Source: an uncultured Desulfomonile sp. (GTDB lineage Bacteria > Desulfobacterota > Desulfomonilia > Desulfomonilales > Desulfomonilaceae). Taken from it: a stretch of 64,000 bases of DNA. The notes beneath the pieces are model-generated. The model had not been told where the DNA came from. It searched no databases and worked only from the letters and a program-made list of their open reading frames with translations. Below are positions 1 through 64,000 of the stretch, in pieces. The stretch is taken from positions 1-64,000 of the forward strand of contig CAJBEZ010000060.1 in the NCBI GenBank assembly GCA_903952205.1, given 5' to 3'. Each line of letters begins with the position of its first letter. Position 1 is the first letter of the stretch. The translations under genes were made by a program, and so were the position numbers.

Positions 1-1083
1 AGCCTTGAAACCGGGCGACTGCAATGATCCAAGGAACGCCAACTGTCGCGGTAAATCCCAACCTTTCGAGGTCATCGTTCCCAGACCCATCGCCATAAAA
101 TCCTGAATGTTCTTGCCCCACGTCGGAAAGATTCTAATGGCGGCGTTCATCTGCCCCGCGATCTCAGCCGCTTTGTTTGGCAACCAGTCGCTACTTGCCG
201 ATAACTTTGAAGCCCTCTCGCTAGGCGTCATCTTTGAAACAACTGCGTTCAACTGCCCCATAACAAGGTCAATTGCTTTTTCGGGATCTTTTATCTTCGT
301 CAGTTGACCAAGTTTTAGCGCCGTCTGTGTGACTTTGTTGAGGTTAGAAAATCCCGTTTCATTGACATCCAGGCTTGATCCTGTCTGGCTCGTCGCTTTC
401 ATATACTGATCCGATGAAATCGTCGGCAACTGACGGCTAAACTTAATGCCTTCCAACTCGGCCCTTTTTCTGTCAACCTTGTCAAAATCAATAGCGGTAA
501 GGTCCATGTTAGCGGAAGCGATCTTTTCTCTGGCGTTGCCCATGAGAATGCCTGTCCCAAGATAGGCCGTCGCATCTATAGCCTTGCTCATGGCCATGTA
601 ACGCAACATAAAATAACCGGGCTTAAAGCCGGATTGAGAGGCTGTCCGACCTTTCTTTTCTTTAGGCTCTTCCGGCATAGTGTCTTCCGGCAAAGGAACG
701 CCTCTATCGTCTCTTGCGCTTTTCCTTTTACGTCTACGTTCAACTATTGGAATAATTGCGTTTCCACCGGCGGATTCAGCGGCGTCGGCGGTTTGTTTCG
801 CTCTTCCTGCTATAGACCTGTCAACGTCAGCGAAAAGTCCCTGAAGGGAACGTTTTGATCTGGCGATAATCGACATGGATGTGGCAAGCCGTCTCATTTC
901 CGGATTAATTTTTTCAAGAGCGGCGGACAAACCTGACAGACCTGAACTCATGTCAGGTAATCCGGCGTTAGCGGCTTTTAGTGATTCCGACACCTTCACT
1001 AACGCCGTGGCCATGGTTTCGGCGGCGTTTATTACATTCTCCGCCCCCACAACGCCGAATTCTATGCCGATTCGTTGATTGAT
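1..1083 (-). CDS. Phage tail tape measure-like protein, N-terminal part (runs off left edge)
   Basis: The frame is open from about 1083 to the left edge and encodes roughly 360 residues. It opens with a helical N-terminus (VINAAETMATALVKVSES), followed by a basic stretch (ERRRKRKSARDD) and Ala/Ser-rich segments containing QYMKATSQTGSSLDVNET and AAEIAGQMNAAIR, resembling the start of TP901-type tape measure proteins. It directly follows the tail tube and tail assembly genes, the usual place for a tape measure, which fixes tail length and helps DNA ejection. The start is uncertain. There is no ATG, GTG or TTG near the strong AGGGAG at 1091-1096, which sits 7 nt before an in-frame ATC at 1081-1083. 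The first GTG is at 1048-1050 and the first ATG at 1012-1014. The C-terminal part lies outside the window. Confidence 0.6.
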   Translation of the reverse strand, partial: MNQRIGIEFGVVGAENVINAAETMATALVKVSESLKAANAGLPDMSSGLSGLSAALEKINPEMRRLATSMSIIARSKRSLQGLFADVDRSIAGRAKQTADAAESAGGNAIIPIVERRRKRKSARDDRGVPLPEDTMPEEPKEKKGRTASQSGFKPGYFMLRYMAMSKAIDATAYLGTGILMGNAREKIASANMDLTAIDFDKVDRKRAELEGIKFSRQLPTISSDQYMKATSQTGSSLDVNETGFSNLNKVTQTALKLGQLTKIKDPEKAIDLVMGQLNAVVSKMTPSERASKLSASSDWLPNKAAEIAGQMNAAIRIFPTWGKNIQDFMAMGLGTMTSKGWDLPRQLAFLGSLQSPGFKA

Positions 1084-1094
1084 TTTACTTCTCC

Positions 1095-1325
1095 CTAACC
1101 CGTAATCTGCGCCATCGCTCTACGTTCCACTTCAACCTGTTTTTTATACTTGTCCCATAGCCGCTTTCTGTCGGAAGACGGCCAACTCATGACTTCGTTT
1201 CGTGATTGTTTCAAGTGCCACATAAGATTAAAAATTTCCTGATCGAAATCGTCCAGGTCATAAAGACACGGCCTGCAAAGTGGGGATAAGTCTCTAAAAA
1301 CACTCTTGATGTCATTTGACGACAT
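1095..1325 (-). CDS. Small phage tail assembly protein
   Basis: This 76-residue charged, helical protein (DLDDFDQEIFNLMWHLKQ...RKRLWDKYKKQVEVERR) sits between a tail-assembly-like gene and the tape measure. Many tailed phages carry one or two small tail assembly chaperones between the tail tube and the tape measure, so position suggests that role. No diagnostic motif is visible and the function is inferred from synteny only. No frameshift fusion with the upstream gene is apparent. Confidence 0.55.
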   Translation of the reverse strand: MSSNDIKSVFRDLSPLCRPCLYDLDDFDQEIFNLMWHLKQSRNEVMSWPSSDRKRLWDKYKKQVEVERRAMAQITG

Positions 1326-1333
1326 TCCGTGAC

Positions 1334-2050
1334 TTATCCCTCCGGCAATAAAAAATCTTTATGCAGCAACATGTTAATTGACGTTTTTGTCTCACAAATA
1401 CCGCAACAGGCGATAATGGTCGTGTCGTATCCAGTCAGGAGTCTATTTCTCGCTTTACGGATCGCCTTGTGATCACGCAATTTTAACCGTATGACCTCTT
1501 CAAAACTGAACTCGGTCTTGCCGTCAATCGACCGCAAAGACTGATAATCAGCCTGATTCAGATCCAGACCGGATTGAGCCGCCTGGTTCGTGATCAACTC
1601 TTCCTTGTGACCGTTCAACATGCCGACAACCACGGAAAGCCCGGATCTTGGAAGTGTAACGGTTACGGTAGGGTCGATATTTCCCTGAAACTCAAGCGCC
1701 AGTTCCATAAAAGGCAATTGCTTGAGCGGGAAGTCTCCCGGTATGGTTTTGTTGCAGCCCGAACATCTGTATCTGAAATCAAATATCTCCCCATAGTTGA
1801 GCCTGTAAATCTCAACCGCAAGGTATTCCGAATCAGGTAAAAGCAAATCCTGGATATCGTCTCTCGTAACACACTGTTTGGCCCCCAGCGATTTGGTCAT
1901 GGAAGCGAGATAGTCTGGAATAAGTTCGTCAACCCGCTTATTGCGTTTTAGTAAAAGTCTATCCGAATGACCGTCGCCTTCCACGATTACGGCTTCAAGT
2001 TTACTGACAGGTAAGATAATCTCCCTGGCTGAAAGTTCTTCCCCCCCCAT
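1334..2050 (-). CDS. Phage tail assembly / baseplate-hub-like protein with zinc-binding cysteines
   Basis: The 238-residue protein has an N-terminal beta-rich part and two CxxC pairs (RCSGC near residue 95 and CCGIC near residue 215) that could bind zinc. Proteins with this arrangement (T4 gp26/gp51-like or tail assembly chaperone families) lie between tail tube and tape measure in contractile-tail phages, as here. The start codon is ATG followed immediately by a run of eight G in the coding sequence. An AGGAG about 9 nt upstream supports this start. The family assignment is by order and composition and is not certain. Confidence 0.5.
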   Translation of the reverse strand: MGGEELSAREIILPVSKLEAVIVEGDGHSDRLLLKRNKRVDELIPDYLASMTKSLGAKQCVTRDDIQDLLLPDSEYLAVEIYRLNYGEIFDFRYRCSGCNKTIPGDFPLKQLPFMELALEFQGNIDPTVTVTLPRSGLSVVVGMLNGHKEELITNQAAQSGLDLNQADYQSLRSIDGKTEFSFEEVIRLKLRDHKAIRKARNRLLTGYDTTIIACCGICETKTSINMLLHKDFLLPEG

Positions 2051-2054
2051 AATG

Positions 2055-2546
2055 TTACACTCCTATGCCTATCGCCCGTGGTTCTTTCCAGACATAGGCA
2101 ATATGAACTTCGTCGATTACGTTTTTATCTTTGCTTAAACTGTCCTTTTTCCCCTGTTTGTGTTCAATTGGAAAAGCCTGGTAATATTCTTCCGCTGTTA
2201 CAGGATTCTTGTTGTTATCAAGCTCGTAAAGCGTGAAATTCTTCATGTAAACATTTGTTGATCCGCCGCCGCCTGTTCTTGGGTTTTGAGCCTGATCCAT
2301 CCAGGAGTCCCAAAACATTCTGGCAATCCCGTCCAGCGGTCGCACGGCATACAGAATACAGTTGTCGAATGTAATCATTCCCGCTTCCTTGAACGGGTGA
2401 TTCATTCCAGCGCCGCCTCTTTCAGCTACGGCGTGATGGCGGCTTCCAGGATCAAAAGCCTGAACCAGAGCTGCCGGAAAGCCGTTAATTTCCACAAGGA
2501 AACGAAATTCCTTGGCTGTCGGCCCTGTGTAAACTTCTATCGCCAC
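2055..2546 (-). CDS. Phage tail tube protein (T4 gp19-like)
   Basis: This 163-residue protein opens with a strand pattern ending in FRFLVEINGFPAALVQAFDPG and continues with a long loop and a charged C-terminus, as in gp19-type tail tube proteins that polymerise inside the contractile sheath. It lies immediately downstream of the sheath gene, which is the standard order. The start is GTG at 2544-2546, preceded by GGGGGG at 2551-2556. Length is typical for the family. Confidence 0.75.
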   Translation of the reverse strand: MAIEVYTGPTAKEFRFLVEINGFPAALVQAFDPGSRHHAVAERGGAGMNHPFKEAGMITFDNCILYAVRPLDGIARMFWDSWMDQAQNPRTGGGGSTNVYMKNFTLYELDNNKNPVTAEEYYQAFPIEHKQGKKDSLSKDKNVIDEVHIAYVWKEPRAIGIGV

Positions 2547-2576
2547 GATTCCCCCCTATATTTTGTTAGGTTTTCG

Positions 2577-4820
2577 TTACATTCTTACCCAGGCGGGCAG
2601 ATCTTTCAGGACTTCATAGGTAGCGAAAGATTCCCCTGTGCGTGTGGCCCCAACTACCATGTCGATATACCTGGCCACTCTGGTCGGCTGTATTAATGCT
2701 CTGGCCTTGCAAATACCCTGATCCATTTCCAGACCACTATTCAGGACTGCGCCTTTAAGTTCCCCTCCGGATATTGAGGCGTCACGATCCGTCTGCAAAA
2801 GGTAGGCGTAGATGCAATTTTCAGCTTGCCAGTTGTCAAAGGCGGGTTGTAGCTCCCGATGCATCGCCCTCCACATAAACGGAGCGTTAGGCGCAAACAC
2901 ATAGCCCCTAAGAAGCGGCGTAACTGATTTTCTGACCAGGGTCATGAACCGGACAACATTCAGATCCCTAAACGGAGAAACACCAAGCTGCGTGGTAAAC
3001 TGTTCCCAAAAGAGGGCCTTGCGGCTGCCCTGATTTCTGGTTATCTGAAGATAGTTTATGCCGGAATTACTAAATAGATCCTGAAAGCCACGAGTCTCAG
3101 CGACATTGAAGTCCAAACCCTCAACGAGTTTTACAACCCCTCTTTCTTCCCCGACCGGAGCGTAACTTTCGTTGTAATTTGTGTCCGTAAAAGCGAGACA
3201 GGACGCAAAATGGCCCAGATTGGATATGTTCTTCCGGGAGTCATCCCGGCTGTCGTAACAAAGAGGTCTTCCGTAAAAAAGGCAAAATCTGTGAGAATCC
3301 AGAGGAGCGTGACTGTAAGTCGGCGGCTCGGCCATTCTCCATTTTTTAGCTTCCAGTGGGGCCATGCCCACGGGGAAGTTCCCGTAACCAATGAGATCCC
3401 CCCTGTCTTCACAATACGCCGCAAGCGCCTGATAGACTGTTATTGACGTGCTTCCAGGGATACAAATGTCCATTGCCAGGTCTGTTTTGTCCGCGGCGAA
3501 AAATCCGGTTTTGGAATATTGATCCCCGACCCAGTCGCCATCGGTCCATCCAGTTAATCCGTCAGATCCGCCGGACAGATAAACACCGTCAGCGTTCACC
3601 GCAGGTCTGTTTGTAGGACTCACATTTGTTGAATTAAGATCTTCAACCTGAACCAGAGCCCCTCGCTGATTTATGTAATTGACCACGTATCTGTCGGATT
3701 CAGGGTCCATGCTAACGTCAGGATAAAGAGCGTTCAACTGGCTTTGTTTGTCGTAAGTCACCAGAACGTTGAACAGGCTGCCCGGCTTCAGGACCGAATC
3801 GGTATGATAAATTTTGATCGAATCACCGAAAACGCCCTGACTTGCGGCTGTGTATCTCAAAGTAGGTTGAGCCGCCCCCGCTGTCCCGGAATGAACTGCG
3901 TTGTCAAATCCGAGCAATGTAGCCGCCGTTGAGCCTGATTTAACCTGAACAGATGAACTCAAGCCCGTTGTGTTTGAAGTAATTGAAAAAGCGCCTAAAG
4001 CGGCGACTGCGATCGCATTGGTCAACCCTGCAAGATCGGCCACAACTTGAGCCGAAGTTCTTATTCCAGGCGTTAGGGTAAAAGTTTGATCGGCTCCCCC
4101 GTCAATTGATACAACTAGAGAATTCTGCCCGGGAATCGCGGCGTAAACGCCTATAATAATCCCCAACACGGAATAGCAATCCTCTGAAACTGTTTTGACC
4201 GTCAGGCTGTCACTGGCGTTGTTCGCTGCCAGTTTTATTTTGCCATCCACAACACTGGCGGTTAATCCGGTCGAGGCTGCGTTAATCTGTCCGGCGACTG
4301 CAATGCCTGTAAGATTTGAACCACTGAGAGTTATTGGTTGATCTGCGCCGCCGCCCACTGCGATTATCATTTTGTCGGCTGTGTCAAAGCCAAACGTGAA
4401 ATTCTCAACTTCTGTCCCTGTTACGGACCCGGCGGTTGGAGCGATGATATTCCAGGCTCCCGCGCCTGAAACAACATTTCCACTTGTAGGAATGTCGCCC
4501 CTGTCGTTAACCGTAGTTGTCGAACATGTCGCTGTTACGGTGTTTTGATCGGTTACGTCCGTGCAGTGAGCTACACGAATGGCAATAAACTTGGCTCCCT
4601 GAAGTAGTCCCATTTTCAGAACTAACGGATCAGTAGAATAACTCCAGGTTGAACCGAATGTCCGTTCAAATTCATCCCAGCTTGCTATGGGAACAGGTTC
4701 CCATAATGGCCCCCTTTCACATTTTATGACGACAATCATGTAACCCTTGTTTATCAGATCGACGTAAATCGCCAGATCAGCCGTTGTGACAATAGCTCGC
4801 GCCGCCCCACTTATCGCCAT
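2577..4820 (-). CDS. Phage tail sheath protein with two inserted repeat domains
   Basis: The 747-residue protein has the sheath hallmarks: an N-terminal strand-rich domain, a central SGGSDGLTGWTDGDWVG segment, and a C-terminal polymerisation domain (GINYLQITRNQG, RFMTLVRKSV, NWQAENCIYAYLLQTDRDASISGGEL). The contractile sheath surrounds the tail tube and drives injection. It is longer than simple sheaths because residues about 150-225 and 235-306 form two copies of a beta-rich domain (GGADQxxTLxxG, xIN/xDLxG, VLG or LLGF end) likely displayed on the outside. The same domain occurs in the capsid-associated protein at 8703-9386. The gene overlaps the stop of the preceding 97-residue ORF (TAATG). 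Confidence 0.88.
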   Translation of the reverse strand: MAISGAARAIVTTADLAIYVDLINKGYMIVVIKCERGPLWEPVPIASWDEFERTFGSTWSYSTDPLVLKMGLLQGAKFIAIRVAHCTDVTDQNTVTATCSTTTVNDRGDIPTSGNVVSGAGAWNIIAPTAGSVTGTEVENFTFGFDTADKMIIAVGGGADQPITLSGSNLTGIAVAGQINAASTGLTASVVDGKIKLAANNASDSLTVKTVSEDCYSVLGIIIGVYAAIPGQNSLVVSIDGGADQTFTLTPGIRTSAQVVADLAGLTNAIAVAALGAFSITSNTTGLSSSVQVKSGSTAATLLGFDNAVHSGTAGAAQPTLRYTAASQGVFGDSIKIYHTDSVLKPGSLFNVLVTYDKQSQLNALYPDVSMDPESDRYVVNYINQRGALVQVEDLNSTNVSPTNRPAVNADGVYLSGGSDGLTGWTDGDWVGDQYSKTGFFAADKTDLAMDICIPGSTSITVYQALAAYCEDRGDLIGYGNFPVGMAPLEAKKWRMAEPPTYSHAPLDSHRFCLFYGRPLCYDSRDDSRKNISNLGHFASCLAFTDTNYNESYAPVGEERGVVKLVEGLDFNVAETRGFQDLFSNSGINYLQITRNQGSRKALFWEQFTTQLGVSPFRDLNVVRFMTLVRKSVTPLLRGYVFAPNAPFMWRAMHRELQPAFDNWQAENCIYAYLLQTDRDASISGGELKGAVLNSGLEMDQGICKARALIQPTRVARYIDMVVGATRTGESFATYEVLKDLPAWVRM

Positions 4821-5113
4821 TACACCGCCTCCTCAATAGCAATTTCTTTTTTTTGGGGTGGCTTAATGGCTGCCGCTTTTTTTACCCATTCAGGAATCAG
4901 ATTCTTGGAAATGAAATCCGAGATATGGTCTGAGCCGGTTCTGCTAAACGGAGCTAGAGATACGCTGTTGCCATCACTTAGCGGAATGTCTCTTTCTACT
5001 GGTAGGAAATTGATTATCCTGGCGGTTCCAGGGATAGGGCCGCCGGTCAATGGCGGCGAAGACTCTTTTAAAATCGGCTCTTCAACCGCCAAAGGCTCAT
5101 TTCTTTTCGACAT
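4820..5113 (-). CDS. Hypothetical phage protein (97 aa)
   Basis: This small acidic/proline-rich protein lies just upstream of the sheath gene and overlaps its start, so the two are translationally coupled. It contains a PERD-type strand (RIINFLPVERDIPLSDG) and a helical C-terminus rich in Lys and Glu. Small genes at this location are common in Mu-like and related phages, but no function is recognisable. A seven-G run (5118-5124) lies 7 nt before the ATG and acts as the likely ribosome-binding site. Confidence 0.6.
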   Translation of the reverse strand: MSKRNEPLAVEEPILKESSPPLTGGPIPGTARIINFLPVERDIPLSDGNSVSLAPFSRTGSDHISDFISKNLIPEWVKKAAAIKPPQKKEIAIEEAV

Positions 5114-5141
5114 GCAAACACCCCCCCGATGTCTTTATTAA

Positions 5142-5726
5142 TTAAGTTGGATAGTTAAACGTCTCTTCCTTAAAATCAATTACACCTATCGGCTTAACCA
5201 GTCTTGACTCCAATCGCTCTAACCATAAGTCACAAACCATAAGCATTATTGATGTTTTAAATAATGGTAAATCCAGTTCATCAAGATTGGAAACATCTTC
5301 ATAGTAAAAAAGCGGGCATTGCCCGTTAATGTTTGGCGAATATTCAGGTGGAATAGCCTGCATGAACATTTCCCATAGCCATGTGGCGTGTTCCGGTTTT
5401 GTGGCCTGAGTCTGAACCTCATAAAGAAGGTCAATAGGCGTAGGGTAGGGTTTCTCTAAATAGCTTTCCGGCCCTGTCATCGTTCCCCCGCCCAGACTTT
5501 TAGGTAATTCAATGGTAATTTGTTTGTCGCTTGGAACGTAAACGTAATGCCCGTCCCGTTTATCCTGTTCCCGAATAAAAAAACGGTGACGACAAACACA
5601 ATAATTTGGATAAACAGGCTCCTTGTGTTCGCGTTCCGCTATGTAAGGGTAAACCCTAACAGACTTCCCGTTAAATTTGATTGCCCCCAAACGTGAATAA
5701 ATATGTTGATCAATTAACGATATCAA
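5142..5726 (-). CDS. Phage head-tail connector/tail terminator-like protein
   Basis: The 194-residue protein starts with TTG (5724-5726). Its position between the morphogenesis protein and the sheath operon is that of a tail terminator or minor tail protein. Visible features are an N-terminal helix (LIDQHIYSRLGAI), basic mid-section, and an aromatic C-terminus. No catalytic motif is seen; the role is inferred from gene order only. Confidence 0.5.
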   Translation of the reverse strand: MISLIDQHIYSRLGAIKFNGKSVRVYPYIAEREHKEPVYPNYCVCRHRFFIREQDKRDGHYVYVPSDKQITIELPKSLGGGTMTGPESYLEKPYPTPIDLLYEVQTQATKPEHATWLWEMFMQAIPPEYSPNINGQCPLFYYEDVSNLDELDLPLFKTSIMLMVCDLWLERLESRLVKPIGVIDFKEETFNYPT

Positions 5727-5727
5727 A

Positions 5728-6330
5728 TTACCAGTTCTTCTTTATATGTTTCAGAAGCTGATCGAAATTCATGTCCTGGCCAAAAGCTTTCAGCAGGGCC
5801 TTATGGTATTCATAAACCACGACCATTTCCTGTTGTTTGGCGATAGGCTTAAATATTGGCCTGGCTCCTCTTGCTACGCCTCTCTCGTGCAGGTCTACAA
5901 CCGAGGCTATTGACCTTGGCCCGGTAGATTTAAACCGTTTACCCTTTGTTCTGATCCGCTTTCCGTTTTCGCCTTTAACGCCCACAATCCCTGACATGTA
6001 GCGTGGATACATGGCGGTAGGGTTAATCCCAACTACGCCGCCATATTCAAATGAAGGCCCCCCATATTTAAACTGGATTGCATTCCACATCCTGTGAGTC
6101 CGAAGCATAATTCTTGGGTCCAGACCCATTCGGATTTTCCACTTTTTATACTTTGCGCTAAGAGCCGGAAAATTCTGGCGTAGAATGTTTTCTTTAATAG
6201 CCTGATCGAGCTTGCGTCCCGCAACTATCGTATGAGTTTTTAATAACGTAGGAAATCGGCGGCCAACATTGGAAAGAGATCGTGTTAGCTGATCGAGCCC
6301 ACGGGTTTTTATTGAAACCTTGAACGCCAT
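5728..6330 (-). CDS. Phage virion morphogenesis / tail completion protein
   Basis: This 200-residue basic protein begins with FKVSIKTRGLDQLTRSLSNVG and includes FPALSAKYKKWKIRMGLDPRIMLRTHRMWNAI, a pattern shared with Mu gpG-like virion morphogenesis and HK97 gp10-like completion proteins that join head and tail. A VVDLHERGVARGARPIFKPI segment near the C-terminus is typical of that fold. Its place between the capsid-proximal genes and the sheath supports the assignment. Confidence 0.65.
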   Translation of the reverse strand: MAFKVSIKTRGLDQLTRSLSNVGRRFPTLLKTHTIVAGRKLDQAIKENILRQNFPALSAKYKKWKIRMGLDPRIMLRTHRMWNAIQFKYGGPSFEYGGVVGINPTAMYPRYMSGIVGVKGENGKRIRTKGKRFKSTGPRSIASVVDLHERGVARGARPIFKPIAKQQEMVVVYEYHKALLKAFGQDMNFDQLLKHIKKNW

Positions 6331-6333
6331 ACG

Positions 6334-6762
6334 TTAAGTCGTCTCCCAGGTAAACGAGCTTCCCGCCTGAGTTCTGTTAAGCTCAACAGCCCGTCTCAAT
6401 CGAATTCTTACAATGTTATGGATGCCCGAAATCGGAACCAGTTTGGTTTGAAGTTTGTCGTGTTCAGAAAAATCCCAACGTTCCGATTCAATCATAAAAT
6501 GATCTGCTACGTTTATAACGACTTGCTTGGAAGTTAATTCCAGTTTTGAAATTATCGCTTCCCTTACGTCGCCGTCTTTTACGCCGCCCTTATCCACCTT
6601 GATCCCCTCTTTGGCTTCGATTAACGAATCGTAAAGCAAACAGGTAATCTCAGTTGAAACCCCTGATTCAGCGCTAACGTGAGTCATTTTATCTTCAGCC
6701 AACATTGTCACAGCCTCACAAATGGCGGCGGCTATTTGCTGTTTGTCGGAAGAATTAAGCAT
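6334..6762 (-). CDS. Hypothetical phage connector-region protein (142 aa)
   Basis: The protein has a helical N-terminus followed by a strand-rich C-terminus (MIESERWDFSEHDKLQTKLVPISGIHNIVRIRLRRAVELN). It overlaps the preceding gene by 8 bp and lies among small head-completion genes. No family is recognised; by position it may be a minor head or adaptor protein. Confidence 0.5.
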   Translation of the reverse strand: MLNSSDKQQIAAAICEAVTMLAEDKMTHVSAESGVSTEITCLLYDSLIEAKEGIKVDKGGVKDGDVREAIISKLELTSKQVVINVADHFMIESERWDFSEHDKLQTKLVPISGIHNIVRIRLRRAVELNRTQAGSSFTWETT

Positions 6763-7159
6763 CGGGTCTGAACGCCTTAACTCCCACTAAAGGGTAAGCT
6801 GGAAGTTGTAGTGTCATGTCATCAGGAGCGGCTTCTTTTGCGGCTCTTTCAAGTTGATCGTTCACTTCTTTTTCCAGTTGGACTAAAAACTTTTCGGCGG
6901 CCTGGAATTCCGCGTCAGCCACTCCGCCCTTCGCTTTTTTGATCCGTTTGGCAAAGGTCAAAATCAGTCTGGGAATCATCGCTTTTAAGGTAAGAAGACT
7001 TACATAAACCCTTTGCTGATCGGATAATGCAGCGCCGACCCAACTATGTAACGCAGTAACAGCCTCAACCTGTCTTGAAACGGCCAGGCTTAGAGTTGGG
7101 TCAAGCGCAATAACAGGATCAAGTTGATCCATTACCAGTTGAGTGGAATCAATGCTCAC
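6755..7159 (-). CDS. Hypothetical phage protein, helical (134 aa)
   Basis: This 134-residue, mostly alpha-helical protein starts with GTG (7157-7159) and overlaps the upstream gene by 4 nt (GTGA), indicating translational coupling. A basic patch FAKRIKKAKGG is followed by a helix (AEFQAAEKFLVQLEKEVNDQLERAAKEA). A head-tail adaptor (gp6-like) role would fit its position, but no motif proves it. Confidence 0.5.
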   Translation of the reverse strand: MSIDSTQLVMDQLDPVIALDPTLSLAVSRQVEAVTALHSWVGAALSDQQRVYVSLLTLKAMIPRLILTFAKRIKKAKGGVADAEFQAAEKFLVQLEKEVNDQLERAAKEAAPDDMTLQLPAYPLVGVKAFRPDA

Positions 7160-7548
7160 TGCGCCGCCTTTGCCTCAAACTCGGTTAAAAGATTAATCAA
7201 CTCGGCCCTGTCCTGCTTGCGGCTGTAACTTAGCCCGACATCCCTGCACAGTTTTCGGAGATCAGACACAGACAATCCGTCGAACTGTCTTTCCGAAATA
7301 TTATCAGTTTCCTGAAGTTCTACTGTCGCCTGTGTCTGAACCTCTCCCCCCTCCGGTTCCTCAATCAGGAACCGGGCCACGGTTTTCTCCCTGTTAAACC
7401 TGACCAGCCCCCCACCGCTTAACCAGTCTCTTGTGAGTTTACCGATGGGCTCTGGTAGTGGCTTCTCCTGGTCAAATTTAAGGGAAAACCCAGTCTCCGG
7501 GTCCACAAAGAACCCGGATTCATTGCGAAGTCTTATGAAAACGCTCAC
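7156..7548 (-). CDS. Phage protein with C-terminal HeH/SAP-like helix-extension-helix
   Basis: The 130-residue protein starts with GTG and contains a C-terminal segment (DGLSVSDLRKLCRDVGLSY..DRAELINLL) matching the HeH/LEM/SAP-like helix-extension-helix seen in phage small structural proteins. The N-terminal half (RLRNESGFFVDPETGFSL) is strand-rich. It lies immediately downstream of the major capsid gene. The function is unknown; HeH domains can bind nucleic acid. Confidence 0.55.
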   Translation of the reverse strand: MSVFIRLRNESGFFVDPETGFSLKFDQEKPLPEPIGKLTRDWLSGGGLVRFNREKTVARFLIEEPEGGEVQTQATVELQETDNISERQFDGLSVSDLRKLCRDVGLSYSRKQDRAELINLLTEFEAKAAQ

Positions 7549-7563
7549 GGCTTACCTCTCAAA

Positions 7564-8667
7564 TCAGGTTAAAGGCGTCATCCAGGTCGGGAACCCGTTG
7601 TCCGCAAACGAAATGGATTTGTCCAGTATGATTCGGGCCATGCGTTCCGTGGTCGCAAAACTCGACAGGATCGATATCGCCGTCCCGGAAATCTGGCGCA
7701 TCACTATGCGGTCGGACTCAACCATTAATGGTCGGAAAACCAGCTCGATCATCGCCTGTGCCGGGTCAATCATCAGGATCTGATCGTCACCGATATTGGA
7801 ACTTATGATGTGCGGCAACGAACTCGGGATAACCCAGTTTCTGCTCTGTAGACCGACCGCCGCCTGGCCAAGTCCCCCGTTCGTAGGCTTGAACTCGGAA
7901 AGCGCAAGAAGCGTGTTGGCCATTTTCTCGTTGGTTACGAGAGTTCCCCAGTTCTGTGAAATTAGTCTCGATCTCACCCAGACATTAACGAAATCCGCAA
8001 AAGTTAAAGTCCCCGCAGTCGCCACACCAACGATAGGGCAGGTGTCAGAACCGTCATTCTGGTCACCTGACACCAGCGTGCTGATGGCGTCAGCGTGGAG
8101 CAACGCCCCAAGTTCAACCCCGACCCGCTGCAACCAGTGTCTCGCAATGGGCAGTTTCACCGACAGTATAAGCTCGTCAGTCCACTCAAGGGCCCGCGCT
8201 TTCTTGCTCACCCTCACGGTTTTGTATCCCCATGTGAACTTACTCGTCGGTATGGTTTCCGCTTCACCGATTGGCAATAATTTCGGGTTCTCGTAGTCGA
8301 TCCAGGGACTCGTCACGACCAGTGAATCAACATTCTCCGTGGCCGCCACAAGATCCTTGTAATTGACGTTCAGCTCCATCCCTCTCACGACAAACTGTCT
8401 TATGATTTCAGGAGCCAGATATTTGTAATCGTTGGACAGGCTTAAAAGGTTGTCCAGAGATATTCTCTCAGGATCAACCCCGATATCCGAAAACAGGTCC
8501 CTCAACGTTAGAAGGTCCCCGTTGGCTCTTGTCAGTTTCAACCTGGTCTGCATGAACTTTTCCAGGTCAATTTCCTTGCCCGCTACACCGTCTGAGCCGC
8601 GATAGGTCTTTAACGGTTCAATTACTTTTTCTTTAAAAGTAAATTGCAGTCCGAGTTCTCCCCCCAT
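7564..8667 (-). CDS. Major capsid protein (HK97 fold)
   Basis: This 367-residue protein is consistent with an HK97-fold capsid protein: an N-terminal arm, a spine helix region, and strand-rich P- and A-domain segments (TIPTSKFTWGYKTVRVSKKARALEWTDE..., LVTNEKMANTLLALSEF, ILMIDPAQAMIELVFRPL). It is encoded next to the decoration and protease/scaffold genes. A GGGGGG run (8654-8659 region) precedes the ATG by about 8 nt and a second G run directly follows it in the coding sequence. Confidence 0.85.
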   Translation of the reverse strand: MGGELGLQFTFKEKVIEPLKTYRGSDGVAGKEIDLEKFMQTRLKLTRANGDLLTLRDLFSDIGVDPERISLDNLLSLSNDYKYLAPEIIRQFVVRGMELNVNYKDLVAATENVDSLVVTSPWIDYENPKLLPIGEAETIPTSKFTWGYKTVRVSKKARALEWTDELILSVKLPIARHWLQRVGVELGALLHADAISTLVSGDQNDGSDTCPIVGVATAGTLTFADFVNVWVRSRLISQNWGTLVTNEKMANTLLALSEFKPTNGGLGQAAVGLQSRNWVIPSSLPHIISSNIGDDQILMIDPAQAMIELVFRPLMVESDRIVMRQISGTAISILSSFATTERMARIILDKSISFADNGFPTWMTPLT

Positions 8668-8702
8668 TTATTCATCCCCCCGTATTCAGTTTTTATAGTT
8701 GG

Positions 8703-9386
8703 TTAGAATTCCAGCGTTTCGATTGCGCTTCCGGCTGATGCCCCCTTGATCACAAGTCCCGCCACTGCGCTTGAGTCATGGGAACTCGACCCCCCAAGAG
8801 TGACACCTGCGGTCAGGCCAAGGACAGTATTCGCGGAATGAGTCTCATTCGTGATCTCAAGAGACTGATTCACGTTCAATGCGGTAAACACAGGTTTATT
8901 GTCCGCGTTCACCGACACCACAAACCCCACCGCAGTGGCGTTGATCTCAGCCGCAATTTGCACCGCAGTCCTGGCCGCCCCCGCTGTCAGTGTGAACGTC
9001 TGTTTCTCGTCTCCGCCAACCTTTAAACCGACTACATCGCTTGTAGCGGCCACAACTGCGAAAGTTTCTGCGTTCGCGGCTGTTACGCTTGCGCACGAAG
9101 CCCCGGAATAAGGGTAAGCCTTGTTTAATGGACCCCATACAAACGCTCCCGGTGTAAGGGTAACCCCGGCCAAACGATCATCCTTTCTTTCACGGAATCG
9201 GGTAGCGACCGTGCAGAAGGCTGCCCCTGGAATATGGGCGCAAACAGTTCCCACAACATCAACCGATCCTATCTCAGTGTTCTTAACAACCGCATTGTCC
9301 CCTGATATTTTGACCACATCCCCAACTTCTATGGTTGTCGGACAAGCGAACGAAACCGCAAGAATATCCTGGACTCCCTGATTCAT
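8703..9386 (-). CDS. Capsid decoration-type protein (DUF2190-like) carrying the repeat domain found in the sheath
   Basis: The N-terminal 100 residues (DVVKISGD, DVVGTVC, CTVATRFRERKDD, AGVTLTPGAFVWG) resemble DUF2190-like capsid decoration proteins, and the last 25 residues (AVAGLVIKGASAGSAIETLEF) complete that fold. Residues about 117-196 are an insertion of the same beta-rich domain that occurs twice in the tail sheath (TFTLTAGAARTAVQIAAEIN...NTVLGLTAG). The location next to the major capsid gene fits a capsid surface protein. Seven G (9394-9400) sit 7 nt upstream of the ATG. Confidence 0.7.
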   Translation of the reverse strand: MNQGVQDILAVSFACPTTIEVGDVVKISGDNAVVKNTEIGSVDVVGTVCAHIPGAAFCTVATRFRERKDDRLAGVTLTPGAFVWGPLNKAYPYSGASCASVTAANAETFAVVAATSDVVGLKVGGDEKQTFTLTAGAARTAVQIAAEINATAVGFVVSVNADNKPVFTALNVNQSLEITNETHSANTVLGLTAGVTLGGSSSHDSSAVAGLVIKGASAGSAIETLEF

Positions 9387-9955
9387 TATTTATCCCCCCC
9401 AAACATTCTTGAAACACTGTCAACAATGTCCCTGCTGACTTCCGCTACCGGTATGTCAACCTTGGGAATCTCTTCATCAGCGCTGCTTTTCATTGACCCA
9501 AACCTGTTGAGCGCCAACGATTTGTACTCTTCAAGCGCCTCCTGGATGTAGGCGATGTCCTGGGAATTGGCTATTCTCAGTCTGATTTTTTTGTCGTTCT
9601 CACTGAGTTCCTCTTTTGCCGGGTCAACCTTGGCAGCGTCAAATGCTTTCAACGCTTCCTTTTTCTGAAACTCAACAAAAGCCAGGCCATTCGCTGCGTT
9701 TGCGAGGTCTGTCGGTAAAACTTCCAAAATTTCATCAACGGATTTTCCCGAATACTTGCAACTGCCCGACAATTCGCATGCCCTTAAAACCCTGTCATAA
9801 AGGCCTGAATACGCCACCTGGGCTTTTTTAAGCTCTTCCACTTTTCCCAACAGAAGCTCTTCAAGTTTTTCAGGAATCGGCGCTCCGTCGGACAGGGCGA
9901 ACTCAATCCCCAATTCTTTACAGACCGCCGAAAACAGTTTTAATTCGTTTCCCAT
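9386..9955 (-). CDS. Nested scaffold protein (in-frame internal start)
   Basis: An internal ATG at 9953-9955 (MGNELKLFSAVCKELG) follows a run of six G within the protease gene and would yield a separate 189-residue acidic, helical scaffold. Nested protease/scaffold pairs are classical in lambda (C/Nu3) and Mu (I/Z). The internal start is inferred from the G-rich ribosome-binding site and the sharp change from protease to helical composition just before it. Confidence 0.5.
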   Translation of the reverse strand: MGNELKLFSAVCKELGIEFALSDGAPIPEKLEELLLGKVEELKKAQVAYSGLYDRVLRACELSGSCKYSGKSVDEILEVLPTDLANAANGLAFVEFQKKEALKAFDAAKVDPAKEELSENDKKIRLRIANSQDIAYIQEALEEYKSLALNRFGSMKSSADEEIPKVDIPVAEVSRDIVDSVSRMFGGDK

Positions 9956-10741
9956 AGTCCCCCCACTTTCATTACTAACTGGTTCCTTTCCGGAAATATT
10001 GTTGAGCGCAACACGGGGTCCCGCGTTGGAATCAGCGCCCATACCCCAAGGGACAAAAGCCATGTGTCTAACCGCCGTAATCTTTAGCGGAAGCCATCGA
10101 ACCATATCCCCGTTTATTCTTTTTCCTTGGTTTTTTACGAATTCCTGATGAAGCATATCAGGATGTGACGGAACGTATTCTCCGTCAATCCCTATCGACC
10201 CGGCCCTTAGAATTCCTTCTGTGAGCCCCAGCGCCGCCTTTGGGTCATATTTAGGGTTTACAACCAGAGTTCCGTTTATCCCGGCTTCTAATTTACCTTT
10301 TGCGGCTTCAAAAAAAGGATTCTCAACTTTCCCCGCAATATCCCTGGAATCAATTGAATGGTTCCATGTAATATCAGGTTTGAAAGCGCCAACCAGGGGC
10401 GCTATATCCCTAGCAATTACAGCGGCATTATCGTGACCAAAGTCTACGCACTGAGGATATGGAAAACTCGAACTCGGCCACAATTTGGCGCCACTGACCA
10501 GCCGCCACAAAACCCTGACTTTTCCGTCATCAGGAATGCCCGGTGGGGAAGGGCCGTTAGACAGGGAAAGAGCGACCTCATCCTCTGTGTCCCCCGATTT
10601 TTCCTGTATTCGCTGATTTAATTCTTCAGTAGACTCTCCCTGGTCATAAGCATTTTTCAGACCCTTGCAATCTACGATGCAGTCAAAGGTGTAAATCTTT
10701 TGACCTTTCCTGTTTAACCTGAACTTAAAAGCGTCTTTCAT
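9386..10741 (-). CDS. Prohead protease fused to scaffold domain
   Basis: The 451-residue protein has an N-terminal protease domain with a candidate His128 (TWNHSIDSRDIAG) and Ser182 (ILRAGSIGID), the His/Ser arrangement of HK97-type prohead proteases (U35-like) and Mu gpI-like proteins. The C-terminal part (residues 263-451) is acidic and helical, typical of an internal scaffold. Proteases of this type mature the procapsid and clear the scaffold. The gene lies between portal and decoration genes, as expected. It overlaps the decoration gene at a single base. Confidence 0.75.
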   Translation of the reverse strand: MKDAFKFRLNRKGQKIYTFDCIVDCKGLKNAYDQGESTEELNQRIQEKSGDTEDEVALSLSNGPSPPGIPDDGKVRVLWRLVSGAKLWPSSSFPYPQCVDFGHDNAAVIARDIAPLVGAFKPDITWNHSIDSRDIAGKVENPFFEAAKGKLEAGINGTLVVNPKYDPKAALGLTEGILRAGSIGIDGEYVPSHPDMLHQEFVKNQGKRINGDMVRWLPLKITAVRHMAFVPWGMGADSNAGPRVALNNISGKEPVSNESGGTMGNELKLFSAVCKELGIEFALSDGAPIPEKLEELLLGKVEELKKAQVAYSGLYDRVLRACELSGSCKYSGKSVDEILEVLPTDLANAANGLAFVEFQKKEALKAFDAAKVDPAKEELSENDKKIRLRIANSQDIAYIQEALEEYKSLALNRFGSMKSSADEEIPKVDIPVAEVSRDIVDSVSRMFGGDK

Positions 10742-10758
10742 TCCCCCCGTTATCCCCC

Positions 10759-12108
10759 TTAATGATTTGTCGGTACGTGCGAAAACATTTCATATCTCCT
10801 GGAATCAGAAACAAAAGACGCGATAAAAGCCCCGGAAGTGGCGTTACGCTGATCATGCCCCAACAGTTTTCTCGCTTCTTCTTTGGAAATTACTTCCTGA
10901 GTCAACTGCCCCAAAACTTTTTGTGAATCCATGTATCCGGCTTCCGCGTCCCTGAATGCGTCTATCGAACGACTGGTGGTAAATTTGACCGAAACCCCCA
11001 CATTGCCCAGACCGTTAAGAGCAAAATTCAGCCTGTGGCCATGTTCGATCACTCTTTTAACTCCAAGTTGAAACATTTTGATGCCTTGAGTCAGTTCTTC
11101 ATAAACTACCTTGGCAAAAGTCTCAGTTGAGTTAAAATTCCATCCAAACGCGATAGGATCTCTTTGAAGGGCCGAAAATAATCCCTGTAAAACAATTTGA
11201 AGAACGTCTTTTGCCCCCTGAGCCCCGGCGGTAATATTATTGAACTGGAATTCGATATTGTCGTAACTGACGCAGATCCCGTCATCCATTTCTTTTGTGA
11301 AGCTGTCCGCTACCTTGTTCAGATATTCCTGAGCCATAGCGTTATATTCTTCGTCTTCCTGGCCTGGCTTTCGTGGGGGTCTTTCAACTTTCGCGAGTAA
11401 AACCCCCAGCACTGAAAGTTTTTCAACCCAGGTCCGGATTTTTTTCATGATAGCCGCATGGTGAGCGCAAGGCTCAATTGCTGCGAGAGCGGGCGGAACA
11501 GGGTAGGGGCTGCCATCTCGAACTATCGACGCATGAAAGGACGTTTGAACAGGATTTAACGCGACCAGTTGATCCATTTGCTGTTGCATTAAAACCAGTT
11601 CCCTGTTTTGGTTCAGGCTCCAGCGAATGCTTTTGATCGGAACAAGGTAAGCCCTGTCAATATAAGAAAGGGTTGGATCAGGGACCCATTCGACACAACA
11701 CCCACCAGATCTGGCAACCTGGGAAAAAAGAGCGTTGATCAGGCCATCTAGCCCCCCGGATAAGGGAAAACATCTTGCCGCAAAATTATTGGCTATATCT
11801 ATCGCCTTGTCGGCCTCAGACTGACTTGACGCCATTATTTCAAGATTATGGCCTATGTTTCCAAGCGCTACCGTCGTGTAAACATACTTACTTACATACG
11901 GATCTAGCAGTGAAATATTGTCGAGCGCCTGATATGTTTCAAAAGGGAATTTTGCGGCTAAAACATTTAGATTGTTTAGATAGGCCCCAACCTGACTGGC
12001 CGACCATTCGTCGTCTATCTGCGACCTGCGGGAAGTCACTTTCGGATAATCCGATACCGGCTCTGTAGCTTTTCCCCGCCCTAAAAGTTGTTTTATTTTT
12101 TGAATCAT
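10759..12108 (-). CDS. Phage portal protein
   Basis: This 449-residue protein lies between large terminase and protease, and has portal-type features: a helical stem region, a loop with GGLDGLINALFSQVARSGGCCVEWVPDP, and later FSALQRDPIAFGWNFNSTETFAKVVYEELTQGI. Portals form the dodecameric ring through which DNA is packaged and ejected. Its ATG overlaps the terminase stop (ATAATGA), indicating coupled translation. Length is typical for the family. Confidence 0.8.
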   Translation of the reverse strand: MIQKIKQLLGRGKATEPVSDYPKVTSRRSQIDDEWSASQVGAYLNNLNVLAAKFPFETYQALDNISLLDPYVSKYVYTTVALGNIGHNLEIMASSQSEADKAIDIANNFAARCFPLSGGLDGLINALFSQVARSGGCCVEWVPDPTLSYIDRAYLVPIKSIRWSLNQNRELVLMQQQMDQLVALNPVQTSFHASIVRDGSPYPVPPALAAIEPCAHHAAIMKKIRTWVEKLSVLGVLLAKVERPPRKPGQEDEEYNAMAQEYLNKVADSFTKEMDDGICVSYDNIEFQFNNITAGAQGAKDVLQIVLQGLFSALQRDPIAFGWNFNSTETFAKVVYEELTQGIKMFQLGVKRVIEHGHRLNFALNGLGNVGVSVKFTTSRSIDAFRDAEAGYMDSQKVLGQLTQEVISKEEARKLLGHDQRNATSGAFIASFVSDSRRYEMFSHVPTNH

Positions 12109-13742
12109 TATGCTGTAGCAAATTTCCTGAAGACGGGCATAACCATTGGGGCGGCTCCTTTTCGCCCAAGTTCATAAGCTGCGATAAGACAGGAATTCAT
12201 GGCCATCGCAAAATGGTTCTCAATTCCTTGCCCCCCGATAAAAACCCGTCGCATCACGCCGGAGTTTGTCATTTCCTCTTTGGCGATTAATTGTTTACAG
12301 TGATAGCGAACACGTTCAAGCGCAGTCAGGCTTGTCCCTCTGCACTCTTTCCTGCCGGGCAGCATCACAACGCCCTGTTCCATTCGGTCAATCATGGAAT
12401 CAAGGCTTGATGTTCGATCAACATTTACAACCGGAATTTCAATATTGCCGGAAAGTAACTCTGTTCCAAGTTTTAGTTGTCTGCCCTGAAAATATTGAAT
12501 TGATGCTTGTCGTGGAAAACGCGCACAGAATTGCTTTGCGGGCCACTTGTTCGGCATGGCGTCAACAACTGCGTAAGATACGCCAAACTGAACCATTAAT
12601 TCATCTAGTCTGTTCCAGTTATCAGTTTCTTCAAAATGGACCCATTTGAAAAACTTTCCTGAAATAATCCCTACTGAGATATGAAGTTGGTCGCCTTGGT
12701 CCACGCCCATATACGACCCGGTTTCCCGATAGGAAAACCCGTGATCACCTTCAACAAAATCCAGAAGCTTTTCGTCTACTCTGGCGTTACCACCCCCATA
12801 CGGGAACCCTAAAACCGAAACGGTGAAGCGTGCTATTTTATTGTGGCCGACCTTGTAATCTTCCCATTCCTTCATGATTTTGGTTGCTATGTTTGGAAAA
12901 TTAGGCGGCTTTATTTGCGTGTATAACTGGCTTAAATGGCGTCCTCGTTTGTCTTGTCTTTCAGGGCGTAACGCGACCCATTCTCCCTGGCTCATGTTTA
13001 ATTTTGATTCACATTGCTTGCAGCCCCGGTAATGGGTCACGCCTTCTGGAAAAGTTTTTTTCCTGTTTTGAGGAACAGCAAGGAAGTTGGAAGGAAAATC
13101 AAGTTCTAGGCAGTTATATGCTCCGCACGACGGACAAATCAGTTTCCAGTAACGCTGATCGGTTTCCTTGAATTGCTTGTCAATGCCATATCCCGGAAAA
13201 CTCGGTTGACTGAGCGACGCGAACCATTGAAGGTCTGAGTGCATCATTCTGTCAACGGCGTAATCAATAAGAGCTTCTTTACACTCGTCGGTTTCGTCAG
13301 TTACAACCATATCGCAGTCAATGGATTTAACTTGCGATAAAGTAAAAAGGCCTCGGAAGTAGAGGGCTCCGGGGCCAATCTGTTTCAAAGAAACGTTGTT
13401 CGTGCTTCGGACACGAGACGCCAGGTAAGGGGTTTCATCAAGCATTGTCTGGCATCTGTCATTTGAAAAATCCGAAACCTGTTTATCATTCTGAAAATAG
13501 TAAACGGCTTTTTTCCCAAGGTGTTCGGAGATATAAAGGGTCTTGAGCAACATGGTGGTTGACATGGCGACTTGTGCGCCCTTCATGAAAACCTGCCAGG
13601 GGTGATCATCGTCGATTATGTCGTTAAGATATTCGTGTCCCTTTGTGGTGTATTTGGCCCCACGTAAAACAACCCCAACCTTGGATATCCATTCCCTTAA
13701 AGACATTCGCTTGAATCTCTTTAAAAAAGTGGATGTCGGCAA
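12108..13742 (-). CDS. Terminase large subunit (GpA-like)
   Basis: The 544-residue packaging motor has an N-terminal ATPase with a Walker A-like loop of the degenerate GpA type (MKGAQVAMSTTML) and a Walker B (SIDCDMVVTDETDE), then a C-terminal nuclease with acidic residues in GVDQGD and AVVDAMPNKWP. Two CxxC pairs (CPSCGAYNC and CKQCE) could hold zinc, as in GpA relatives. Translation starts at TTG (13740-13742) behind AGGGGG. The protein cuts and translocates phage DNA with the small subunit encoded just upstream. Confidence 0.85.
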   Translation of the reverse strand: MPTSTFLKRFKRMSLREWISKVGVVLRGAKYTTKGHEYLNDIIDDDHPWQVFMKGAQVAMSTTMLLKTLYISEHLGKKAVYYFQNDKQVSDFSNDRCQTMLDETPYLASRVRSTNNVSLKQIGPGALYFRGLFTLSQVKSIDCDMVVTDETDECKEALIDYAVDRMMHSDLQWFASLSQPSFPGYGIDKQFKETDQRYWKLICPSCGAYNCLELDFPSNFLAVPQNRKKTFPEGVTHYRGCKQCESKLNMSQGEWVALRPERQDKRGRHLSQLYTQIKPPNFPNIATKIMKEWEDYKVGHNKIARFTVSVLGFPYGGGNARVDEKLLDFVEGDHGFSYRETGSYMGVDQGDQLHISVGIISGKFFKWVHFEETDNWNRLDELMVQFGVSYAVVDAMPNKWPAKQFCARFPRQASIQYFQGRQLKLGTELLSGNIEIPVVNVDRTSSLDSMIDRMEQGVVMLPGRKECRGTSLTALERVRYHCKQLIAKEEMTNSGVMRRVFIGGQGIENHFAMAMNSCLIAAYELGRKGAAPMVMPVFRKFATA

Positions 13743-13794
13743 AACCCCCTGGAAAAATTTTTTATTTATTCTGGGTGATAGCTGTTCCAGGTTT

Positions 13795-14376
13795 TTAACC
13801 CTCGCTCGCTATCATCAGTTTGTCAGCAACCTCATCGACAATCTCGACCAGTTCATTAACGAGTTCGGGCCTCCCCACAAGTTGCCTCTGAAATTCTTTT
13901 CTGAATTCTTCCCTGACTCTCTCCATAACCAGGTTATGATCCATTTCCATTTTTCGTTTGTTCAGGGAAAGATTAATGGTCTTGATCAGAACTTCGGCAA
14001 CCTTGCCATAATCATTTATGGAATCACATTTTGGGCGTTTAAGGGTATTAAACGGCTCCCAGAAGAAATCCATCAGGCCCTTTATGGCTTGAGTCTCAAA
14101 TTCCTTAGCTACCCGGCGATCTATTTTGTCGGTTTGAAGTTCTTTGTCGGCTTCGAGTTTTAGTCTCTTAATGAGTTGCCTGTTCCAGTCCTTGATTCGT
14201 TCCCTGGAAACCTGAAAACCAGCGTCGGTGAGAAACTCATAAATTTTGGAATAGGGATGTTCACCTTGAAACCAATCGACAAGTTGAGCGCGAATTTTAT
14301 CCGGTAGCCGTTCCACGTTATCGACTACACGCAAAATTCGCGCCGGTTTCCCCCCATTGTTACAAAGTTTGCTAAT
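13795..14376 (-). CDS. Terminase small subunit (Mu gp27/DUF3486-like)
   Basis: The protein contains RLPDKIRAQLVDWFQGEHPYSKIYEFLTDAGFQVSRERIKDWN, matching the DNA-binding helix-turn-helix pattern of Mu gp27-type small terminases, followed by a long charged helical region (NKRKMEMDHNLVMERVREEFRKEFQRQL). It precedes the large terminase, as expected. The start is unclear. A TTG at 14407-14409 would add an unlikely YSFFWGG leader. The best ribosome-binding site, eight G at 14386-14393, points to an in-frame ATT at 14374-14376, used here provisionally. Confidence 0.65.
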   Translation of the reverse strand: MSKLCNNGGKPARILRVVDNVERLPDKIRAQLVDWFQGEHPYSKIYEFLTDAGFQVSRERIKDWNRQLIKRLKLEADKELQTDKIDRRVAKEFETQAIKGLMDFFWEPFNTLKRPKCDSINDYGKVAEVLIKTINLSLNKRKMEMDHNLVMERVREEFRKEFQRQLVGRPELVNELVEIVDEVADKLMIASEG

Positions 14377-14586
14377 TTTTTGAGTCCCCCCCCAAAAAAA
14401 AGAATACAACCTATACAGCTTTTCTACGCGACACCGTAATTATTATAATAGGTTATGTCAATTTCAAAACAAGCGACCGGCAGAAATAAGCCGCTAACGT
14501 CGCAATATAACTATAATTAAATGACATCTGTGATTTAATTTAATCATATTATTTATATGAAGTTATTATATAAAGTGTTAATTTAC

Positions 14587-14607
14587 GTGGGCATTTTGGT
14601 GGGCATT
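14587..14607. repeat. Direct repeat GTGGGCATT x2
   Basis: Two copies of GTGGGCATT at 14587-14595 and 14599-14607, 12 bp apart, sit between the phage late genes and the tRNA 3' end. The position would fit integrase arm-type or excisionase sites, but that is an inference. Confidence 0.45.
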
Positions 14608-14680
14608 ACCGTGAGGTGATATAGGTTGATATGTGTAAGTATGTGATACTTTTGACAGGCAAAAAAGCTAAAAAAACAGC

Positions 14681-14714
14681 GTAAAAACAAAAATAGCCAG
14701 GAATGCTCCTGGCT
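14681..14714 (-). terminator. Rho-independent terminator of tRNA-Arg
   Basis: A perfect 8-bp stem (AGCCAGGA/TCCTGGCT, 14695-14714) with a 4-nt loop is followed on the minus strand by a T-rich tract (TATTTTTGTTTTT), 28 nt past the tRNA 3' end. Confidence 0.8.
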
Positions 14715-14741
14715 AAGTTGCTGTTCTTATTCATACTTTAT

Positions 14742-14818
<77 letters not shown>

Positions 14819-14844
14819 TCTGGAATGGATCTGCCGTCGTAGGA

Positions 14845-14872
14845 ACAATATATATATACCCCAGACGGTCAA
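14845..14872 (-). promoter_or_regulatory. Sigma-70 promoter of tRNA-Arg
   Basis: TTGACC (14867-14872), a 16-bp spacer and TATTGT (14845-14850) lie about 27 bp upstream of the tRNA 5' end on the minus strand. Confidence 0.6.
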
Positions 14873-15027
14873 GTGGACATTCAAGCACAGGAGTCTAATT
14901 CTTGTCAATATTATCGATTAGGGGGATGACATTTACTCTGAAGAATTTGTGTCAAAAAAGTATATAAGCTGCTTAGAACGCACGAATTGCTCCCGGGTTA
15001 ATTCATGCCTGCGCAGGATATCGCCAT

Positions 15028-15729
15028 TCAAGTCGCCACCTTGACGCGGCGTTTGTCAAAGACCGTGATCAAGGGAATCGAAAGCCTCGTGCATATGGTG
15101 TCCAGTACCCTGTGCCATTTTGCGCCTCTTGAATCCTTGTTTTCAGTCATTGGTGAATCATAAACCACGGTTGTTACTTCTTTGTGGCGTCTGACGTAAT
15201 CTCCTAACTTCTCAACGATGTCTCCTCTGAACAGGTACATTCGATATTGGACGTTCTTGTCCCCGAGGAATTGTGAAAGTTCCGGGATGTCTACGGACCC
15301 GAGCAGTCCGGTATGGTCTAAATCCTTGTTAACAAGACTGACCTCATCGGATTCCGTGACTAGGATGTCCATCATAGCCCCGACCCTCTTGCATAAGTTT
15401 GCGGTATAATTAATAGCGTGTAGGTTGGGATTAGAGTTGTCTATCACAAGAGCGACTATGTGTGGCTTGGGCTCTGGATGAAGAATTTCATTGGCGGAGC
15501 TAAATTCACCAGCTTCCGCAAATGCCGCAGCGCTCATGCTTCTCTCAAACGCGTCCACGCTAGATTCTTCGTAACTAAGAATTCCCGAATCTTTATCATG
15601 ATTGAGCAGACCATTTTCTACAGGTCCAACTGCCGGATCCATAAAGCTTAATGCTGTCTCAGCCTCGTCCATCTCCGCAAACGTGATCGCGTTGAGCATG
15701 GCCGTGATCTTTTCTTTAACCTTTTTCAT
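15028..15729 (-). CDS. Universal-stress-like protein with N-terminal AFAE motifs
   Basis: The C-terminal two thirds of this 233-residue protein resemble the nucleotide-binding alpha/beta fold of UspA-type proteins (HIVALVIDNSNPNLHAINYTANLCKRVGAMMDILV ... TTVVYDSPMTEN ... LSIPLITVFDKR), though the ATP-binding Gly motif is not evident. The N-terminus carries two copies of a short motif (ITFAEMDEAETAL and AAFAEAGEFSSANEIL) also present in the 59-residue protein at 20778-20957. AGGAG precedes the ATG. A -24/-12 promoter lies 28-44 bp upstream. Likely role: a stress protein controlled by the neighbouring two-component system (inference). Confidence 0.6.
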   Translation of the reverse strand: MKKVKEKITAMLNAITFAEMDEAETALSFMDPAVGPVENGLLNHDKDSGILSYEESSVDAFERSMSAAAFAEAGEFSSANEILHPEPKPHIVALVIDNSNPNLHAINYTANLCKRVGAMMDILVTESDEVSLVNKDLDHTGLLGSVDIPELSQFLGDKNVQYRMYLFRGDIVEKLGDYVRRHKEVTTVVYDSPMTENKDSRGAKWHRVLDTICTRLSIPLITVFDKRRVKVAT

Positions 15730-15756
15730 TGAAGTCTCCTGTCACCGCTAGGCGAC

Positions 15757-15773
15757 TACAAATCTCGTGCCAA
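15757..15773 (-). promoter_or_regulatory. Sigma-54 -24/-12 promoter of the USP-like gene
   Basis: TTGGCACGAGATTTGTA matches TTGGCACG-N4-TTGCW with the correct 12-bp GG-to-GC spacing, with GT in place of GC at -12. Predicted start about 17 nt before the ATG. Confidence 0.7.
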
Positions 15774-15931
15774 GATCTAAGCAACAGCAAAAAGGAATGA
15801 GAATAAATATCTGACTGATGGATCGTTGCGATATTACAACACAACATGCCGTGGACTAACTTAATATGAATAATTCGTGGACAAATGGTGGAAATAGATA
15901 AATAATATAAGTGTTGCAATTTAGAATTTGA

Positions 15932-15948
15932 TGTTGCATTCAGCAATA
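15932..15948. promoter_or_regulatory. Upstream activator palindrome TGTTGC-N5-GCAATA
   Basis: This palindrome lies about 160 bp upstream of the -24 element of the USP-like gene, a normal distance for a sigma-54 activator site. A half site (TGTTGC) lies beside it at 15912. The same motif recurs twice at 21097 and 21185. Confidence 0.65.
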
Positions 15949-16131
15949 CATGATGGGAAAATTGACGCCGCAGTAGAGATGTAAATCCTAACCGTGAGAT
16001 ATTGAGTGCGGTTAGGAAATGTAGCAAGATTCAGAAAGTCGTGGAACAGAGAACTCAGTTGCATTCTGATTACTAGGTTAAAGTTGAGTCACTAAATTTG
16101 GAATAGTCTTAAAGTTCAGGCAGGTGAATGA

Positions 16132-17589
16132 ATGTCATGGAGCCTCATTAGCTTAAGGTACAAAGTTTTAATCGGAGTAGCCGGCATCTATTTATTTATG
16201 ATAGCCACAATCTTTGGAAGCTACTATTTCATGACATCTCTGGAAAGCAAGATCAGTTATCTGGAAGAAATCAGCAAGGTAGAAGAGGCTGCGCTGGAAA
16301 TAAGAAGATTCGAAAAAAACTATTTCCTTTACGGTGACAGGCAGTCGTTGGGGACGGCCTTCTATCATTTGAACCGAGTTCAGTCTCTTTACGAAAAGAA
16401 CCTCTCCAAGATTGAAGAACTGATATCGCCCGAACAGTCAAGAGAATTTCGGGAATCGTTAACGGACTACGGGCGGTTGTTGAAAGAGTGTTCAAGTCTG
16501 GCCGGTGAGGGAAAGTGTTTCGAAACTCCCGAGACGAGAGCTGAATATGAAAAACAAATCAGGAAATCAGGATCTTCTATTTTAGAGATCGCAGAGAATC
16601 TGGCCAAACAAAAAAGGGCGTCAATAAGAGAGACCATAAGCGCCAACATGAAGCTGCTGCTGCTAGGGCTAACTGTAGCAGGTGTTGGGTTTGTGGCGAT
16701 TGCGAGTTTCTTGTTGGGAAGGGTCAACCGGTCTCTAAGACAACTTGAAAAAAGTGCAGAAAGCTTTGCCAAGGGAGAGTTCGAGCCTATTGATAATCTT
16801 CCCCCCGAGAAAGAAATCAGGGAAATATTTACATCCTTCAATAACATGGCGTCAAGATTGAGAGAACGTGAGGAACAACTTGTTCAATCCAAGAAGCTGG
16901 CCTCCTTGGGGACCATGCTTGCGGGAGTTGCGCACGAGATAAACAATCCATTGTCCAACATTTCATCTTCCTGTGAAATACTTCTGGAGGAAATTGACGA
17001 AACAGACACCGAATTTAAAAAAAACCTGTTGCGCAAAGTTCTGGATCAAGTTGAAAAAGCAAGAACCATTGTGCTTAACTTGTTGGAATTTTCCCGGAAT
17101 AAGGAATTTGCTCTCGAGAATCTAAACTTGGCCATGTTGATCGAGAAAACACTGAGTCTCATCCAGAGCCAGAAACCCCCTGGCGTTCAAGTAATCTCTA
17201 ACGTGAATCCCAATCTTTTCATTCTTGCTGATAAGCAGCGAATCGAACAAGCTCTCATGAATCTTATAACAAATGCTTTTCACGCTATAGAAGAAGAAGG
17301 ACAGGTTCGAATTCGAGGCTTTTCGTCCAACGATGGAAAGGTCAGAATAAGGATACGTGACACAGGGAGTGGCATATCCAAAGAAAATCTGGCGCGAATC
17401 TTTGACCCGTTTTTTACCACCAAGGACGTGGGTAAGGGCACAGGATTGGGTCTCTTCATTACTCACGACATAATACTCAGACATAAAGGAACGATTCGAG
17501 TTGAGAGTCTAAAGGGCCAGGGAACGGTGTTCTCTATATCTCTTCCTTCTGTGGAGCCTAAAGAATGCATACGCCCCCACGAATCCTGA
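16132..17589 (+). CDS. Membrane sensor histidine kinase
   Basis: The 485-residue protein has two membrane segments (about residues 12-32 and 178-200) enclosing a helical periplasmic sensor of about 140 residues, then a HAMP-like linker, a HisKA domain with phospho-acceptor His268 ([11 protein letters not shown]), and an HATPase domain with N box ([11 protein letters not shown]), G1 (DTGSGIS), F (FDPFFTT) and G2 (GTGLGLF). It is translationally coupled to the NtrC-type regulator: the next gene starts within its last 25 nt. It is expected to phosphorylate that regulator. A receiver on the Lon-type protein 3.8 kb away may be a second target (inference). Confidence 0.9.
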
Positions 17590-18926
17590 TAATAGACGAC
17601 GAAGAATTGGCGCTTTCAAACCTTGAGCATATCCTTAGAAAACAGGGCTATGATGTAGCGACAGCAGGTTCTGGACCGAAAGGAATGAATGCGATAAGAG
17701 CTGGAAGTTTCGATGTGGTACTGACGGATCTGAGGATGGAGAAGGTCGACGGTATGGCCATCCTGGAGGAATGCAAGAAGAAGCATCCTTCTACCGAAGT
17801 GATTATGATCACGGGATATGCGACTGTGGACTCCGCCATTGAGGCTATGAAAAGAGGAGCGTATCATTATGTTTCCAAACCGTACCGCATTGACGCCGTT
17901 AGAAAGATAGTCACCGAAGCTCTTGAGAAAATCGAACTTCGCGAGGAAAACCTCCATCTCAAAAATGAACTCAAGAAATTCTACGAAGTAGGCCAGGTCA
18001 AAATCATTACCAAGGACCCTGCTATGTTGAGAATACTTGAGACCGCCCGCCAGATTGGGCCCACTGATTGTAATGTTCTTATAACTGGTGAATCAGGAAC
18101 TGGAAAAGAACTGCTGGCTCGTTATGTTCATGAGCACAGCGCACGGAGTTCCTCATGCATGATGGCTGTTAATTGCGGGACATTCAACGAGGAATTACTC
18201 ACGAACGAGCTTTTTGGCCATGAGAAGGGCGCTTTTACGGGAGCGCACATCAGCAAGCCCGGCATAATTGAATTAGCCAACGGCGGCACTCTTTTCCTGG
18301 ACGAAATAACAGAAATGTCCGTGAATATGCAGGCCAAACTTCTACGAGTAATCCAGGAAAAGCAGTTGATGAGAGTAGGAGGAACTTCGACAATCAATGT
18401 GAATGTGCGTTTTATAGCGGCCACCAACAGAAACATTCAAACCTCTGTTGGTTCAAATGAATTCAGAAAGGATCTGTATTATAGACTCAACGTGATCTCG
18501 TTGGATCTTCCGCCCCTGGCCTCACGTAAAAATGATATTCCATTACTGGCTCAATTCTTTCTTGAAAAGCACTCGAAACTCATGCGACGCGATCTTCCTG
18601 TTATTTCGAAGGAGGTTCTGGAAATATTAACTAATTACGATTTCCCAGGAAATGTCAGGGAATTGGAGAACATCATCGAGCGCGGTATAGCTTTGTCTAC
18701 GGAGGGTCTTATTGAGGACAGGCATCTTCCCGATGATCTGCGGGATTTTCAGATTACCACTTACAGGCGAAAGGATGGTAGTCTTCCCACGCTGGAAGAA
18801 CAGGAAATCAGATACATCAAGCAAGTTCTGGCCGAAAGCGGCGGGAATAAGACTCTGGCGGCGGAGACTCTCGGAATCGACAGGGTTTCCCTATGGCGTA
18901 AGATCAAAAGATTTAATCTGGAGTAA
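17565..18926 (+). CDS. NtrC-family sigma-54-dependent response regulator
   Basis: This 453-residue protein contains a receiver (phospho-Asp55 in VVLTDLRM, Thr in MITGYAT, Lys in YVSKPY), a central AAA+ domain (Walker A GESGTGKE, GAFTGA sigma-54 contact loop, Walker B GTLFLDEI) and a C-terminal Fis-type helix-turn-helix (NKTLAAETLGIDRVSLWRKIKRF). It overlaps the kinase gene. It is the best candidate to bind the TGTTGC-N5-GCAAYA palindromes upstream of the two sigma-54 promoters of this island. Its receiver resembles the one inside the Lon-type protein (ATVDSA, KPY). Confidence 0.93.
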   Translation: MHTPPRILIIDDEELALSNLEHILRKQGYDVATAGSGPKGMNAIRAGSFDVVLTDLRMEKVDGMAILEECKKKHPSTEVIMITGYATVDSAIEAMKRGAYHYVSKPYRIDAVRKIVTEALEKIELREENLHLKNELKKFYEVGQVKIITKDPAMLRILETARQIGPTDCNVLITGESGTGKELLARYVHEHSARSSSCMMAVNCGTFNEELLTNELFGHEKGAFTGAHISKPGIIELANGGTLFLDEITEMSVNMQAKLLRVIQEKQLMRVGGTSTINVNVRFIAATNRNIQTSVGSNEFRKDLYYRLNVISLDLPPLASRKNDIPLLAQFFLEKHSKLMRRDLPVISKEVLEILTNYDFPGNVRELENIIERGIALSTEGLIEDRHLPDDLRDFQITTYRRKDGSLPTLEEQEIRYIKQVLAESGGNKTLAAETLGIDRVSLWRKIKRFNLE

Positions 18927-18960
18927 TCCTGCCGGGCTCTGATGGTAGGAATGTGCAATA

Positions 18961-19231
18961 TCAAGACCTTACAACAAGGACAGGGCATGAGGCGTTCCCG
19001 ATCACTCTTTCCGCTACGCTACCCATCAACAGCCGTTTCATTCCGGTTCGTCCATGAGAACCAATTATTATTATTCCCGAATTTTTCTGTTTTGCGGTTA
19101 AAATTTTGGTGAGGCGCCACCGAAATCACTTTGATGGCGCCTTTTTCCACCTTTGCCAAAGACAACGCCTGACGCAGGGCATTGAAACCTGAGTCAGAGC
19201 CGTCAACGGCCACAAGGATCGTTCTATACAT
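18961..19231 (-). pseudogene. UspA-family universal stress protein, internally deleted and frameshifted
   Basis: The N-terminus (MYRTILVAVDGSDSGFNALR...IKVISVAP) is intact for about 41 residues. The conserved C-terminus (SGIIIIGSHGRTGMKRLLMG ... VIGNASCPVLVV, stop at 18961-18963) is in another frame. About 50-60 residues of the middle of a typical 140-residue UspA are missing. The junction lies near 19100-19120, where AGGCGCCA/TGGCGCCT (19111-19143) forms an inverted repeat. The gene overlaps the end of the TauE gene by 8 bp, so it was part of that operon. Sequencing error alone would not explain the missing segment. Confidence 0.75.
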
Positions 19232-20297
19232 TTTCGCAAGTCTCCGACACCTGACGATTGACTATTTCCGCACGTTTTGCCTTGATCATACTGCCCAGTA
19301 TTATAACTGCGCCGATTGCAAGAGCAAGGCACATTAACGCGAAGCTCACCATATTCATGAAGCTTAACGCTGACTGATTCGCCGAAATCAAATCCAACTG
19401 CGCCAGATATTGAGGAACGGCAAGCGCTCTACTGAAAGCAACTATGATCATAATAGAACCCATAACTATCTTGATCATGTTTTCCTTGACGTAAGTTGTG
19501 CCGATGGCGCCTAATTGAACTCCCAAAAGTGAACCCGCCAGAATTATGAGCGTAAGCCTGATGTCTACCATGCCCGCCATTGCCCATTTGACCGTTCCGC
19601 CGAGTCCCATGAGAAAAGCTATCACCAGTTCTGACGCAGAAGATATAAGGCCGGAAGCGCCTATAACGTATATCATGCCCGGAACCCCGACAAATCCACC
19701 CACAGCGATGGTTGCAGCGAGCAATCCCGTCAGTAAGCCAACCGGTATAGTGAACCAAAGCGATATAGTGAGATTGGCCGTTTTAAAGTGAATCATGGGC
19801 GGAAGATTAATTGATTGAAGGCGTCGGGCCAATTTTGGAACAGGGTCAGCGTCGGTAACTTTGGCCGATTTCCACGCGTCATAGAAAACGTAGCTGCCGA
19901 CGGTTATGAGCACAAAGACAAACGACAGGCTCACATATAGGTTAGACCCGGCCTCACCCCATTTTCCCAGTATCCATTCCTGAATCTTGATACCGATTTG
20001 CACTCCTACTGTTGCGGACGCTGCCATCACAATCCCAAGTTTAAGGTCGACCTGACCGTACCTAAACCTCTTGTAGGCTCCCACCATGGCTTTGGGGAAT
20101 TTGTGACACATGTTGCTGGCCACTGCTACAGCGGCAGGCACTCCAAGACTCATCATTCCTGGCGTCAGCACAAAAGCCCCTCCTGAACCAATGAATCCGC
20201 TGACCAAGCCTCCGATGAAGCCCACTATGAACAAAAAAGACACATTCATCCACGTAAGGTCTATAAATTTTGCAGCCTCCAAGGCATGTTCCGTCAT
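19224..20297 (-). CDS. TauE/SafE family sulfite/anion exporter
   Basis: The 357-residue membrane protein has about 8-9 hydrophobic segments and the duplicated glycine-rich motif of the TauE/SafE family (GLVSGFIGSGGAFVLTPGMM and GLLAATIAVGGFVGVPGMIY). These permeases move sulfite, sulfonates or related organic anions across the inner membrane. In a sulfur-cycling anaerobe it may export sulfite or a similar anion (inference). It follows two small genes and precedes the broken uspA, all on the minus strand behind a shared sigma-54 promoter. Confidence 0.85.
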   Translation of the reverse strand: MTEHALEAAKFIDLTWMNVSFLFIVGFIGGLVSGFIGSGGAFVLTPGMMSLGVPAAVAVASNMCHKFPKAMVGAYKRFRYGQVDLKLGIVMAASATVGVQIGIKIQEWILGKWGEAGSNLYVSLSFVFVLITVGSYVFYDAWKSAKVTDADPVPKLARRLQSINLPPMIHFKTANLTISLWFTIPVGLLTGLLAATIAVGGFVGVPGMIYVIGASGLISSASELVIAFLMGLGGTVKWAMAGMVDIRLTLIILAGSLLGVQLGAIGTTYVKENMIKIVMGSIMIIVAFSRALAVPQYLAQLDLISANQSALSFMNMVSFALMCLALAIGAVIILGSMIKAKRAEIVNRQVSETCENV

Positions 20298-20336
20298 CTG
20301 TGACTCCTTTCAGTCATAATCATGTTGAACGAACCA

Positions 20337-20654
20337 CTAGGCGCTCATTCTCAGGCGAGCGCGAGGTCTTTGAGCGGGACGTGGAACGGACTCTGCCGGA
20401 CGCGGAGCTGTCTTCTTGGTTGTAGCCTCGATCCCAAGAGCCGACCACAAGTTGCTGGCGAATGCCCCGTGAGCAAAAGAAAAAGCAAAAACCGTGGCAA
20501 TTGGCAAAGCGGCGTAAATACCGCCAAGACTGAAAAGCGAGGTTATTGCGTCGGTGTGGCTGAAAACAGCGACTAACATCGCAGCGGACACTGCGCCATA
20601 CATAACAGTCCTCAAAATGGCTTTTGGCTTATTAATTTCGGTAGTTACCGACAT
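20337..20654 (-). CDS. Small membrane protein with basic C-terminal tail
   Basis: The start chosen is the ATG at 20654 because AAAGGAG lies 8 nt upstream; an upstream in-frame ATG lacks a ribosome-binding site. The 105-residue protein has two hydrophobic segments (VMYGAVSAAMLVAVF and GIYAALPIATVFAFSFAHGAFASNLWSALG) and a proline/arginine-rich C-terminus. It lies 40 bp upstream of the TauE gene and is likely an accessory of that exporter (inference). No known family recognised. Confidence 0.6.
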   Translation of the reverse strand: MSVTTEINKPKAILRTVMYGAVSAAMLVAVFSHTDAITSLFSLGGIYAALPIATVFAFSFAHGAFASNLWSALGIEATTKKTAPRPAESVPRPAQRPRARLRMSA

Positions 20655-20777
20655 ATTTATTACTCCTTTAAATGTTTGGTTAGCGCAAATCGACACTATT
20701 TCTTTTTAATGCCCCCAAGAGAGAGACGGACTCTCCAATTGGGCGAGAAACTCGGGTAACGGTTGATAGTTTCCGGG

Positions 20778-20957
20778 TCAAACGTGGTACGATCTTTCCC
20801 TCAATCGGGTTTTGGATTGGCTTTTTCTTTCAACATCCCTTGCTGTTGACCTCTTATCTGATTCCTCCATGATGCCTCGGGCAGTCTGCCATTCGCCCAT
20901 CTCTGCGAATGCTGTGGCTGCGGCCATTCTCTGCAGTTTCTCAAACCATGTTCTCAT
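20778..20957 (-). CDS. Small AFAE-motif protein (59 aa)
   Basis: The gene starts at ATG 20957, with GGAGGAAAT 4 nt upstream. An earlier in-frame ATG at 20999 lies upstream of the predicted sigma-54 transcription start and is unlikely. The protein (MRTWFEKLQRMAAATAFAEMG...) contains the motif TAFAEMGEWQTARGIMEE, like the two motifs in the USP-like protein at 15028-15729, followed by a basic tail. It heads the TauE operon. Function unknown. Confidence 0.6.
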   Translation of the reverse strand: MRTWFEKLQRMAAATAFAEMGEWQTARGIMEESDKRSTARDVERKSQSKTRLRERSYHV

Positions 20958-21004
20958 TACTATTTCCTCCATTGCGGTTAATTCCGTATTCCTGCTCATC
21001 TACT

Positions 21005-21021
21005 ATCAACTTCCGTGCCAA
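21005..21021 (-). promoter_or_regulatory. Sigma-54 -24/-12 promoter of the AFAE/TauE operon
   Basis: TTGGCACGGAAGTTGAT matches the -24/-12 consensus with correct spacing; the -12 GC is GA. It predicts a leader of about 37 nt before the ATG at 20957. Confidence 0.68.
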
Positions 21022-21096
21022 TATAAGATACACATTACAACATGCTGTTATAGTTGATCAAAACGCTGTTGCTGTTTGTTGAAGAGAAAGACAGAC

Positions 21097-21113
21097 TGTT
21101 GCGTTTAGCAACT
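21097..21113. promoter_or_regulatory. Upstream activator palindrome TGTTGC-N5-GCAACT
   Basis: GTTGC-GTTTA-GCAAC is a perfect inverted repeat 76 bp upstream of the -24 element of the AFAE/TauE operon. A half site TGTTGC lies at 21067. Confidence 0.65.
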
Positions 21114-21184
21114 AGCGCAGAGCAAACCCTTGGGAACGGTGTTAGATTCGGCGTCCGGATGTCTTTGTGTCTTCGATTAAGGTT

Positions 21185-21201
21185 TGTTGCATTGTGCAAT
21201 A
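21185..21201. promoter_or_regulatory. Upstream activator palindrome TGTTGC-N5-GCAATA
   Basis: This copy lies 164 bp upstream of the -24 element and about 160 bp before the Lon-type gene, so it could serve both. A GCAACA half site follows at 21215. Confidence 0.65.
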
Positions 21202-21360
21202 TAGATGGTTTTTAGCAACAGGTTAAAATCCCGCCCATGCTTCATTTTTTTTATCGGGTCCGGCCGCGCGCATTTTCAATCTAGAGTCGTTGCCGATTGT
21301 GACCAATAAGTCTATAATGAGGGCGTGAAGTGACATTTTGGCGATAGGGGGTTGCTAAGT

Positions 21361-23406
21361 ATGGGGTTCTTTAAAAAGAGTCAGGAAGAGCGGCCTTCAA
21401 TTCCCCAGGAATTGCTGGATCTGAGGTCTACTATAGATTCGGCTGCCCTCCCTGAACACGTTGAATCAGTAGCGGCAAAAGAACTGGACAGGCTCGAAAA
21501 GACAGATCCATCAGCGGCCGAGTATTCTATTGGATTGAATTACATTGACTACCTTCTTGCGCTGCCGTGGAACAGATATACCGATGATAACCTTGATCTG
21601 GGGAGGGCGCAAACGATTTTGGAGCGTCAGCATTATGGGCTTCAACACGCAAAGGAACGTGTTCTGGAATTCCTTGCGGTCAGGACTCTAAGAAACCAGA
21701 GAGGATTCAAAATCCTGGTGGTTGACGATGAAGAGGTGGCAAGAGAAAATATCCAACGCGTAATTCTTAAAGAAGGCCATTCAGTGCAGACGGCCAATAA
21801 CGGTGTGGAGGCCCTGGAGAAGGTTAAGATTCAGGAGTTTGACCTTATCATTAGTGATTTGCGAATGGATCAGATGAATGGATTGGAACTTCTGGAAGCC
21901 ATGAAAAAGACTGCCACACGAACAGAAATCATGCTCGTCACAGGCCATGCGACGGTTGATTCAGCTGTAGACGCTTTCACAAAAGGGGCGGCGTATTACC
22001 TCACAAAACCCTACAAATTGGATGACTTGAGAGCAGCGGTCAGAAAAATACTCGAGAAGAAACAACATGCTCAAATAACACGTGGCCCTATCTTGTGTTT
22101 CTCAGGCCCTCCCGGCACTGGAAAGACTTCAATCGGCCAGGCCATAGCGGAGGCCATGGAAAGAAAGTTCGCCAGGATATCCATGGCGGGATTAAGAGAC
22201 GAAGCTGAATTGCGGGGACACCGGAGGACTTACGTCGGGGCAATGCCTGGACGTATAATTGGTGAGATGAGAAATTTGGGATTAAAAAATCCTGTTTTTA
22301 TGCTCGACGAGATTGATAAGATCGGACAGGATTTCCGTGGAGATCCTGCTTCGGCGCTTCTAGAAATTTTGGACCCCGAGCAGAATAGAAATTTCAGAGA
22401 TCATTACCTTGATGTGCCGTTTGATCTTTCGTCAGTAATGTTCATTGCCACAGCGAACGTGGTGGAAAATTTACCGGCTGCGCTTTTGGACCGACTGGAG
22501 GTGATCACATTTTCAGGTTATACGGAGCACGAGAAAATGCGAATCGCTCAGAACTTCTTGATACCGAGACAACTCGATGACTCAGGGATTGCGGGACACG
22601 GGACTCAGTTCACCGATGAAGCTGTGTCCCTGATCATCAGGGATTATACCCGGGAAGCCGGACTGCGCAATCTCGAACGAGAGATAGCGAATGTGTGCCG
22701 GAAATTGGCGCTGATATCTCTCCAGCAAGGCGAAGATCGTCTACTTTCTACAGTTGACGCTCCAATGATTCCAAAGTTTCTTGGACCAAGACGTTACCGG
22801 CACGAAGCCGCAGAGGCGGCTAATCAGGTTGGTGTGACAACAGGTCTGGTGTGGACGGAATTTGGCGGAGAAATAATCTTTGTAGAAGCTGCCCGGATGA
22901 AAGGGACTCAACAGTTGATACTTACCGGTTCCCTGGGAGATATCCTGAGGGAATCCGCTCAGACTGCCCTAAGTTATGTCCGTAGTAATGCAGAGATTTT
23001 CAATATTGATCCTGATTTCTTTGCAGAAATTGATATCCATATTCACATTCCAGCGGGGGCGATACCCAAAGACGGGCCTTCAGCCGGAGTGACCATTGCT
23101 CTTGCTCTCATCTCTCTTCTAACGTCTCGCCCAGCCAGAAGGAACGTAGCTCTAAGCGGCGAAATAACCTTGAGCGGCAGGATACTTCCCGTGAGCGGCA
23201 TCAGGGAGAAGAGTCTTGCAGCCCAAAGAGCCGGAGTCAATACGGTTGTATTCCCGCTATCCAATAGCGTGGACATTGAAAGCCTGCCGGATCAAGTGAG
23301 AAACGGACTGGAATTTGTTGTTGCCGGTGACATCACGAGTATTGTCGACCTCGTACTGGACTCCGTCAAAAAACCAATGACTGGCCCTGGTTCCTTAATC
23401 AAATGA
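21361..23406 (+). CDS. Lon-type ATP-dependent protease with an inserted response-regulator receiver domain
   Basis: The 681-residue protein (start at ATG 21361, behind AGGGGG) lacks Lon's N-terminal substrate-binding domain and begins in the helical region ([17 protein letters not shown] ... [20 protein letters not shown]). Residues about 116-238 are a full receiver: acidic pocket D122-D123, phospho-Asp166 (IISDLRM), Thr in LVTGHAT and Lys in LTKPY. Lon resumes exactly at [16 protein letters not shown] (Walker A 249-256), then Walker B ([11 protein letters not shown]) and a protease domain with Ser574 (KDGPSAG) and Lys617 (IREKS), the normal 43-residue spacing. All key residues are present, so a phosphorylation-controlled protease is likely (inference). 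It has its own upstream region and lies 3.8 kb from the kinase gene. Confidence 0.93.
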
Positions 23407-23650
23407 TTAAAACTAAGGAATCCCCTGGCGGCTTTCACGAATTCACTTTTTGTTTTCGCAAAACATGCGCTCGGCATCCTCATGAATTTGAGATGTGAAT
23501 TAGAGAAGTTGTTAACACTATTAATCCAAGATATACTATTTTTATTTATACGAAACATTGAAACTTCGAAAGAGAGTTTGCGGGAACCTGAAGAAATATT
23601 CGCTGGGGCGCCATGATTATATTTGCCAACATCATTACTGAGGTCAAGCA

Positions 23651-24853
23651 ATGAGTTCGTCCATCCTGCTAGGCATTACCGGAGGAATATCCGCATATAA
23701 AATTCCATCATTGGTACGCCTCATGGTCAAGGCCGGAATGAATGTACAGGTAGTAATGACCCTCTCCGCTTCGAAATTCGTCACTCCCATGACACTAGCC
23801 ACTTTGAGCGGGAACCCAGTGTACTGTGACATGTGGGGGGAACGCGACAGACCCTCTGTAGAGCATATATTTCTGGCCGACGCTGCGAGGATCGCTATTA
23901 TAGCTCCTGCAACCGCCAACTTCATAGGCAAATTGGCCCACGGTATCGCCGACGATATGTTAACTACGGTCATGATGGCTTTTAACAAGCCTGTGCTGAT
24001 ATATCCCGCAATGAATATAAACATGTACAATAATCCAATTCTCAAAGAGAACCTGGAACGATTGATGAGCTTGGGCTACCAGGTGATGGCGCCTGAAAAA
24101 GGTGATCTGGCTTGCGGTTGGGTGGGAGAAGGCAGGATGCCCGAGCCTGAAGCCATATTCCTCGAAGTGAAGCGCAGACTAGCTCCACGTGACATGGACG
24201 GACTGCGTGTATTGGTTACCGCTGGGCCTACTGAGGAGCCACTGGACCCTGTTCGTTTCCTGACAAACCGTTCTTCTGGGAAAATGGGCGTGGCTATCGC
24301 CAAGCGAGCTCTTCAGCGAGGGGCTAAAGTCTGTCTGGTTTCTGGACCTTTGAAGGTTAGTGTTCCTGTAGGGGTAGATCATATCAAAGTAAGGACCGCA
24401 TTAGAAATGATGGAAAAGGTCCTTGAATTGTTTCATGAATCCGACATGGTGTTCAAGGCTGCCGCTGTAGCTGATTTCAGACCTGAATTCACTTGTCGGG
24501 AGAAAATAAAAAAGGGAGATCTGGACCCCACTGTGAACCTCATTTGTAACCCCGATATCCTTGCCACTCTTGGAAGTAAGAAGTGGCCAGACCAGGTGCT
24601 GGTGGGCTTTGCCGCAGAAACTACGGATCCGATTGAAAACGCAAGGGTCAAGCTCAAGAAAAAGAATGTGGATATCCTTGTGCTCAACGATGTTACCCAA
24701 CCAGGCGCGGGTTTTGATTGTGACACAAACGTAGTGAGGCTATTATTTAGAAATGGAGATGAAGAACAACTCTCTCTTATGTCCAAGGAAGACGTGGCGG
24801 ATAAGATTATCAGCCGGGCCATTGAAATGAGGCGGCACAGTCGTGAGAGATGA
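23651..24853 (+). CDS. coaBC: Phosphopantothenoylcysteine decarboxylase/phosphopantothenate-cysteine ligase
   Basis: This bifunctional enzyme makes 4'-phosphopantetheine in coenzyme A synthesis. The N-terminal CoaC flavoprotein domain shows the PxMNxxM motif (PAMNINMYNN) and the active-site Cys in ACGWVGEGRMPEP. The C-terminal CoaB domain follows (VTAGPTEEPLDPVRFLTNRSSGKMG, then FKAAAVADFRP and VGFAAET). At 400 residues the length is normal. GAGG precedes the ATG. Confidence 0.95.
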   Translation: MSSSILLGITGGISAYKIPSLVRLMVKAGMNVQVVMTLSASKFVTPMTLATLSGNPVYCDMWGERDRPSVEHIFLADAARIAIIAPATANFIGKLAHGIADDMLTTVMMAFNKPVLIYPAMNINMYNNPILKENLERLMSLGYQVMAPEKGDLACGWVGEGRMPEPEAIFLEVKRRLAPRDMDGLRVLVTAGPTEEPLDPVRFLTNRSSGKMGVAIAKRALQRGAKVCLVSGPLKVSVPVGVDHIKVRTALEMMEKVLELFHESDMVFKAAAVADFRPEFTCREKIKKGDLDPTVNLICNPDILATLGSKKWPDQVLVGFAAETTDPIENARVKLKKKNVDILVLNDVTQPGAGFDCDTNVVRLLFRNGDEEQLSLMSKEDVADKIISRAIEMRRHSRER

Positions 24854-24922
24854 TCGTTCAACCAGTTTCTACAAGAGGGGTTTGCCCATTGGAATTATCG
24901 ATGATCCAGGTGACGGCTCTTG

Positions 24923-25624
24923 ATGGGTCTTTCTGATGATAACCTGTCGGAGATTTCGGATTATATCGGATATCTATTAAACATAGGTTATTCTGAAATG
25001 GTCTTGCCCGTGCGCCAGGATGCGGAAGTGTCCAATTCACTCTCCCCCCTTTCGTCCATAAGGCAGGAAATAGGCGACTGCCGCAGATGTCCTCTCAGTG
25101 AGGGAAGGACGAATCTTGTTTTTGGCGAAGGCGCCGCTACAGCTAGATTAATGTTTGTGGGTGAAGGCCCGGGAGCGGATGAAGACCGTGAAGGCCGGCC
25201 GTTTGTGGGTAGGGCCGGACAACTGCTGACTCGTATGATCAAGGCAATGGGACTCGAAAGGTCTGAGGTGTACATTGCGAATATTGTTAAATGCCGTCCC
25301 CCCGGGAATCGCGATCCTGAACAATTTGAAATTGAAAAATGTTTGCCCTTTTTGCAGGCCCAGATCGAGGCTATTTGTCCCGAAGTGATAGTAGGTCTGG
25401 GGAGAGTGGCAGTATCATCCTTGCTCGGAAGAAAAGTTTCCATGACACGAATACGTGGAAACATTCAGTATTTTAATGGCATACCCTTGATGCCTACGTA
25501 TCATCCGGCCTTCCTGCTCAGAAAAGAGCATGATCGTAAATGGAAGGCCGATGCGTGGGAAGATCTAAAAAAAGTCATGGCTATGTTGGATTTGCACACT
25601 GATGGTCATGGAGACTCGACATGA
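24923..25624 (+). CDS. Family 4-type uracil-DNA glycosylase
   Basis: The enzyme removes uracil from DNA to begin base-excision repair. The protein has the family signatures GEGPGADEDREGRPFVGRAG and a conserved YHP (MPTYHPAFLL). Four cysteines (CRRC, C in VKCRPP, and C in EKCLPF) are placed to hold a 4Fe-4S cluster. The start used is ATG 24923 (a TTG lies immediately before). It overlaps the NfeD gene by 4 nt. Confidence 0.88.
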   Translation: MGLSDDNLSEISDYIGYLLNIGYSEMVLPVRQDAEVSNSLSPLSSIRQEIGDCRRCPLSEGRTNLVFGEGAATARLMFVGEGPGADEDREGRPFVGRAGQLLTRMIKAMGLERSEVYIANIVKCRPPGNRDPEQFEIEKCLPFLQAQIEAICPEVIVGLGRVAVSSLLGRKVSMTRIRGNIQYFNGIPLMPTYHPAFLLRKEHDRKWKADAWEDLKKVMAMLDLHTDGHGDST

Positions 25625-26946
25625 AAAATGAAATGATCCGTATCACAGTCATAACCTCCTTGATTTGCTTCCTTTTGTCTTTAGGAAGCTCCCCTGTGTT
25701 GTCTCAGAATCGAGAGATTCAGGACAAACCACTTGTCTATTTGTTAGATATTGATGGAACGATAAATCCGGCCCTGGCCGATTACATCAGCAAAGGAATA
25801 GAGAAGGCGCAGGAAGACAACGCAGCCTGCGTAGTGATAAGGATGGATACTCCAGGTGGGGTGCTCAGCACTACCAAGACAATCATTAAGGAAATGATAA
25901 ATGCACGTGTCCCCGTCGTCGTATACGTTGCGCCAAGTGGTTCAAGCGCGACGTCCGCGGGAGCGTTGATAGCTGTTTGCGCTGATGTTGCGGCAATGGC
26001 CCCGGGGACAAATATTGGAGCCGCTCACCCTGTTGGTGGAGGCGGGCAGGAAATTGACGCCACCATGTCCGAAAAAATTATGAACGACATAACAGCTTAT
26101 ATAAGAGGCATAGTCGCCAAAAAAGGACGAAACGCCGAATGGCCGGAAAAGGCTATAAGAGAAAGTGTTTCAATAACGGCCTCAGAAGCTTTAAACTTAA
26201 AGGTGATCAATTTGATAGCGGACTCAGTCCCAGAGCTGCTTGATAAACTCGATGGGTCGAGAATTGAGAAAGACAAGCGGGTCTTTGTCCTCAAAACAAA
26301 AGATGCAAGAGTGGAACGGATTGTTCCCGGCATGAGGTTCAAGATCCTGGACGTGATAGCCAACCCCAACGTGGCCTATATCCTAATGATGATAGGTGGC
26401 CTCGGCATAATGATGGAGCTTTACAATCCAGGATTAATTTTTCCGGGTGTCGCCGGTGGAATCTGTCTACTGCTGTCTTTTTTCGCTCTACAGGTGCTCC
26501 CGGTGAATTACGTGGGCATTCTCCTGATGATATTGTCAATCATCTTTTTTGTTTTGGAACTCAAAGTTCAGTCATTCGGTCTGTTGTCTCTGGGGGCCAT
26601 TATAAGCCTGACCTTGGGATCAGTCATGCTTTTCGATTCCAGTGAAGTCGCCATGAGAGTTTCATGGTCTGTGATTATCCCAACGGTATCCGCTGTTTCG
26701 GCTTTTTTTATCATTGTCCTGGGTCTGGTGGTTAAGGCCTGGATGCGCAAGCCGAGAACAGGCCAACAGGGATTGGTTGGGGAGGTGGGGACAGCCCTCA
26801 CCGATATCAATCCTACCGGTAAAATAGATGTGCGTGGAGAATACTGGAACGCAAGGGCAGAGACAATGATTCCCAAAGGGGAAAAGGTTAGAGTGACAAA
26901 AATTGACGGGCTTGAAGTTACTGTTGCCCCGAATGGTGGGGTTTGA
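25621..26946 (+). CDS. NfeD-like membrane serine protease (ClpP-class)
   Basis: The 441-residue protein has an N-terminal signal segment, a ClpP-like protease domain with nucleophile region APSGSSATSAGALI and a following GTNIGAAHPVG, then several membrane segments (about residues 245-375) and a C-terminal OB-like NfeD domain (LVGEVGTALTDINPTGKIDVRGEYWNA). Long NfeD proteins work with the slipin/stomatin encoded next to them in membrane quality control. The signal peptide cleavage region is SSPVLSQ. Confidence 0.9.
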   Translation: MKNEMIRITVITSLICFLLSLGSSPVLSQNREIQDKPLVYLLDIDGTINPALADYISKGIEKAQEDNAACVVIRMDTPGGVLSTTKTIIKEMINARVPVVVYVAPSGSSATSAGALIAVCADVAAMAPGTNIGAAHPVGGGGQEIDATMSEKIMNDITAYIRGIVAKKGRNAEWPEKAIRESVSITASEALNLKVINLIADSVPELLDKLDGSRIEKDKRVFVLKTKDARVERIVPGMRFKILDVIANPNVAYILMMIGGLGIMMELYNPGLIFPGVAGGICLLLSFFALQVLPVNYVGILLMILSIIFFVLELKVQSFGLLSLGAIISLTLGSVMLFDSSEVAMRVSWSVIIPTVSAVSAFFIIVLGLVVKAWMRKPRTGQQGLVGEVGTALTDINPTGKIDVRGEYWNARAETMIPKGEKVRVTKIDGLEVTVAPNGGV

Positions 26947-27015
26947 TAGTCATAATTTGGATAACACGATGACATCCTAGAACCAAATGACAGGTGTTTG
27001 TCACAAGGAGGATAC

Positions 27016-27774
27016 ATGTACGCTTTAGGGATTATCATTATTTTGGCGATAGCCTTTCTTTTCATGGCTGTCAAGGTTCTCAATGAATATGAACGAGCCG
27101 TAATCTTCAGACTCGGAAGAATAATAGACCACAAGGGCCCGGGAATCATTTTCTTGATCCCTGTCGTCGACAGAATGGTCAGGGTCAGTCTTCGGACGGT
27201 GACAATGGATGTTCCGCCTCAGGATGTGATCACGAAGGACAATGTCTCGATAAAAGTCAACGCTGTCATATACTTCCGAGTGATGGATCCTACCAAAGCG
27301 GTCATAGAGATTGAGAACTATCTCTATGGAACCTCACAATTGGCTCAGACGACCCTGCGAAGCGTATGCGGGCAGTCTGAACTTGATGAACTGCTCGCAT
27401 CCCGGGAAAAGGTGAATCTCCAACTTCAGGAGATTCTGGACCGGCATACTGATCCATGGGGTGTCAAGGTCAGTATGGTTGAGCTGAAGTACATAGACCT
27501 GCCTCAAGAGATGCAGCGAGCCATCGCGAAACAGGCTGAGGCTGAGAGAGAAAGACGGGCAAAGATAATCAATGCTGAAGGTGAGTTTCAGGCAGCGGCC
27601 AAACTTTCCGAGGCTGCGGTTATAATTGCAAAGGAACCTGTAGCGCTACAACTAAGGTTCCTGCAGACTCTAGTGGAAGTTGCGGCGGAGAAAAATTCTA
27701 CCACTGTCTTTCCGGTGCCGATTGATTTGTTCGAACCATTCTTGAGAAAGTTCAAGGAGAAAGACGAGACTTAA
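27016..27774 (+). CDS. Slipin (SPFH/stomatin-family membrane scaffold)
   Basis: The protein has one N-terminal membrane helix followed by an SPFH domain ([24 protein letters not shown] ... [24 protein letters not shown]) and a coiled-coil C-terminus with [18 protein letters not shown]. It pairs with the NfeD protease directly upstream, a widespread bacterial/archaeal gene pair. The start at 27016 is chosen because of AAGGAGG 4 nt upstream. Confidence 0.93.
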
Positions 27775-27813
27775 TTTATTCGGCCACGCAGGCCGTTGTC
27801 GAAAGGAATAACC

Positions 27814-28242
27814 ATGCCTGGGATACTTATTCGCTGGATAATTATGACTGTTACTGTGCTGCTTATATCCAAACTTCATCTGGTGAACGTTACAGTTGAC
27901 GACACGGCATCAGCGTTGGTGTTCGCCGCTATACTGGGTGTGATGAACGCCTTCATCCGGCCGGTCCTGATAATTCTGACGTTACCGCTCACTTTGGTAA
28001 CTTTAGGGTTCTTTGTGCTTGTGCTTAATGCCCTGCTTTTCTGGTTTGTGGCCGGATTAGATGTGGGAGTTCACGTAGCCGGCTTCTGGTCTGCGTTCGG
28101 AGCTTCGTTGATTGTAAGCCTGGTGTCCTGGTTCACGAGTTCGGCAGTTTCCGGAGGAGGTGGTGAACGCACCGTTATCGTGACTAATTGGGACAGGAAT
28201 GTCGTAGACCTGCGTCAGGGAAGAGGCGGCAAATGGGAATAA
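27814..28242 (+). CDS. Four-helix membrane protein, phage holin family IV/DUF-type
   Basis: The 142-residue protein has four hydrophobic segments (WIIMTVTVLLISKL, ALVFAAILGVMNAFIRPVLIILTLPLTLVTLGFFVLVLNALLFWFVAG, and a final FWSAFGASLIVSLVSW) typical of the mycobacterial 4-TMS/phage holin family IV proteins common on bacterial chromosomes. The short C-terminus is glycine-rich. It follows slipin by 40 nt and probably shares its transcript. Its role is unclear. Confidence 0.75.
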   Translation: MPGILIRWIIMTVTVLLISKLHLVNVTVDDTASALVFAAILGVMNAFIRPVLIILTLPLTLVTLGFFVLVLNALLFWFVAGLDVGVHVAGFWSAFGASLIVSLVSWFTSSAVSGGGGERTVIVTNWDRNVVDLRQGRGGKWE

Positions 28243-28292
28243 TCATTTCATTCGGAAGAAATTCGCGTAAAAATGATTCGATAGGATGAAAT

Positions 28293-29459
28293 GTGGTTTC
28301 TACCGGACTCTCCCAGTTGATTGAAAATCCATCAATCGTAGCCAACTACGGTAGATTGGGGTTGCTTTACAATCAGGCGTCTATATCGGCTGATTTAAGA
28401 GAATCCGCAGATGTCCTCTTTGAAGTTGTTGGTGAGCGGCTCACAACTCTGTTCGGTCCGCAACATGGGGTAGGAACCACCGAGCAGGATAATATGATTG
28501 AAACGGACCATTCGCTTCACAGGCGACTTGGTTTGCCTATCTTCAGCTTGTATTCCTCCACGAGGCGGCCAACCCTCGGGATGCTGGAGAACGTCGACGC
28601 CATGCTTGTAGATATCCAGGACGTTGGTACGAGGGTTTATACATTCTGTTCCACCATCGTTTATGTAATGGACGTGTGCGCTTCCCTTGGAAAGCCGGTA
28701 ATCATACTGGACAGACCCAATCCGATAAATGGCCGGGATGTGGAGGGAAACTGCCTGGATCCGGAATACGCGTCCTTTGTCGGACCATACCCGATACCCA
28801 TGCGTCACGGGATGACGGTGGGGGAACTCATGAGTTACTACAACGAACAGCTTTCGAGGAAGTGCGAACTTGTGATTGTGGAAATGAAGGGATGGGACAG
28901 AAACTACTTCTTCGAAGATACGCAACTCCCTTGGGCGTTTCCGTCCCCCAACATGCCCACTGTCGATACGGCGATAGTATACCCTGGTCAGGTTATTTTA
29001 GAGGGCACAAATCTTTCAGAAGGGCGTGGGACCGCCAGACCATTTGAAGTCTTCGGGGCGCCTTTCCTAAGTCCGGAAAATATTATCAAGGATGTTTCCA
29101 CGGAGGCCTTGCACGGAGCTGCCTTAAGAATCGTTGAATTCACGCCGGTTTTCAACAAGTGGAGTGGCCTGAGATGTTTTGGATTTCAGATACATGTTAC
29201 TGATAGAAATCGTTATCACCCATACAGGGCTTCCCTGAGTTTATTGGGAGCGGTAATTCGCAATAGCCATGAAGATTTCAGGTGGTCACAACCGCCTTAC
29301 GAATATGTTTTTGACAAGGCGCCTGTGGATGTAATTCTTGGAAACAGTAATATACGAGAATCTTTAGAACGAGGTGTGTCAGTTTTTGATATGGAAAAAG
29401 AATGGGAAGATGACCTCAAAAGATTTGGCCAGGCTCGAAACGCCTTTCTTCTTTATTGA
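28293..29459 (+). CDS. DUF1343 / NamZ-like exo-beta-N-acetylmuramidase
   Basis: The 388-residue protein has the family sequence features: FGPQHGV, QDVGTRVYTF, LDRPNPINGRDVEGNCLD, PMRHGMTVGELM, and the C-terminal SEGRGTARPFEVFGAPF. NamZ-type enzymes remove terminal N-acetylmuramic acid from cell-wall fragments. No obvious signal peptide is seen, so it may act in the cytoplasm on recycled muropeptides. Translation starts at GTG 28293 behind AGGATGA. Confidence 0.85.
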   Translation: MVSTGLSQLIENPSIVANYGRLGLLYNQASISADLRESADVLFEVVGERLTTLFGPQHGVGTTEQDNMIETDHSLHRRLGLPIFSLYSSTRRPTLGMLENVDAMLVDIQDVGTRVYTFCSTIVYVMDVCASLGKPVIILDRPNPINGRDVEGNCLDPEYASFVGPYPIPMRHGMTVGELMSYYNEQLSRKCELVIVEMKGWDRNYFFEDTQLPWAFPSPNMPTVDTAIVYPGQVILEGTNLSEGRGTARPFEVFGAPFLSPENIIKDVSTEALHGAALRIVEFTPVFNKWSGLRCFGFQIHVTDRNRYHPYRASLSLLGAVIRNSHEDFRWSQPPYEYVFDKAPVDVILGNSNIRESLERGVSVFDMEKEWEDDLKRFGQARNAFLLY

Positions 29460-29470
29460 ACTACGGCGGG

Positions 29471-30157
29471 CTATTCCCTAAACCTGTATCCGACTCCTCT
29501 GACAGTTTCAATGAAGTCCCCAGCGTCCCCCAGTTTTTTTCTTAGTCCTACCACTTGCACATCGACGGACCGATCTGTTACTGGATAATCACTTCCCTTG
29601 ACAGAATCAATTATCTGCTCTCTGGTAAAAACCCAGCCAGGTCTTTTCGCTAGGAAATACAAAATCGAGAATTCAGTAGCCGTGAGATTCACAAACGATT
29701 CGCCAACTCTAACCTCATGCCGGGAGGGATTGATAACCATGTCGTGAGTTCTTATCACCGCCTTGTCATCCTGAGGCTCCGCTTGATTTCGTCTCAATAT
29801 TGCTTTGATGCGGGCAAGCAGGACTCTGGGGCTGAATGGTTTTGTAACGTAGTCTTCCGCCCCCAGTTCTAGTCCAAGCACAACGTCGGTGTCCTCGCTC
29901 TTTGCTGTGATCATGACTATTGGAATATTACAAGTCTCAGGGTTGCCTTTTAGTATCCTACATGTATCAAGCCCGTCTCTTTCAGGCAGCATCAAGTCGA
30001 GTAATATAATGTCATAAGTCTCTTTCTGTAGACGAGACAAGGCTTCCTCACCCGAAGTCACGCACGTAACCAAAAAGTTCTCTTTGGTCAAATTGTAACT
30101 GACTAATTCGAGTATGTCTTCCTCATCATCTACAACCAAGATTTTTTCTTTAGCCAT
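29471..30157 (-). CDS. OmpR/PhoB-type response regulator
   Basis: The protein has a receiver ([18 protein letters not shown], phospho-Asp in IILLDLMLPERDG, Lys in YVTKPF) and a winged-helix DNA-binding domain (LTATEFSILYFLAKRPGWVFTREQI ... RSVDVQVVGLRKKLGD). No sensor kinase lies beside it, so it is an orphan in this window; PhoR-type partners may lie elsewhere. ATG 30157 is used; an in-frame TTG lies 6 nt earlier. Confidence 0.9.
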   Translation of the reverse strand: MAKEKILVVDDEEDILELVSYNLTKENFLVTCVTSGEEALSRLQKETYDIILLDLMLPERDGLDTCRILKGNPETCNIPIVMITAKSEDTDVVLGLELGAEDYVTKPFSPRVLLARIKAILRRNQAEPQDDKAVIRTHDMVINPSRHEVRVGESFVNLTATEFSILYFLAKRPGWVFTREQIIDSVKGSDYPVTDRSVDVQVVGLRKKLGDAGDFIETVRGVGYRFRE

Positions 30158-30423
30158 ATTCAACTAACCATCGCTGAGGATAATTCTAGTTACTGCCGGA
30201 GAATGGTTTCAAATCTGTTGTTTGATCTGAACCTGACTGTTGTCGGAAAAGAGAGTATATTGAAAATGCTTGGGGTTTATATACATTCGCTTACGGTCAA
30301 TTTCAAGAAAACCTTCAACCGAGAATAATTAAATCAATCATATAGGGCAGTACAAATATACGCACGAACATCTCTCGATACCTTAAGAATGTAAAGAATT
30401 TTTTTATAAGACAAAAGACTAAC

Positions 30424-32418
30424 ATGAAGACCGTACTTTTTACTCAATTACCGCCACCGAGGTTCGATTTCACAGATCCCGGCGCAAATATCCCTATGGC
30501 TGCTGGATTCCTGATTTCTAATCTACGAAACATAGAGATGGAGGGTTACTGCGCCGAAATTCTCGATTCGGACATCGTGGATGTCTTTGGTGACTCAGGC
30601 CTGATACGCGAGATTTCAGAGCGCTCTCCCGATATACTGGCTCTAACTCTATATCTGTGGAATTCCCAACGAAGTCTTTTCATCGCGTCCTCCGTAAAGC
30701 GCGTTCTTCCAGGTGTAAGAATCATAGTTGGAGGCCCTGAGGTAACCCTGGACAACGAATGGATCCTGAATCATCCATCAATTGATCTTGCGGTAATAGG
30801 GGAGGGTGAACCCCAGGTTGTTGATGCGCTGGAATATCTCGCTTCTAGAGATCAAATGGGCGAGAGAGCCGATGTGGCCCACAAAAGGAAGCCGGAGATT
30901 TTCAGTCGTATCAGGAAATCAAGAAATTATCCCTGGTGTCTTGGGTCTTCGGTGTACCCATACCTGGACGGCACGGTTAATCCATCCAGGGACGGTTCCA
31001 TATTTCTGGAAACCGTCAGGGGGTGTCCATTCAAATGCAGGTATTGCTATTACCACAAAGCATTCGATTCCGTCAGCTTGTATCCTATGCCGATGGTCGA
31101 ACGAGTCCTGGACTTCTGTTATTCGGGTCAGAGAGAGGTCAACGAGATATATTTGATGGATCCGACTTTCAACGCTCGGCCCGGATTCAGGGAACTGCTG
31201 AAGTACATGATCAAGAAGAGAATGAGTCGGGACGTCAAGATTCATGCGGAGCTGCGAGCGGACCTACTCGATGAGAATGACATAAGTTTGTTTAAGGAAG
31301 CTGGATTGATTTCGGCCGAAATTGGTCTCCAAACAGTCAATTCGAAAGCTTTGCGCTTGGCTGGCCGTTCAGGAGATCCAGAAAAGGTTTTGAGTATGGC
31401 CTACTCATTGAAGAGCGCAGGTGTAGATGTTACCACGGGCATAATCCTGGGATTGCCAGGGGATACACCAGAGTCGTTTCAGAACACACTGGACCGTCTC
31501 GGACAGACTCAAGCGTTCTCTGTCATTCAGCCATTTACTCTATCGGTCCTCCCTGGATCCGATTTTAGGAGGGATGCCGCCAGATTGGGATTGCAATACG
31601 ACGACCGACCGCCATACTACTTGAAAAGTTCCAATACTTTTGACTCATCGTCGATGAGAGAGTGTCTTTGCAAATTTGAGGAGACCTTTGAACTGGAGTT
31701 GGACTATATTGGCTATCCTTCTTTGGTCGACTTCAGCGAGCGCACGACCAGTTGCCCTTCGGACCCGTCTTACATAAGCAAGTGGATTGTCAATTTGCCC
31801 CTTAATAAATCACTTTCTATTATGAACGTGGTGATGGAACGGGCGAGCAATCCTTTTGTATTATGGTTCAAAGGGCGGAATTTTACTCATGTAGAGGAAC
31901 TGGTCAACCAGATCGTGTCCATTTTTACGGAGGCTAATCCACACACGGTTTTGACCGTTGTGTTCGAATTCGTGGAACCAGTTCATCCTCGCTTCCTGTC
32001 GAATTTGTTAGAAACCAGCTCAAATCCTCATACATACATTAACAAAGCCTTTTTTCCTCTTTATCAGGAAGGTGAAATCATCTCGCCAAATTTTCTGGTA
32101 ATTGCTCCTTTGAATCAATCTACCGAGATCAGAGACAGAACAGAGGGAGAATACCAAGCCCTTGCCAGGGTCGTTTGGAGTTGTGATCTGGAAGGAATCT
32201 CGAATCATGAAACCCCAGGGACTCCTCTGATCCTGTCGGGCCGACTACCTCAAGATCCATCTAGCCGATTCCGTCTACTGAAAATCCTCGGGAAGATATC
32301 GAATTCCAGGCCGGAGGAAATACTATTCCGACGGGAAGACGCCCAATCCTGGTGGAATCAGGAGGCCAGAGAACTGCGCGAATCGGCGCTGTTTAAGGAA
32401 AGCATTCTGGTCACCTGA
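30424..32418 (+). CDS. B12-binding-domain radical SAM protein
   Basis: The 664-residue protein has a cobalamin-binding-like N-terminal Rossmann domain (PDILALTLYLWNSQ ... VIGEGEPQVVDAL) followed by a radical SAM core with the CxxxCxxC motif (RGCPFKCRYCYYHK) and EIGLQTVNSKALRLAGR. The C-terminal 250 residues are unassigned. These enzymes often methylate or rearrange unreactive carbons or cofactors, but the substrate is unknown. It ends 27 nt before convergent bioB. Confidence 0.85.
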   Translation: MKTVLFTQLPPPRFDFTDPGANIPMAAGFLISNLRNIEMEGYCAEILDSDIVDVFGDSGLIREISERSPDILALTLYLWNSQRSLFIASSVKRVLPGVRIIVGGPEVTLDNEWILNHPSIDLAVIGEGEPQVVDALEYLASRDQMGERADVAHKRKPEIFSRIRKSRNYPWCLGSSVYPYLDGTVNPSRDGSIFLETVRGCPFKCRYCYYHKAFDSVSLYPMPMVERVLDFCYSGQREVNEIYLMDPTFNARPGFRELLKYMIKKRMSRDVKIHAELRADLLDENDISLFKEAGLISAEIGLQTVNSKALRLAGRSGDPEKVLSMAYSLKSAGVDVTTGIILGLPGDTPESFQNTLDRLGQTQAFSVIQPFTLSVLPGSDFRRDAARLGLQYDDRPPYYLKSSNTFDSSSMRECLCKFEETFELELDYIGYPSLVDFSERTTSCPSDPSYISKWIVNLPLNKSLSIMNVVMERASNPFVLWFKGRNFTHVEELVNQIVSIFTEANPHTVLTVVFEFVEPVHPRFLSNLLETSSNPHTYINKAFFPLYQEGEIISPNFLVIAPLNQSTEIRDRTEGEYQALARVVWSCDLEGISNHETPGTPLILSGRLPQDPSSRFRLLKILGKISNSRPEEILFRREDAQSWWNQEARELRESALFKESILVT

Positions 32419-32444
32419 CGGAATCAGAGAATAATTTGATTGGC

Positions 32445-33449
32445 CTAGCAGGCTTGCGCGATCTCAAATCCAGCCTGATGAACCATTCTCAGATCATCCT
32501 CAACAGAGCGGCCGCGTGTAGTAAGATAACCCCCGATAATCATTCCATTGGCTCCTGCCCTTAAAGCCAGACCCTGAAAATCTCCAAGATTCAATTCTCT
32601 GCCACCTGCTAACTTGATAGTGGCCTTTGGAAGGATCATTCTGAATATGGCCACCGTCCTGATGATTTCCATTGCGGTCGGTGGTTGGGCATGTTCGAGA
32701 GGGGTTCCTGGCCTAGGGTTCAAAATGTTTATGGGAACGCAGTCCACTCCCAGTTCAGCAAGATAGAACGCCAAGTCAAGTCTTTGTCGAGGGGTTTCAC
32801 CAAGTCCGATGATCCCCCCACAGCAGACTGAGACAGCAGATTCTTTAACAAGCTTAACTGTGTCGACCCTGGTCTGGTAGGAATGAGTAGTGCAAATTGA
32901 AGGATAATAATCCCTTGAGGATTCCAGGTTATGGTTGTACCTGGCGATACCGGCGCCAAAAAGCCTATTCGCTCTGCTTGGATTGAGGAAACCGAGAGAT
33001 GCGTCCAGGGCTATGTCTACTTCCGATTTCACTCTTTTAATCGAATGAACTAAATCATCAAAATCCTTCTCGTTCAATGCGCCACCACTGGTTACTGTGC
33101 AGAACCTCGATGCGCCCGATTCTTTAGCCTCCCTAGCAGCCTTCAGGATTTCATCTCCTGAGCGTAAAGGGTAAACTTCGCTAGCCCCTTTGTGGCCGGC
33201 TGCTTGCGCGCAAAAAGCGCAATCTTCGGAACATCGTCCTGACTTTGCGTTAATTAGAGAACAAGCGTCGAATAGGTGGCCAACAAACTCAATCCTTATA
33301 CGGTCCGCCGCCGCCGCCAATTTCATGGTTAGGTCGTCAGGAAGGCGCAACAGCGATTCTGCCTCTCCAATCTCTATATGGCCACCGTTAAGGATTCTTT
33401 CTTCAATTTTGTCTATTAGTTCTAGAAAATGAATTTGATTACTATCCAT
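32445..33449 (-). CDS. bioB: Biotin synthase
   Basis: The radical SAM enzyme inserts sulfur into dethiobiotin. The CxxxCxxC cluster motif lies in SGRCSEDCAFCAQ, with downstream ARYNHNLESSRDYYPSICTTH and FNTRPGTPLE-like ILNPRPGTPLEHAQPP. At 334 residues it is normal length. GAGGAGG lies just before the ATG at 33449. No other biotin genes are adjacent. Confidence 0.95.
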   Translation of the reverse strand: MDSNQIHFLELIDKIEERILNGGHIEIGEAESLLRLPDDLTMKLAAAADRIRIEFVGHLFDACSLINAKSGRCSEDCAFCAQAAGHKGASEVYPLRSGDEILKAAREAKESGASRFCTVTSGGALNEKDFDDLVHSIKRVKSEVDIALDASLGFLNPSRANRLFGAGIARYNHNLESSRDYYPSICTTHSYQTRVDTVKLVKESAVSVCCGGIIGLGETPRQRLDLAFYLAELGVDCVPINILNPRPGTPLEHAQPPTAMEIIRTVAIFRMILPKATIKLAGGRELNLGDFQGLALRAGANGMIIGGYLTTRGRSVEDDLRMVHQAGFEIAQAC

Positions 33450-33823
33450 TCTGTCCTCCTCATTTTTTACAGTTTACCAGAATCCCGGAAGAACCCTGAG
33501 TCAATTTTTAGCTGGAATAAACCAAGTTTGTTGAATCCAATTTTGTTCCCATGAATCTATATATAACTAAGCATAATTGAAAACGCCAATCTTGATAGTG
33601 GTTCGATGCTTGGCGACACGCAACAGTGAGTATAAGGACTTTATTAGGCGCTAACCAGAAATGGAGCGCCAACCAACAAGCCGTCGGTAATTATGGAACC
33701 TTTTTCGCAAGGAGTTGACAAAATCAGTTAGAGTTAATATGAATCATAGGGTTGCTCAATAGCCTTGATAACAAACCAACGCAACAACAAAAATTATTAA
33801 AGTAACAAATTGGGAGTGTAGGA
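33450..33823. other. Intergenic region upstream of rpoH
   Basis: This 374-bp stretch between divergent bioB and rpoH contains the predicted sigma-70 promoter at 33715-33743 and a short inverted repeat (GGCGCT/AGCGCC near 33648-33674). No further gene is seen. Confidence 0.5.
33715..33743 (+). promoter_or_regulatory. Sigma-70 promoter of rpoH
   Basis: TTGACA (33715-33720), a 17-bp spacer and TATGAA (33738-33743), about 80 bp upstream of the rpoH ATG. Confidence 0.6.
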
Positions 33824-34672
33824 ATGAATTATCCCGTAGCGATCAACCAGTTAGACCAGTTTTTGACCAAAGTGAGATCCATAAAACCTCTTTCGGCTGA
33901 CAGAGAGTTTGAGCTTGCGGTCAAATTCAAGGAATCTGGAGATGTAGAAGCGGCGCACGAACTGGTGGTTTCACATTTGCCGTTTGTTGTCAAGATCGCC
34001 TTCAAATATCGACATTACATGCTTCCAGTCCAGGATTTGATTCAAGAAGGGTCAATCGGTCTGATGAAGGCTGTGAAACGATTTGATCCCTATAAAGGAT
34101 TTAGGCTGGTTTCTTTCGCTGTTTGGTGGGTCAAGGCCTACATAAAAAATTTCATACTGAAGTCATGGAACCTGGTAAAACTTGGGACAACTCAGGCTCA
34201 GCGCAAGCTTTTCTTCCGTATTGGCGACATTGGCCAACAAAAGGACGAAAAGTCAAGGAGCGAGCGAATCGATAAACTGGCCGAGGAGCTGAACGTAACT
34301 TCGGATGACGTAATAGAAGTAGAGGCTCGTGTCAAAGCACGCGATTGGTCTTTAGACGAACCCTTGGGCGATGACAGGCATTTTACGGCCATGGAAATGT
34401 TGGAAGATAAATCAGACGACCAGGAAACCAGAATGATGAGTCTGGAGTCAGATCGCGATCTTTGTGAAGCCACAGATAAGGCGTTGAGAAGACTTGACGA
34501 AAGGGAACGTTTCATAGTCGAAAAAAGGTTCATGGACGATTCACCATGGACGTTACAGAGGTTGGGCGAGCACTTCGGGACGAGTAGAGAACGAATGCGC
34601 CAGATTGAAAAGCGAGCGCTTGGAAAACTTAGACGAGAATTATCGTCAGGCTTTTCTGAAGCTGCGGCTTAG
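33824..34672 (+). CDS. rpoH: RNA polymerase sigma factor, RpoH/sigma-32 family
   Basis: The 282-residue protein has sigma-70 region 2 (PVQDLIQEGSIGLMKAVKRFDPYKGFRLVSFAVWWVKAYI), the RpoH-box-like QRKLFFRIGDIG, and region 4 with a C-terminal helix-turn-helix (SPWTLQRLGEHFGTSRERMRQIEKRALGKLR). It directs transcription of heat-shock genes. GGGAGTG precedes the ATG and a strong terminator follows. Confidence 0.92.
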   Translation: MNYPVAINQLDQFLTKVRSIKPLSADREFELAVKFKESGDVEAAHELVVSHLPFVVKIAFKYRHYMLPVQDLIQEGSIGLMKAVKRFDPYKGFRLVSFAVWWVKAYIKNFILKSWNLVKLGTTQAQRKLFFRIGDIGQQKDEKSRSERIDKLAEELNVTSDDVIEVEARVKARDWSLDEPLGDDRHFTAMEMLEDKSDDQETRMMSLESDRDLCEATDKALRRLDERERFIVEKRFMDDSPWTLQRLGEHFGTSRERMRQIEKRALGKLRRELSSGFSEAAA

Positions 34673-34715
34673 CCGTAAGTATCCCAGTCGTTTCTCCATA
34701 ATCAAATATTGTAAG

Positions 34716-34747
34716 CCGTCGCAGTTCTAATAGGCGACGGTTTTTTT
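34716..34747 (+). terminator. Rho-independent terminator of rpoH
   Basis: CCGTCGC (34716-34722) pairs with GCGACGG (34734-34740), followed by seven T. Confidence 0.9.
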
Positions 34748-34765
34748 ATTGTATTTAATTAAGAT

Positions 34766-36286
34766 GTGTTCTTACGATACGTTGTTGACATTTATTATAG
34801 AGAGTTCTATACGCATGGGAATACCAATTCAAGGACGTTGTCCTATGGTGATTCACTCTTGAAACATCTTATTTTGATCTGTTGTTTGATCGGCATGATA
34901 TTGGAATCACCCGGACAAATCGAGGCGGTTGGCCCACAAAACAATTCACGTTCAGTGCAAATTAATTCCGGAAATTCTATGGAACCACCGCCATCAACTT
35001 CAGGAGGAAACCCAGATCCTCAGGTGGCAGGGGATCCTCAAACTTCTCCAGAATCTGAATCAGTCCTCCACATGCATTTCAGAAGGGTACGGGATGCAGA
35101 AATAGTAGAGTTTCAGTATGCTGTTGATCAGGAAGAAGAAACAGCCACAGCGGCGGTAAGACTAATGGATCGTCAAACCGCCATCAACTGGCTGGCCGGT
35201 TTCATATCGCTGAAACCTTTGAGTTGTCCATTGAAGAGTCGGGAAGAATGGATCGATGGTATATTGTATGCCGTTGAAAGAAATGGACTTCCTTTATGTA
35301 AGGAAATACTGGGGCTTGTCGCATCGATCATTTCAATCGAGTCAAGCTTTCGCTCTGATCCTTCTGTGGCGGACGCATCGAGGGGAGAGGACATTTCGGC
35401 TTTGTTGGATAGGGCTGAAAAAGATCTGGTCCAAAAATACGGTTCCTGGTTATCTATTCCGCCAGTGCCGCAGCTGTTTCAAAGATATAAAGAAAAGTAC
35501 TACCCGATTCTTGTTCACTGCCAGACAGAGGGAGAAGTGGAGGTAGTGGCTAGACGGATAGCCTCTGACTTAAAGAAGGATGTTTCAATCTTGCCGGAAT
35601 TTATGAAATCACTTGTCAATAAAGAGATTGACAAGGTCACAAATGTGGTCCGCACAAAAGGTTCTATGCAGCTCAATTTTCCTCGGGCCAGGCAGGTTAT
35701 GAAAGACAGGGGCGACATTTTTTCTGATCAGGAACTGTCCGACTATATGTACACAATCCGTGGAGGAGTTGACACAGGGGTCGCAGCCCTCAAGCCCATG
35801 TTCGTTCAATACGCCGCAAGATATGGATCTGCGGGCGATCTGTCCTGGTTGTTTTTCGTCGGCATGGACTACAATTATGGCCCTTTTTCCAGCAGAAACA
35901 TGATTGAACAAATCAGAATAAGAGATCTTTCTTCAATGATGGACCTCCAGATTGACGGAGACCTCCTTCAATATGATGATAAAGGCAATCCCTCTCCTAA
36001 AGAGTCTGAGACGTTAAGAGCCACATCCATTGCATTCCCTCTGATTCCAAAACAGAAAATATTCGATGCGTTTTTGCTTGAAAAAGAACCCCATTATATT
36101 TATTCAGATATTCACCAGTTAATACTCTCGGAACATACGGCGCGCTTTGGCCCTACGCCTTTTGCAGTAATAGGGGAGCTTTGGATGGGAGAAAATTCAA
36201 AGATAAAACATGGCGTAACTTTTAGGACTCGGACATATTTGAACAAACTCGACAAGTATTTGAACGCTATCCCTTGGGACCATTGA
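34766..36286 (+). CDS. DUF1615-family exported protein
   Basis: The protein contains the blocks seen in DUF1615 proteins: WIDGILYAVERNGLPLCKEILGLVASIISIESSFRSDP, then RTKGSMQLNFPRA, FVGMDYNYGPFSSRN, LQIDGDLLQYDDKG and LEKEPHYIYSDIHQLIL. The start is uncertain: GTG 34766 gives a 30-residue lead before a hydrophobic segment (HLILICCLIGMILES) that looks like a signal anchor or signal peptide. The SIES motif near residue 175 recalls lytic transglycosylase-like folds, but activity is unproven. Confidence 0.6.
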   Translation: MFLRYVVDIYYREFYTHGNTNSRTLSYGDSLLKHLILICCLIGMILESPGQIEAVGPQNNSRSVQINSGNSMEPPPSTSGGNPDPQVAGDPQTSPESESVLHMHFRRVRDAEIVEFQYAVDQEEETATAAVRLMDRQTAINWLAGFISLKPLSCPLKSREEWIDGILYAVERNGLPLCKEILGLVASIISIESSFRSDPSVADASRGEDISALLDRAEKDLVQKYGSWLSIPPVPQLFQRYKEKYYPILVHCQTEGEVEVVARRIASDLKKDVSILPEFMKSLVNKEIDKVTNVVRTKGSMQLNFPRARQVMKDRGDIFSDQELSDYMYTIRGGVDTGVAALKPMFVQYAARYGSAGDLSWLFFVGMDYNYGPFSSRNMIEQIRIRDLSSMMDLQIDGDLLQYDDKGNPSPKESETLRATSIAFPLIPKQKIFDAFLLEKEPHYIYSDIHQLILSEHTARFGPTPFAVIGELWMGENSKIKHGVTFRTRTYLNKLDKYLNAIPWDH

Positions 36287-36458
36287 TACTACTCTAATAT
36301 TGCTGCAAAATCCGTAATAGCAAACAGGAGTACACAGGGGAAAAACGATTCTTGACTGTTGACGCCATTTATGCGAAAATTATGCAGATACTGGAATCGC
36401 ATTACGGATTCATCAACATCACGAGAATAATTTCACTTCGGCGCAACTGGCGGTCCGC

Positions 36459-36743
36459 GTGAGCGTAATATTCAAGAAAACAGTTTGCCTCTTATGTCTT
36501 TTAGTCGCACTGGTTTGCTCTAATGCCATTTGTTTCGCGGGAACTTGCCAGGGAACCGATGGTTCGGCCTATTGGTCGACGTTAGCGCACGAGGAGAATT
36601 CGGTCATCGCTAGTGTCATATACATTCCCTACCTTTTATTGCAAATTCCTGTTCGAATAATAGACGCAATAGTTGATCCCAAACCTACCAGTAAAGCCAC
36701 AATGCCGCCTCAAGCTCACAAGGGGCCTAGCGTCCTTCGATAA
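36459..36743 (+). CDS. Small exported protein (94 aa)
   Basis: Starting at GTG 36459, the protein has a clear signal peptide (VCLLCLLVALVCSNAICFAG) followed by a short soluble part with a second hydrophobic stretch (VIYIPYLLLQIPVRIIDAIV). No family is recognised. It lies between the DUF1615 gene and tRNA-Leu and seems to be a single-gene unit. Confidence 0.5.
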   Translation: MSVIFKKTVCLLCLLVALVCSNAICFAGTCQGTDGSAYWSTLAHEENSVIASVIYIPYLLLQIPVRIIDAIVDPKPTSKATMPPQAHKGPSVLR

Positions 36744-36790
36744 CAACTTTTGCTGACGATACCCCTGATTTGCGCCTGTTGAGTTTCGCC

Positions 36791-36819
36791 TTGACAGTGT
36801 CAGCCTAAGATGGGACAAT
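36791..36819 (+). promoter_or_regulatory. Sigma-70 promoter of tRNA-Leu
   Basis: TTGACA (36791-36796), a 17-bp spacer and GACAAT (36814-36819) end 8 bp before the tRNA. Confidence 0.65.
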
Positions 36820-36827
36820 AAATTCGT

Positions 36828-36914
36828 GCCGAAGTGGCGGAAGTGGTAGACGCGCCAGGTTCAGGGTCTGGTGGGCGAAAGCCTGTAGGAGTTCGAGTCT
36901 CCTCTTCGGCACCA
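36828..36914 (+). tRNA. tRNA-Leu (anticodon CAG)
   Basis: An 87-nt cloverleaf with acceptor GCCGAAG/CTTCGGC, a long variable arm, anticodon CAG in CCAGGTTCAGGGTCTGG, T-arm GGAGTTCGAGTCTCC and encoded CCA. Confidence 0.95.
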
Positions 36915-37263
36915 AGAAACCAAGAAAAGCCGACTAAACATTTTCTAAGAGATGTGGGGTGTAATTTCTTACCACCCATCATTAACAACAGGCGTCATAT
37001 CAATCCTGCAAGACAGACATTGAAACCCTAAAGCCCCATATCGGAGAGAATGCGCCAGAGAATTTTACGAGCGGTCGCATCTAGTTTTCTGTTATGAGGG
37101 CTACCATTTGCAAGGCGTGTCAGGAATTTTGTGTAAGGAAGGTTCTTGTGTTTGGTCATGATCTTAATGTCCTTCAAGAACCTACTTAATTAATTACATC
37201 TTCAACACTACGAACCCAGCCGACACAATTGCCTCGAATTGACCGCTGAAAGACGAATTGCTT
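36915..37263. other. Intergenic region downstream of tRNA-Leu
   Basis: No strong gene is seen in this 349-bp stretch apart from a possible 43-codon minus-strand ORF listed separately. No direct repeat of the tRNA 3' end was recognised. Confidence 0.5.
37028..37159 (-). CDS. Possible small basic ORF (43 aa)
   Basis: An ATG-initiated ORF (MTKHKNLPYTKFLTRLANG...) encodes 43 mostly basic residues and ends in LWRILSDMGL. AAGGAC precedes the ATG at a distance of 9 nt. It could be a true small protein, a remnant, or chance. No homology recognised. Confidence 0.25.
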   Translation of the reverse strand: MTKHKNLPYTKFLTRLANGSPHNRKLDATARKILWRILSDMGL

Positions 37264-38055
37264 CTAGTGCGCTTCTGCGGCGAATGAATCAATATTCGAC
37301 GTTCGCCTCATCAGGCGTGCCAGCGAATTCCAGAAGATTTCTACTGATTCCAGAAAATCCGCTTTGTTGAATACCTCGATAGTAACCACACCCCGAAAGT
37401 GTCTGTTAAGAGTGTCCACAATCGGATCAAGTTGAGCTGGGGGCGCGAAAGCAAGGCTCCTATGGTCGGAATCTGAGACCCCATGAAGGTGCACGACCCT
37501 AGCTCTGGGAAGCCATTGCTCCAGATATTTCAGCGCATTATGTCCGTGTTTCCACAAATGGCCAACATCCGGACAACACGAAACAGGAGCAAGGTCCAAT
37601 ATGTGATCAATGATCGAAGGAAGTTGGGTGTCGTGATTCTCAACACAAATTTTAGCAGGATCACCCACCACTTCCATGAGTATTTCCAGAGATTTCAAAG
37701 CATTCCGTTCCCATGTCTTAAAATCATGGTCCGGATCCCTGTATTTTGAATCAAGATGGATTATGTAAGCGTGGGGTTTCAGTCGTCTCGTGGTTTCAAT
37801 CACCGTGATGGCCTTCTCTATAGCCGGATCGTCATCTGCAAGGTACAAATCAAGGGGAAGGTGGGCCGTATAGGTTAAATCATATTCTGACGACAGTTGC
37901 GCTAGTTCGTCGATATCTTCCTCTGATGGAAGACTATTCCAGGTATCGTCCAATTCGAAAAACAGCAACTCAACATCTTGGGTGTGACCCGCAAGGAGCC
38001 GAACATTTGTTATAACGCCGGCTTTGTAAATATACGAGGTCGTTCCTAATCTCAT
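37264..38055 (-). CDS. cbiR: CbiR-like cobamide-remodelling phosphodiesterase/TIM-barrel protein
   Basis: The 263-residue protein has the AP-endonuclease 2-like TIM-barrel look of CbiR (MRLGTTSYIYKAGVITNVRLLAG, ELLFFELDD, LTYTAHLPLDLYL, IHLDSKYRD, CVENHDTQL, CCPDVGHLWKHG, VVHLHGVSDSDH, TIEVFN). CbiR hydrolyses the cobamide nucleotide loop so that the lower ligand can be exchanged. Metal-binding His, Asp and Glu residues are in these blocks. It lies 14 nt upstream of the cobS stop region in a cobalamin context, supporting the call. Confidence 0.75.
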   Translation of the reverse strand: MRLGTTSYIYKAGVITNVRLLAGHTQDVELLFFELDDTWNSLPSEEDIDELAQLSSEYDLTYTAHLPLDLYLADDDPAIEKAITVIETTRRLKPHAYIIHLDSKYRDPDHDFKTWERNALKSLEILMEVVGDPAKICVENHDTQLPSIIDHILDLAPVSCCPDVGHLWKHGHNALKYLEQWLPRARVVHLHGVSDSDHRSLAFAPPAQLDPIVDTLNRHFRGVVTIEVFNKADFLESVEIFWNSLARLMRRTSNIDSFAAEAH

Positions 38056-38068
38056 TACGTTATTTTTC

Positions 38069-38773
38069 CTATTTAATACAAAGTATTATTAACACTGTCA
38101 CTTCAACTAATTCACAAATAGATCCCAGGACGTCACCATTAACAAAACCGATCCTGGATTCAGCAAGTCGCCGGAACCAAGACGCTGCCGCGTAAGCGGC
38201 TGCAATCGACAGTAGGCCTGCCAGTCCCGCAAATAATCCCGCTACTATAGAGAATCCCCTGCAGAAATTGCAAGACCTACGTTCAACCCCTTCAAGAAAG
38301 GCGGCGGCCATGCCTGATTCAGAGGTCATGGAGCCTCGTGACGCCAATATCATCATTGACCTTCCCATAATAGGGGCGATAAAAATCCCCACAGCCGGCG
38401 ACGTCATGGTCATAAGCGTTACGACCTTCGTTGTGAGCAATAAAATCAGGGCGATAGCGCCAAACGATCCAAGTCTGGAATCTTTTAATATCTCAACGCG
38501 CCTTTCAGCGGGTACCGCTGCGCCTAACGCGTCCCAGGAATCTGTCCATCCATCTAGATGAAGGCCTCCAGTTATAACCACCCAGAGGATCAGCGCCAGT
38601 ATTGCCGAGACGGACTGAGGCATAAATATGGAACACATACAGTAAAACAGCGCCAGGGAAATCCCTATAAACATTCCGACTATTGGAAACGCCCAAGCCG
38701 CTTTCCCGACTTCTCTCATATCAGGAGGCGGTGAAACCGAGGTTCTAATCAGGGTCAGAAAGCCTGTTACCAC
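38069..38773 (-). CDS. cobS: Cobalamin-5'-phosphate synthase (adenosylcobinamide-GDP ribazoletransferase)
   Basis: This membrane enzyme joins alpha-ribazole(-phosphate) to activated cobinamide, the last major step of B12 assembly. Signature blocks are GGLHLDGWTDSWDALGA, RRVEILKDSRLGSFGAIAL and multiple membrane helices. The start is chosen as GTG 38773 (VVTGFLTLIRTSVSPP), which gives 234 residues, normal for the family; the open frame extends further upstream but into unrelated sequence. Confidence 0.88.
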   Translation of the reverse strand: MVTGFLTLIRTSVSPPPDMREVGKAAWAFPIVGMFIGISLALFYCMCSIFMPQSVSAILALILWVVITGGLHLDGWTDSWDALGAAVPAERRVEILKDSRLGSFGAIALILLLTTKVVTLMTMTSPAVGIFIAPIMGRSMMILASRGSMTSESGMAAAFLEGVERRSCNFCRGFSIVAGLFAGLAGLLSIAAAYAAASWFRRLAESRIGFVNGDVLGSICELVEVTVLIILCIK

Positions 38774-38811
38774 CTTTATGTGCCTTAAATAATTTTCAGG
38801 GCAGGATCCGC

Positions 38812-39528
38812 CTAACAACAGCAGCCTCCATGCGAAGCCGTGTGTGTGCGATGATAGACAGAAACCAGTTTGAGAAAATTCCCAAATATAGTTTTGGCGC
38901 ATGACAAGAATTGGCGTTCAATCTTGTCCATTCTATCCAGAATGAGATCTTTTCGTGGATCTTGCGCAAACCATTCTCCAAGCATTTCTCTGGTCACTTC
39001 GACGTGGAACTGAAGTCCATAGGCTGACCCGAATTTTAGGGCCTGATGAGGACATGAACGTGAAGTTGCAAGCAAACCACCTCCAACCGGAATCTGAAAC
39101 ATGTCTCCATGCCATTGAAAGACTTCGAGTTGGTTGGGCAACCCGATCAGAAGCCTATCGGAGCGTCCTAATTGAGTGAATTCAACATTTAACCACCCAA
39201 CTTCTTCTTTGGGAGACTTAACGACTCTTGCCCCTGCCGCCTTGGCAATCATTTGCGCCCCCAAGCAAACGCCCAGGATTGGAATCTTCAAACCTATCGC
39301 CTTCTTGAGAAGTGAAGTTTCATGCCTTAAGAAAGGATACCGGTCTTCTTCATAGACATTCATAGGGCCGCCCATTGATATTATGGCGTCATATTCCAGT
39401 GCGTTTGATGGAATTCCAACACCGTCGCAAAGCCGGATAATTTTTATTCCAACACCTCTGGAAGATAAGAAAGAGCCAATTGTTCCCGGTCCCTCGTTTG
39501 CATAATGTTGGAGTATCAGTGCGTTCAC
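38812..39528 (-). CDS. Class I glutamine amidotransferase (GMP-synthase-like)
   Basis: The 238-residue protein has the catalytic Cys in GVCLGAQMIAKAAGARV, and the His/Glu pair in YGLQFHVEVTREML. Proteins of this kind hydrolyse glutamine or gamma-glutamyl compounds; the partner or substrate here is not clear. It starts at GTG 39528 and overlaps the nadE stop by 4 nt. Confidence 0.85.
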   Translation of the reverse strand: MNALILQHYANEGPGTIGSFLSSRGVGIKIIRLCDGVGIPSNALEYDAIISMGGPMNVYEEDRYPFLRHETSLLKKAIGLKIPILGVCLGAQMIAKAAGARVVKSPKEEVGWLNVEFTQLGRSDRLLIGLPNQLEVFQWHGDMFQIPVGGGLLATSRSCPHQALKFGSAYGLQFHVEVTREMLGEWFAQDPRKDLILDRMDKIERQFLSCAKTIFGNFLKLVSVYHRTHTASHGGCCC

Positions 39529-41243
39529 TTTTCGTTTCCCTTTTGTACATAATTCTTGTGTAGATTCGTTATAGGAAGACGTCTGTCCTTACCAAACGCT
39601 TTTGGCGTGATTTTTACACCTGGTGGCGCTTGGCGTCTCTTGTATTCATTCAAATCCACCATTCGCACAACTTCTCGCACAACTTCTTTCGGGTATCCGA
39701 GAATCTCGTCGCATGATTTGTCTTCTTCGACGTATCCCTTCAAGATCGGGTCCAAAATTGCGTATGGAGGTAAGGAGTCCTCGTCTTTTTGGTTCGGTCT
39801 AAGTTCTGCCGTTGGTGGTCTTTTTACGATTGAATCGGGAATTATATCTCTATCGGCTTTTTTATTCACATATTCGGACAATTCGTAGACCAATGTCTTG
39901 GGAACGTCTTTGATAACAGCGAATCCACCGGCTGTGTCACCATAAAGAGTGCAATAACCGACCGCGGTTTCACTTTTGTTTCCCGTAGTTAGTACGAGCC
40001 AGCCAAATCGGTTGGATAGCGCCATAAGGATGGCGCCCCTAATCCTGGCCTGGAGGTTCTCTCCTTCGAGCCCTATCGAACCGTGCCCGAATGGCTCCTG
40101 CAGCGCTCTTAGATAACTGGCGAGGATGTCGGCTATTGGAACGGTGATCAGCTTGATACCCAGATTCTCAGCGAGAAGACCAGCGTCGGAGAGTGTCTCC
40201 GTTGATGTGAACTCGGATGGCATTGTCACTCCAATTACGCAGTTAGCTCCCAGCGCTTCAACCGCAATTGCCGCAGTCAGCGCCGAATCTACGCCACCGC
40301 TAAGGCCAATGACAACACTCTTGAATCCGTTCTTTCTAACGTAATCACCAACTCCAAGTGTTAGAGCCTGGAAGATCTCCTCAATTTCGCCAAGTTCCTC
40401 AGAAACGATTGGGGGCCCGAGTTTCGGCATGCGCCTATTAGCGATGGGAGTGATCTCTACGCATGTATGGCCCATATTCCACAGCGTGTTGGGTTTTGGC
40501 TTGGGCGAAATCTCAATATCAGTGACAAGAAGGTCCTCTTTGAAACGAGCCGCTGAAGAGATCAGTTCCCCGGATCTGTCGACAACAAAACTACCGCCGT
40601 CGAAAACCAACTCATCCTGTCCTCCGACTAAATTGTTGAAGAAAAGGACGCAATCGGCCCTCTTGGCAAAACGTGAGGCAATCCCTTTTCTGATCTGGTA
40701 TTTCCCTGCGAAGAACGGTGAGCCGGATATATTCAGCACTACATCCGCCGCGTTGTTGAGGGCGCATGACTCGGTCCCTGAACCCTGAATCCAGATGTCT
40801 TCGCAAATCGTTACAGAGATTCTGATCCCTGAGATATCGAAAAGAAAACAATTTGTTCCGGGTGTAAAGTACCTTTTTTCGTCGAATACCCCGTAGTTCG
40901 GCAGCTCGATTTTGTGATAAATCCCGGCAATTTTTCCTCCGGATAATAGGGCCGCCGCATTTCTAACAGAATTGTCGACCAGGTCAGCAAACCCCACAAG
41001 GGCCGTAATCCCCACACAGTCATGAGCCAGATCGTTAAGGGCGTCGAGGTTGTCGGAAAGGAACCCGCGCCTTAGTAACAGGTCTTCTGGTGGGTAGCCG
41101 GTCAACGCGAGTTCAGGAAAAGTAACGAGATCGGCCCCTGTCAACATAGCCGATTCAATTTGCGAAAAGATCTTTTCAAAATTTTGGTTTATATCGCCGA
41201 CGGTAGGGTTTATCTGAGCCTGCGCTATTCTTAAGGTTTTCAT
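39525..41243 (-). CDS. nadE: Glutamine-dependent NAD+ synthetase
   Basis: The 572-residue enzyme amidates nicotinic acid adenine dinucleotide to NAD+. The N-terminal nitrilase-type glutaminase domain has Glu in TFPELALTGYPPEDLL, Lys in YHKIELPNYGVFDEKRYF and Cys in VTICEDIW. The C-terminal synthetase has the PP-loop SGGVDSALTAAIA and TTGNKSE. It forms a pair with the downstream amidotransferase gene. Confidence 0.95.
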   Translation of the reverse strand: MKTLRIAQAQINPTVGDINQNFEKIFSQIESAMLTGADLVTFPELALTGYPPEDLLLRRGFLSDNLDALNDLAHDCVGITALVGFADLVDNSVRNAAALLSGGKIAGIYHKIELPNYGVFDEKRYFTPGTNCFLFDISGIRISVTICEDIWIQGSGTESCALNNAADVVLNISGSPFFAGKYQIRKGIASRFAKRADCVLFFNNLVGGQDELVFDGGSFVVDRSGELISSAARFKEDLLVTDIEISPKPKPNTLWNMGHTCVEITPIANRRMPKLGPPIVSEELGEIEEIFQALTLGVGDYVRKNGFKSVVIGLSGGVDSALTAAIAVEALGANCVIGVTMPSEFTSTETLSDAGLLAENLGIKLITVPIADILASYLRALQEPFGHGSIGLEGENLQARIRGAILMALSNRFGWLVLTTGNKSETAVGYCTLYGDTAGGFAVIKDVPKTLVYELSEYVNKKADRDIIPDSIVKRPPTAELRPNQKDEDSLPPYAILDPILKGYVEEDKSCDEILGYPKEVVREVVRMVDLNEYKRRQAPPGVKITPKAFGKDRRLPITNLHKNYVQKGNEK

Positions 41244-41352
41244 ATACGTTGTGCCTCTGAGCTAAAGTCGTCGAACAGCAAGCGCTAAATCGTGTCCTCA
41301 TGATTGTAACATATCTTTTGGCTGAGAGGCGCTCCGACACAAGCTTTGAACA

Positions 41353-41395
41353 AATTGGCCGTCACGGTCTACAATAGTGATCAGGACGGCCAATT
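41353..41395. repeat. Perfect 11-bp inverted repeat downstream of glnA
   Basis: AATTGGCCGTC (41353-41363) and GACGGCCAATT (41385-41395) can form a stem with a 21-nt loop just past the glnA stop. It lacks a strong T tract and may be a weak terminator, mRNA 3' stabiliser or binding site. Confidence 0.6.
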
Positions 41396-41449
41396 GAAAG
41401 GCGCAGGTCTGGTTAGACAGGAAACCTGTGTGAAGTTTTGGAATGGCGC

Positions 41450-42862
41450 TTAAATGTCATAGTACAGTGCGAACTCATACGGATGAGGTCTCATGCGGAC
41501 GGGGTTCAATTCAGCCTCCGTCTTGTACTCAATCCACTTATCAATAACATCCTGTGTGAATACGTCACCTTTGAGAAGGAATTCATGATCGGCCTCAAGG
41601 GCTTTGAGAGCCTCTGCTAGACTGCCGGGTGTCGACGGCACATCTTTGAGTTCTTCAGGGGACAGCGAGTAGATGTCCTTATCCAAAGGCTGCCCGGGGT
41701 CGAGTTTGTTTTCAATCCCGTCAAGAACGGCCATCATCAACGCGCTGAAAGCGAGGTATCCATTACATGAAGGATCCGGAGTTCGATATTCGATCCTCTT
41801 TGCCTTAGGAGAAGCGCTATACATCGGTATTCTACAGCAAGCCGACCTGTTTCTAGAAGAGTACGCCAAATTAACCGGGGCCTCAAATCCTGGAACGAGC
41901 CTTTTGTAAGAGTTCGTTGTAGGATTGCATATTCCACAAAGAGCTGGAGCGTGTTTCAGGATTCCTCCGATTGCCCAAAGAGCCATTTGAGACATCCCAG
42001 CATACTTGTCGCCGGCGAACAGAGGTTCACCACCTTTCCAAATACTAATGTGAGTGTGCATGCCGGACCCGTTATCTTCAAAAAGAGGTTTAGGCATGAA
42101 CGTGACGGTTTTGTTGTAACGTTTCGCCACATTCTTGAGAACATACTTGAACCACATCAGTTGATCGCCCATCTGGAGAAGAGGCTTGAATTTCATGTCG
42201 ATCTCAGCCTGGCCGGCTGTGGCGACTTCGTGATGCTGAGCTTCTATGGTTATGCCGAGGCTCTCGAGCGTTAGAACCATTTCAGTTCTGAGATCCTGCT
42301 GAGAATCTGTTGGGGATACAGGGAAATAGCCCTCTTTGTGTCTTGGCTTGTAACCCAGGTTTGGTTCTTCTTCACGGCCGGTGTTCCAGACGCCTTCGAT
42401 AGAATCAACCTGATGAAATCCATGATTGGATCCATAACTGTAACGAACGTCGTCAAAAATAAAGAACTCGGCCTCCGGGCCAATGAACGCAATATCGCCT
42501 ATCTTTGTATATTTAAGATAGGCTTCAGCCTTATGGGCTATGTTCCTCGGGTCTCGGGTGTATCTTTCTTTTGTGACCGGGTCCACTATGTCGCAAATCA
42601 ATGACATTGTCGGGTGCTCCATAAAAGGATCCATCACCGCTGTGGACGGGTCAGGGATGACCAACATGTCCGATGCGTTTATCGGCTGCCAACCACGAAT
42701 CGATGATCCATCAAACCCAAACCCTTCTTCAAATGAATCTTCCTCCAGTTCATGCAAAGGCACACTGAAATGCTGCCACATGCCAGGAAAATCCATGAAC
42801 TTGAGGTCGACCATCACTGCGTTATTCTCTTTCGCGAATTCCAAGACTTCTTTCGGTTCCAT
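41450..42862 (-). CDS. glnA: Glutamine synthetase, type I
   Basis: The 470-residue enzyme condenses glutamate and ammonia. Family motifs are [54 protein letters not shown] and NRSACCRIP. The C-terminal [11 protein letters not shown] carries the adenylylation Tyr of GSI-beta enzymes, so activity is probably controlled by GlnE. AAGGAG precedes the ATG. No sigma-54 promoter was found in the 172-bp gap upstream, so it may be read from amtB. Confidence 0.97.
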
Positions 42863-42901
42863 TCATTAACTCCTTTTTCTTGCTTCCTTTAACTAAACAA
42901 A

Positions 42902-42919
42902 CGGTCATTTGCCTGACCG
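42902..42919. repeat. Short inverted repeat upstream of glnA
   Basis: CGGTCA-TTTGCC-TGACCG is a perfect 6-bp inverted repeat between amtB and glnA, followed on the minus strand by TTTGTTTAG. It could be a weak attenuator or an operator. Confidence 0.4.
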
Positions 42920-43034
42920 AGTTCATCTTTATCTTCTCGATTAATTGATTTACCAATAAAGACTTGAGCGCCACCTCCACATGAATGGGTTAAATTCCGG
43001 CCATTTCCCCCACGGTAAACATGGTCGGGTGGGT

Positions 43035-44246
43035 CTAGATGTTGTATCCGACCTCGCCATGAGCGCTAGTGTCAACACCCAGCTCTTCATCTTCATAGCC
43101 AACTCTCAACCCCATCACAAACTTGATCGCATAGAGCAACAAAGCCGTCATTAATCCGCTGTAAGTCAATACCGCCACTATACCGACAAGTTGTACCAAA
43201 AACTGATTGGTGTCGCCAAAAAGCAGCCCATTAGCGCCCTCAGGGTTAATGATTTTTGAAGCGAACAGACCTGTGCACAAGGTGCCCCATATCCCTCCAA
43301 CTCCGTGAATGCCGACAACATCGAGTGAATCGTCATATCCGAGTTTATCTTTGACCAACACAGCCAGGTAACAGATTACTCCTGCTACACCTCCTATGAC
43401 CAAAGCGGCCTCGAATCCAACATAACCGCAGGCCGGGGTAATTGAACCAAGTCCAGCCACGGCTCCTGAGGCCAAACCCAAAGTAGTGGGTTTTCCTCTC
43501 AACATCCATTCCGCCGCAACCCACGTCATTGAACCGATAGCCGCTGCCATGTGCGTGACTATAAACGCGTTAGCCGCCACTCCATCCACGGCAAGTCGAC
43601 TGCCTGCGTTAAAACCGAACCATCCAAACCAGAGAATTCCAATGCCAAAGAGCGTGAGTGTCAAGTTGTGCGGAATAAACGCTCTAGTTCCATATCCCTT
43701 ACGTTTCCCCACCACAAGAGCCGCAACCAGGGCTGCCACCCCACAATTAAGATGAACCACAAGGCCTCCGGCGAAATCAAGGATTCCCATCTTCGAGAGC
43801 CAACCACCACCCCAGACCCAGTGACATATGGGAGCATATACAACTGTCATCCAGAGGATAGTGAAAATAATAAAGGGCCCGAACCTCATTCGCTCGGCGA
43901 AGGCTCCAGAAATTAGAGCGGGAGTAATGATCACAAACATTCCCTGAAATGCAAAAAAGACGGAATGCGGGATCGTAAGCCCCTCCTTAACTTCTGATCC
44001 TACGCCATGCCCCATGAAATGGGAGAGATTACCGATGAATCCTCCCACATCCGGCCCGAAAGAAAGAGAGTATCCGCAAACCAACCAGAAAATAGAGGCT
44101 AGACCCATGAGAAAAAAACTGTGCATCATCGTGGAAAGAACATTCTTGGATCTAGTCAAGCCACCATAAAAAATCGCCAAGCCCGGGGTCATGAGCAAAA
44201 CCAACGCTGCGCAGATCATGACAAAAGCTGTGTCGGCCGCGTTCAT
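43035..44246 (-). CDS. amtB: Ammonium transporter (first copy)
   Basis: The 403-residue, multi-helix protein has Amt signatures (MTPGLAIFYGGLTRSKNVL, FAGGLVVHLNCGVAALVAALVVG, FNAGSRL, DVVGIHGVGGIWGTL). The twin pore His in these blocks are conserved. Start ATG 44246 is chosen for GAGGAGGT 7 nt upstream. The GAGGAGG is one arm of a perfect 10-bp inverted repeat in the leader that would hide it. A sigma-54 promoter lies at 44376-44392. It has no glnK directly downstream, unlike the second copy. Confidence 0.95.
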   Translation of the reverse strand: MNAADTAFVMICAALVLLMTPGLAIFYGGLTRSKNVLSTMMHSFFLMGLASIFWLVCGYSLSFGPDVGGFIGNLSHFMGHGVGSEVKEGLTIPHSVFFAFQGMFVIITPALISGAFAERMRFGPFIIFTILWMTVVYAPICHWVWGGGWLSKMGILDFAGGLVVHLNCGVAALVAALVVGKRKGYGTRAFIPHNLTLTLFGIGILWFGWFGFNAGSRLAVDGVAANAFIVTHMAAAIGSMTWVAAEWMLRGKPTTLGLASGAVAGLGSITPACGYVGFEAALVIGGVAGVICYLAVLVKDKLGYDDSLDVVGIHGVGGIWGTLCTGLFASKIINPEGANGLLFGDTNQFLVQLVGIVAVLTYSGLMTALLLYAIKFVMGLRVGYEDEELGVDTSAHGEVGYNI

Positions 44247-44251
44247 GTAAT

Positions 44252-44296
44252 GTACCTCCTCAGGAATTATTCCAGGCCTTTTCAAGGAGGAGGTAC
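44252..44296 (-). promoter_or_regulatory. Leader hairpin burying the amtB ribosome-binding site
   Basis: On the minus-strand RNA GTACCTCCTC (44287-44296) can pair perfectly with GAGGAGGTAC (44252-44261), the latter containing the Shine-Dalgarno 7 nt before the ATG. The 25-nt loop holds a smaller GGAAT/ATTCC stem. The structure would repress translation unless opened. Confidence 0.6.
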
Positions 44297-44375
44297 GCCG
44301 GCGATCACCTGACCAACTGAACAAGGCCCGAACCTGAATCCGGAAAGTGATCCGAATTCACAATTCTGCCAATCG

Positions 44376-44392
44376 AGCAAGTCGTGTGCCAA
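44376..44392 (-). promoter_or_regulatory. Sigma-54 promoter of amtB (first copy)
   Basis: TTGGCACACGACTTGCT fits TTGGCACN-N4-TTGCT exactly, including GG and GC at the right spacing. Predicted start gives a leader of about 120 nt. Confidence 0.88.
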
Positions 44393-44491
44393 CACTAAGA
44401 GTTAAGCCTCAATGCAGCGATAACACCTTGAAATCAAAGAACACTGGCCCAAGCCAATCAGAAAAATAAACAGGATCAGTAATCCAAAAAG

Positions 44492-44505
44492 CTACCAATT
44501 GGTAA
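44492..44505. promoter_or_regulatory. CTAC-N6-GTAR palindrome (amtB1 proximal)
   Basis: CTACCAATTGGTAA lies exactly 100 bp upstream of the -24 element of the first amtB. Confidence 0.6.
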
Positions 44506-44522
44506 CAACTTGATTCCACTTA

Positions 44523-44536
44523 TTACAATTGTGTAG
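44523..44536. promoter_or_regulatory. CTAC-N6-GTAR palindrome (amtB1 distal)
   Basis: CTACACAATTGTAA (minus strand) differs at 2 of 14 positions from the palindrome at the activator's own promoter and lies 131 bp upstream of the -24 element. Confidence 0.6.
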
Positions 44537-44620
44537 GTCAAAAATCGTTCTGTAATCTGGAAACTGTCCCAGATTAATTATCAGCGCATCGGGAAAAACC
44601 AAATGCAAAGAGGTTTGAGG

Positions 44621-44651
44621 GAAAGCTTACATATTCGTCAGCTTCCCCCTT
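44621..44651 (-). terminator. Possible terminator downstream of glnK
   Basis: AGGGGGAAGCT and AGCTTTCCCTC can form a 10-bp stem with two G-U pairs just past the glnK stop, followed by a moderately T-rich stretch. Evidence is weak. Confidence 0.35.
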
Positions 44652-44661
44652 AAACCCGCCG

Positions 44662-45021
<360 letters not shown>

Positions 45022-45091
45022 TCATTGACCGGATATATCTAAATTTCTGTTTCTAGGTAAAAACCACAAATCGTTGTTAAGTTTATGATTA

Positions 45092-46330
45092 TTAAATGTT
45101 GTAAGCGGTTTCACCGTGCTCGGAGGTATCACAACCAACTACCTCGTCTTCTTCCGTAACCTTGAGACCTACAATGGCTTTGACAACGTAAAGGATGATC
45201 AAAGTCACCACCAAAGAATAGACTATAGTTGCAAGGATTGCCACAATCTGAATCCATAATTGGCCGGGATTACCGAAGAACAGACCATCACTTCCAGCAG
45301 CGTTTATGGCCTTGGATGCGAAAAGCCCAGTAGCGATTGCTCCCCATATTCCACCGACGCCATGGACGCCCACTACATCAAGAGCGTCGTCATAACCGAG
45401 GGAATTTTTGGCCAGGACCGCAAGGTAACAGAGAACGCCGGCCACTGCTCCTAATATTACGGATGAAACTGGACCAACGAATCCTGATGCTGGTGTTATT
45501 GCCACGAGACCCGCCACTGCTCCAGAGGCCACACCGAGAGTGGTCGGTTTACCCCTGAGAATCCATTCAGCCACCGCCCATGATATTGCCGCAGCCGCTG
45601 TAGCCATGTGCGTGACGACGAAGGCCATTGAGGCGCCTTCGCTGGCGCTCAGTGCGCTACCTGCGTTGAAACCGAACCACCCAAACCATAGCAGACCAGC
45701 TCCCAGTAGTGTAAGAGTAAGGTTGTGAGGAATCATGGGAGTTTGACGATATCCTTTACGTTTGCCGATGACTATGGCGCAGGCAAGAGCTGCCACTCCA
45801 GCGTTAATGTGAACCACTGTGCCTCCAGCGAAATCCAGAGCCCCCATTCCGGCGAGCCAGCCGCCCGGACCCCACACCCAATGAGCCACAGGACTGTAGA
45901 CGAATGTGAGCCAAAGTATCATGAACAGCACAAATGCGCTGAATTTCATTCTTTCCGCGAATGCCCCGGTAATTAGGGCCGGTGTTATGATGGCAAACAT
46001 ACACTGGAAGATCATGAAAGTTGTTCCAGGTATGGTCATCGTCTTGGAAGGATCGACAAGGTCAGGAAACAGGTCCGCTCCTATGTTGTTGAGGAAAAAA
46101 TATTTGGATCCTCCCAGCCAACCCCCAAGGACGTCTGGCGCAAAGGCAAGACTGAACCCGTAAAACATCCAGATTATAGATGCCAATCCCATGAGAAAGA
46201 AACTGTGCATCATGGTTGACAGGACGTTTTTGGATCTTGTCAATCCACCGTAAAACATTGCCAGACCGGGTGTCATGAGTAAGACTAACGCAGAAGAAAC
46301 TAATACCCAGGCGTTGTCAGCTTGATTCAT
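45092..46330 (-). CDS. amtB: Ammonium transporter (second copy)
   Basis: The 412-residue Amt protein has the same signature blocks as the first copy (MTPGLAMFYGGLTRSKNVL, FAGGTVVHINAGVAALACAIVIG, FNAGSAL, DVVGVHGVGGIWGAI), and the two are clear paralogues ending alike (DTSEHGETAYNI versus DTSAHGEVGYNI). The gene has GGAGGT before its ATG and heads the amtB-glnK operon with its own sigma-54 promoter. Confidence 0.96.
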   Translation of the reverse strand: MNQADNAWVLVSSALVLLMTPGLAMFYGGLTRSKNVLSTMMHSFFLMGLASIIWMFYGFSLAFAPDVLGGWLGGSKYFFLNNIGADLFPDLVDPSKTMTIPGTTFMIFQCMFAIITPALITGAFAERMKFSAFVLFMILWLTFVYSPVAHWVWGPGGWLAGMGALDFAGGTVVHINAGVAALACAIVIGKRKGYRQTPMIPHNLTLTLLGAGLLWFGWFGFNAGSALSASEGASMAFVVTHMATAAAAISWAVAEWILRGKPTTLGVASGAVAGLVAITPASGFVGPVSSVILGAVAGVLCYLAVLAKNSLGYDDALDVVGVHGVGGIWGAIATGLFASKAINAAGSDGLFFGNPGQLWIQIVAILATIVYSLVVTLIILYVVKAIVGLKVTEEDEVVGCDTSEHGETAYNI

Positions 46331-46457
46331 TTTTCGTTTACCTCCAGATTCATTTTGTTAAGCCGTTGCTTTTCTCTTAATCAGTGAGCGCTCTGAATCG
46401 GTTTGTATCCGAGTGACCTATTCAGAATTAAACAGGACCCGTGTTTTCTGAAGGTAG

Positions 46458-46474
46458 AGCAAGCGTGGCGCCAA
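46458..46474 (-). promoter_or_regulatory. Sigma-54 promoter of amtB-glnK (second copy)
   Basis: TTGGCGCCACGCTTGCT has GG and GC at the correct 12-bp spacing. The leader would be about 115 nt. Confidence 0.8.
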
Positions 46475-46573
46475 AATGGTCCAGAGAAGTGCTATATAAG
46501 GATAACAGGCTTAAATGACTAGGATTAAAATGTCTGAGGTATTTCCCGGAATTCTTAGCTGGAGAGTTATTGG

Positions 46574-46587
46574 CTACAAAAATGTAG
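46574..46587. promoter_or_regulatory. CTAC-N6-GTAR palindrome (amtB2)
   Basis: CTACAAAAATGTAG lies exactly 100 bp upstream of the -24 element of the second amtB and differs from the palindrome at 48207 by one base. Confidence 0.65.
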
Positions 46588-46605
46588 GCAAAACATACGT
46601 CCCCG

Positions 46606-48168
46606 TTACATTAACGTACGAAACCTTTTAGCGTCTATTCGGTGCTTCCTGACTCTTAAACCCATGATCCGCTCTGTTAACCCCAGGGCTCGAGCCGCTT
46701 TAGCCTTGTTTCCCCGAGCTTCTTTCAATGCGTCGACGATAAAATCGCGCTCAATAGTCTCAATCGTTGTGTCAAGTGCGCCGGAATAACTAGTGCCGCT
46801 CGCCTCTGCGGTTTGCAGGGTCGGAGGAAGATTGTGTGAGTGGATTACCTGATCTGAACTCAACAGCACAGCCCTTTCAATGCAATTCTCCAGCTCTCTG
46901 ACGTTACCGGGCCAATGGTAGCTCATCAGCATGTCAATGGCGGGTGTTGCGATTCTAAGGACTGGCTTGTCGTTGGCGCGGCTATATTTGTCGATGAAAT
47001 AGTCGGCCAGAAGGGGAATGTCGGTCTTCCTTTCCCTCAATGGAGGAATGTGAATGGGGAATACATTAAGCCTATAATAAAGATCGTGCCGGAACAGTCC
47101 CTGAGTGATCAATATTTCGAGGTCCCTGTTAGTCGCTGTGACAATTCGTACATCGGTTTTCAGAGTAGTTGATCCTCCCACGCGTTCAAATTCCTTTTCC
47201 TGGAGCACTCGGAGCAGTTTGATCTGCGTGGTGGGCGATAAATCTCCGATCTCATCCAGAAAAATGGTTCCGCTGTGCGCTAGCTCGAAACGCCCCTTGC
47301 GAGTGGCTATAGCGCCTGTAAATGCCCCTCTCTCGTGTCCAAAAAGTTCGCTTTCAACGACGCTCTCAGGGAGCGCCCCACAATTGACTTTTACAAACGG
47401 CTTGTCAGCCCTGGGACTGTTGTAATGTATGGCATGAGCCACCAATTCTTTGCCGGTGCCACTTTCCCCCCTCACCAGAACGGTGGCCTCGCTGGGAGAT
47501 ACCTGGGATATGAGATCATAGACTGCGCGCATGACTTTAGAATTTCCCACTATGTTTGAAGGCCTGAACCTTTCCTTTAACGCGCTTTGTAAGCGGGCGT
47601 TTTCCTCAACAAGGCGCTGTTTCTCTTCCTGCGCTTCCTGTCTCAATCGGACGGCCTGCGCTATCATAGACGCTATTATTGACAACAACCGCACGTCTTC
47701 TTTAAAGGAGACACCCTCCTCGAAGAGACGATCAGCGCTCAGCGCCCCAATAACTTCATTTCCAATCTTTATTGGAACGCAAATAAAGGAAATGTCATTT
47801 TTCTTGAATCGTTTTCGAGCGCCAGTTTTGTCCAGGAACAAAGGTTCGTCGGAAATGTGAGGCACAATGGCTGGTTTCCCGGTTTTGACCACTTGTCCAG
47901 TGATTCCCTCCCCCGGCCTGTACCTGCCGCGTTCCTTTTGGGTTTCGGAAAGCCCGTGGGCGGCTTCTATCATGATCTCGCCGGATTGCCTGTTCAGCAG
48001 TGTTATGGTTCCCCGGAGCATCCCCATTTGGCGGGCAATCGCTTCTAGAGCCGGGCCGACGGCATCTACAATGTCGAGGCTTTGATCAAGTATCTGACTT
48101 ATTTCAAATAGAATTAAAAGTTCCTGAAGTTCGCGTTTTATAGCGGGCTGCTCTTGTTGGCTAGTCAT
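46606..48168 (-). CDS. NifA-family sigma-54-dependent activator (GAF-AAA+-HTH)
   Basis: The protein has an N-terminal GAF domain (about residues 30-170), a central AAA+ domain with GESGTGKE, GAFTGA loop (HERGAFTGAI), Walker B (GTIFLDEI), and a C-terminal helix-turn-helix (NKAKAARALGLTERIMGLRVRKHRID) almost identical in pattern to NifA. NifA-type proteins activate nitrogen-related genes with sigma-54. Start ATG 48168 is used. No nif genes are in the window, but glnK and two sigma-54-driven amtB genes adjoin. The GAF may bind 2-oxoglutarate or interact with PII (inference). Confidence 0.92.
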   Translation of the reverse strand: MTSQQEQPAIKRELQELLILFEISQILDQSLDIVDAVGPALEAIARQMGMLRGTITLLNRQSGEIMIEAAHGLSETQKERGRYRPGEGITGQVVKTGKPAIVPHISDEPLFLDKTGARKRFKKNDISFICVPIKIGNEVIGALSADRLFEEGVSFKEDVRLLSIIASMIAQAVRLRQEAQEEKQRLVEENARLQSALKERFRPSNIVGNSKVMRAVYDLISQVSPSEATVLVRGESGTGKELVAHAIHYNSPRADKPFVKVNCGALPESVVESELFGHERGAFTGAIATRKGRFELAHSGTIFLDEIGDLSPTTQIKLLRVLQEKEFERVGGSTTLKTDVRIVTATNRDLEILITQGLFRHDLYYRLNVFPIHIPPLRERKTDIPLLADYFIDKYSRANDKPVLRIATPAIDMLMSYHWPGNVRELENCIERAVLLSSDQVIHSHNLPPTLQTAEASGTSYSGALDTTIETIERDFIVDALKEARGNKAKAARALGLTERIMGLRVRKHRIDAKRFRTLM

Positions 48169-48205
48169 TTTAAAATCACCCATCACACAAGAAATGGAGA
48201 TTAAT

Positions 48206-48221
48206 CCTACAAAATTGTAGG
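48206..48221. promoter_or_regulatory. Palindromic operator at the NifA-like gene promoter
   Basis: CCTACAAAATTGTAGG is a palindrome covering the -10 element of the gene's promoter. Its core recurs upstream of both amtB genes. Confidence 0.65.
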
Positions 48222-48242
48222 TTGAATTGATCCGTTTGTCAA
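48214..48242 (-). promoter_or_regulatory. Sigma-70 promoter of the NifA-like gene
   Basis: TTGACA (48237-48242), exactly 17 bp, then TACAAT (48214-48219); the -10 lies inside the palindrome. Confidence 0.75.
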
Positions 48243-48582
48243 AATTGTTCTTTGATTTTTTCAACAATAAAGAAAAAGGCCGTGATCAATTGATAAGTGA
48301 ATTAAAAGGGATAAATATGAATATAGTGGACATTATGCTGGAATTATCAGGGATAACGCCTATGAGCCACAAAAGCTCAAAATCAATTGCGAGGAAAGCA
48401 TAACGATGATAAAATGTTAGAAATTGGACTATCTACAATTCCTTTTAATGATTTACCCGTACCAATCGATTCTCTACGGGATTTTGAGTCGGGTAAGCTA
48501 TTTGTTCTAATCCATAAGTGATGCGTTGAGTATGATATTGAAAAACAAGGACAATTTAATCTGTGAGACTGAAGGGCAGAGA

Positions 48583-50688
48583 ATGGTTCAGCTTGGGGCT
48601 CATTGTCCTGCTGTCTGCCTGATATTCCTCTTGATCATAGTCCAGATATTTTTACCGGAATTGGTTTTTTCAAATAGCGCAATGGGAAATTCAGAAGCCG
48701 GAGTCAGATCAGCTTTTATCTCCGGAAAGAAAGCTTTGGAACAGGCAAATGTGACCGAGGCGGAGAAGTTCTGGAAACCTATCCTTGGTGAGGGTGTTTA
48801 CGGACCAGTCGCATATTTGTTGCTGGCGAAGGGATTTGCTCAGGTAGGAGCGTTTTCAAAGAGCGAATCCCTGATAAGAGATTATCTGAAGTTGTATCCG
48901 ACAAGCCCTTATAGAGAGGCAGCGTTAGAGGAACTGACTGAGTACGTATACAGGCAGGGTAAACCGGAAGCCGCTGGACTCTTGCTGTCGGCGCTTCCGA
49001 ATGCTTCTGAAAGTCGGAAACAGACTTTACTCCTTCAACTAGGAGATATTGAATCAAGCCGGGGGTCTTTTGAAAAAGCGGGCGCCTATTACCGGAAACT
49101 ATATATCAACTATCCGGCTGGGCCGGAGGGATTGAACGCAAGGGAACGAATAGCCCGCCTGGCCTTTAACCGCAAAATCAAAAAACCGGAATTCACGGAG
49201 GACGAATTACTTAATCGAGCATCCAGGCTCAGTTCGGCCGGGCGTTATGACATGGCCTCGGAAATCTATCTTAGTCTTTCAAAACAAAAGCCCCAGGACT
49301 CTTCATTGAAAGTCAGGTACGCTCGTTGTCTTTACAAGGATCGTCAGAATGAACCAGCCATAAAGGTTATCAAAGAACTTTTGCCAGGGCCTCTCTCAGA
49401 TGACCTAAAACTCGAGGCCCTTTACATATTGAGCTTAGTCTATTGGAGAATAGATAAAGACGCCGAATTTGAATCCTGCAATTCAAAAATTCTGGAGATG
49501 GGGCCTACGAAATACAAGAAACGAGTGCTGGCAAACATGGCGGCGTTCAATTACGAGAAGGGGAGGCTAAGTAAAGCCGAGTCTTATTTCAACAAACTTC
49601 TTTCTGATTCAGTCGATTCATCCACAAAGGCTAAAGTAAAGTGGAGGCTGGCGTGGATAAAATACCGATCAAGGCGCTACACGGAATCCGCTGAGATCTT
49701 CAGGGAAATGAGACAGATTTCCCAAGATCAGCAGATATTGATCGCATCAAAGTACTGGCAGGCAAGATCCCTCACCATGGCCGGGGAATTTGAAAAGGCG
49801 GAACCCCTGTTCAGGAGCTTGGCTGAGAATACTCCGTTTGACTACTATGGGTCTCTATCCCAAAACATCCTTAGTCAGGCCAAGAAAAAAGTGTCTGAGA
49901 AAACCCTTCAAGCCAGAAAGCCATTTCCTGATCTCACCATAAGCTCTCCCTTGAAATCCAACTCTTTGGTATCAAACGCCTTAAGACTGGTGGATCTGGG
50001 ACTGCCTGAATTTGCGCTTCTCAACCTCCAGGCCCTGCCCAACAACATAAGGTCCAACCGTTCTATAATGTTTCTTATGGCAAAAGCCGCTCACAGTGTA
50101 GGATATTATGGATTGGCTCATGAAATAATAGTTTCAGGATTTTCGGAATTCGTCAACAATCCACACTCTGACGCTCCCCGAGAATTCATTGAAATTGCTT
50201 ATCCCCGTGTGCATCTGAGTGAAACCTCGGAGAACGCTGCCAGAGGAGGGGTAAACCCATGTCTGGTCTGGGCGATTGTACGCCAGGAGAGTAGGTATGA
50301 CTCCTTTGCTGTATCACCGGCCGGCGCCCTTGGATTAATGCAGGTTACCCCGAAAACAGCTCTTATCATAAGCAACAGGAACGACCCGAATAAAGAGGTA
50401 GTCGAGGAGTTGATGGACCCCAGGAAGAATTTGTCCGTGGGCATACAAGTGCTGAGTCAGAACCTCAAGGAATTCAAAGGCTCGATTGTTCCTGCCATTG
50501 CGGCTTACAACGCCGACATCAACAAAGTCCGGCAATGGGTTGGACGCAACGGACGTATGAGACAGGACGAATTTATAGAAAATATCCCATTTGCCGAGAC
50601 CCGCCTATATGTGAAGAAGGTATTGGCTAATTTCGAAGCGTACAAAAAGATTTACGTCCCAAAAGATCTTGCCGCCAAAAGGCAATGA
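48583..50688 (+). CDS. Soluble lytic murein transglycosylase (Slt-type)
   Basis: The 701-residue periplasmic protein has a signal segment (VCLIFLLIIVQIFLPELVFS), a long superhelix of TPR-like helices (several AExxx repeats over residues 70-520) and a C-terminal catalytic domain with Glu in AIVRQESRYDSFAVSPAGALGLMQVTPKTA and IAAYNADINKVRQW. It cleaves the glycan strands of peptidoglycan. The start at 48583 (AAGGG upstream) is preferred over ATG 48532 and TTG 48526. Confidence 0.9.
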   Translation: MVQLGAHCPAVCLIFLLIIVQIFLPELVFSNSAMGNSEAGVRSAFISGKKALEQANVTEAEKFWKPILGEGVYGPVAYLLLAKGFAQVGAFSKSESLIRDYLKLYPTSPYREAALEELTEYVYRQGKPEAAGLLLSALPNASESRKQTLLLQLGDIESSRGSFEKAGAYYRKLYINYPAGPEGLNARERIARLAFNRKIKKPEFTEDELLNRASRLSSAGRYDMASEIYLSLSKQKPQDSSLKVRYARCLYKDRQNEPAIKVIKELLPGPLSDDLKLEALYILSLVYWRIDKDAEFESCNSKILEMGPTKYKKRVLANMAAFNYEKGRLSKAESYFNKLLSDSVDSSTKAKVKWRLAWIKYRSRRYTESAEIFREMRQISQDQQILIASKYWQARSLTMAGEFEKAEPLFRSLAENTPFDYYGSLSQNILSQAKKKVSEKTLQARKPFPDLTISSPLKSNSLVSNALRLVDLGLPEFALLNLQALPNNIRSNRSIMFLMAKAAHSVGYYGLAHEIIVSGFSEFVNNPHSDAPREFIEIAYPRVHLSETSENAARGGVNPCLVWAIVRQESRYDSFAVSPAGALGLMQVTPKTALIISNRNDPNKEVVEELMDPRKNLSVGIQVLSQNLKEFKGSIVPAIAAYNADINKVRQWVGRNGRMRQDEFIENIPFAETRLYVKKVLANFEAYKKIYVPKDLAAKRQ

Positions 50689-51230
50689 CGACCGAACGGA
50701 CTAAGACTTTTTCAAAGAGAATACGGAACATGACTGAAAGCTTTAACAACGCAGATTCCACCTGTTTTGACGTCACGCCGCATTTAAAGTTGGTCGTAGA
50801 CAAAGATGGCCGGTGGTTTCAGAATGAAGTTGAAATAATTCACCCTCGAATCTTCAGGCAATTTCTGGAAGCTCTGGAAAAGAAACCTGAAGGTGGATAC
50901 AGAATCAGAATCGGCAAAGAAGTCTGTTCAGTTGAAGTGGAGGACACTCCTTTTATAGTATCCCGAATACTCGAGACAGATGAAGATATTCGACTGGAGT
51001 TGAATGACGGTTCCCATGAAATTCTTGATCCTGAAACCCTATGGATAAATGAGGAAAACGTTCCTTACGTTTCAGTAAAGAATGGAGAATTCTCCGCCCG
51101 TCTGAGCCGTCCGGCCTATTACGAGCTTGCCAGGAGATTGGATTTCGATGAGATCGACAAGACATTTGTGTTAAAATTGCACGGAAAGATATGGCCGATC
51201 AGGTCGGAAAACAAAAGCTCATTGGACTAG
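50685..51230 (+). CDS. DUF1285-like protein
   Basis: The 181-residue protein contains the pattern DKDGRWFQNEVEIIHPRIFRQFLEAL followed by GGYRIRIGKEVCSVEVEDTPFIVSRI, as in DUF1285. The fold is beta-rich and soluble; function is unknown. Its ATG overlaps the transglycosylase stop (ATGA), so the two are coupled. An alternative ATG is at 50730. Confidence 0.6.
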   Translation: MTTERTKTFSKRIRNMTESFNNADSTCFDVTPHLKLVVDKDGRWFQNEVEIIHPRIFRQFLEALEKKPEGGYRIRIGKEVCSVEVEDTPFIVSRILETDEDIRLELNDGSHEILDPETLWINEENVPYVSVKNGEFSARLSRPAYYELARRLDFDEIDKTFVLKLHGKIWPIRSENKSSLD

Positions 51231-51667
51231 GGCGACTCAATAATAAGTGTTACCGGCCCATCATTTACAAGTTCAACCTGCGTCATTTCTCCAAAGACCC
51301 CAGCCTTGACTGGAATCCCCTTCTTTTCCATCGTGGACAAAAATAGGGAACAAAGTTTTCTGGCTGGTTCAGCAGTTGCGGCTGACGAATATGACGGGCG
51401 TTTTCCCTTGCGACAATCCCCGTAAAGTGTGAACTGGGATACTACGAGTATCGCTCCATCAATTTGCGAGACATCGAGGTTCATCTTCCCCGAAGAATCA
51501 GAAAATATCCTGAGACCCGCTACTTTGTCGACGAGCCAGCAAACATCTTTTTCTGAATCGTCAACGGCCGCTCCCAGTAATACAAGCATACCGCTTCCGA
51601 TGCTGGACACTGTGACGCCGTTTACGCTTACGCTGGCTGATTTGACCCTCTGAACCACAGCTCTCAT
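51227..51667 (-). CDS. dtd: D-aminoacyl-tRNA deacylase
   Basis: The 146-residue enzyme removes D-amino acids from tRNA. The start is ATG 51667 (MRAVVQRVKSASVSV), overlapping the NUDIX stop. The SQFTLYGD motif and the GPVTLIIESP C-terminus (Gly-cis-Pro) are conserved. Confidence 0.95.
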   Translation of the reverse strand: MRAVVQRVKSASVSVNGVTVSSIGSGMLVLLGAAVDDSEKDVCWLVDKVAGLRIFSDSSGKMNLDVSQIDGAILVVSQFTLYGDCRKGKRPSYSSAATAEPARKLCSLFLSTMEKKGIPVKAGVFGEMTQVELVNDGPVTLIIESP

Positions 51668-52218
51668 GAAAACGATTTCTCTGTAAAAAGCTTCCACAGC
51701 AGGACAAACGCAGGGACGAAGTCATCCTGGCGAGTCCCCATCATTTCAGATAATTCGGCAGGTCTCACAAACCATCCCTCGAATATTTCTTCGTTATTGG
51801 GGACAGGCGTTACGTTGGAACGGGCTTCGTACAACAACACATGCTCATTGTCCGTAGCAGGACAAACGGAAACCTTCAGAATCTTCTTCAGGTCTGTTTC
51901 AATGCCCAGTTCTTCGAGGAGTTCCCTCTTAGCGGTTTCCAGGTAAGATTCACCCGTCTCAACGTGACCGGCCGCAGATGAGTCAAGTTTGAACGGATAC
52001 CGATCCTTCGACTTAGATCGCCGCTGAACATATATGTCGCCTGCGTCGTTGAAAAGAAAGATATGGACCGCCCGGTGAAACAACCCTTCCTGGTGGATCC
52101 TGCCGCGAGTTGTGAAGCCTAAAACATTATCTTCATCGTCGACTACATCGAGCAATTCGTCTTCTTGGGACGGCGCACTCTCCTTCGATAATCTCATGTA
52201 TGAGTGACTGTCATTCAT
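51664..52218 (-). CDS. NUDIX hydrolase
   Basis: The 184-residue protein has a full Nudix box (GHVETGESYLETAKRELLEELGI) preceded by RAVHIFLFNDAGDIYVQRRSKSKDRYP, and resembles YfcD/isopentenyl isomerase-like Nudix enzymes. Substrate unknown. It overlaps dtd by 4 nt and follows the thiamine-binding gene closely. Confidence 0.88.
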   Translation of the reverse strand: MNDSHSYMRLSKESAPSQEDELLDVVDDEDNVLGFTTRGRIHQEGLFHRAVHIFLFNDAGDIYVQRRSKSKDRYPFKLDSSAAGHVETGESYLETAKRELLEELGIETDLKKILKVSVCPATDNEHVLLYEARSNVTPVPNNEEIFEGWFVRPAELSEMMGTRQDDFVPAFVLLWKLFTEKSFS

Positions 52219-52223
52219 TAGTG

Positions 52224-52541
52224 TCAGTCTGAGCCTTTGGGGAGTTCTTTTCCCAGATGCTCCTCAACCGACCTCACTTTGCCCTTGATGGTTCCTGAAG
52301 CGCCTTTTCGATCATCAATCCTGATTTGCGTTACAACTCGATCTGATTGAGAGATCATTTTTTCGTGACATTTTTGGATAACTTCAAAAACTTTGTCAGA
52401 AGGACCTTCTATGAGAGTACCCATAGCGTGAATCTCAAAATCAAGGCCACTTTCCTCAATTATCTTCATCGATTGAGCTACGAATCGGCTAAGTCCTCGA
52501 GCCCCCTTGTCAAGAGGGAAGGCGCTAAATTCTGCCAACAT
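52224..52541 (-). CDS. MTH1187/YkoF-like thiamine-binding protein
   Basis: The 105-residue protein has the ferredoxin-like pattern of the MTH1187 family (MLAEFSAFPLDKG...LSRFVAQSMKIIEESGLDFEIHAMGTLIEGPSDKVFEVIQKCHEKM). Members bind thiamine. It is 5 nt upstream of the NUDIX gene, in a probable four-gene minus-strand operon. Confidence 0.85.
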   Translation of the reverse strand: MLAEFSAFPLDKGARGLSRFVAQSMKIIEESGLDFEIHAMGTLIEGPSDKVFEVIQKCHEKMISQSDRVVTQIRIDDRKGASGTIKGKVRSVEEHLGKELPKGSD

Positions 52542-52555
52542 TGAGTTTTCTCCTA

Positions 52556-53020
52556 CTAGAATTTGAAATCAACACGGATTTTGAAAATCTTTTTCGCTGG
52601 AAACTCAAACAAATCTATCCCCGATTTCTCAGTCATTTCACGCAGGGTTCTTTGCTTATCGTTTTCGGATGGACTGATAAGAGTAAACCAGATGTTAAAG
52701 TCATGTTTCCTGAGATAATTATGTGTAACCCCAGGATAATCGTTTACCATGGTCACGAATGATTCCAGAGCTTGTTCCGGGACCTTTGCCGTAACCAGGG
52801 TGCTTACGAACCCCAATCCCCTGGAATTAATCGACGCGCCTATACGTCTGATTATTCCGGATTTCCGAAGTTTATCTATCCGTGCCAATGTTTCATCTTC
52901 CGAAATTCCAATCCTTTGCCCCAGGATTCGGTAAGGACTCGATCTAACCGGAAAATATGATTGGACCTCATTAAGAAGCGCCTTGTCGATTTCATCGATT
53001 TGAGGATGAAGGTTGTCTAT
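52556..53020 (-). CDS. AhbA/AhbB-like siroheme decarboxylase (Lrp-type fold)
   Basis: The frame encodes about 154 residues: IDNLHPQIDEIDKALLNEVQSYFPV..SPYRILGQRIG..EDETLARIDKLRKSGIIRRIGASINSRGLGF, then a ferredoxin-like C-terminus with NDYPGVTHNYLRKHDFNIWFTL. This matches the Lrp/AsnC-like siroheme decarboxylases AhbA/B of the alternative haem pathway in sulfate reducers. Only one subunit is here. No ATG, GTG or TTG precedes the helix-turn-helix; AGGAGG at 53028-53033 lies 7 nt before an ATA at 53018-53020. A TTG at 52888 would delete the helix-turn-helix. Confidence 0.8.
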   Translation of the reverse strand: MDNLHPQIDEIDKALLNEVQSYFPVRSSPYRILGQRIGISEDETLARIDKLRKSGIIRRIGASINSRGLGFVSTLVTAKVPEQALESFVTMVNDYPGVTHNYLRKHDFNIWFTLISPSENDKQRTLREMTEKSGIDLFEFPAKKIFKIRVDFKF

Positions 53021-53201
53021 TTTAACACCTCCTAGGGGGAAAATCGTATTTGCGCCGAGTGTGAGGCGGACGCGTGTTGAGCGCCTGCGGCTAACTTCTC
53101 AGAAGCGTAATAATATTGCTAAATCTCCCCTGAGTCGAGTAATAATAGTGTCACATTTAAAATTTACTCTGGAATCGACTGCTGATCATGAGGTGTTAAT
53201 T

Positions 53202-53558
53202 ATGGCCAAGTTCCTGTTTGTTTTGAGTCGAGGTCTGGAAGACCCCTCGAGGGCAACCAGATGCATGCAGTTGGCGGCGTTTGCAAAAAGAGCCGGCCAC
53301 GATGTCACAGTTTTTCTAGTGGATGATGGAGCTGTGTTTGCAAAGCCAGGGATTGCGGCCCTGGTATCATGCCCAACGGGAGATAAAATGCAGCCCTATG
53401 TTGACGAACTGGTGGCTGCCGATACTCCCTTTCTCGTGTGCACTCCGTGCGCCATTTCACGTCAGTTGGATGAGAAGGAATTTATAGAAGGCGCGTATCT
53501 TGAGACCGCCAAGACCTTGATCGCCCTTGCCGCGGATTCGAAAGTATTTACTTTCTAA
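53202..53558 (+). CDS. DsrE-family sulfur-related protein
   Basis: The 118-residue protein (start ATG 53202 behind AGGTG) has the DsrE/TusD-like pattern: KFLFVLSRGLEDPSRATRCMQLAAFAKRAGHDVTVFLVDDGAVFAK and a Cys-containing loop (TPFLVCTPCAISR). Members transfer or bind sulfur. The role next to the cobalamin operon is unclear. Confidence 0.8.
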   Translation: MAKFLFVLSRGLEDPSRATRCMQLAAFAKRAGHDVTVFLVDDGAVFAKPGIAALVSCPTGDKMQPYVDELVAADTPFLVCTPCAISRQLDEKEFIEGAYLETAKTLIALAADSKVFTF

Positions 53559-53727
53559 GCCCTTGCAACAGATATCGATGGTCTGGACCGGGTCAATCGG
53601 GGTCGTTTGATTTTTCACTAATAATAGGCAACCATACGTCTGTTTGGTAAGTCGGATCATGGGACCGCTAACGGAGCCCAACGGTTCAGGACTGCCCCTT
53701 CAACTTGTTTTTGGGAGAATTCCTGAA

Positions 53728-56298
53728 ATGTCGTGTTTCAAACATGGGGGGACCTTGCGGCTATATTCGGAGCGAACGGGTTTGTCTCCGGACCAAATCC
53801 TTGATTTTTCCGCAAACATCAATCCGCTTGGCCCCCCGGAATGGCTGGCGCCACTTATACAAGTTTCAATTGAAGATATATTTCATTATCCGGATCCGGA
53901 GTGTATTGAACTCCGAGCGGCCTGCGCCAGGAAATACAACGTGAGTCCGCTGCATATTCTGGTGGGTAACGGCTCGACCGAACTTCTGTTTCTTATTCCC
54001 AGGGCATTGAGACTGCGTCGAGCCATAATCCCCACTCCATCATATATTGACTATGCGACTGCGGCCAGGCACGCGAATCTTGAGGTCAAGTTTGTTGACA
54101 TCGAAGAGACAAACGGCTTTCGCTTGGATTTGAGTTTGTTGAAATCGCAAATTGAGGGTGGAGAGATCGTTTTTGTCGGGCATCCGAACAATCCAACGGG
54201 CATAAGTCTTGACTTAGACGCCACGAAGGATCTCATATCGTCGAGTCCTGAAACTGTCTTTGTAATCGATGAAGCATTCCTTGACCTGACGGACTCGATT
54301 AAATCGTTTTGCAGTGAAGATCTTTTGAACGTCATAGTCCTGGTGTCGCTGACCAAAACTTTTTCAATACCGGGGCTGCGATTGGGTATAGCCATAGCCA
54401 GGCCCGAGTGGGCAACCCAGATACGAAAGTTGCAGGCGCCCTGGTCGGTCAACGCTCTAGCTCAACGAGTCGGAAAAGAGGCGGTGGAGGATAGCGATTT
54501 TGTTGAAAAAAGCCGGGAATATGTCAGAGCCCAGCGCATCAAATTGGAGTCAGCTCTAAATTCCATAAATGGTCTGAGTGTTTTTCCATCCCAAGCCAAT
54601 TTTCTACTGGTCAGGATTGATCGACCGGGCCTTGACTGCCGGTCGCTCTCAGAGCAGACACTGGCCAAAGGTGTGGCCATTCGTCCATGCGAAAATTTTA
54701 GAGGACTGGGGCCACAGTATTTTCGAGTCGCTGTGCGCACGGAAGAAGAAAATGAAATTCTTTTTGAGACGTTGAATTCAATTTTCACAGGGACCAAGAA
54801 AAGGCAGAGACTTGGGACAGCCCGATCTATAATGTTTCAGGGAACAAGCTCTAATGCGGGCAAGAGTGTGCTCACCGCAGCGTTTTGCAGAATTTTCCTC
54901 CAGGATGGGCACAGTGTAGCGCCATTCAAATCACAAAACATGTCTCTCAATTCCTTTGTGACGCTTAGAAATGAGGAAATTGGCAGAGCCCAGGCCCTTC
55001 AAGCCCAGGCTTGCCGGCTTGAACCCGACGCCCGCATGAATCCTATTCTATTGAAGCCGAACAGTGACACAGGCAGCCAGGTCATAGTAATGGGGAAGCC
55101 GGTCTCCAACATGAACGTCGAGCAATACATCGCATTCAAGCCAGTCGCATTTGAACATGCGGTCCGTGCGTTTGATTCGCTTGCTCAGGAATTCGACGTT
55201 GTCGTAATAGAAGGAGCGGGTAGTCCCGCAGAGATCAACTTGAAGTCCCACGATATCGTGAACATGGCCGTAGCCCGACATGCCCGGTCTGCAGTGATCG
55301 TGGTGGGCGATATCGATCGAGGTGGGGTTTTCGCATCGTTTATAGGGACCATGGATTTGCTGGCAAACTGGGAGAAAAGACAGGTAAAAGGATTTATAGT
55401 AAATCGTTTCAGAGGACGGGAGGAGTTGCTTGGCTCGGCGATTGCTTTTACGGAGCGGGCGACAGGTAGGGACGTCCTTGGAGTTGTTCCTTACATTCAA
55501 AGGCTAGGACTCCCCGAAGAGGACTCTGTATCCTTCAAGTCTGAACGCTCTCTGCATTATGATTCCTCAGATCGGGTTGTTGATATTGCGGTTATTGATT
55601 TACCGCATATATCCAATTTCACGGATTTGGACGCGTTCAGGATCGAAGCTGACGTGCAACTGAGAATTGTAAGGCAGGCCGATGAGATACTTGAACCCGA
55701 CGTCATCATCATACCTGGCAGCAAGAATGTAATCAAGGATCTGAACTATCTCAATTCCCGGGGAATCAGCCAAGCCATCCAGGCCCTTTTCCTCGCAGGC
55801 GTGACTGAGATTGTGGGGATTTGCGGCGGATTCCAGATGATTGGGGAATCGATACAGGATTTACACGGACTTGAATCTGACCTGAAAAATATCAAGGGAC
55901 TTGGTTTTCTGAGATTGACCACAGAGATGGAACTGGAAAAAACCCTCAGTCGTGTCAAAGCCACACACACAGATTCGGGGAAATTAGTTTTTGGCTATGA
56001 GATTCACCATGGACAAACGATTCCAAATGGGGCCATAGAAGCTTTTTCAGGTGAGGACGGTTCGGCTCTCGGTTATATGTCCCCCAACGGCCTTACATGG
56101 GGAACATACATTCATGGTGTATTTGACGCCGATACATTCAGACGATGGTTTATCAACAGAATCCGAAAACGCAAAGGCCTATCGCCTGTGGACGACATTC
56201 CAACATTATATGACATAGAGCCAAGCCTGGATCGTTTGGCCGGCATTGTCCGAAAGAGCGTTCGTATGAATGACATTTATCGGTTGATGGGACTGTGA
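53728..56298 (+). CDS. Fused threonine-phosphate decarboxylase-like (CobC/CobD) and cobyric acid synthase (CobQ)
   Basis: The start is ATG 53728 (MSCFKHGGTLRLYSERTGL). Residues about 1-355 form a PLP aminotransferase-type domain (DFSANINPLGPP, GNGSTELLFLIPRA, Lys in SLTKTFSIPGLRLGI), matching L-threonine-O-3-phosphate decarboxylase that makes the aminopropanol linker. Residues about 365-856 are CobQ: P-loop GTSSNAGKS, FKSQNMSLNS, amidotransferase Cys in ICGGFQMIGE and C-terminal YIHGVF. CobQ amidates four side chains of cobyrinate. The fusion has no stop or frameshift at the seam. Confidence 0.92.
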   Translation: MSCFKHGGTLRLYSERTGLSPDQILDFSANINPLGPPEWLAPLIQVSIEDIFHYPDPECIELRAACARKYNVSPLHILVGNGSTELLFLIPRALRLRRAIIPTPSYIDYATAARHANLEVKFVDIEETNGFRLDLSLLKSQIEGGEIVFVGHPNNPTGISLDLDATKDLISSSPETVFVIDEAFLDLTDSIKSFCSEDLLNVIVLVSLTKTFSIPGLRLGIAIARPEWATQIRKLQAPWSVNALAQRVGKEAVEDSDFVEKSREYVRAQRIKLESALNSINGLSVFPSQANFLLVRIDRPGLDCRSLSEQTLAKGVAIRPCENFRGLGPQYFRVAVRTEEENEILFETLNSIFTGTKKRQRLGTARSIMFQGTSSNAGKSVLTAAFCRIFLQDGHSVAPFKSQNMSLNSFVTLRNEEIGRAQALQAQACRLEPDARMNPILLKPNSDTGSQVIVMGKPVSNMNVEQYIAFKPVAFEHAVRAFDSLAQEFDVVVIEGAGSPAEINLKSHDIVNMAVARHARSAVIVVGDIDRGGVFASFIGTMDLLANWEKRQVKGFIVNRFRGREELLGSAIAFTERATGRDVLGVVPYIQRLGLPEEDSVSFKSERSLHYDSSDRVVDIAVIDLPHISNFTDLDAFRIEADVQLRIVRQADEILEPDVIIIPGSKNVIKDLNYLNSRGISQAIQALFLAGVTEIVGICGGFQMIGESIQDLHGLESDLKNIKGLGFLRLTTEMELEKTLSRVKATHTDSGKLVFGYEIHHGQTIPNGAIEAFSGEDGSALGYMSPNGLTWGTYIHGVFDADTFRRWFINRIRKRKGLSPVDDIPTLYDIEPSLDRLAGIVRKSVRMNDIYRLMGL

Positions 56299-57260
56299 TC
56301 TCAATAGAATGGCAGGTCATGGCGGCCCTGGTCCTGGACGCTTTAATAGGCGACCCCAGATCGTGGCCCCATCCGGTCCGCCTCATGGGGTGGCTGGCTA
56401 TGAGGCTTGAGCCTATCACTCGAAGCTCTTTTGCAAATGCCCGAGTTGCGGGATTGCTGACAGCGCTCATAGTGATAGCGGTGACCGGCGTACTGACATA
56501 CTGCGTCGCTCAGATTGGGCTCAAGGTAAATCCGTGGATTGGAGCGATTGTTTCTATAGTAATAATATACACGGGAATAGCGGCTCATGATCTCGCAAGA
56601 CACGCCCACGAGGTCAAACTGGCCCTAGACCAGGGGAACCTGGTCCTGGCGAGGAAAAGGGTTGGAATGATTTGCGGGAGGGATACGGAAGAACTGGATG
56701 AACCGGCTATTATAAGGGCCACAGTGGAGAGTGTGGCCGAGAACCTCGTAGATGGAGTCACAGCCCCACTCTTTTACGGAGTTCTGACAGGGCCCGTAGG
56801 AGTAATGGTTTACAAAGCAATCAGCACGTTGGATTCAACCTTCGGTTACAGGAATGAATGTTATTTGATGTTTGGCTGGGCGTCGGCAAAGCTCGATGAT
56901 ATCGCAGCCTTTCTACCCAGCAGGTTAACCGCCGTCCTGGTTCCATGCGCAGCCTTGATACTGGGAATGAGATCTAAGGAATCGTTTAGTGTAATGCGGG
57001 CTGACAGACTCCACCACGCGAGTCCCAATTCCGGGCATAGTGAGGCGGCATTCTCCGGCGCCCTAGGTTTGACGCTCGGTGGCCCAAATCGCTATCAGGG
57101 CGTAGTCCATTACAAACCCTTCATTGGTAGGGCGACTGAGCAACCATCGAGCGAGCATATCAACGAGAGCGTGAGACTTATGAGAGTCACCGCTCTTATT
57201 TCATTAATGGCTTTTGCTCTGGCTTTAAATGTTATGAGGATTATATTTTCCTGGCTGTAG
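56295..57260 (+). CDS. cbiB: Adenosylcobinamide-phosphate synthase
   Basis: The 321-residue membrane protein starts at GTG overlapping the cobQ stop. It has ALIGDPRSWPHPVRLMGW, RDTEELDEPAIIRATVESVAENLVDGVTAPLFY, and FGYRNECYLMFGWASAKLDD, all CbiB features. It attaches (R)-1-amino-2-propanol or its phosphate to cobyric acid, using the linker made by the upstream domain. Confidence 0.95.
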   Translation: MISIEWQVMAALVLDALIGDPRSWPHPVRLMGWLAMRLEPITRSSFANARVAGLLTALIVIAVTGVLTYCVAQIGLKVNPWIGAIVSIVIIYTGIAAHDLARHAHEVKLALDQGNLVLARKRVGMICGRDTEELDEPAIIRATVESVAENLVDGVTAPLFYGVLTGPVGVMVYKAISTLDSTFGYRNECYLMFGWASAKLDDIAAFLPSRLTAVLVPCAALILGMRSKESFSVMRADRLHHASPNSGHSEAAFSGALGLTLGGPNRYQGVVHYKPFIGRATEQPSSEHINESVRLMRVTALISLMAFALALNVMRIIFSWL

Positions 57261-57299
57261 AACTCGCCAGTGCGCACCGCAAAGGGGATCAAATTCCGG

Positions 57300-58736
57300 A
57301 TGACGGAATCAGCCCGTAAAATCCTGGGCGCTAAGACTCCGAAGATCATGATCGCCGGGGCGTCCAGTGGAGTAGGAAAGACGTCCGTTACACTGGCGCT
57401 TGTGGTGGCGCTCATCAATAGGGGGCTTAGAGTCCAAACCTATAAGGTTGGCCCGGATTATCTGGACCCCACATATCTGACACTGGTATCCGGCAAACCC
57501 TGCTATAATCTTGACGGCTGGATGATGGGCAGGGACCATGTTATCGAACTATTCGCATCAAGCTCGAAGGGCTCTGATATTTGCGTTATTGAAGGTGTAA
57601 TGGGATTTTTTGATGGAGCAAGCGCCACAAGCTTGGACGGAAGTAGCGCGGAGATAGCCAAATGGCTTGAAATTCCATCTGTAATAATTATGAACGCTCA
57701 CGGGGTAGGGCGCACTTTTGCAGCCCTGGTCAAGGGGATGACTGATTTTGAGCCTCTAATGCCGGTGAAGGGGTTCATAGCCAATTTCTGCGGTTCTACA
57801 CGACATGCGCAATCATTGTCTGAATCGCTCCGGTTTTCACACTTACCCGATCTGGTCGGAGCTATCCCACGCGAATCCATGCCGGCGATTCCTCGAAGAC
57901 ATCTTGGTCTCGTTACGGCGGATAAAGAGTGGATGAAGACTGAGATTCTTGATGCCCTCGGCAAGACAGCGGAAACATATTTAGGGCTTGACGAGATTCT
58001 GAAAATCGCTAAATCCGGAGGGCCCATCCCGGTTCCATCGATTGCACCGAGGATTTCAAAGACCCCCGGTCGAGCCATCCGGCTAGGCCTGGCGTATGAT
58101 GCGGCATTTCATTTTTACTATCAAGACAATCTGGAAATATTAGAGCGGCATGGTTTCGAAATTATAAGGTTTTCCCCTATAAATGACCGTCTGGACCTGC
58201 AGTTATTCGACGCGATTTATTTTGGAGGTGGATATCCGGAGGAATACGCCCAGGATCTGTCCGCTAATGACGCCATGCTGCGTGAAATCAGGGATTTCTC
58301 AAAACTCGGCAGGCCTGTGTACGCAGAATGTGGAGGATTGATGTACCTTTCGGAAGGAATAGAAACGGTGGAAGGCGAACAATTTGGCATGGTAGGGTTG
58401 CTGCCTGCATGGACCAGGATGAAAAGACGCCGGAAGGCATTGAGATACGTAGAGGTCACGCTGAACCAGGATTCACTTTTTGGTTCGAAAGACGACATCT
58501 TCCGGGGACATGAATTTCATTATTCAGAACTTATTCACAACACGTCGGAACAGAACTCATGGGCGCCAGCATACACGTCCCGGCTAAAAGGCGAAGGGGA
58601 TAGCGCACAGGAGGGTTTCCAGAAGGGCAACATTCTGATAAGTTACGTTCACGCTCATTTTGCTTCTCGACCCGCTTCGGTTGTACGTTTCAGGCAAGTC
58701 TGCCAGGAGGCGAGAGCCCAAAAATTACGGAAATAA
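57300..58736 (+). CDS. cbiA: Cobyrinic acid a,c-diamide synthase
   Basis: The protein has an ATP-binding P-loop (GASSGVGKTS), YKVGPDYLDPTYL, and a class I amidotransferase domain with Cys in AECGGLMYLSEG and His in YVHAHFASRP. It amidates the a and c side chains of cobyrinate or sirohydrochlorin-like intermediates in the anaerobic route. The start is taken at ATG 57300; an upstream GTG at 57270 is possible. Confidence 0.94.
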   Translation: MTESARKILGAKTPKIMIAGASSGVGKTSVTLALVVALINRGLRVQTYKVGPDYLDPTYLTLVSGKPCYNLDGWMMGRDHVIELFASSSKGSDICVIEGVMGFFDGASATSLDGSSAEIAKWLEIPSVIIMNAHGVGRTFAALVKGMTDFEPLMPVKGFIANFCGSTRHAQSLSESLRFSHLPDLVGAIPRESMPAIPRRHLGLVTADKEWMKTEILDALGKTAETYLGLDEILKIAKSGGPIPVPSIAPRISKTPGRAIRLGLAYDAAFHFYYQDNLEILERHGFEIIRFSPINDRLDLQLFDAIYFGGGYPEEYAQDLSANDAMLREIRDFSKLGRPVYAECGGLMYLSEGIETVEGEQFGMVGLLPAWTRMKRRRKALRYVEVTLNQDSLFGSKDDIFRGHEFHYSELIHNTSEQNSWAPAYTSRLKGEGDSAQEGFQKGNILISYVHAHFASRPASVVRFRQVCQEARAQKLRK

Positions 58737-58745
58737 AGGCGATAG

Positions 58746-59420
58746 ATGTCAATAAAACCCTTGATAAGATCCCTGTATGAATCCCCCATGACCGGAGATG
58801 AAATAGAGGCTAAATCTTTCGAAACAATAGACGCTGAGGCCCAAGTATCAGGATTTTCTCCAGGACAGTGGGCCGTAGTCAGAAGACTTGTTCATGCGAG
58901 CGCTGATTTTAATCTCGTAGATCAGATCAGGTTCTCGGAAAATGCGATCGACGCCGGCATGCGGGCATTGAGGTCCGGATCAAAAATATATGTTGATTCT
59001 AAAATGATACTTTCCGGATTGTCCCTGCCAAGATTGAGACGGGTTTCGTTGGATTATAGCCCTGAACGCCTCATGTGCCATGTTTCAGATCCTGACGTAG
59101 TGACCATGTCAAAGGAGACAGGGCTGCCAAGATCACTGCATGCGGTGAGGAAATCGGCCCCAAAGCTTCATGGCGCCATAGCCGTTTTTGGAAACGCTCC
59201 TGTGGCTTTAATGGAGCTGAACCGGATGATAATCGAAGACGAAGTCTTGCCGGCTCTTGTCATAGGAATGCCGGTCGGTTTTGTTCATGTGGTGGAAAGT
59301 AAGCTCGAATTGATGTCGCTAGGGGTTGAATTCATCGTTATCGAAGGACGTCGAGGAGGCAGCCCTCTAGCAGTCGCCACAGTTCACGCCCTATGCGAAT
59401 TGGCTGTCTTGCCGGCATAG
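58746..59420 (+). CDS. cbiC: Cobalt-precorrin-8 methylmutase
   Basis: The 224-residue protein has the catalytic His in VRRLVHASADFNLVDQIRFS and the GNAPVALMEL and GMPVGFVHVVESK blocks of CbiC/CobH. It moves a methyl group from C11 to C12 to give cobyrinate. Confidence 0.93.
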   Translation: MSIKPLIRSLYESPMTGDEIEAKSFETIDAEAQVSGFSPGQWAVVRRLVHASADFNLVDQIRFSENAIDAGMRALRSGSKIYVDSKMILSGLSLPRLRRVSLDYSPERLMCHVSDPDVVTMSKETGLPRSLHAVRKSAPKLHGAIAVFGNAPVALMELNRMIIEDEVLPALVIGMPVGFVHVVESKLELMSLGVEFIVIEGRRGGSPLAVATVHALCELAVLPA

Positions 59421-59494
59421 ATTGAATGACGGCAAGTCTCTGTGACGAATGGACCCGCCCTTTGGTTCTGTAATGTTCGAATTGGAAAATATTG

Positions 59495-60547
59495 ATGCGA
59501 AACGGACTTACGACCGGTACATGCGCCGCTGCGGCCGCTAAGGCCGCTGCTTACGCAGTGGTTCACGGCAAAGGACTTGAGCGGGTGGAGATTACTCTGC
59601 CCAGTGGTGGTGTAGTAAGTGTCCCTGTCGTTGAGGTGTCAATCGGACAGAATGTAGCTACCGCTATTGTGCGCAAGGACGCCGGTGATGATCCGGATGT
59701 TACTGACAAGGCGCTAATCAAAGTCTCGGTGTCTTTCGATTCTGAGTCTGAGGTAACCATTAGGGGAGGGGAGGGTATAGGTGTGGTAACTAAACCTGGT
59801 TTATCCGTAGAAGTTGGAATGCACGCCATCAACCCGGTCCCTATGGGCATGATAAGGAATTCGATCAGGGAAGTCACCGATCGTGGATTACAGGTGATAG
59901 TTGAAATTCCGGGCGGGCGGACTCTTGCCGAAAAGACTTACAATCCCCGACTGGGAATAGTTGGCGGGCTGTCAATACTAGGCACCTCAGGCATTGTCAA
60001 ACCATTCAGCGCTCAAGCCATAAGAGACACGTTAAAGCTGTCGGTTCGTGTGGCGCTTGCCTCTGGAATCAGCTGGCCTGTATTGACTCCGGGACGGATA
60101 GGCCACAGAGCCATCGACAGACTGTTCAACTTACCTGAAGAGCAGGTAATAGAGGTTGGAAATGAGTGGGGATTCCTTCTGGAAGAAATGTCCGGCCGCA
60201 ATTTTGAGCGAGTTCTGATCGTAGGCCATCCGGGAAAACTGGCCAAGCTGTTAATGGGTTACTGGGATACTCACTCCAAGAGATCCCCGAGCGCCGCGTC
60301 GTTTGTCTCAGAGTTGGCCTCGTCAATTCTTGGGGAACCTGTGAAATCGTTTGCAACCGTCGAAGGTTCGATGCAATCACTCAATCCAGATCAGCTTACA
60401 ATGTTGTCGAACTCTCTGGCTGAAAGAATTTGTCGGATTGTAAACAGCAAGTTAAGTTCAAGCATACCGGTTTCGACAATCCTGATAAATTTAAAATCCG
60501 AAGTTGTAGGTCATTGCGGGGAATTAAGCTATTGGCCCACCAAATAA
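59495..60547 (+). CDS. cbiD: Cobalt-precorrin-5B C1-methyltransferase
   Basis: The protein opens with NGLTTGTCAAAAAKAAA and has GEGIGVVTKPGL, NPVPMGMI and GRIGHRAI blocks characteristic of CbiD, the anaerobic-pathway C1 methyltransferase that differs from the other methylases in fold. Start ATG 59495. Confidence 0.95.
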   Translation: MRNGLTTGTCAAAAAKAAAYAVVHGKGLERVEITLPSGGVVSVPVVEVSIGQNVATAIVRKDAGDDPDVTDKALIKVSVSFDSESEVTIRGGEGIGVVTKPGLSVEVGMHAINPVPMGMIRNSIREVTDRGLQVIVEIPGGRTLAEKTYNPRLGIVGGLSILGTSGIVKPFSAQAIRDTLKLSVRVALASGISWPVLTPGRIGHRAIDRLFNLPEEQVIEVGNEWGFLLEEMSGRNFERVLIVGHPGKLAKLLMGYWDTHSKRSPSAASFVSELASSILGEPVKSFATVEGSMQSLNPDQLTMLSNSLAERICRIVNSKLSSSIPVSTILINLKSEVVGHCGELSYWPTK

Positions 60548-61170
60548 ATATAATAGGTTGTGGTCCTGGATCACCCGATTGCCTTACCCTCGAGGCTGTC
60601 AAGGCTGTGAGGACCTGTGTGCGCCTTGTAGGATCTCAAAGACTGCTAGGGTTGTTCCCGTGGTTTACCGGCGAGAAAATCCCTATAGGCGCCGACATGA
60701 GTTCGGCTGTCAAAATGATCGACGAGGCTCGTGAGAAAGGACCAGTTGGTGTTCTTGTAAGTGGCGATCCTGGTCTGTTCAGCCTCGCCAGGTTGGTGAG
60801 GAATAAATTCGGTTCAGATATATGCAAAAATGTCCCCGGCATAAGTTCCTTACAAGTAGCGTTTGCAAGGGTTGGACTCGACTGGTCTGACGCCAGAATT
60901 ATTACTTCCCACGCCCAGGATCCGGATTCGGATGTCGTTTCTTCATTGTACTCCGAGTCGAAAATAGCCGTGTTCCTGGGGCGTTCTGACTCAATGAATT
61001 GGGTCCGGTCATTTCTCATGACTCATCCGAGAAAAGTCAAATGTCTTTTGTTCGAAAATCTTTCTCTGGAAGATGAGAACATAAGCGAAATAGAAGCTGG
61101 CTGTATGTCTGAAATAAAGGTCAGTTCTCGTTCGTTGTTGCTTGTGATAGATCGGGGGCTTCTTGTATGA
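60532..61170 (+). CDS. cbiE: Cobalt-precorrin-7 C5-methyltransferase
   Basis: The start is TTG 60532 (MAHQINIIGCGPGSPDCLTLEA), with GGGGA 10 nt upstream and 16 bp overlap with cbiD. The protein has the tetrapyrrole methylase N-terminal GCGPGSPD and SGDPGLFSLAR motifs. At 212 residues it is CbiE alone; the decarboxylating CbiT half found fused in CobL is not present here. Confidence 0.88.
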   Translation: MAHQINIIGCGPGSPDCLTLEAVKAVRTCVRLVGSQRLLGLFPWFTGEKIPIGADMSSAVKMIDEAREKGPVGVLVSGDPGLFSLARLVRNKFGSDICKNVPGISSLQVAFARVGLDWSDARIITSHAQDPDSDVVSSLYSESKIAVFLGRSDSMNWVRSFLMTHPRKVKCLLFENLSLEDENISEIEAGCMSEIKVSSRSLLLVIDRGLLV

Positions 61171-61892
61171 ATAAATGCGTCTTTTATGGGGTCGGAGTTG
61201 GACCGGGAGATCCTGAACTTATTACTGTCAGGGCTGCAAATATAATTTCCCAGAGCAAACTAATTTTCGCTCCGAAGTCCGGGGCATCGCAGGAAAGCCT
61301 TGCTTTAAAGATTGCGCGGCGCTATGTAGGTGAGGACACTGACGTGAGGTTGCTTGAGTTTCCTTTGGAAGGTTCTGGCCAAAGGCCTCAGGAGAGATGG
61401 AACGAGTCCTGTCAGCCAGTCCTTGAAGCTCTTGTCAGGGGTGAAGATTGCTGCTTTGTCACCCTGGGCGATCCTTACATATATTCCACTTACATTTATC
61501 TGGTCAGGGCAATTCGAAATCATTTACCAAAAACCAACATAGTGACTGTACCGGGTGTGACGGCGTTTAACGCAGCAGCCGCTCTTGCTCAGTTCTCTCT
61601 GGCCGAGGCTGATGAATCAATAAATCTCGTTCCCGCTTCGGTAATATTGGATGCTTCAGAGTGGGAGGACCCGCCGCTCGGCGCCCATGTGGTGATGAAA
61701 ATTGGAGACAAATTGAAAAACGTAAAGGCCAGCCTGCTTGGATTTCGTGAGACGGTGAGGACCGTCTTTGTTACTCGGGCCGGGTTGCCCGGGCAAAAGG
61801 TCATGGAATGGCCGTCAGAAGTTCCCGATGATCTTAGTCAGGCGAACATGACCGTCATATTGACAAGATTCAGGGCGAAGAAATCCTCATGA
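61167..61892 (+). CDS. cbiL: Cobalt-precorrin-2 C20-methyltransferase
   Basis: The 241-residue protein has GVGVGPGDPELITVRA, FVTLGDPYIYSTYIYLV and VPGVTAFNAAAA, typical of CbiL/CobI. It adds the C20 methyl group. It overlaps cbiE and cbiF by 4 nt each. Confidence 0.92.
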   Translation: MNKCVFYGVGVGPGDPELITVRAANIISQSKLIFAPKSGASQESLALKIARRYVGEDTDVRLLEFPLEGSGQRPQERWNESCQPVLEALVRGEDCCFVTLGDPYIYSTYIYLVRAIRNHLPKTNIVTVPGVTAFNAAAALAQFSLAEADESINLVPASVILDASEWEDPPLGAHVVMKIGDKLKNVKASLLGFRETVRTVFVTRAGLPGQKVMEWPSEVPDDLSQANMTVILTRFRAKKSS

Positions 61893-62644
61893 AAGTTATC
61901 TTTGTTGGTTCAGGGCCAGGTAGTCCCGATTTACTGACTTTACGTGGGGCGCGAGTCCTTGCGCAATGCAGAGTCTGCGTGTACGCCGGGTCGCTGGTCA
62001 ACCCTGAAATACTTGAAATGATACCTGATTCAGCGGAAAAACACGACTCTTCAAAATTAAATCTTGACGAGATAACAAATATTTTCGCTGACGCAATGGG
62101 ACGAGACATCGATGTCGTTAGACTCCATTCAGGGGATCCGGCGATATTCGGGGCGATTCGAGAGCAGATGATGCGATTGGACGCTCTAAAAATTGCATAC
62201 GAAGTCATCCCGGGTGTGAGTTCGTTCCAGGCCACGGCGGCTGCGCTGAAAATAGAACTGACAGCGCCTGAAATATCCCAGACCATAATACTCACAAGGA
62301 CAGCGGGCAGGACACCTATGCCTGAAGGTCAGGACCTTGAAAGTCTTGCCGGTATTCGGGCGACACTATGTGTCTTTTTATCTGTAGACAAGATTGACGA
62401 TGTGGCCGTCCGGCTTCAGAAAATCTACGGACCTGATTGCCCCGCCGCCGTCGTACGCAGAGCCTCGTGGCCGGATCAACTTATAGTTAGCGGGACTCTG
62501 TCCGACATTGCCGACAAGACCAAGGCGGCGCGAATCACCAAAACAGCCATGATAGTCGTTGGACCCGCGCTTGGAAAAAACCTGCCGGCTTCAAAACTCT
62601 ACGATGCCAGGTTTAGTCATGAATTCCGAAAAAGCGTCGATTGA
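61889..62644 (+). CDS. cbiF: Cobalt-precorrin-4 C11-methyltransferase
   Basis: The 251-residue protein has VGSGPGSPDLLTLRGARVL, RLHSGDPAIFGAIREQM and EVIPGVSSFQATAAAL, the CbiF/CobM pattern, plus TRTAGRTPMPEGQDLESLA. Upstream ATG overlaps cbiL. Confidence 0.94.
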   Translation: MKVIFVGSGPGSPDLLTLRGARVLAQCRVCVYAGSLVNPEILEMIPDSAEKHDSSKLNLDEITNIFADAMGRDIDVVRLHSGDPAIFGAIREQMMRLDALKIAYEVIPGVSSFQATAAALKIELTAPEISQTIILTRTAGRTPMPEGQDLESLAGIRATLCVFLSVDKIDDVAVRLQKIYGPDCPAAVVRRASWPDQLIVSGTLSDIADKTKAARITKTAMIVVGPALGKNLPASKLYDARFSHEFRKSVD

Positions 62645-63422
62645 AAGCGCCGGAACAGCTTTAATCACTTTATCGGACGAGGGAGCGGCCCTGGTTGAAA
62701 GACTGTGCTACATCCTGGAGAACCGATTGATATTTCTGCACGCGAACGTGGACCCCCGGTTTTCCGGAAAAAGATTCGATCGCCTACTGGATATCTCCGG
62801 CAACATTTTCTCGAGTTTCAGGAACATAGTCTTCATAGGGCCAACTGGGGTTGCTGTTAGGGCATTCGGGCGTTTGGCGTCCCACAAGACCATAGACCCT
62901 GCCATAGTAGTCGTGGATGTGTGCGCTAGGTACGTCATAAGCCTGTTGTCGGGCCACGAGGGTGGGGCAAATGATCTGGCGATAGTAGTGGCTAACCACC
63001 TCGACGCCGAACCGGTAATCACAACCACCACGGAAGCGCGCAAGGACCTTATCGTCGGAGTTGGATGCCGAAAGGCAGTCCATTACTCTGTTATTGTCGA
63101 AGCTATAACGTCAACCCTTTCTATGGAAGGGTTGGATATGTCCAGAGTCCGCTTCATAGCCTCAGCCGACATAAAAAAGACCGAGTCAGGCCTTATTGAG
63201 GCGGCCAGGTTTCTTGGAATTCCCCTGAGATTTGTCTCCTCCGAGGAGATTACACGGAAGCATTACGCTTTTGAGATATCAGATCTTGTTTACTCGCAGT
63301 TTGGGCTGCCGGGCGTAGCGGAACCCAGCGCGATACTTGCGGGGAGGAGGACGGAATTAATAGTACCGAAAAGAAAATCAAACGGAGTAACGGTTGCGGT
63401 TGCAAGGGAAAACTGTACGTAG
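62619..63422 (+). CDS. cbiG: Cobalt-precorrin-5A hydrolase
   Basis: CbiG opens the delta-lactone ring and releases acetaldehyde. The start is ATG 62619, 26 bp inside cbiF. Blocks IGPTGVAVRAFGRL, VVVDVCARYVISLLSGHEGGANDLA and ITTTTEARKDLIVGVGCRK match the family. It ends in the same region where cbiH begins in another frame. Confidence 0.9.
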   Translation: MNSEKASIESAGTALITLSDEGAALVERLCYILENRLIFLHANVDPRFSGKRFDRLLDISGNIFSSFRNIVFIGPTGVAVRAFGRLASHKTIDPAIVVVDVCARYVISLLSGHEGGANDLAIVVANHLDAEPVITTTTEARKDLIVGVGCRKAVHYSVIVEAITSTLSMEGLDMSRVRFIASADIKKTESGLIEAARFLGIPLRFVSSEEITRKHYAFEISDLVYSQFGLPGVAEPSAILAGRRTELIVPKRKSNGVTVAVARENCT

Positions 63423-64000
63423 TCGGAATAGGGCCGGGAGCCGTCGATGATCGTACGAAAAGGGCGGAAGCCGCTATCCGGCAAAGCGACGTCATAGTCG
63501 GATACTCCAGATATCTTAGCCTTATAAGTGATCTGACCAGAGGGAAGGTCCTTGTATCGTCTGGAATGACGCGTGAGGTCCAGAGGTGCAGAGAGGCCAT
63601 TAGGCGCGCTTCTGAAGGCCAAACGGTGTCACTTGTTTCCTCAGGCGACCCTGGGGTATATGGCATGGCGGGTTTGACTCTCCAACTGGTGGCGCAGGAG
63701 GGATTTGAGCTGGATGTCGAAATTGTCCCTGGCGTAACCGCTGCGCTGTCTGCCGGGGCTAAGCTCGGGGCCCCTTTGATGCTTGATTTCTGCGTCATCA
63801 GCCTCAGTGATCTGCTCGCTCCCTGGTCAGTCATTCAGACACGCCTGACCGCAGCGGCTCAAGCGGACATGGTGACAGCTCTATACAATCCCCGGAGCAA
63901 AAAGAGGGTGAAACAACTGGAAGAGGCTGCGGAAATATTCAGAAGATTCAGAGATGGCGGGACCCCTGTCGGCATAGTCACATCGAGTGGGACGGACAAT
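63356..64000 (+). CDS. cbiH: Cobalt-precorrin-3B C17-methyltransferase (partial, runs off right edge)
   Basis: The frame reads KLYVVGIGPGAVDDRTKRAEAAIRQ, VSSGDPGVYGMAGL and VPGVTAALSAGAKLG, the CbiH/CobJ pattern. After an in-frame TGA near 63274 there is no ATG, GTG or TTG before the GIGPG motif. AGGAGG at 63345-63350 lies 5 nt before an in-frame ATT at 63356-63358, used as provisional start; it lies 67 bp inside cbiG. The C-terminus is outside the window. Confidence 0.85.
   Translation, partial: MNSTEKKIKRSNGCGCKGKLYVVGIGPGAVDDRTKRAEAAIRQSDVIVGYSRYLSLISDLTRGKVLVSSGMTREVQRCREAIRRASEGQTVSLVSSGDPGVYGMAGLTLQLVAQEGFELDVEIVPGVTAALSAGAKLGAPLMLDFCVISLSDLLAPWSVIQTRLTAAAQADMVTALYNPRSKKRVKQLEEAAEIFRRFRDGGTPVGIVTSSGTDN

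Follow-up and report, generated by a model that had tools for sequence, protein, structure and literature searches.

Analysis of the window, the whole 64,000-nucleotide stretch of DNA from an uncultured Desulfomonile sp., showed an open reading frame of 681 residues (21361–23406, + strand) that is predicted to be a protease of the LonA type; it lacks the N-terminal LON domain and has a complete phospho-receiver domain built into its chain (hereafter REC-Lon). REC-Lon probably provides the proteolysis in a three-component system, in which a kinase shared with a partner regulator would phosphorylate the receiver and in this way switch the degradation of dedicated substrates. The fusion itself is not new, as it was already known from one sulfate-reducing bacterium. 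New here are the match of the receiver's docking helix to that of the partner regulator, the conserved TTGC-N5-GCAA, sigma54 and sigma70 sites beside REC-Lon, and an undescribed protein of approximately 59 residues (the FAE protein) whose gene starts the divergent operon. If a receiver directly controlled an AAA+ protease within one chain, two-component signalling would have an unusual output, through which a signal could quickly remove proteins as well as start transcription.

Architecture, conservation and spread of REC-Lon

Translated from its ATG, the open reading frame matched the NCBIfam model of endopeptidase La (TIGR00763) with 724 bits at a cut-off of 608. Pfam assigned Response_reg (residues 118–228, E 3e-29), AAA (245–385), Lon_lid (409–457) and Lon_C (465–666, E 2e-79). 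The first-pass annotation had described a Lon without the usual N-terminal substrate domain; in agreement with this, Pfam gave no match to the LON substrate-binding domain, and the alignment to LonA of B. subtilis (3m6a) began at residue 17. Residues 17–111 corresponded to chain positions 9–103 and residues 240–670 to positions 106–534, so that the 128 extra residues of REC-Lon fall into a two-residue joint of 3m6a and the receiver sits precisely at the junction of helical domain and AAA beta1. This split alignment, together with the Pfam matches, bore out the insertion point originally proposed for a complete receiver.

The following parts were delimited, all on the + strand. The helical part kept from LonA (residues 15–113, 21403–21699), based on the 3m6a alignment and the structural model, ends in a long helix (95–113). 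In the receiver domain (residues 117–228, 21709–22044; Pfam and conservation), the codon of the phospho-acceptor D166 occupies 21856–21858, and alpha5 was predicted from secondary structure to continue into the linker (residues 220–240, 22018–22080) up to three residues before AAA beta1. The AAA+ module with lid (residues 241–457, 22081–22731) was assigned from Pfam and the conserved Walker A/B motifs and R378, and the Lon protease domain with its S574/K617 dyad (residues 465–666, 22753–23358) from Pfam and conservation. The receiver fold, acidic pair, phospho-aspartate, threonine/serine and lysine were all present, as were the LonA-type features, namely an AAA+ module with Walker A/B and arginine finger and a C-terminal S16 domain with a Ser-Lys dyad. 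REC-Lon thus shares the helical, AAA+, lid and protease domains and the dyad with LonA-type proteases (TIGR00763; B. subtilis 3m6a, M. taiwanensis 4ypl), but differs from them in lacking the N-terminal LON domain, in carrying a receiver before AAA beta1 and in forming a separate clade.

A TTG located 9 bases upstream of the ATG is a possible alternative start. The ATG-based N-terminus was common to the relatives, with Met1 invariant and Phe4 nearly so in an alignment of 40 sequences (REC-Lon of the window and 39 relatives), in which the start codons of the relatives were picked partly by expected position. The AlphaFold2 model of the monomer, built on these 40 sequences, had a mean pLDDT of 84 and a pTM of 0.76, and Foldseek placed LonA structures at the top of its matches (3m6a, TM 0.89 over the target). 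Helix 95–113 runs into the receiver in the model, and receiver alpha5 forms a single helix (220–240) leading into AAA beta1 at residue 244; in the model, the receiver is thus rigidly joined to the helical domain on one side and to AAA beta1 on the other. Such a long, stiff connection of receiver and ATPase favours mechanical coupling, as far as a monomer model, which does not extend to the response of the hexamer, can indicate. Linker lengths were fixed: the segment before the receiver (residues 105–119) was 15 residues long in 40 of 40 sequences and the one after it (residues 224–246) 23 residues long in 39 of 40.

Across approximately 55 relatives, the receiver residues D122, D123, D166, T194 and K216 were invariant or nearly invariant, and so were K255/T256 (Walker A), D316/E317 (Walker B), R378, S574 and K617. 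The same result was obtained for the 40 sequences, a set that overlaps partly with the former; S574/K617 were invariant in the REC-Lon alignments and the AAA+ pore loop was mostly conserved. The residue numbers of the first-pass annotation (D122/D123, D166, T194 as the threonine, K216 as the lysine, Ser574/Lys617) were right, and its observation that Walker A/B and the dyad are kept held across the relatives. As judged from these alignments, a Lon ATPase/protease that is intact in its other parts has retained a complete, phosphorylatable receiver for a very long period.

A junction query of 245 residues, whose threshold was not reached by the three ordinary Lon proteins of the genome, detected the REC-Lon architecture (one match per genome) in 12 of the 18 family genomes, in 51 of the 395 genomes sampled from the phylum and in 25 of the 198 from Nitrospirota. 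No relatives were found in the viral contigs searched. The closest aligned relative belonged to a Desulfomonile MAG, and the others to Desulfovibrionaceae, Desulfomicrobium, Desulfobacter, Syntrophobacteraceae and Nitrospirota. In a tree calculated by a quick, unrooted method and without the receiver columns, 49 REC-Lon sequences were set apart from 23 ordinary LonA on one branch (SH-aLRT 98), a result consistent with a single fusion. Besides REC-Lon, the genome (4.8 Mb, 120 contigs) encodes three more Lon proteins in open frames of 817–857 codons, 49–56% identical to REC-Lon over about 425 residues. Distant Lon-like proteins with 39–40% identity and open frames of approximately 1150 codons were also observed (G013:C43:13989-15260 and G010:C1:4942970-4944181).

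The same junctions recurred in many independent genomes of two phyla, ruling out a chance junction or an assembly artefact, the latter of which had initially been named as a possible refutation. Considering also the conserved receiver active site and the three full-length LonA present besides REC-Lon, it is hardly credible that the insertion is an artefact or the receiver a functionless addition to an ordinary Lon.

Kinase, partner regulator and docking helix

A membrane histidine kinase (16132–17589, + strand; HAMP, HisKA and HATPase_c by Pfam), the probable phosphodonor, is encoded in the window together with an NtrC-type sigma54 response regulator (17565–18926, + strand; Pfam), whose receiver was the genome's best match to that of REC-Lon. 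Of 45 REC-Lon loci, each at least 15 kb long, 35 contained such a kinase/regulator pair, compared with none of 20 arbitrarily chosen stretches of 20 kb, which came from part of these genomes; for TauE the corresponding counts were 27 of 45 and 0 of 20. The pair was absent within the stretch read in the other 10 loci, and its order and orientation around REC-Lon varied among relatives. That gene order changed but the company was kept argues for a functional linkage. A search for REC-plus-Lon architectures and their neighbours, proposed as a check in the first-pass annotation, led to a family in two phyla, with such company in most of the loci read.

Helix alpha1 of receivers is the docking surface for histidine kinases in two-component specificity. 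In the REC-Lon receiver, alpha1 was 55% identical to that of the same-locus partner regulator vs. 30% to the receivers of other regulators. This was the largest such difference in the receiver domain, with segments outside alpha1 reaching at most about 11 points. The alpha1 excess was larger than that of the rest of the receiver in 27 of 28 non-redundant loci (p 2e-7, a value that assumes independent loci, an assumption only partly true of related genomes). The other regulators in this comparison had been chosen for their resemblance to the REC-Lon receiver, so that the contrast should be conservative. The shared docking helix points to one kinase for both receivers, and on these sequence grounds a single kinase probably serves REC-Lon and the partner regulator. 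Direct copying of the REC-Lon receiver from the partner regulator is not claimed: the receiver tree (120 columns) was poorly resolved, and the claim is therefore limited to the shared docking helix and does not extend to descent.

A shared docking helix would also permit competition, and REC-Lon could act as a phosphate sink or feedback element that competes for the phosphoryl groups of the kinase and tunes the regulator, the protease being constitutive. This is very unlikely, since a lone receiver would suffice and the protease would be needless, the Lon catalytic residues are strictly conserved, and the lon mutant of Desulfovibrio vulgaris resembles the kinase and regulator mutants instead of being their opposite (PMC10102598).

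Regulatory sites, the divergent operon and FAE proteins

The divergent operon starts with a small conserved gene (20778–20957, − strand) for the FAE protein. On the same strand lie MP119 (20337–20654, ATG start), a small putative membrane protein (by eye) that had no Pfam match and is conserved beside TauE, and a TauE/SafE-family transporter (19224–20297; PF01925, E 6e-35). The remnant of a UspA-like gene (18963–19231, − strand) consists of N- and C-terminal pieces in different frames, the middle of the protein missing through either a real deletion or an assembly collapse; several relatives (L047, L098, L059 and others) have an apparently intact UspA-like gene of about 280–290 aa that overlaps the TauE end. 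Another UspA-like protein (15028–15729, − strand), recognised as such by eye and without a Pfam match, contains two FAE modules (15634–15729 and 15463–15558; E 4e-6 and 7e-7). Phage head genes for major head protein, maturation protease, portal and large terminase (7564–13742, − strand) probably indicate a prophage beside the REC-Lon locus.

Four intergenic elements were conserved in the REC-Lon family: a sigma54 promoter-like site facing the divergent operon (TGGCACGGAAGTTGAT, 21005–21020, − strand, one mismatch), two palindromes TTGC-N5-GCAA (21099–21111 and 21187–21199, spaced 88 bp) and a sigma70-type promoter-like site facing REC-Lon (TTGCCG-17-TATAAT, 21290–21318, + strand), the last conserved in most of the family. 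The palindrome, identified by motif search and conservation, is the predicted, probable site of the NtrC-type regulator. A third copy (15934–15946) lies upstream of another sigma54 promoter-like site (TGGCACGAGATTTGTA, 15757–15772, − strand, one mismatch), itself 28 bp before the gene of the UspA-like protein with FAE modules.

The density of TTGC-N5-GCAA was 1.57 per kb in divergent intergenic regions vs. 0.024 per kb elsewhere in the loci (approximately 64-fold), and copies in relatives were often paired, 86–89 bp apart. As the palindrome was first found in the window locus, relatives of other genera constitute an independent test. The sigma54 pattern alone was not enriched over chance across the whole window, so that the two sites are assigned from position and conservation. 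A search with the −12 element restricted to TTGC overlooked the majority of loci, as TTGAT is the prevalent version in the family. A TGGC...TTGC string was rejected as a sigma54 promoter for REC-Lon, having the wrong spacing and lying too near the ATG; the conserved sigma70-type site fits better. From this arrangement of sites, the transporter and stress genes are probably under the control of the NtrC-type regulator, and REC-Lon seems to be made independently of it, with control after translation. Genome-wide, the palindrome pattern had 29 matches, and outside the window locus only L198 (G000:C64:111483) was near a good sigma54-like site: a GTTGC-N5-GCAA located 73 bp from the near-perfect TGGCACGCCCGTTGCT. 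L198 is, from its sequence, a possible further target of the regulator.

The FAE protein, which matched no Pfam family, has the consensus M..W.EKLE.MAAAVAFAE.GE...AR..L.E..., followed by a basic tail. Of 395 genomes searched with a profile, 52 had the protein or its core module, comprising 29 of the 51 REC-Lon genomes vs. 23 of 344 others; the corresponding p of 2e-16 overstates the case, since the profile was built from REC-Lon loci and the genomes are related. The 25 genomes with the strongest matches all carry REC-Lon. The module was also found fused to UspA-like proteins. The FAE protein is a possible candidate for a substrate, degradation tag or adaptor of a Lon without N-domain. A more far-reaching proposal, which we regard as doubtful, is that FAE proteins and module-bearing UspA-like proteins are the substrates or adaptors of a self-contained, phosphorylation-switched REC-Lon. 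One kinase signal would then both induce all of them (via sigma54) and control their destruction (via REC-Lon).

The receiver might instead be a built-in adaptor replacing the lost N-domain, which recruits substrates depending on phosphorylation, much like RssB and CpdR for ClpXP, and leaves the basal activity of the ring unchanged; FAE proteins would be candidate substrates or tags. We give this a minor share of credence. In its favour are the absent LON domain and the common starting point of the relatives, the FAE protein encoded divergently beside REC-Lon and the module repeated in a UspA-like protein at the same locus, and the co-occurrence of module and REC-Lon, which is complete among the strongest matches. 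However, those matches are partly a product of a profile built from REC-Lon loci, the module occurs without REC-Lon in 23 genomes, and the fixed linkers and continuous helix into the ATPase core resemble mechanical coupling more than a mobile adaptor.

Proposed mechanism and comparison with known systems

In the favoured mechanism, with REC-Lon as a proteolytic arm, the membrane histidine kinase would phosphorylate two receivers, that of the NtrC-type regulator and, at D166, that of REC-Lon. The phosphorylated regulator would bind the paired TTGC-N5-GCAA sites and switch on the sigma54 promoters of the small-protein, MP119, TauE and UspA genes, and REC-Lon would be made from its own sigma70-type promoter. 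Given the stiff insertion of the receiver, phosphorylation would most likely alter the ATPase ring (its assembly or ATP-driven translocation), and the altered ring would switch the degradation of a few dedicated substrates. Intact receiver and Lon were kept together, the linkers are fixed and the kinase is probably shared, so that a protease controlled by phosphorylation best accounts for the findings. The suggestion of the first-pass annotation that proteolysis is switched by phosphorylation was strengthened to this extent; its part concerning a change in activity is conjectural. The receiver may instead choose substrates, taking the place of the lost N-domain. Architecture, intact active sites, conservation, neighbourhood and conserved regulatory sites are evident in the sequences themselves; that phosphorylation gates proteolysis, as well as the direction and the substrates, we infer.

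The receivers RssB and CpdR confer phosphorylation-dependent control on the AAA+ protease ClpXP; they are separate proteins, whereas the receiver of REC-Lon lies within the protease chain. In Xanthomonas citri, it is reportedly an ordinary Lon that is modified, not a receiver domain. A phosphorylation switch of Lon has been described for this species (PMC5784255).

A 2011 study of D. vulgaris Hildenborough presented DVU3303 as a Lon-containing regulator that forms a three-component system with the kinase DVU3304 and the sigma54 regulator DVU3305, and already proposed phosphorylation-dependent proteolysis for it (Rajeev et al., PMC3333781). The first-pass annotation had been unsure whether the fusion had been described; fusion and idea had thus both been published, and genetic support followed in 2023 from a transposon study, in which DVU3303, DVU3304 and DVU3305 were all detrimental in chlorate, every pair having a cofitness above 0.9, and the anion transporter DVU3299 was named as a target (PMC10102598). 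This cofitness may partly reflect polarity because lon, kinase and regulator appear in one operon; unless it does, the likeness of the mutants speaks against the idea that REC-Lon merely degrades its partner regulator. The targets of DVU3305 comprise its own operon and neighbouring genes (PMC3333781), and the same targets were listed for it in a 2015 sigma54 study (PMC4641369). In the literature searched, which lay outside subscription journals, REC-Lon work was found only on D. vulgaris, and no assay of phosphotransfer, ATPase or protease activity was found for any REC-Lon. With a conserved kinase pairing, linkers of fixed length, intact active sites and a candidate partner protein, the 2011 proposal can be tested directly in D. 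vulgaris, which is genetically tractable.

The DVU3303 system, by its published description, resembles the window in combining receiver and Lon in one protein and in the linked histidine kinase and NtrC-type sigma54 regulator. The targets of DVU3305 include adjacent membrane, hypothetical and UspA-domain genes, among them a putative anion transporter; in the window, TauE and UspA-like genes are accompanied by sigma54-like sites and conserved palindromes, the latter being a motif derived here, independently of the published D. vulgaris motif. The window differs in that kinase and regulator stand together, with REC-Lon apart behind a sigma70-like promoter. In the Desulfovibrionaceae loci L110 and L112, TauE and MP119 in reverse orientation are followed by REC-Lon, kinase and NtrC-type regulator in forward orientation.
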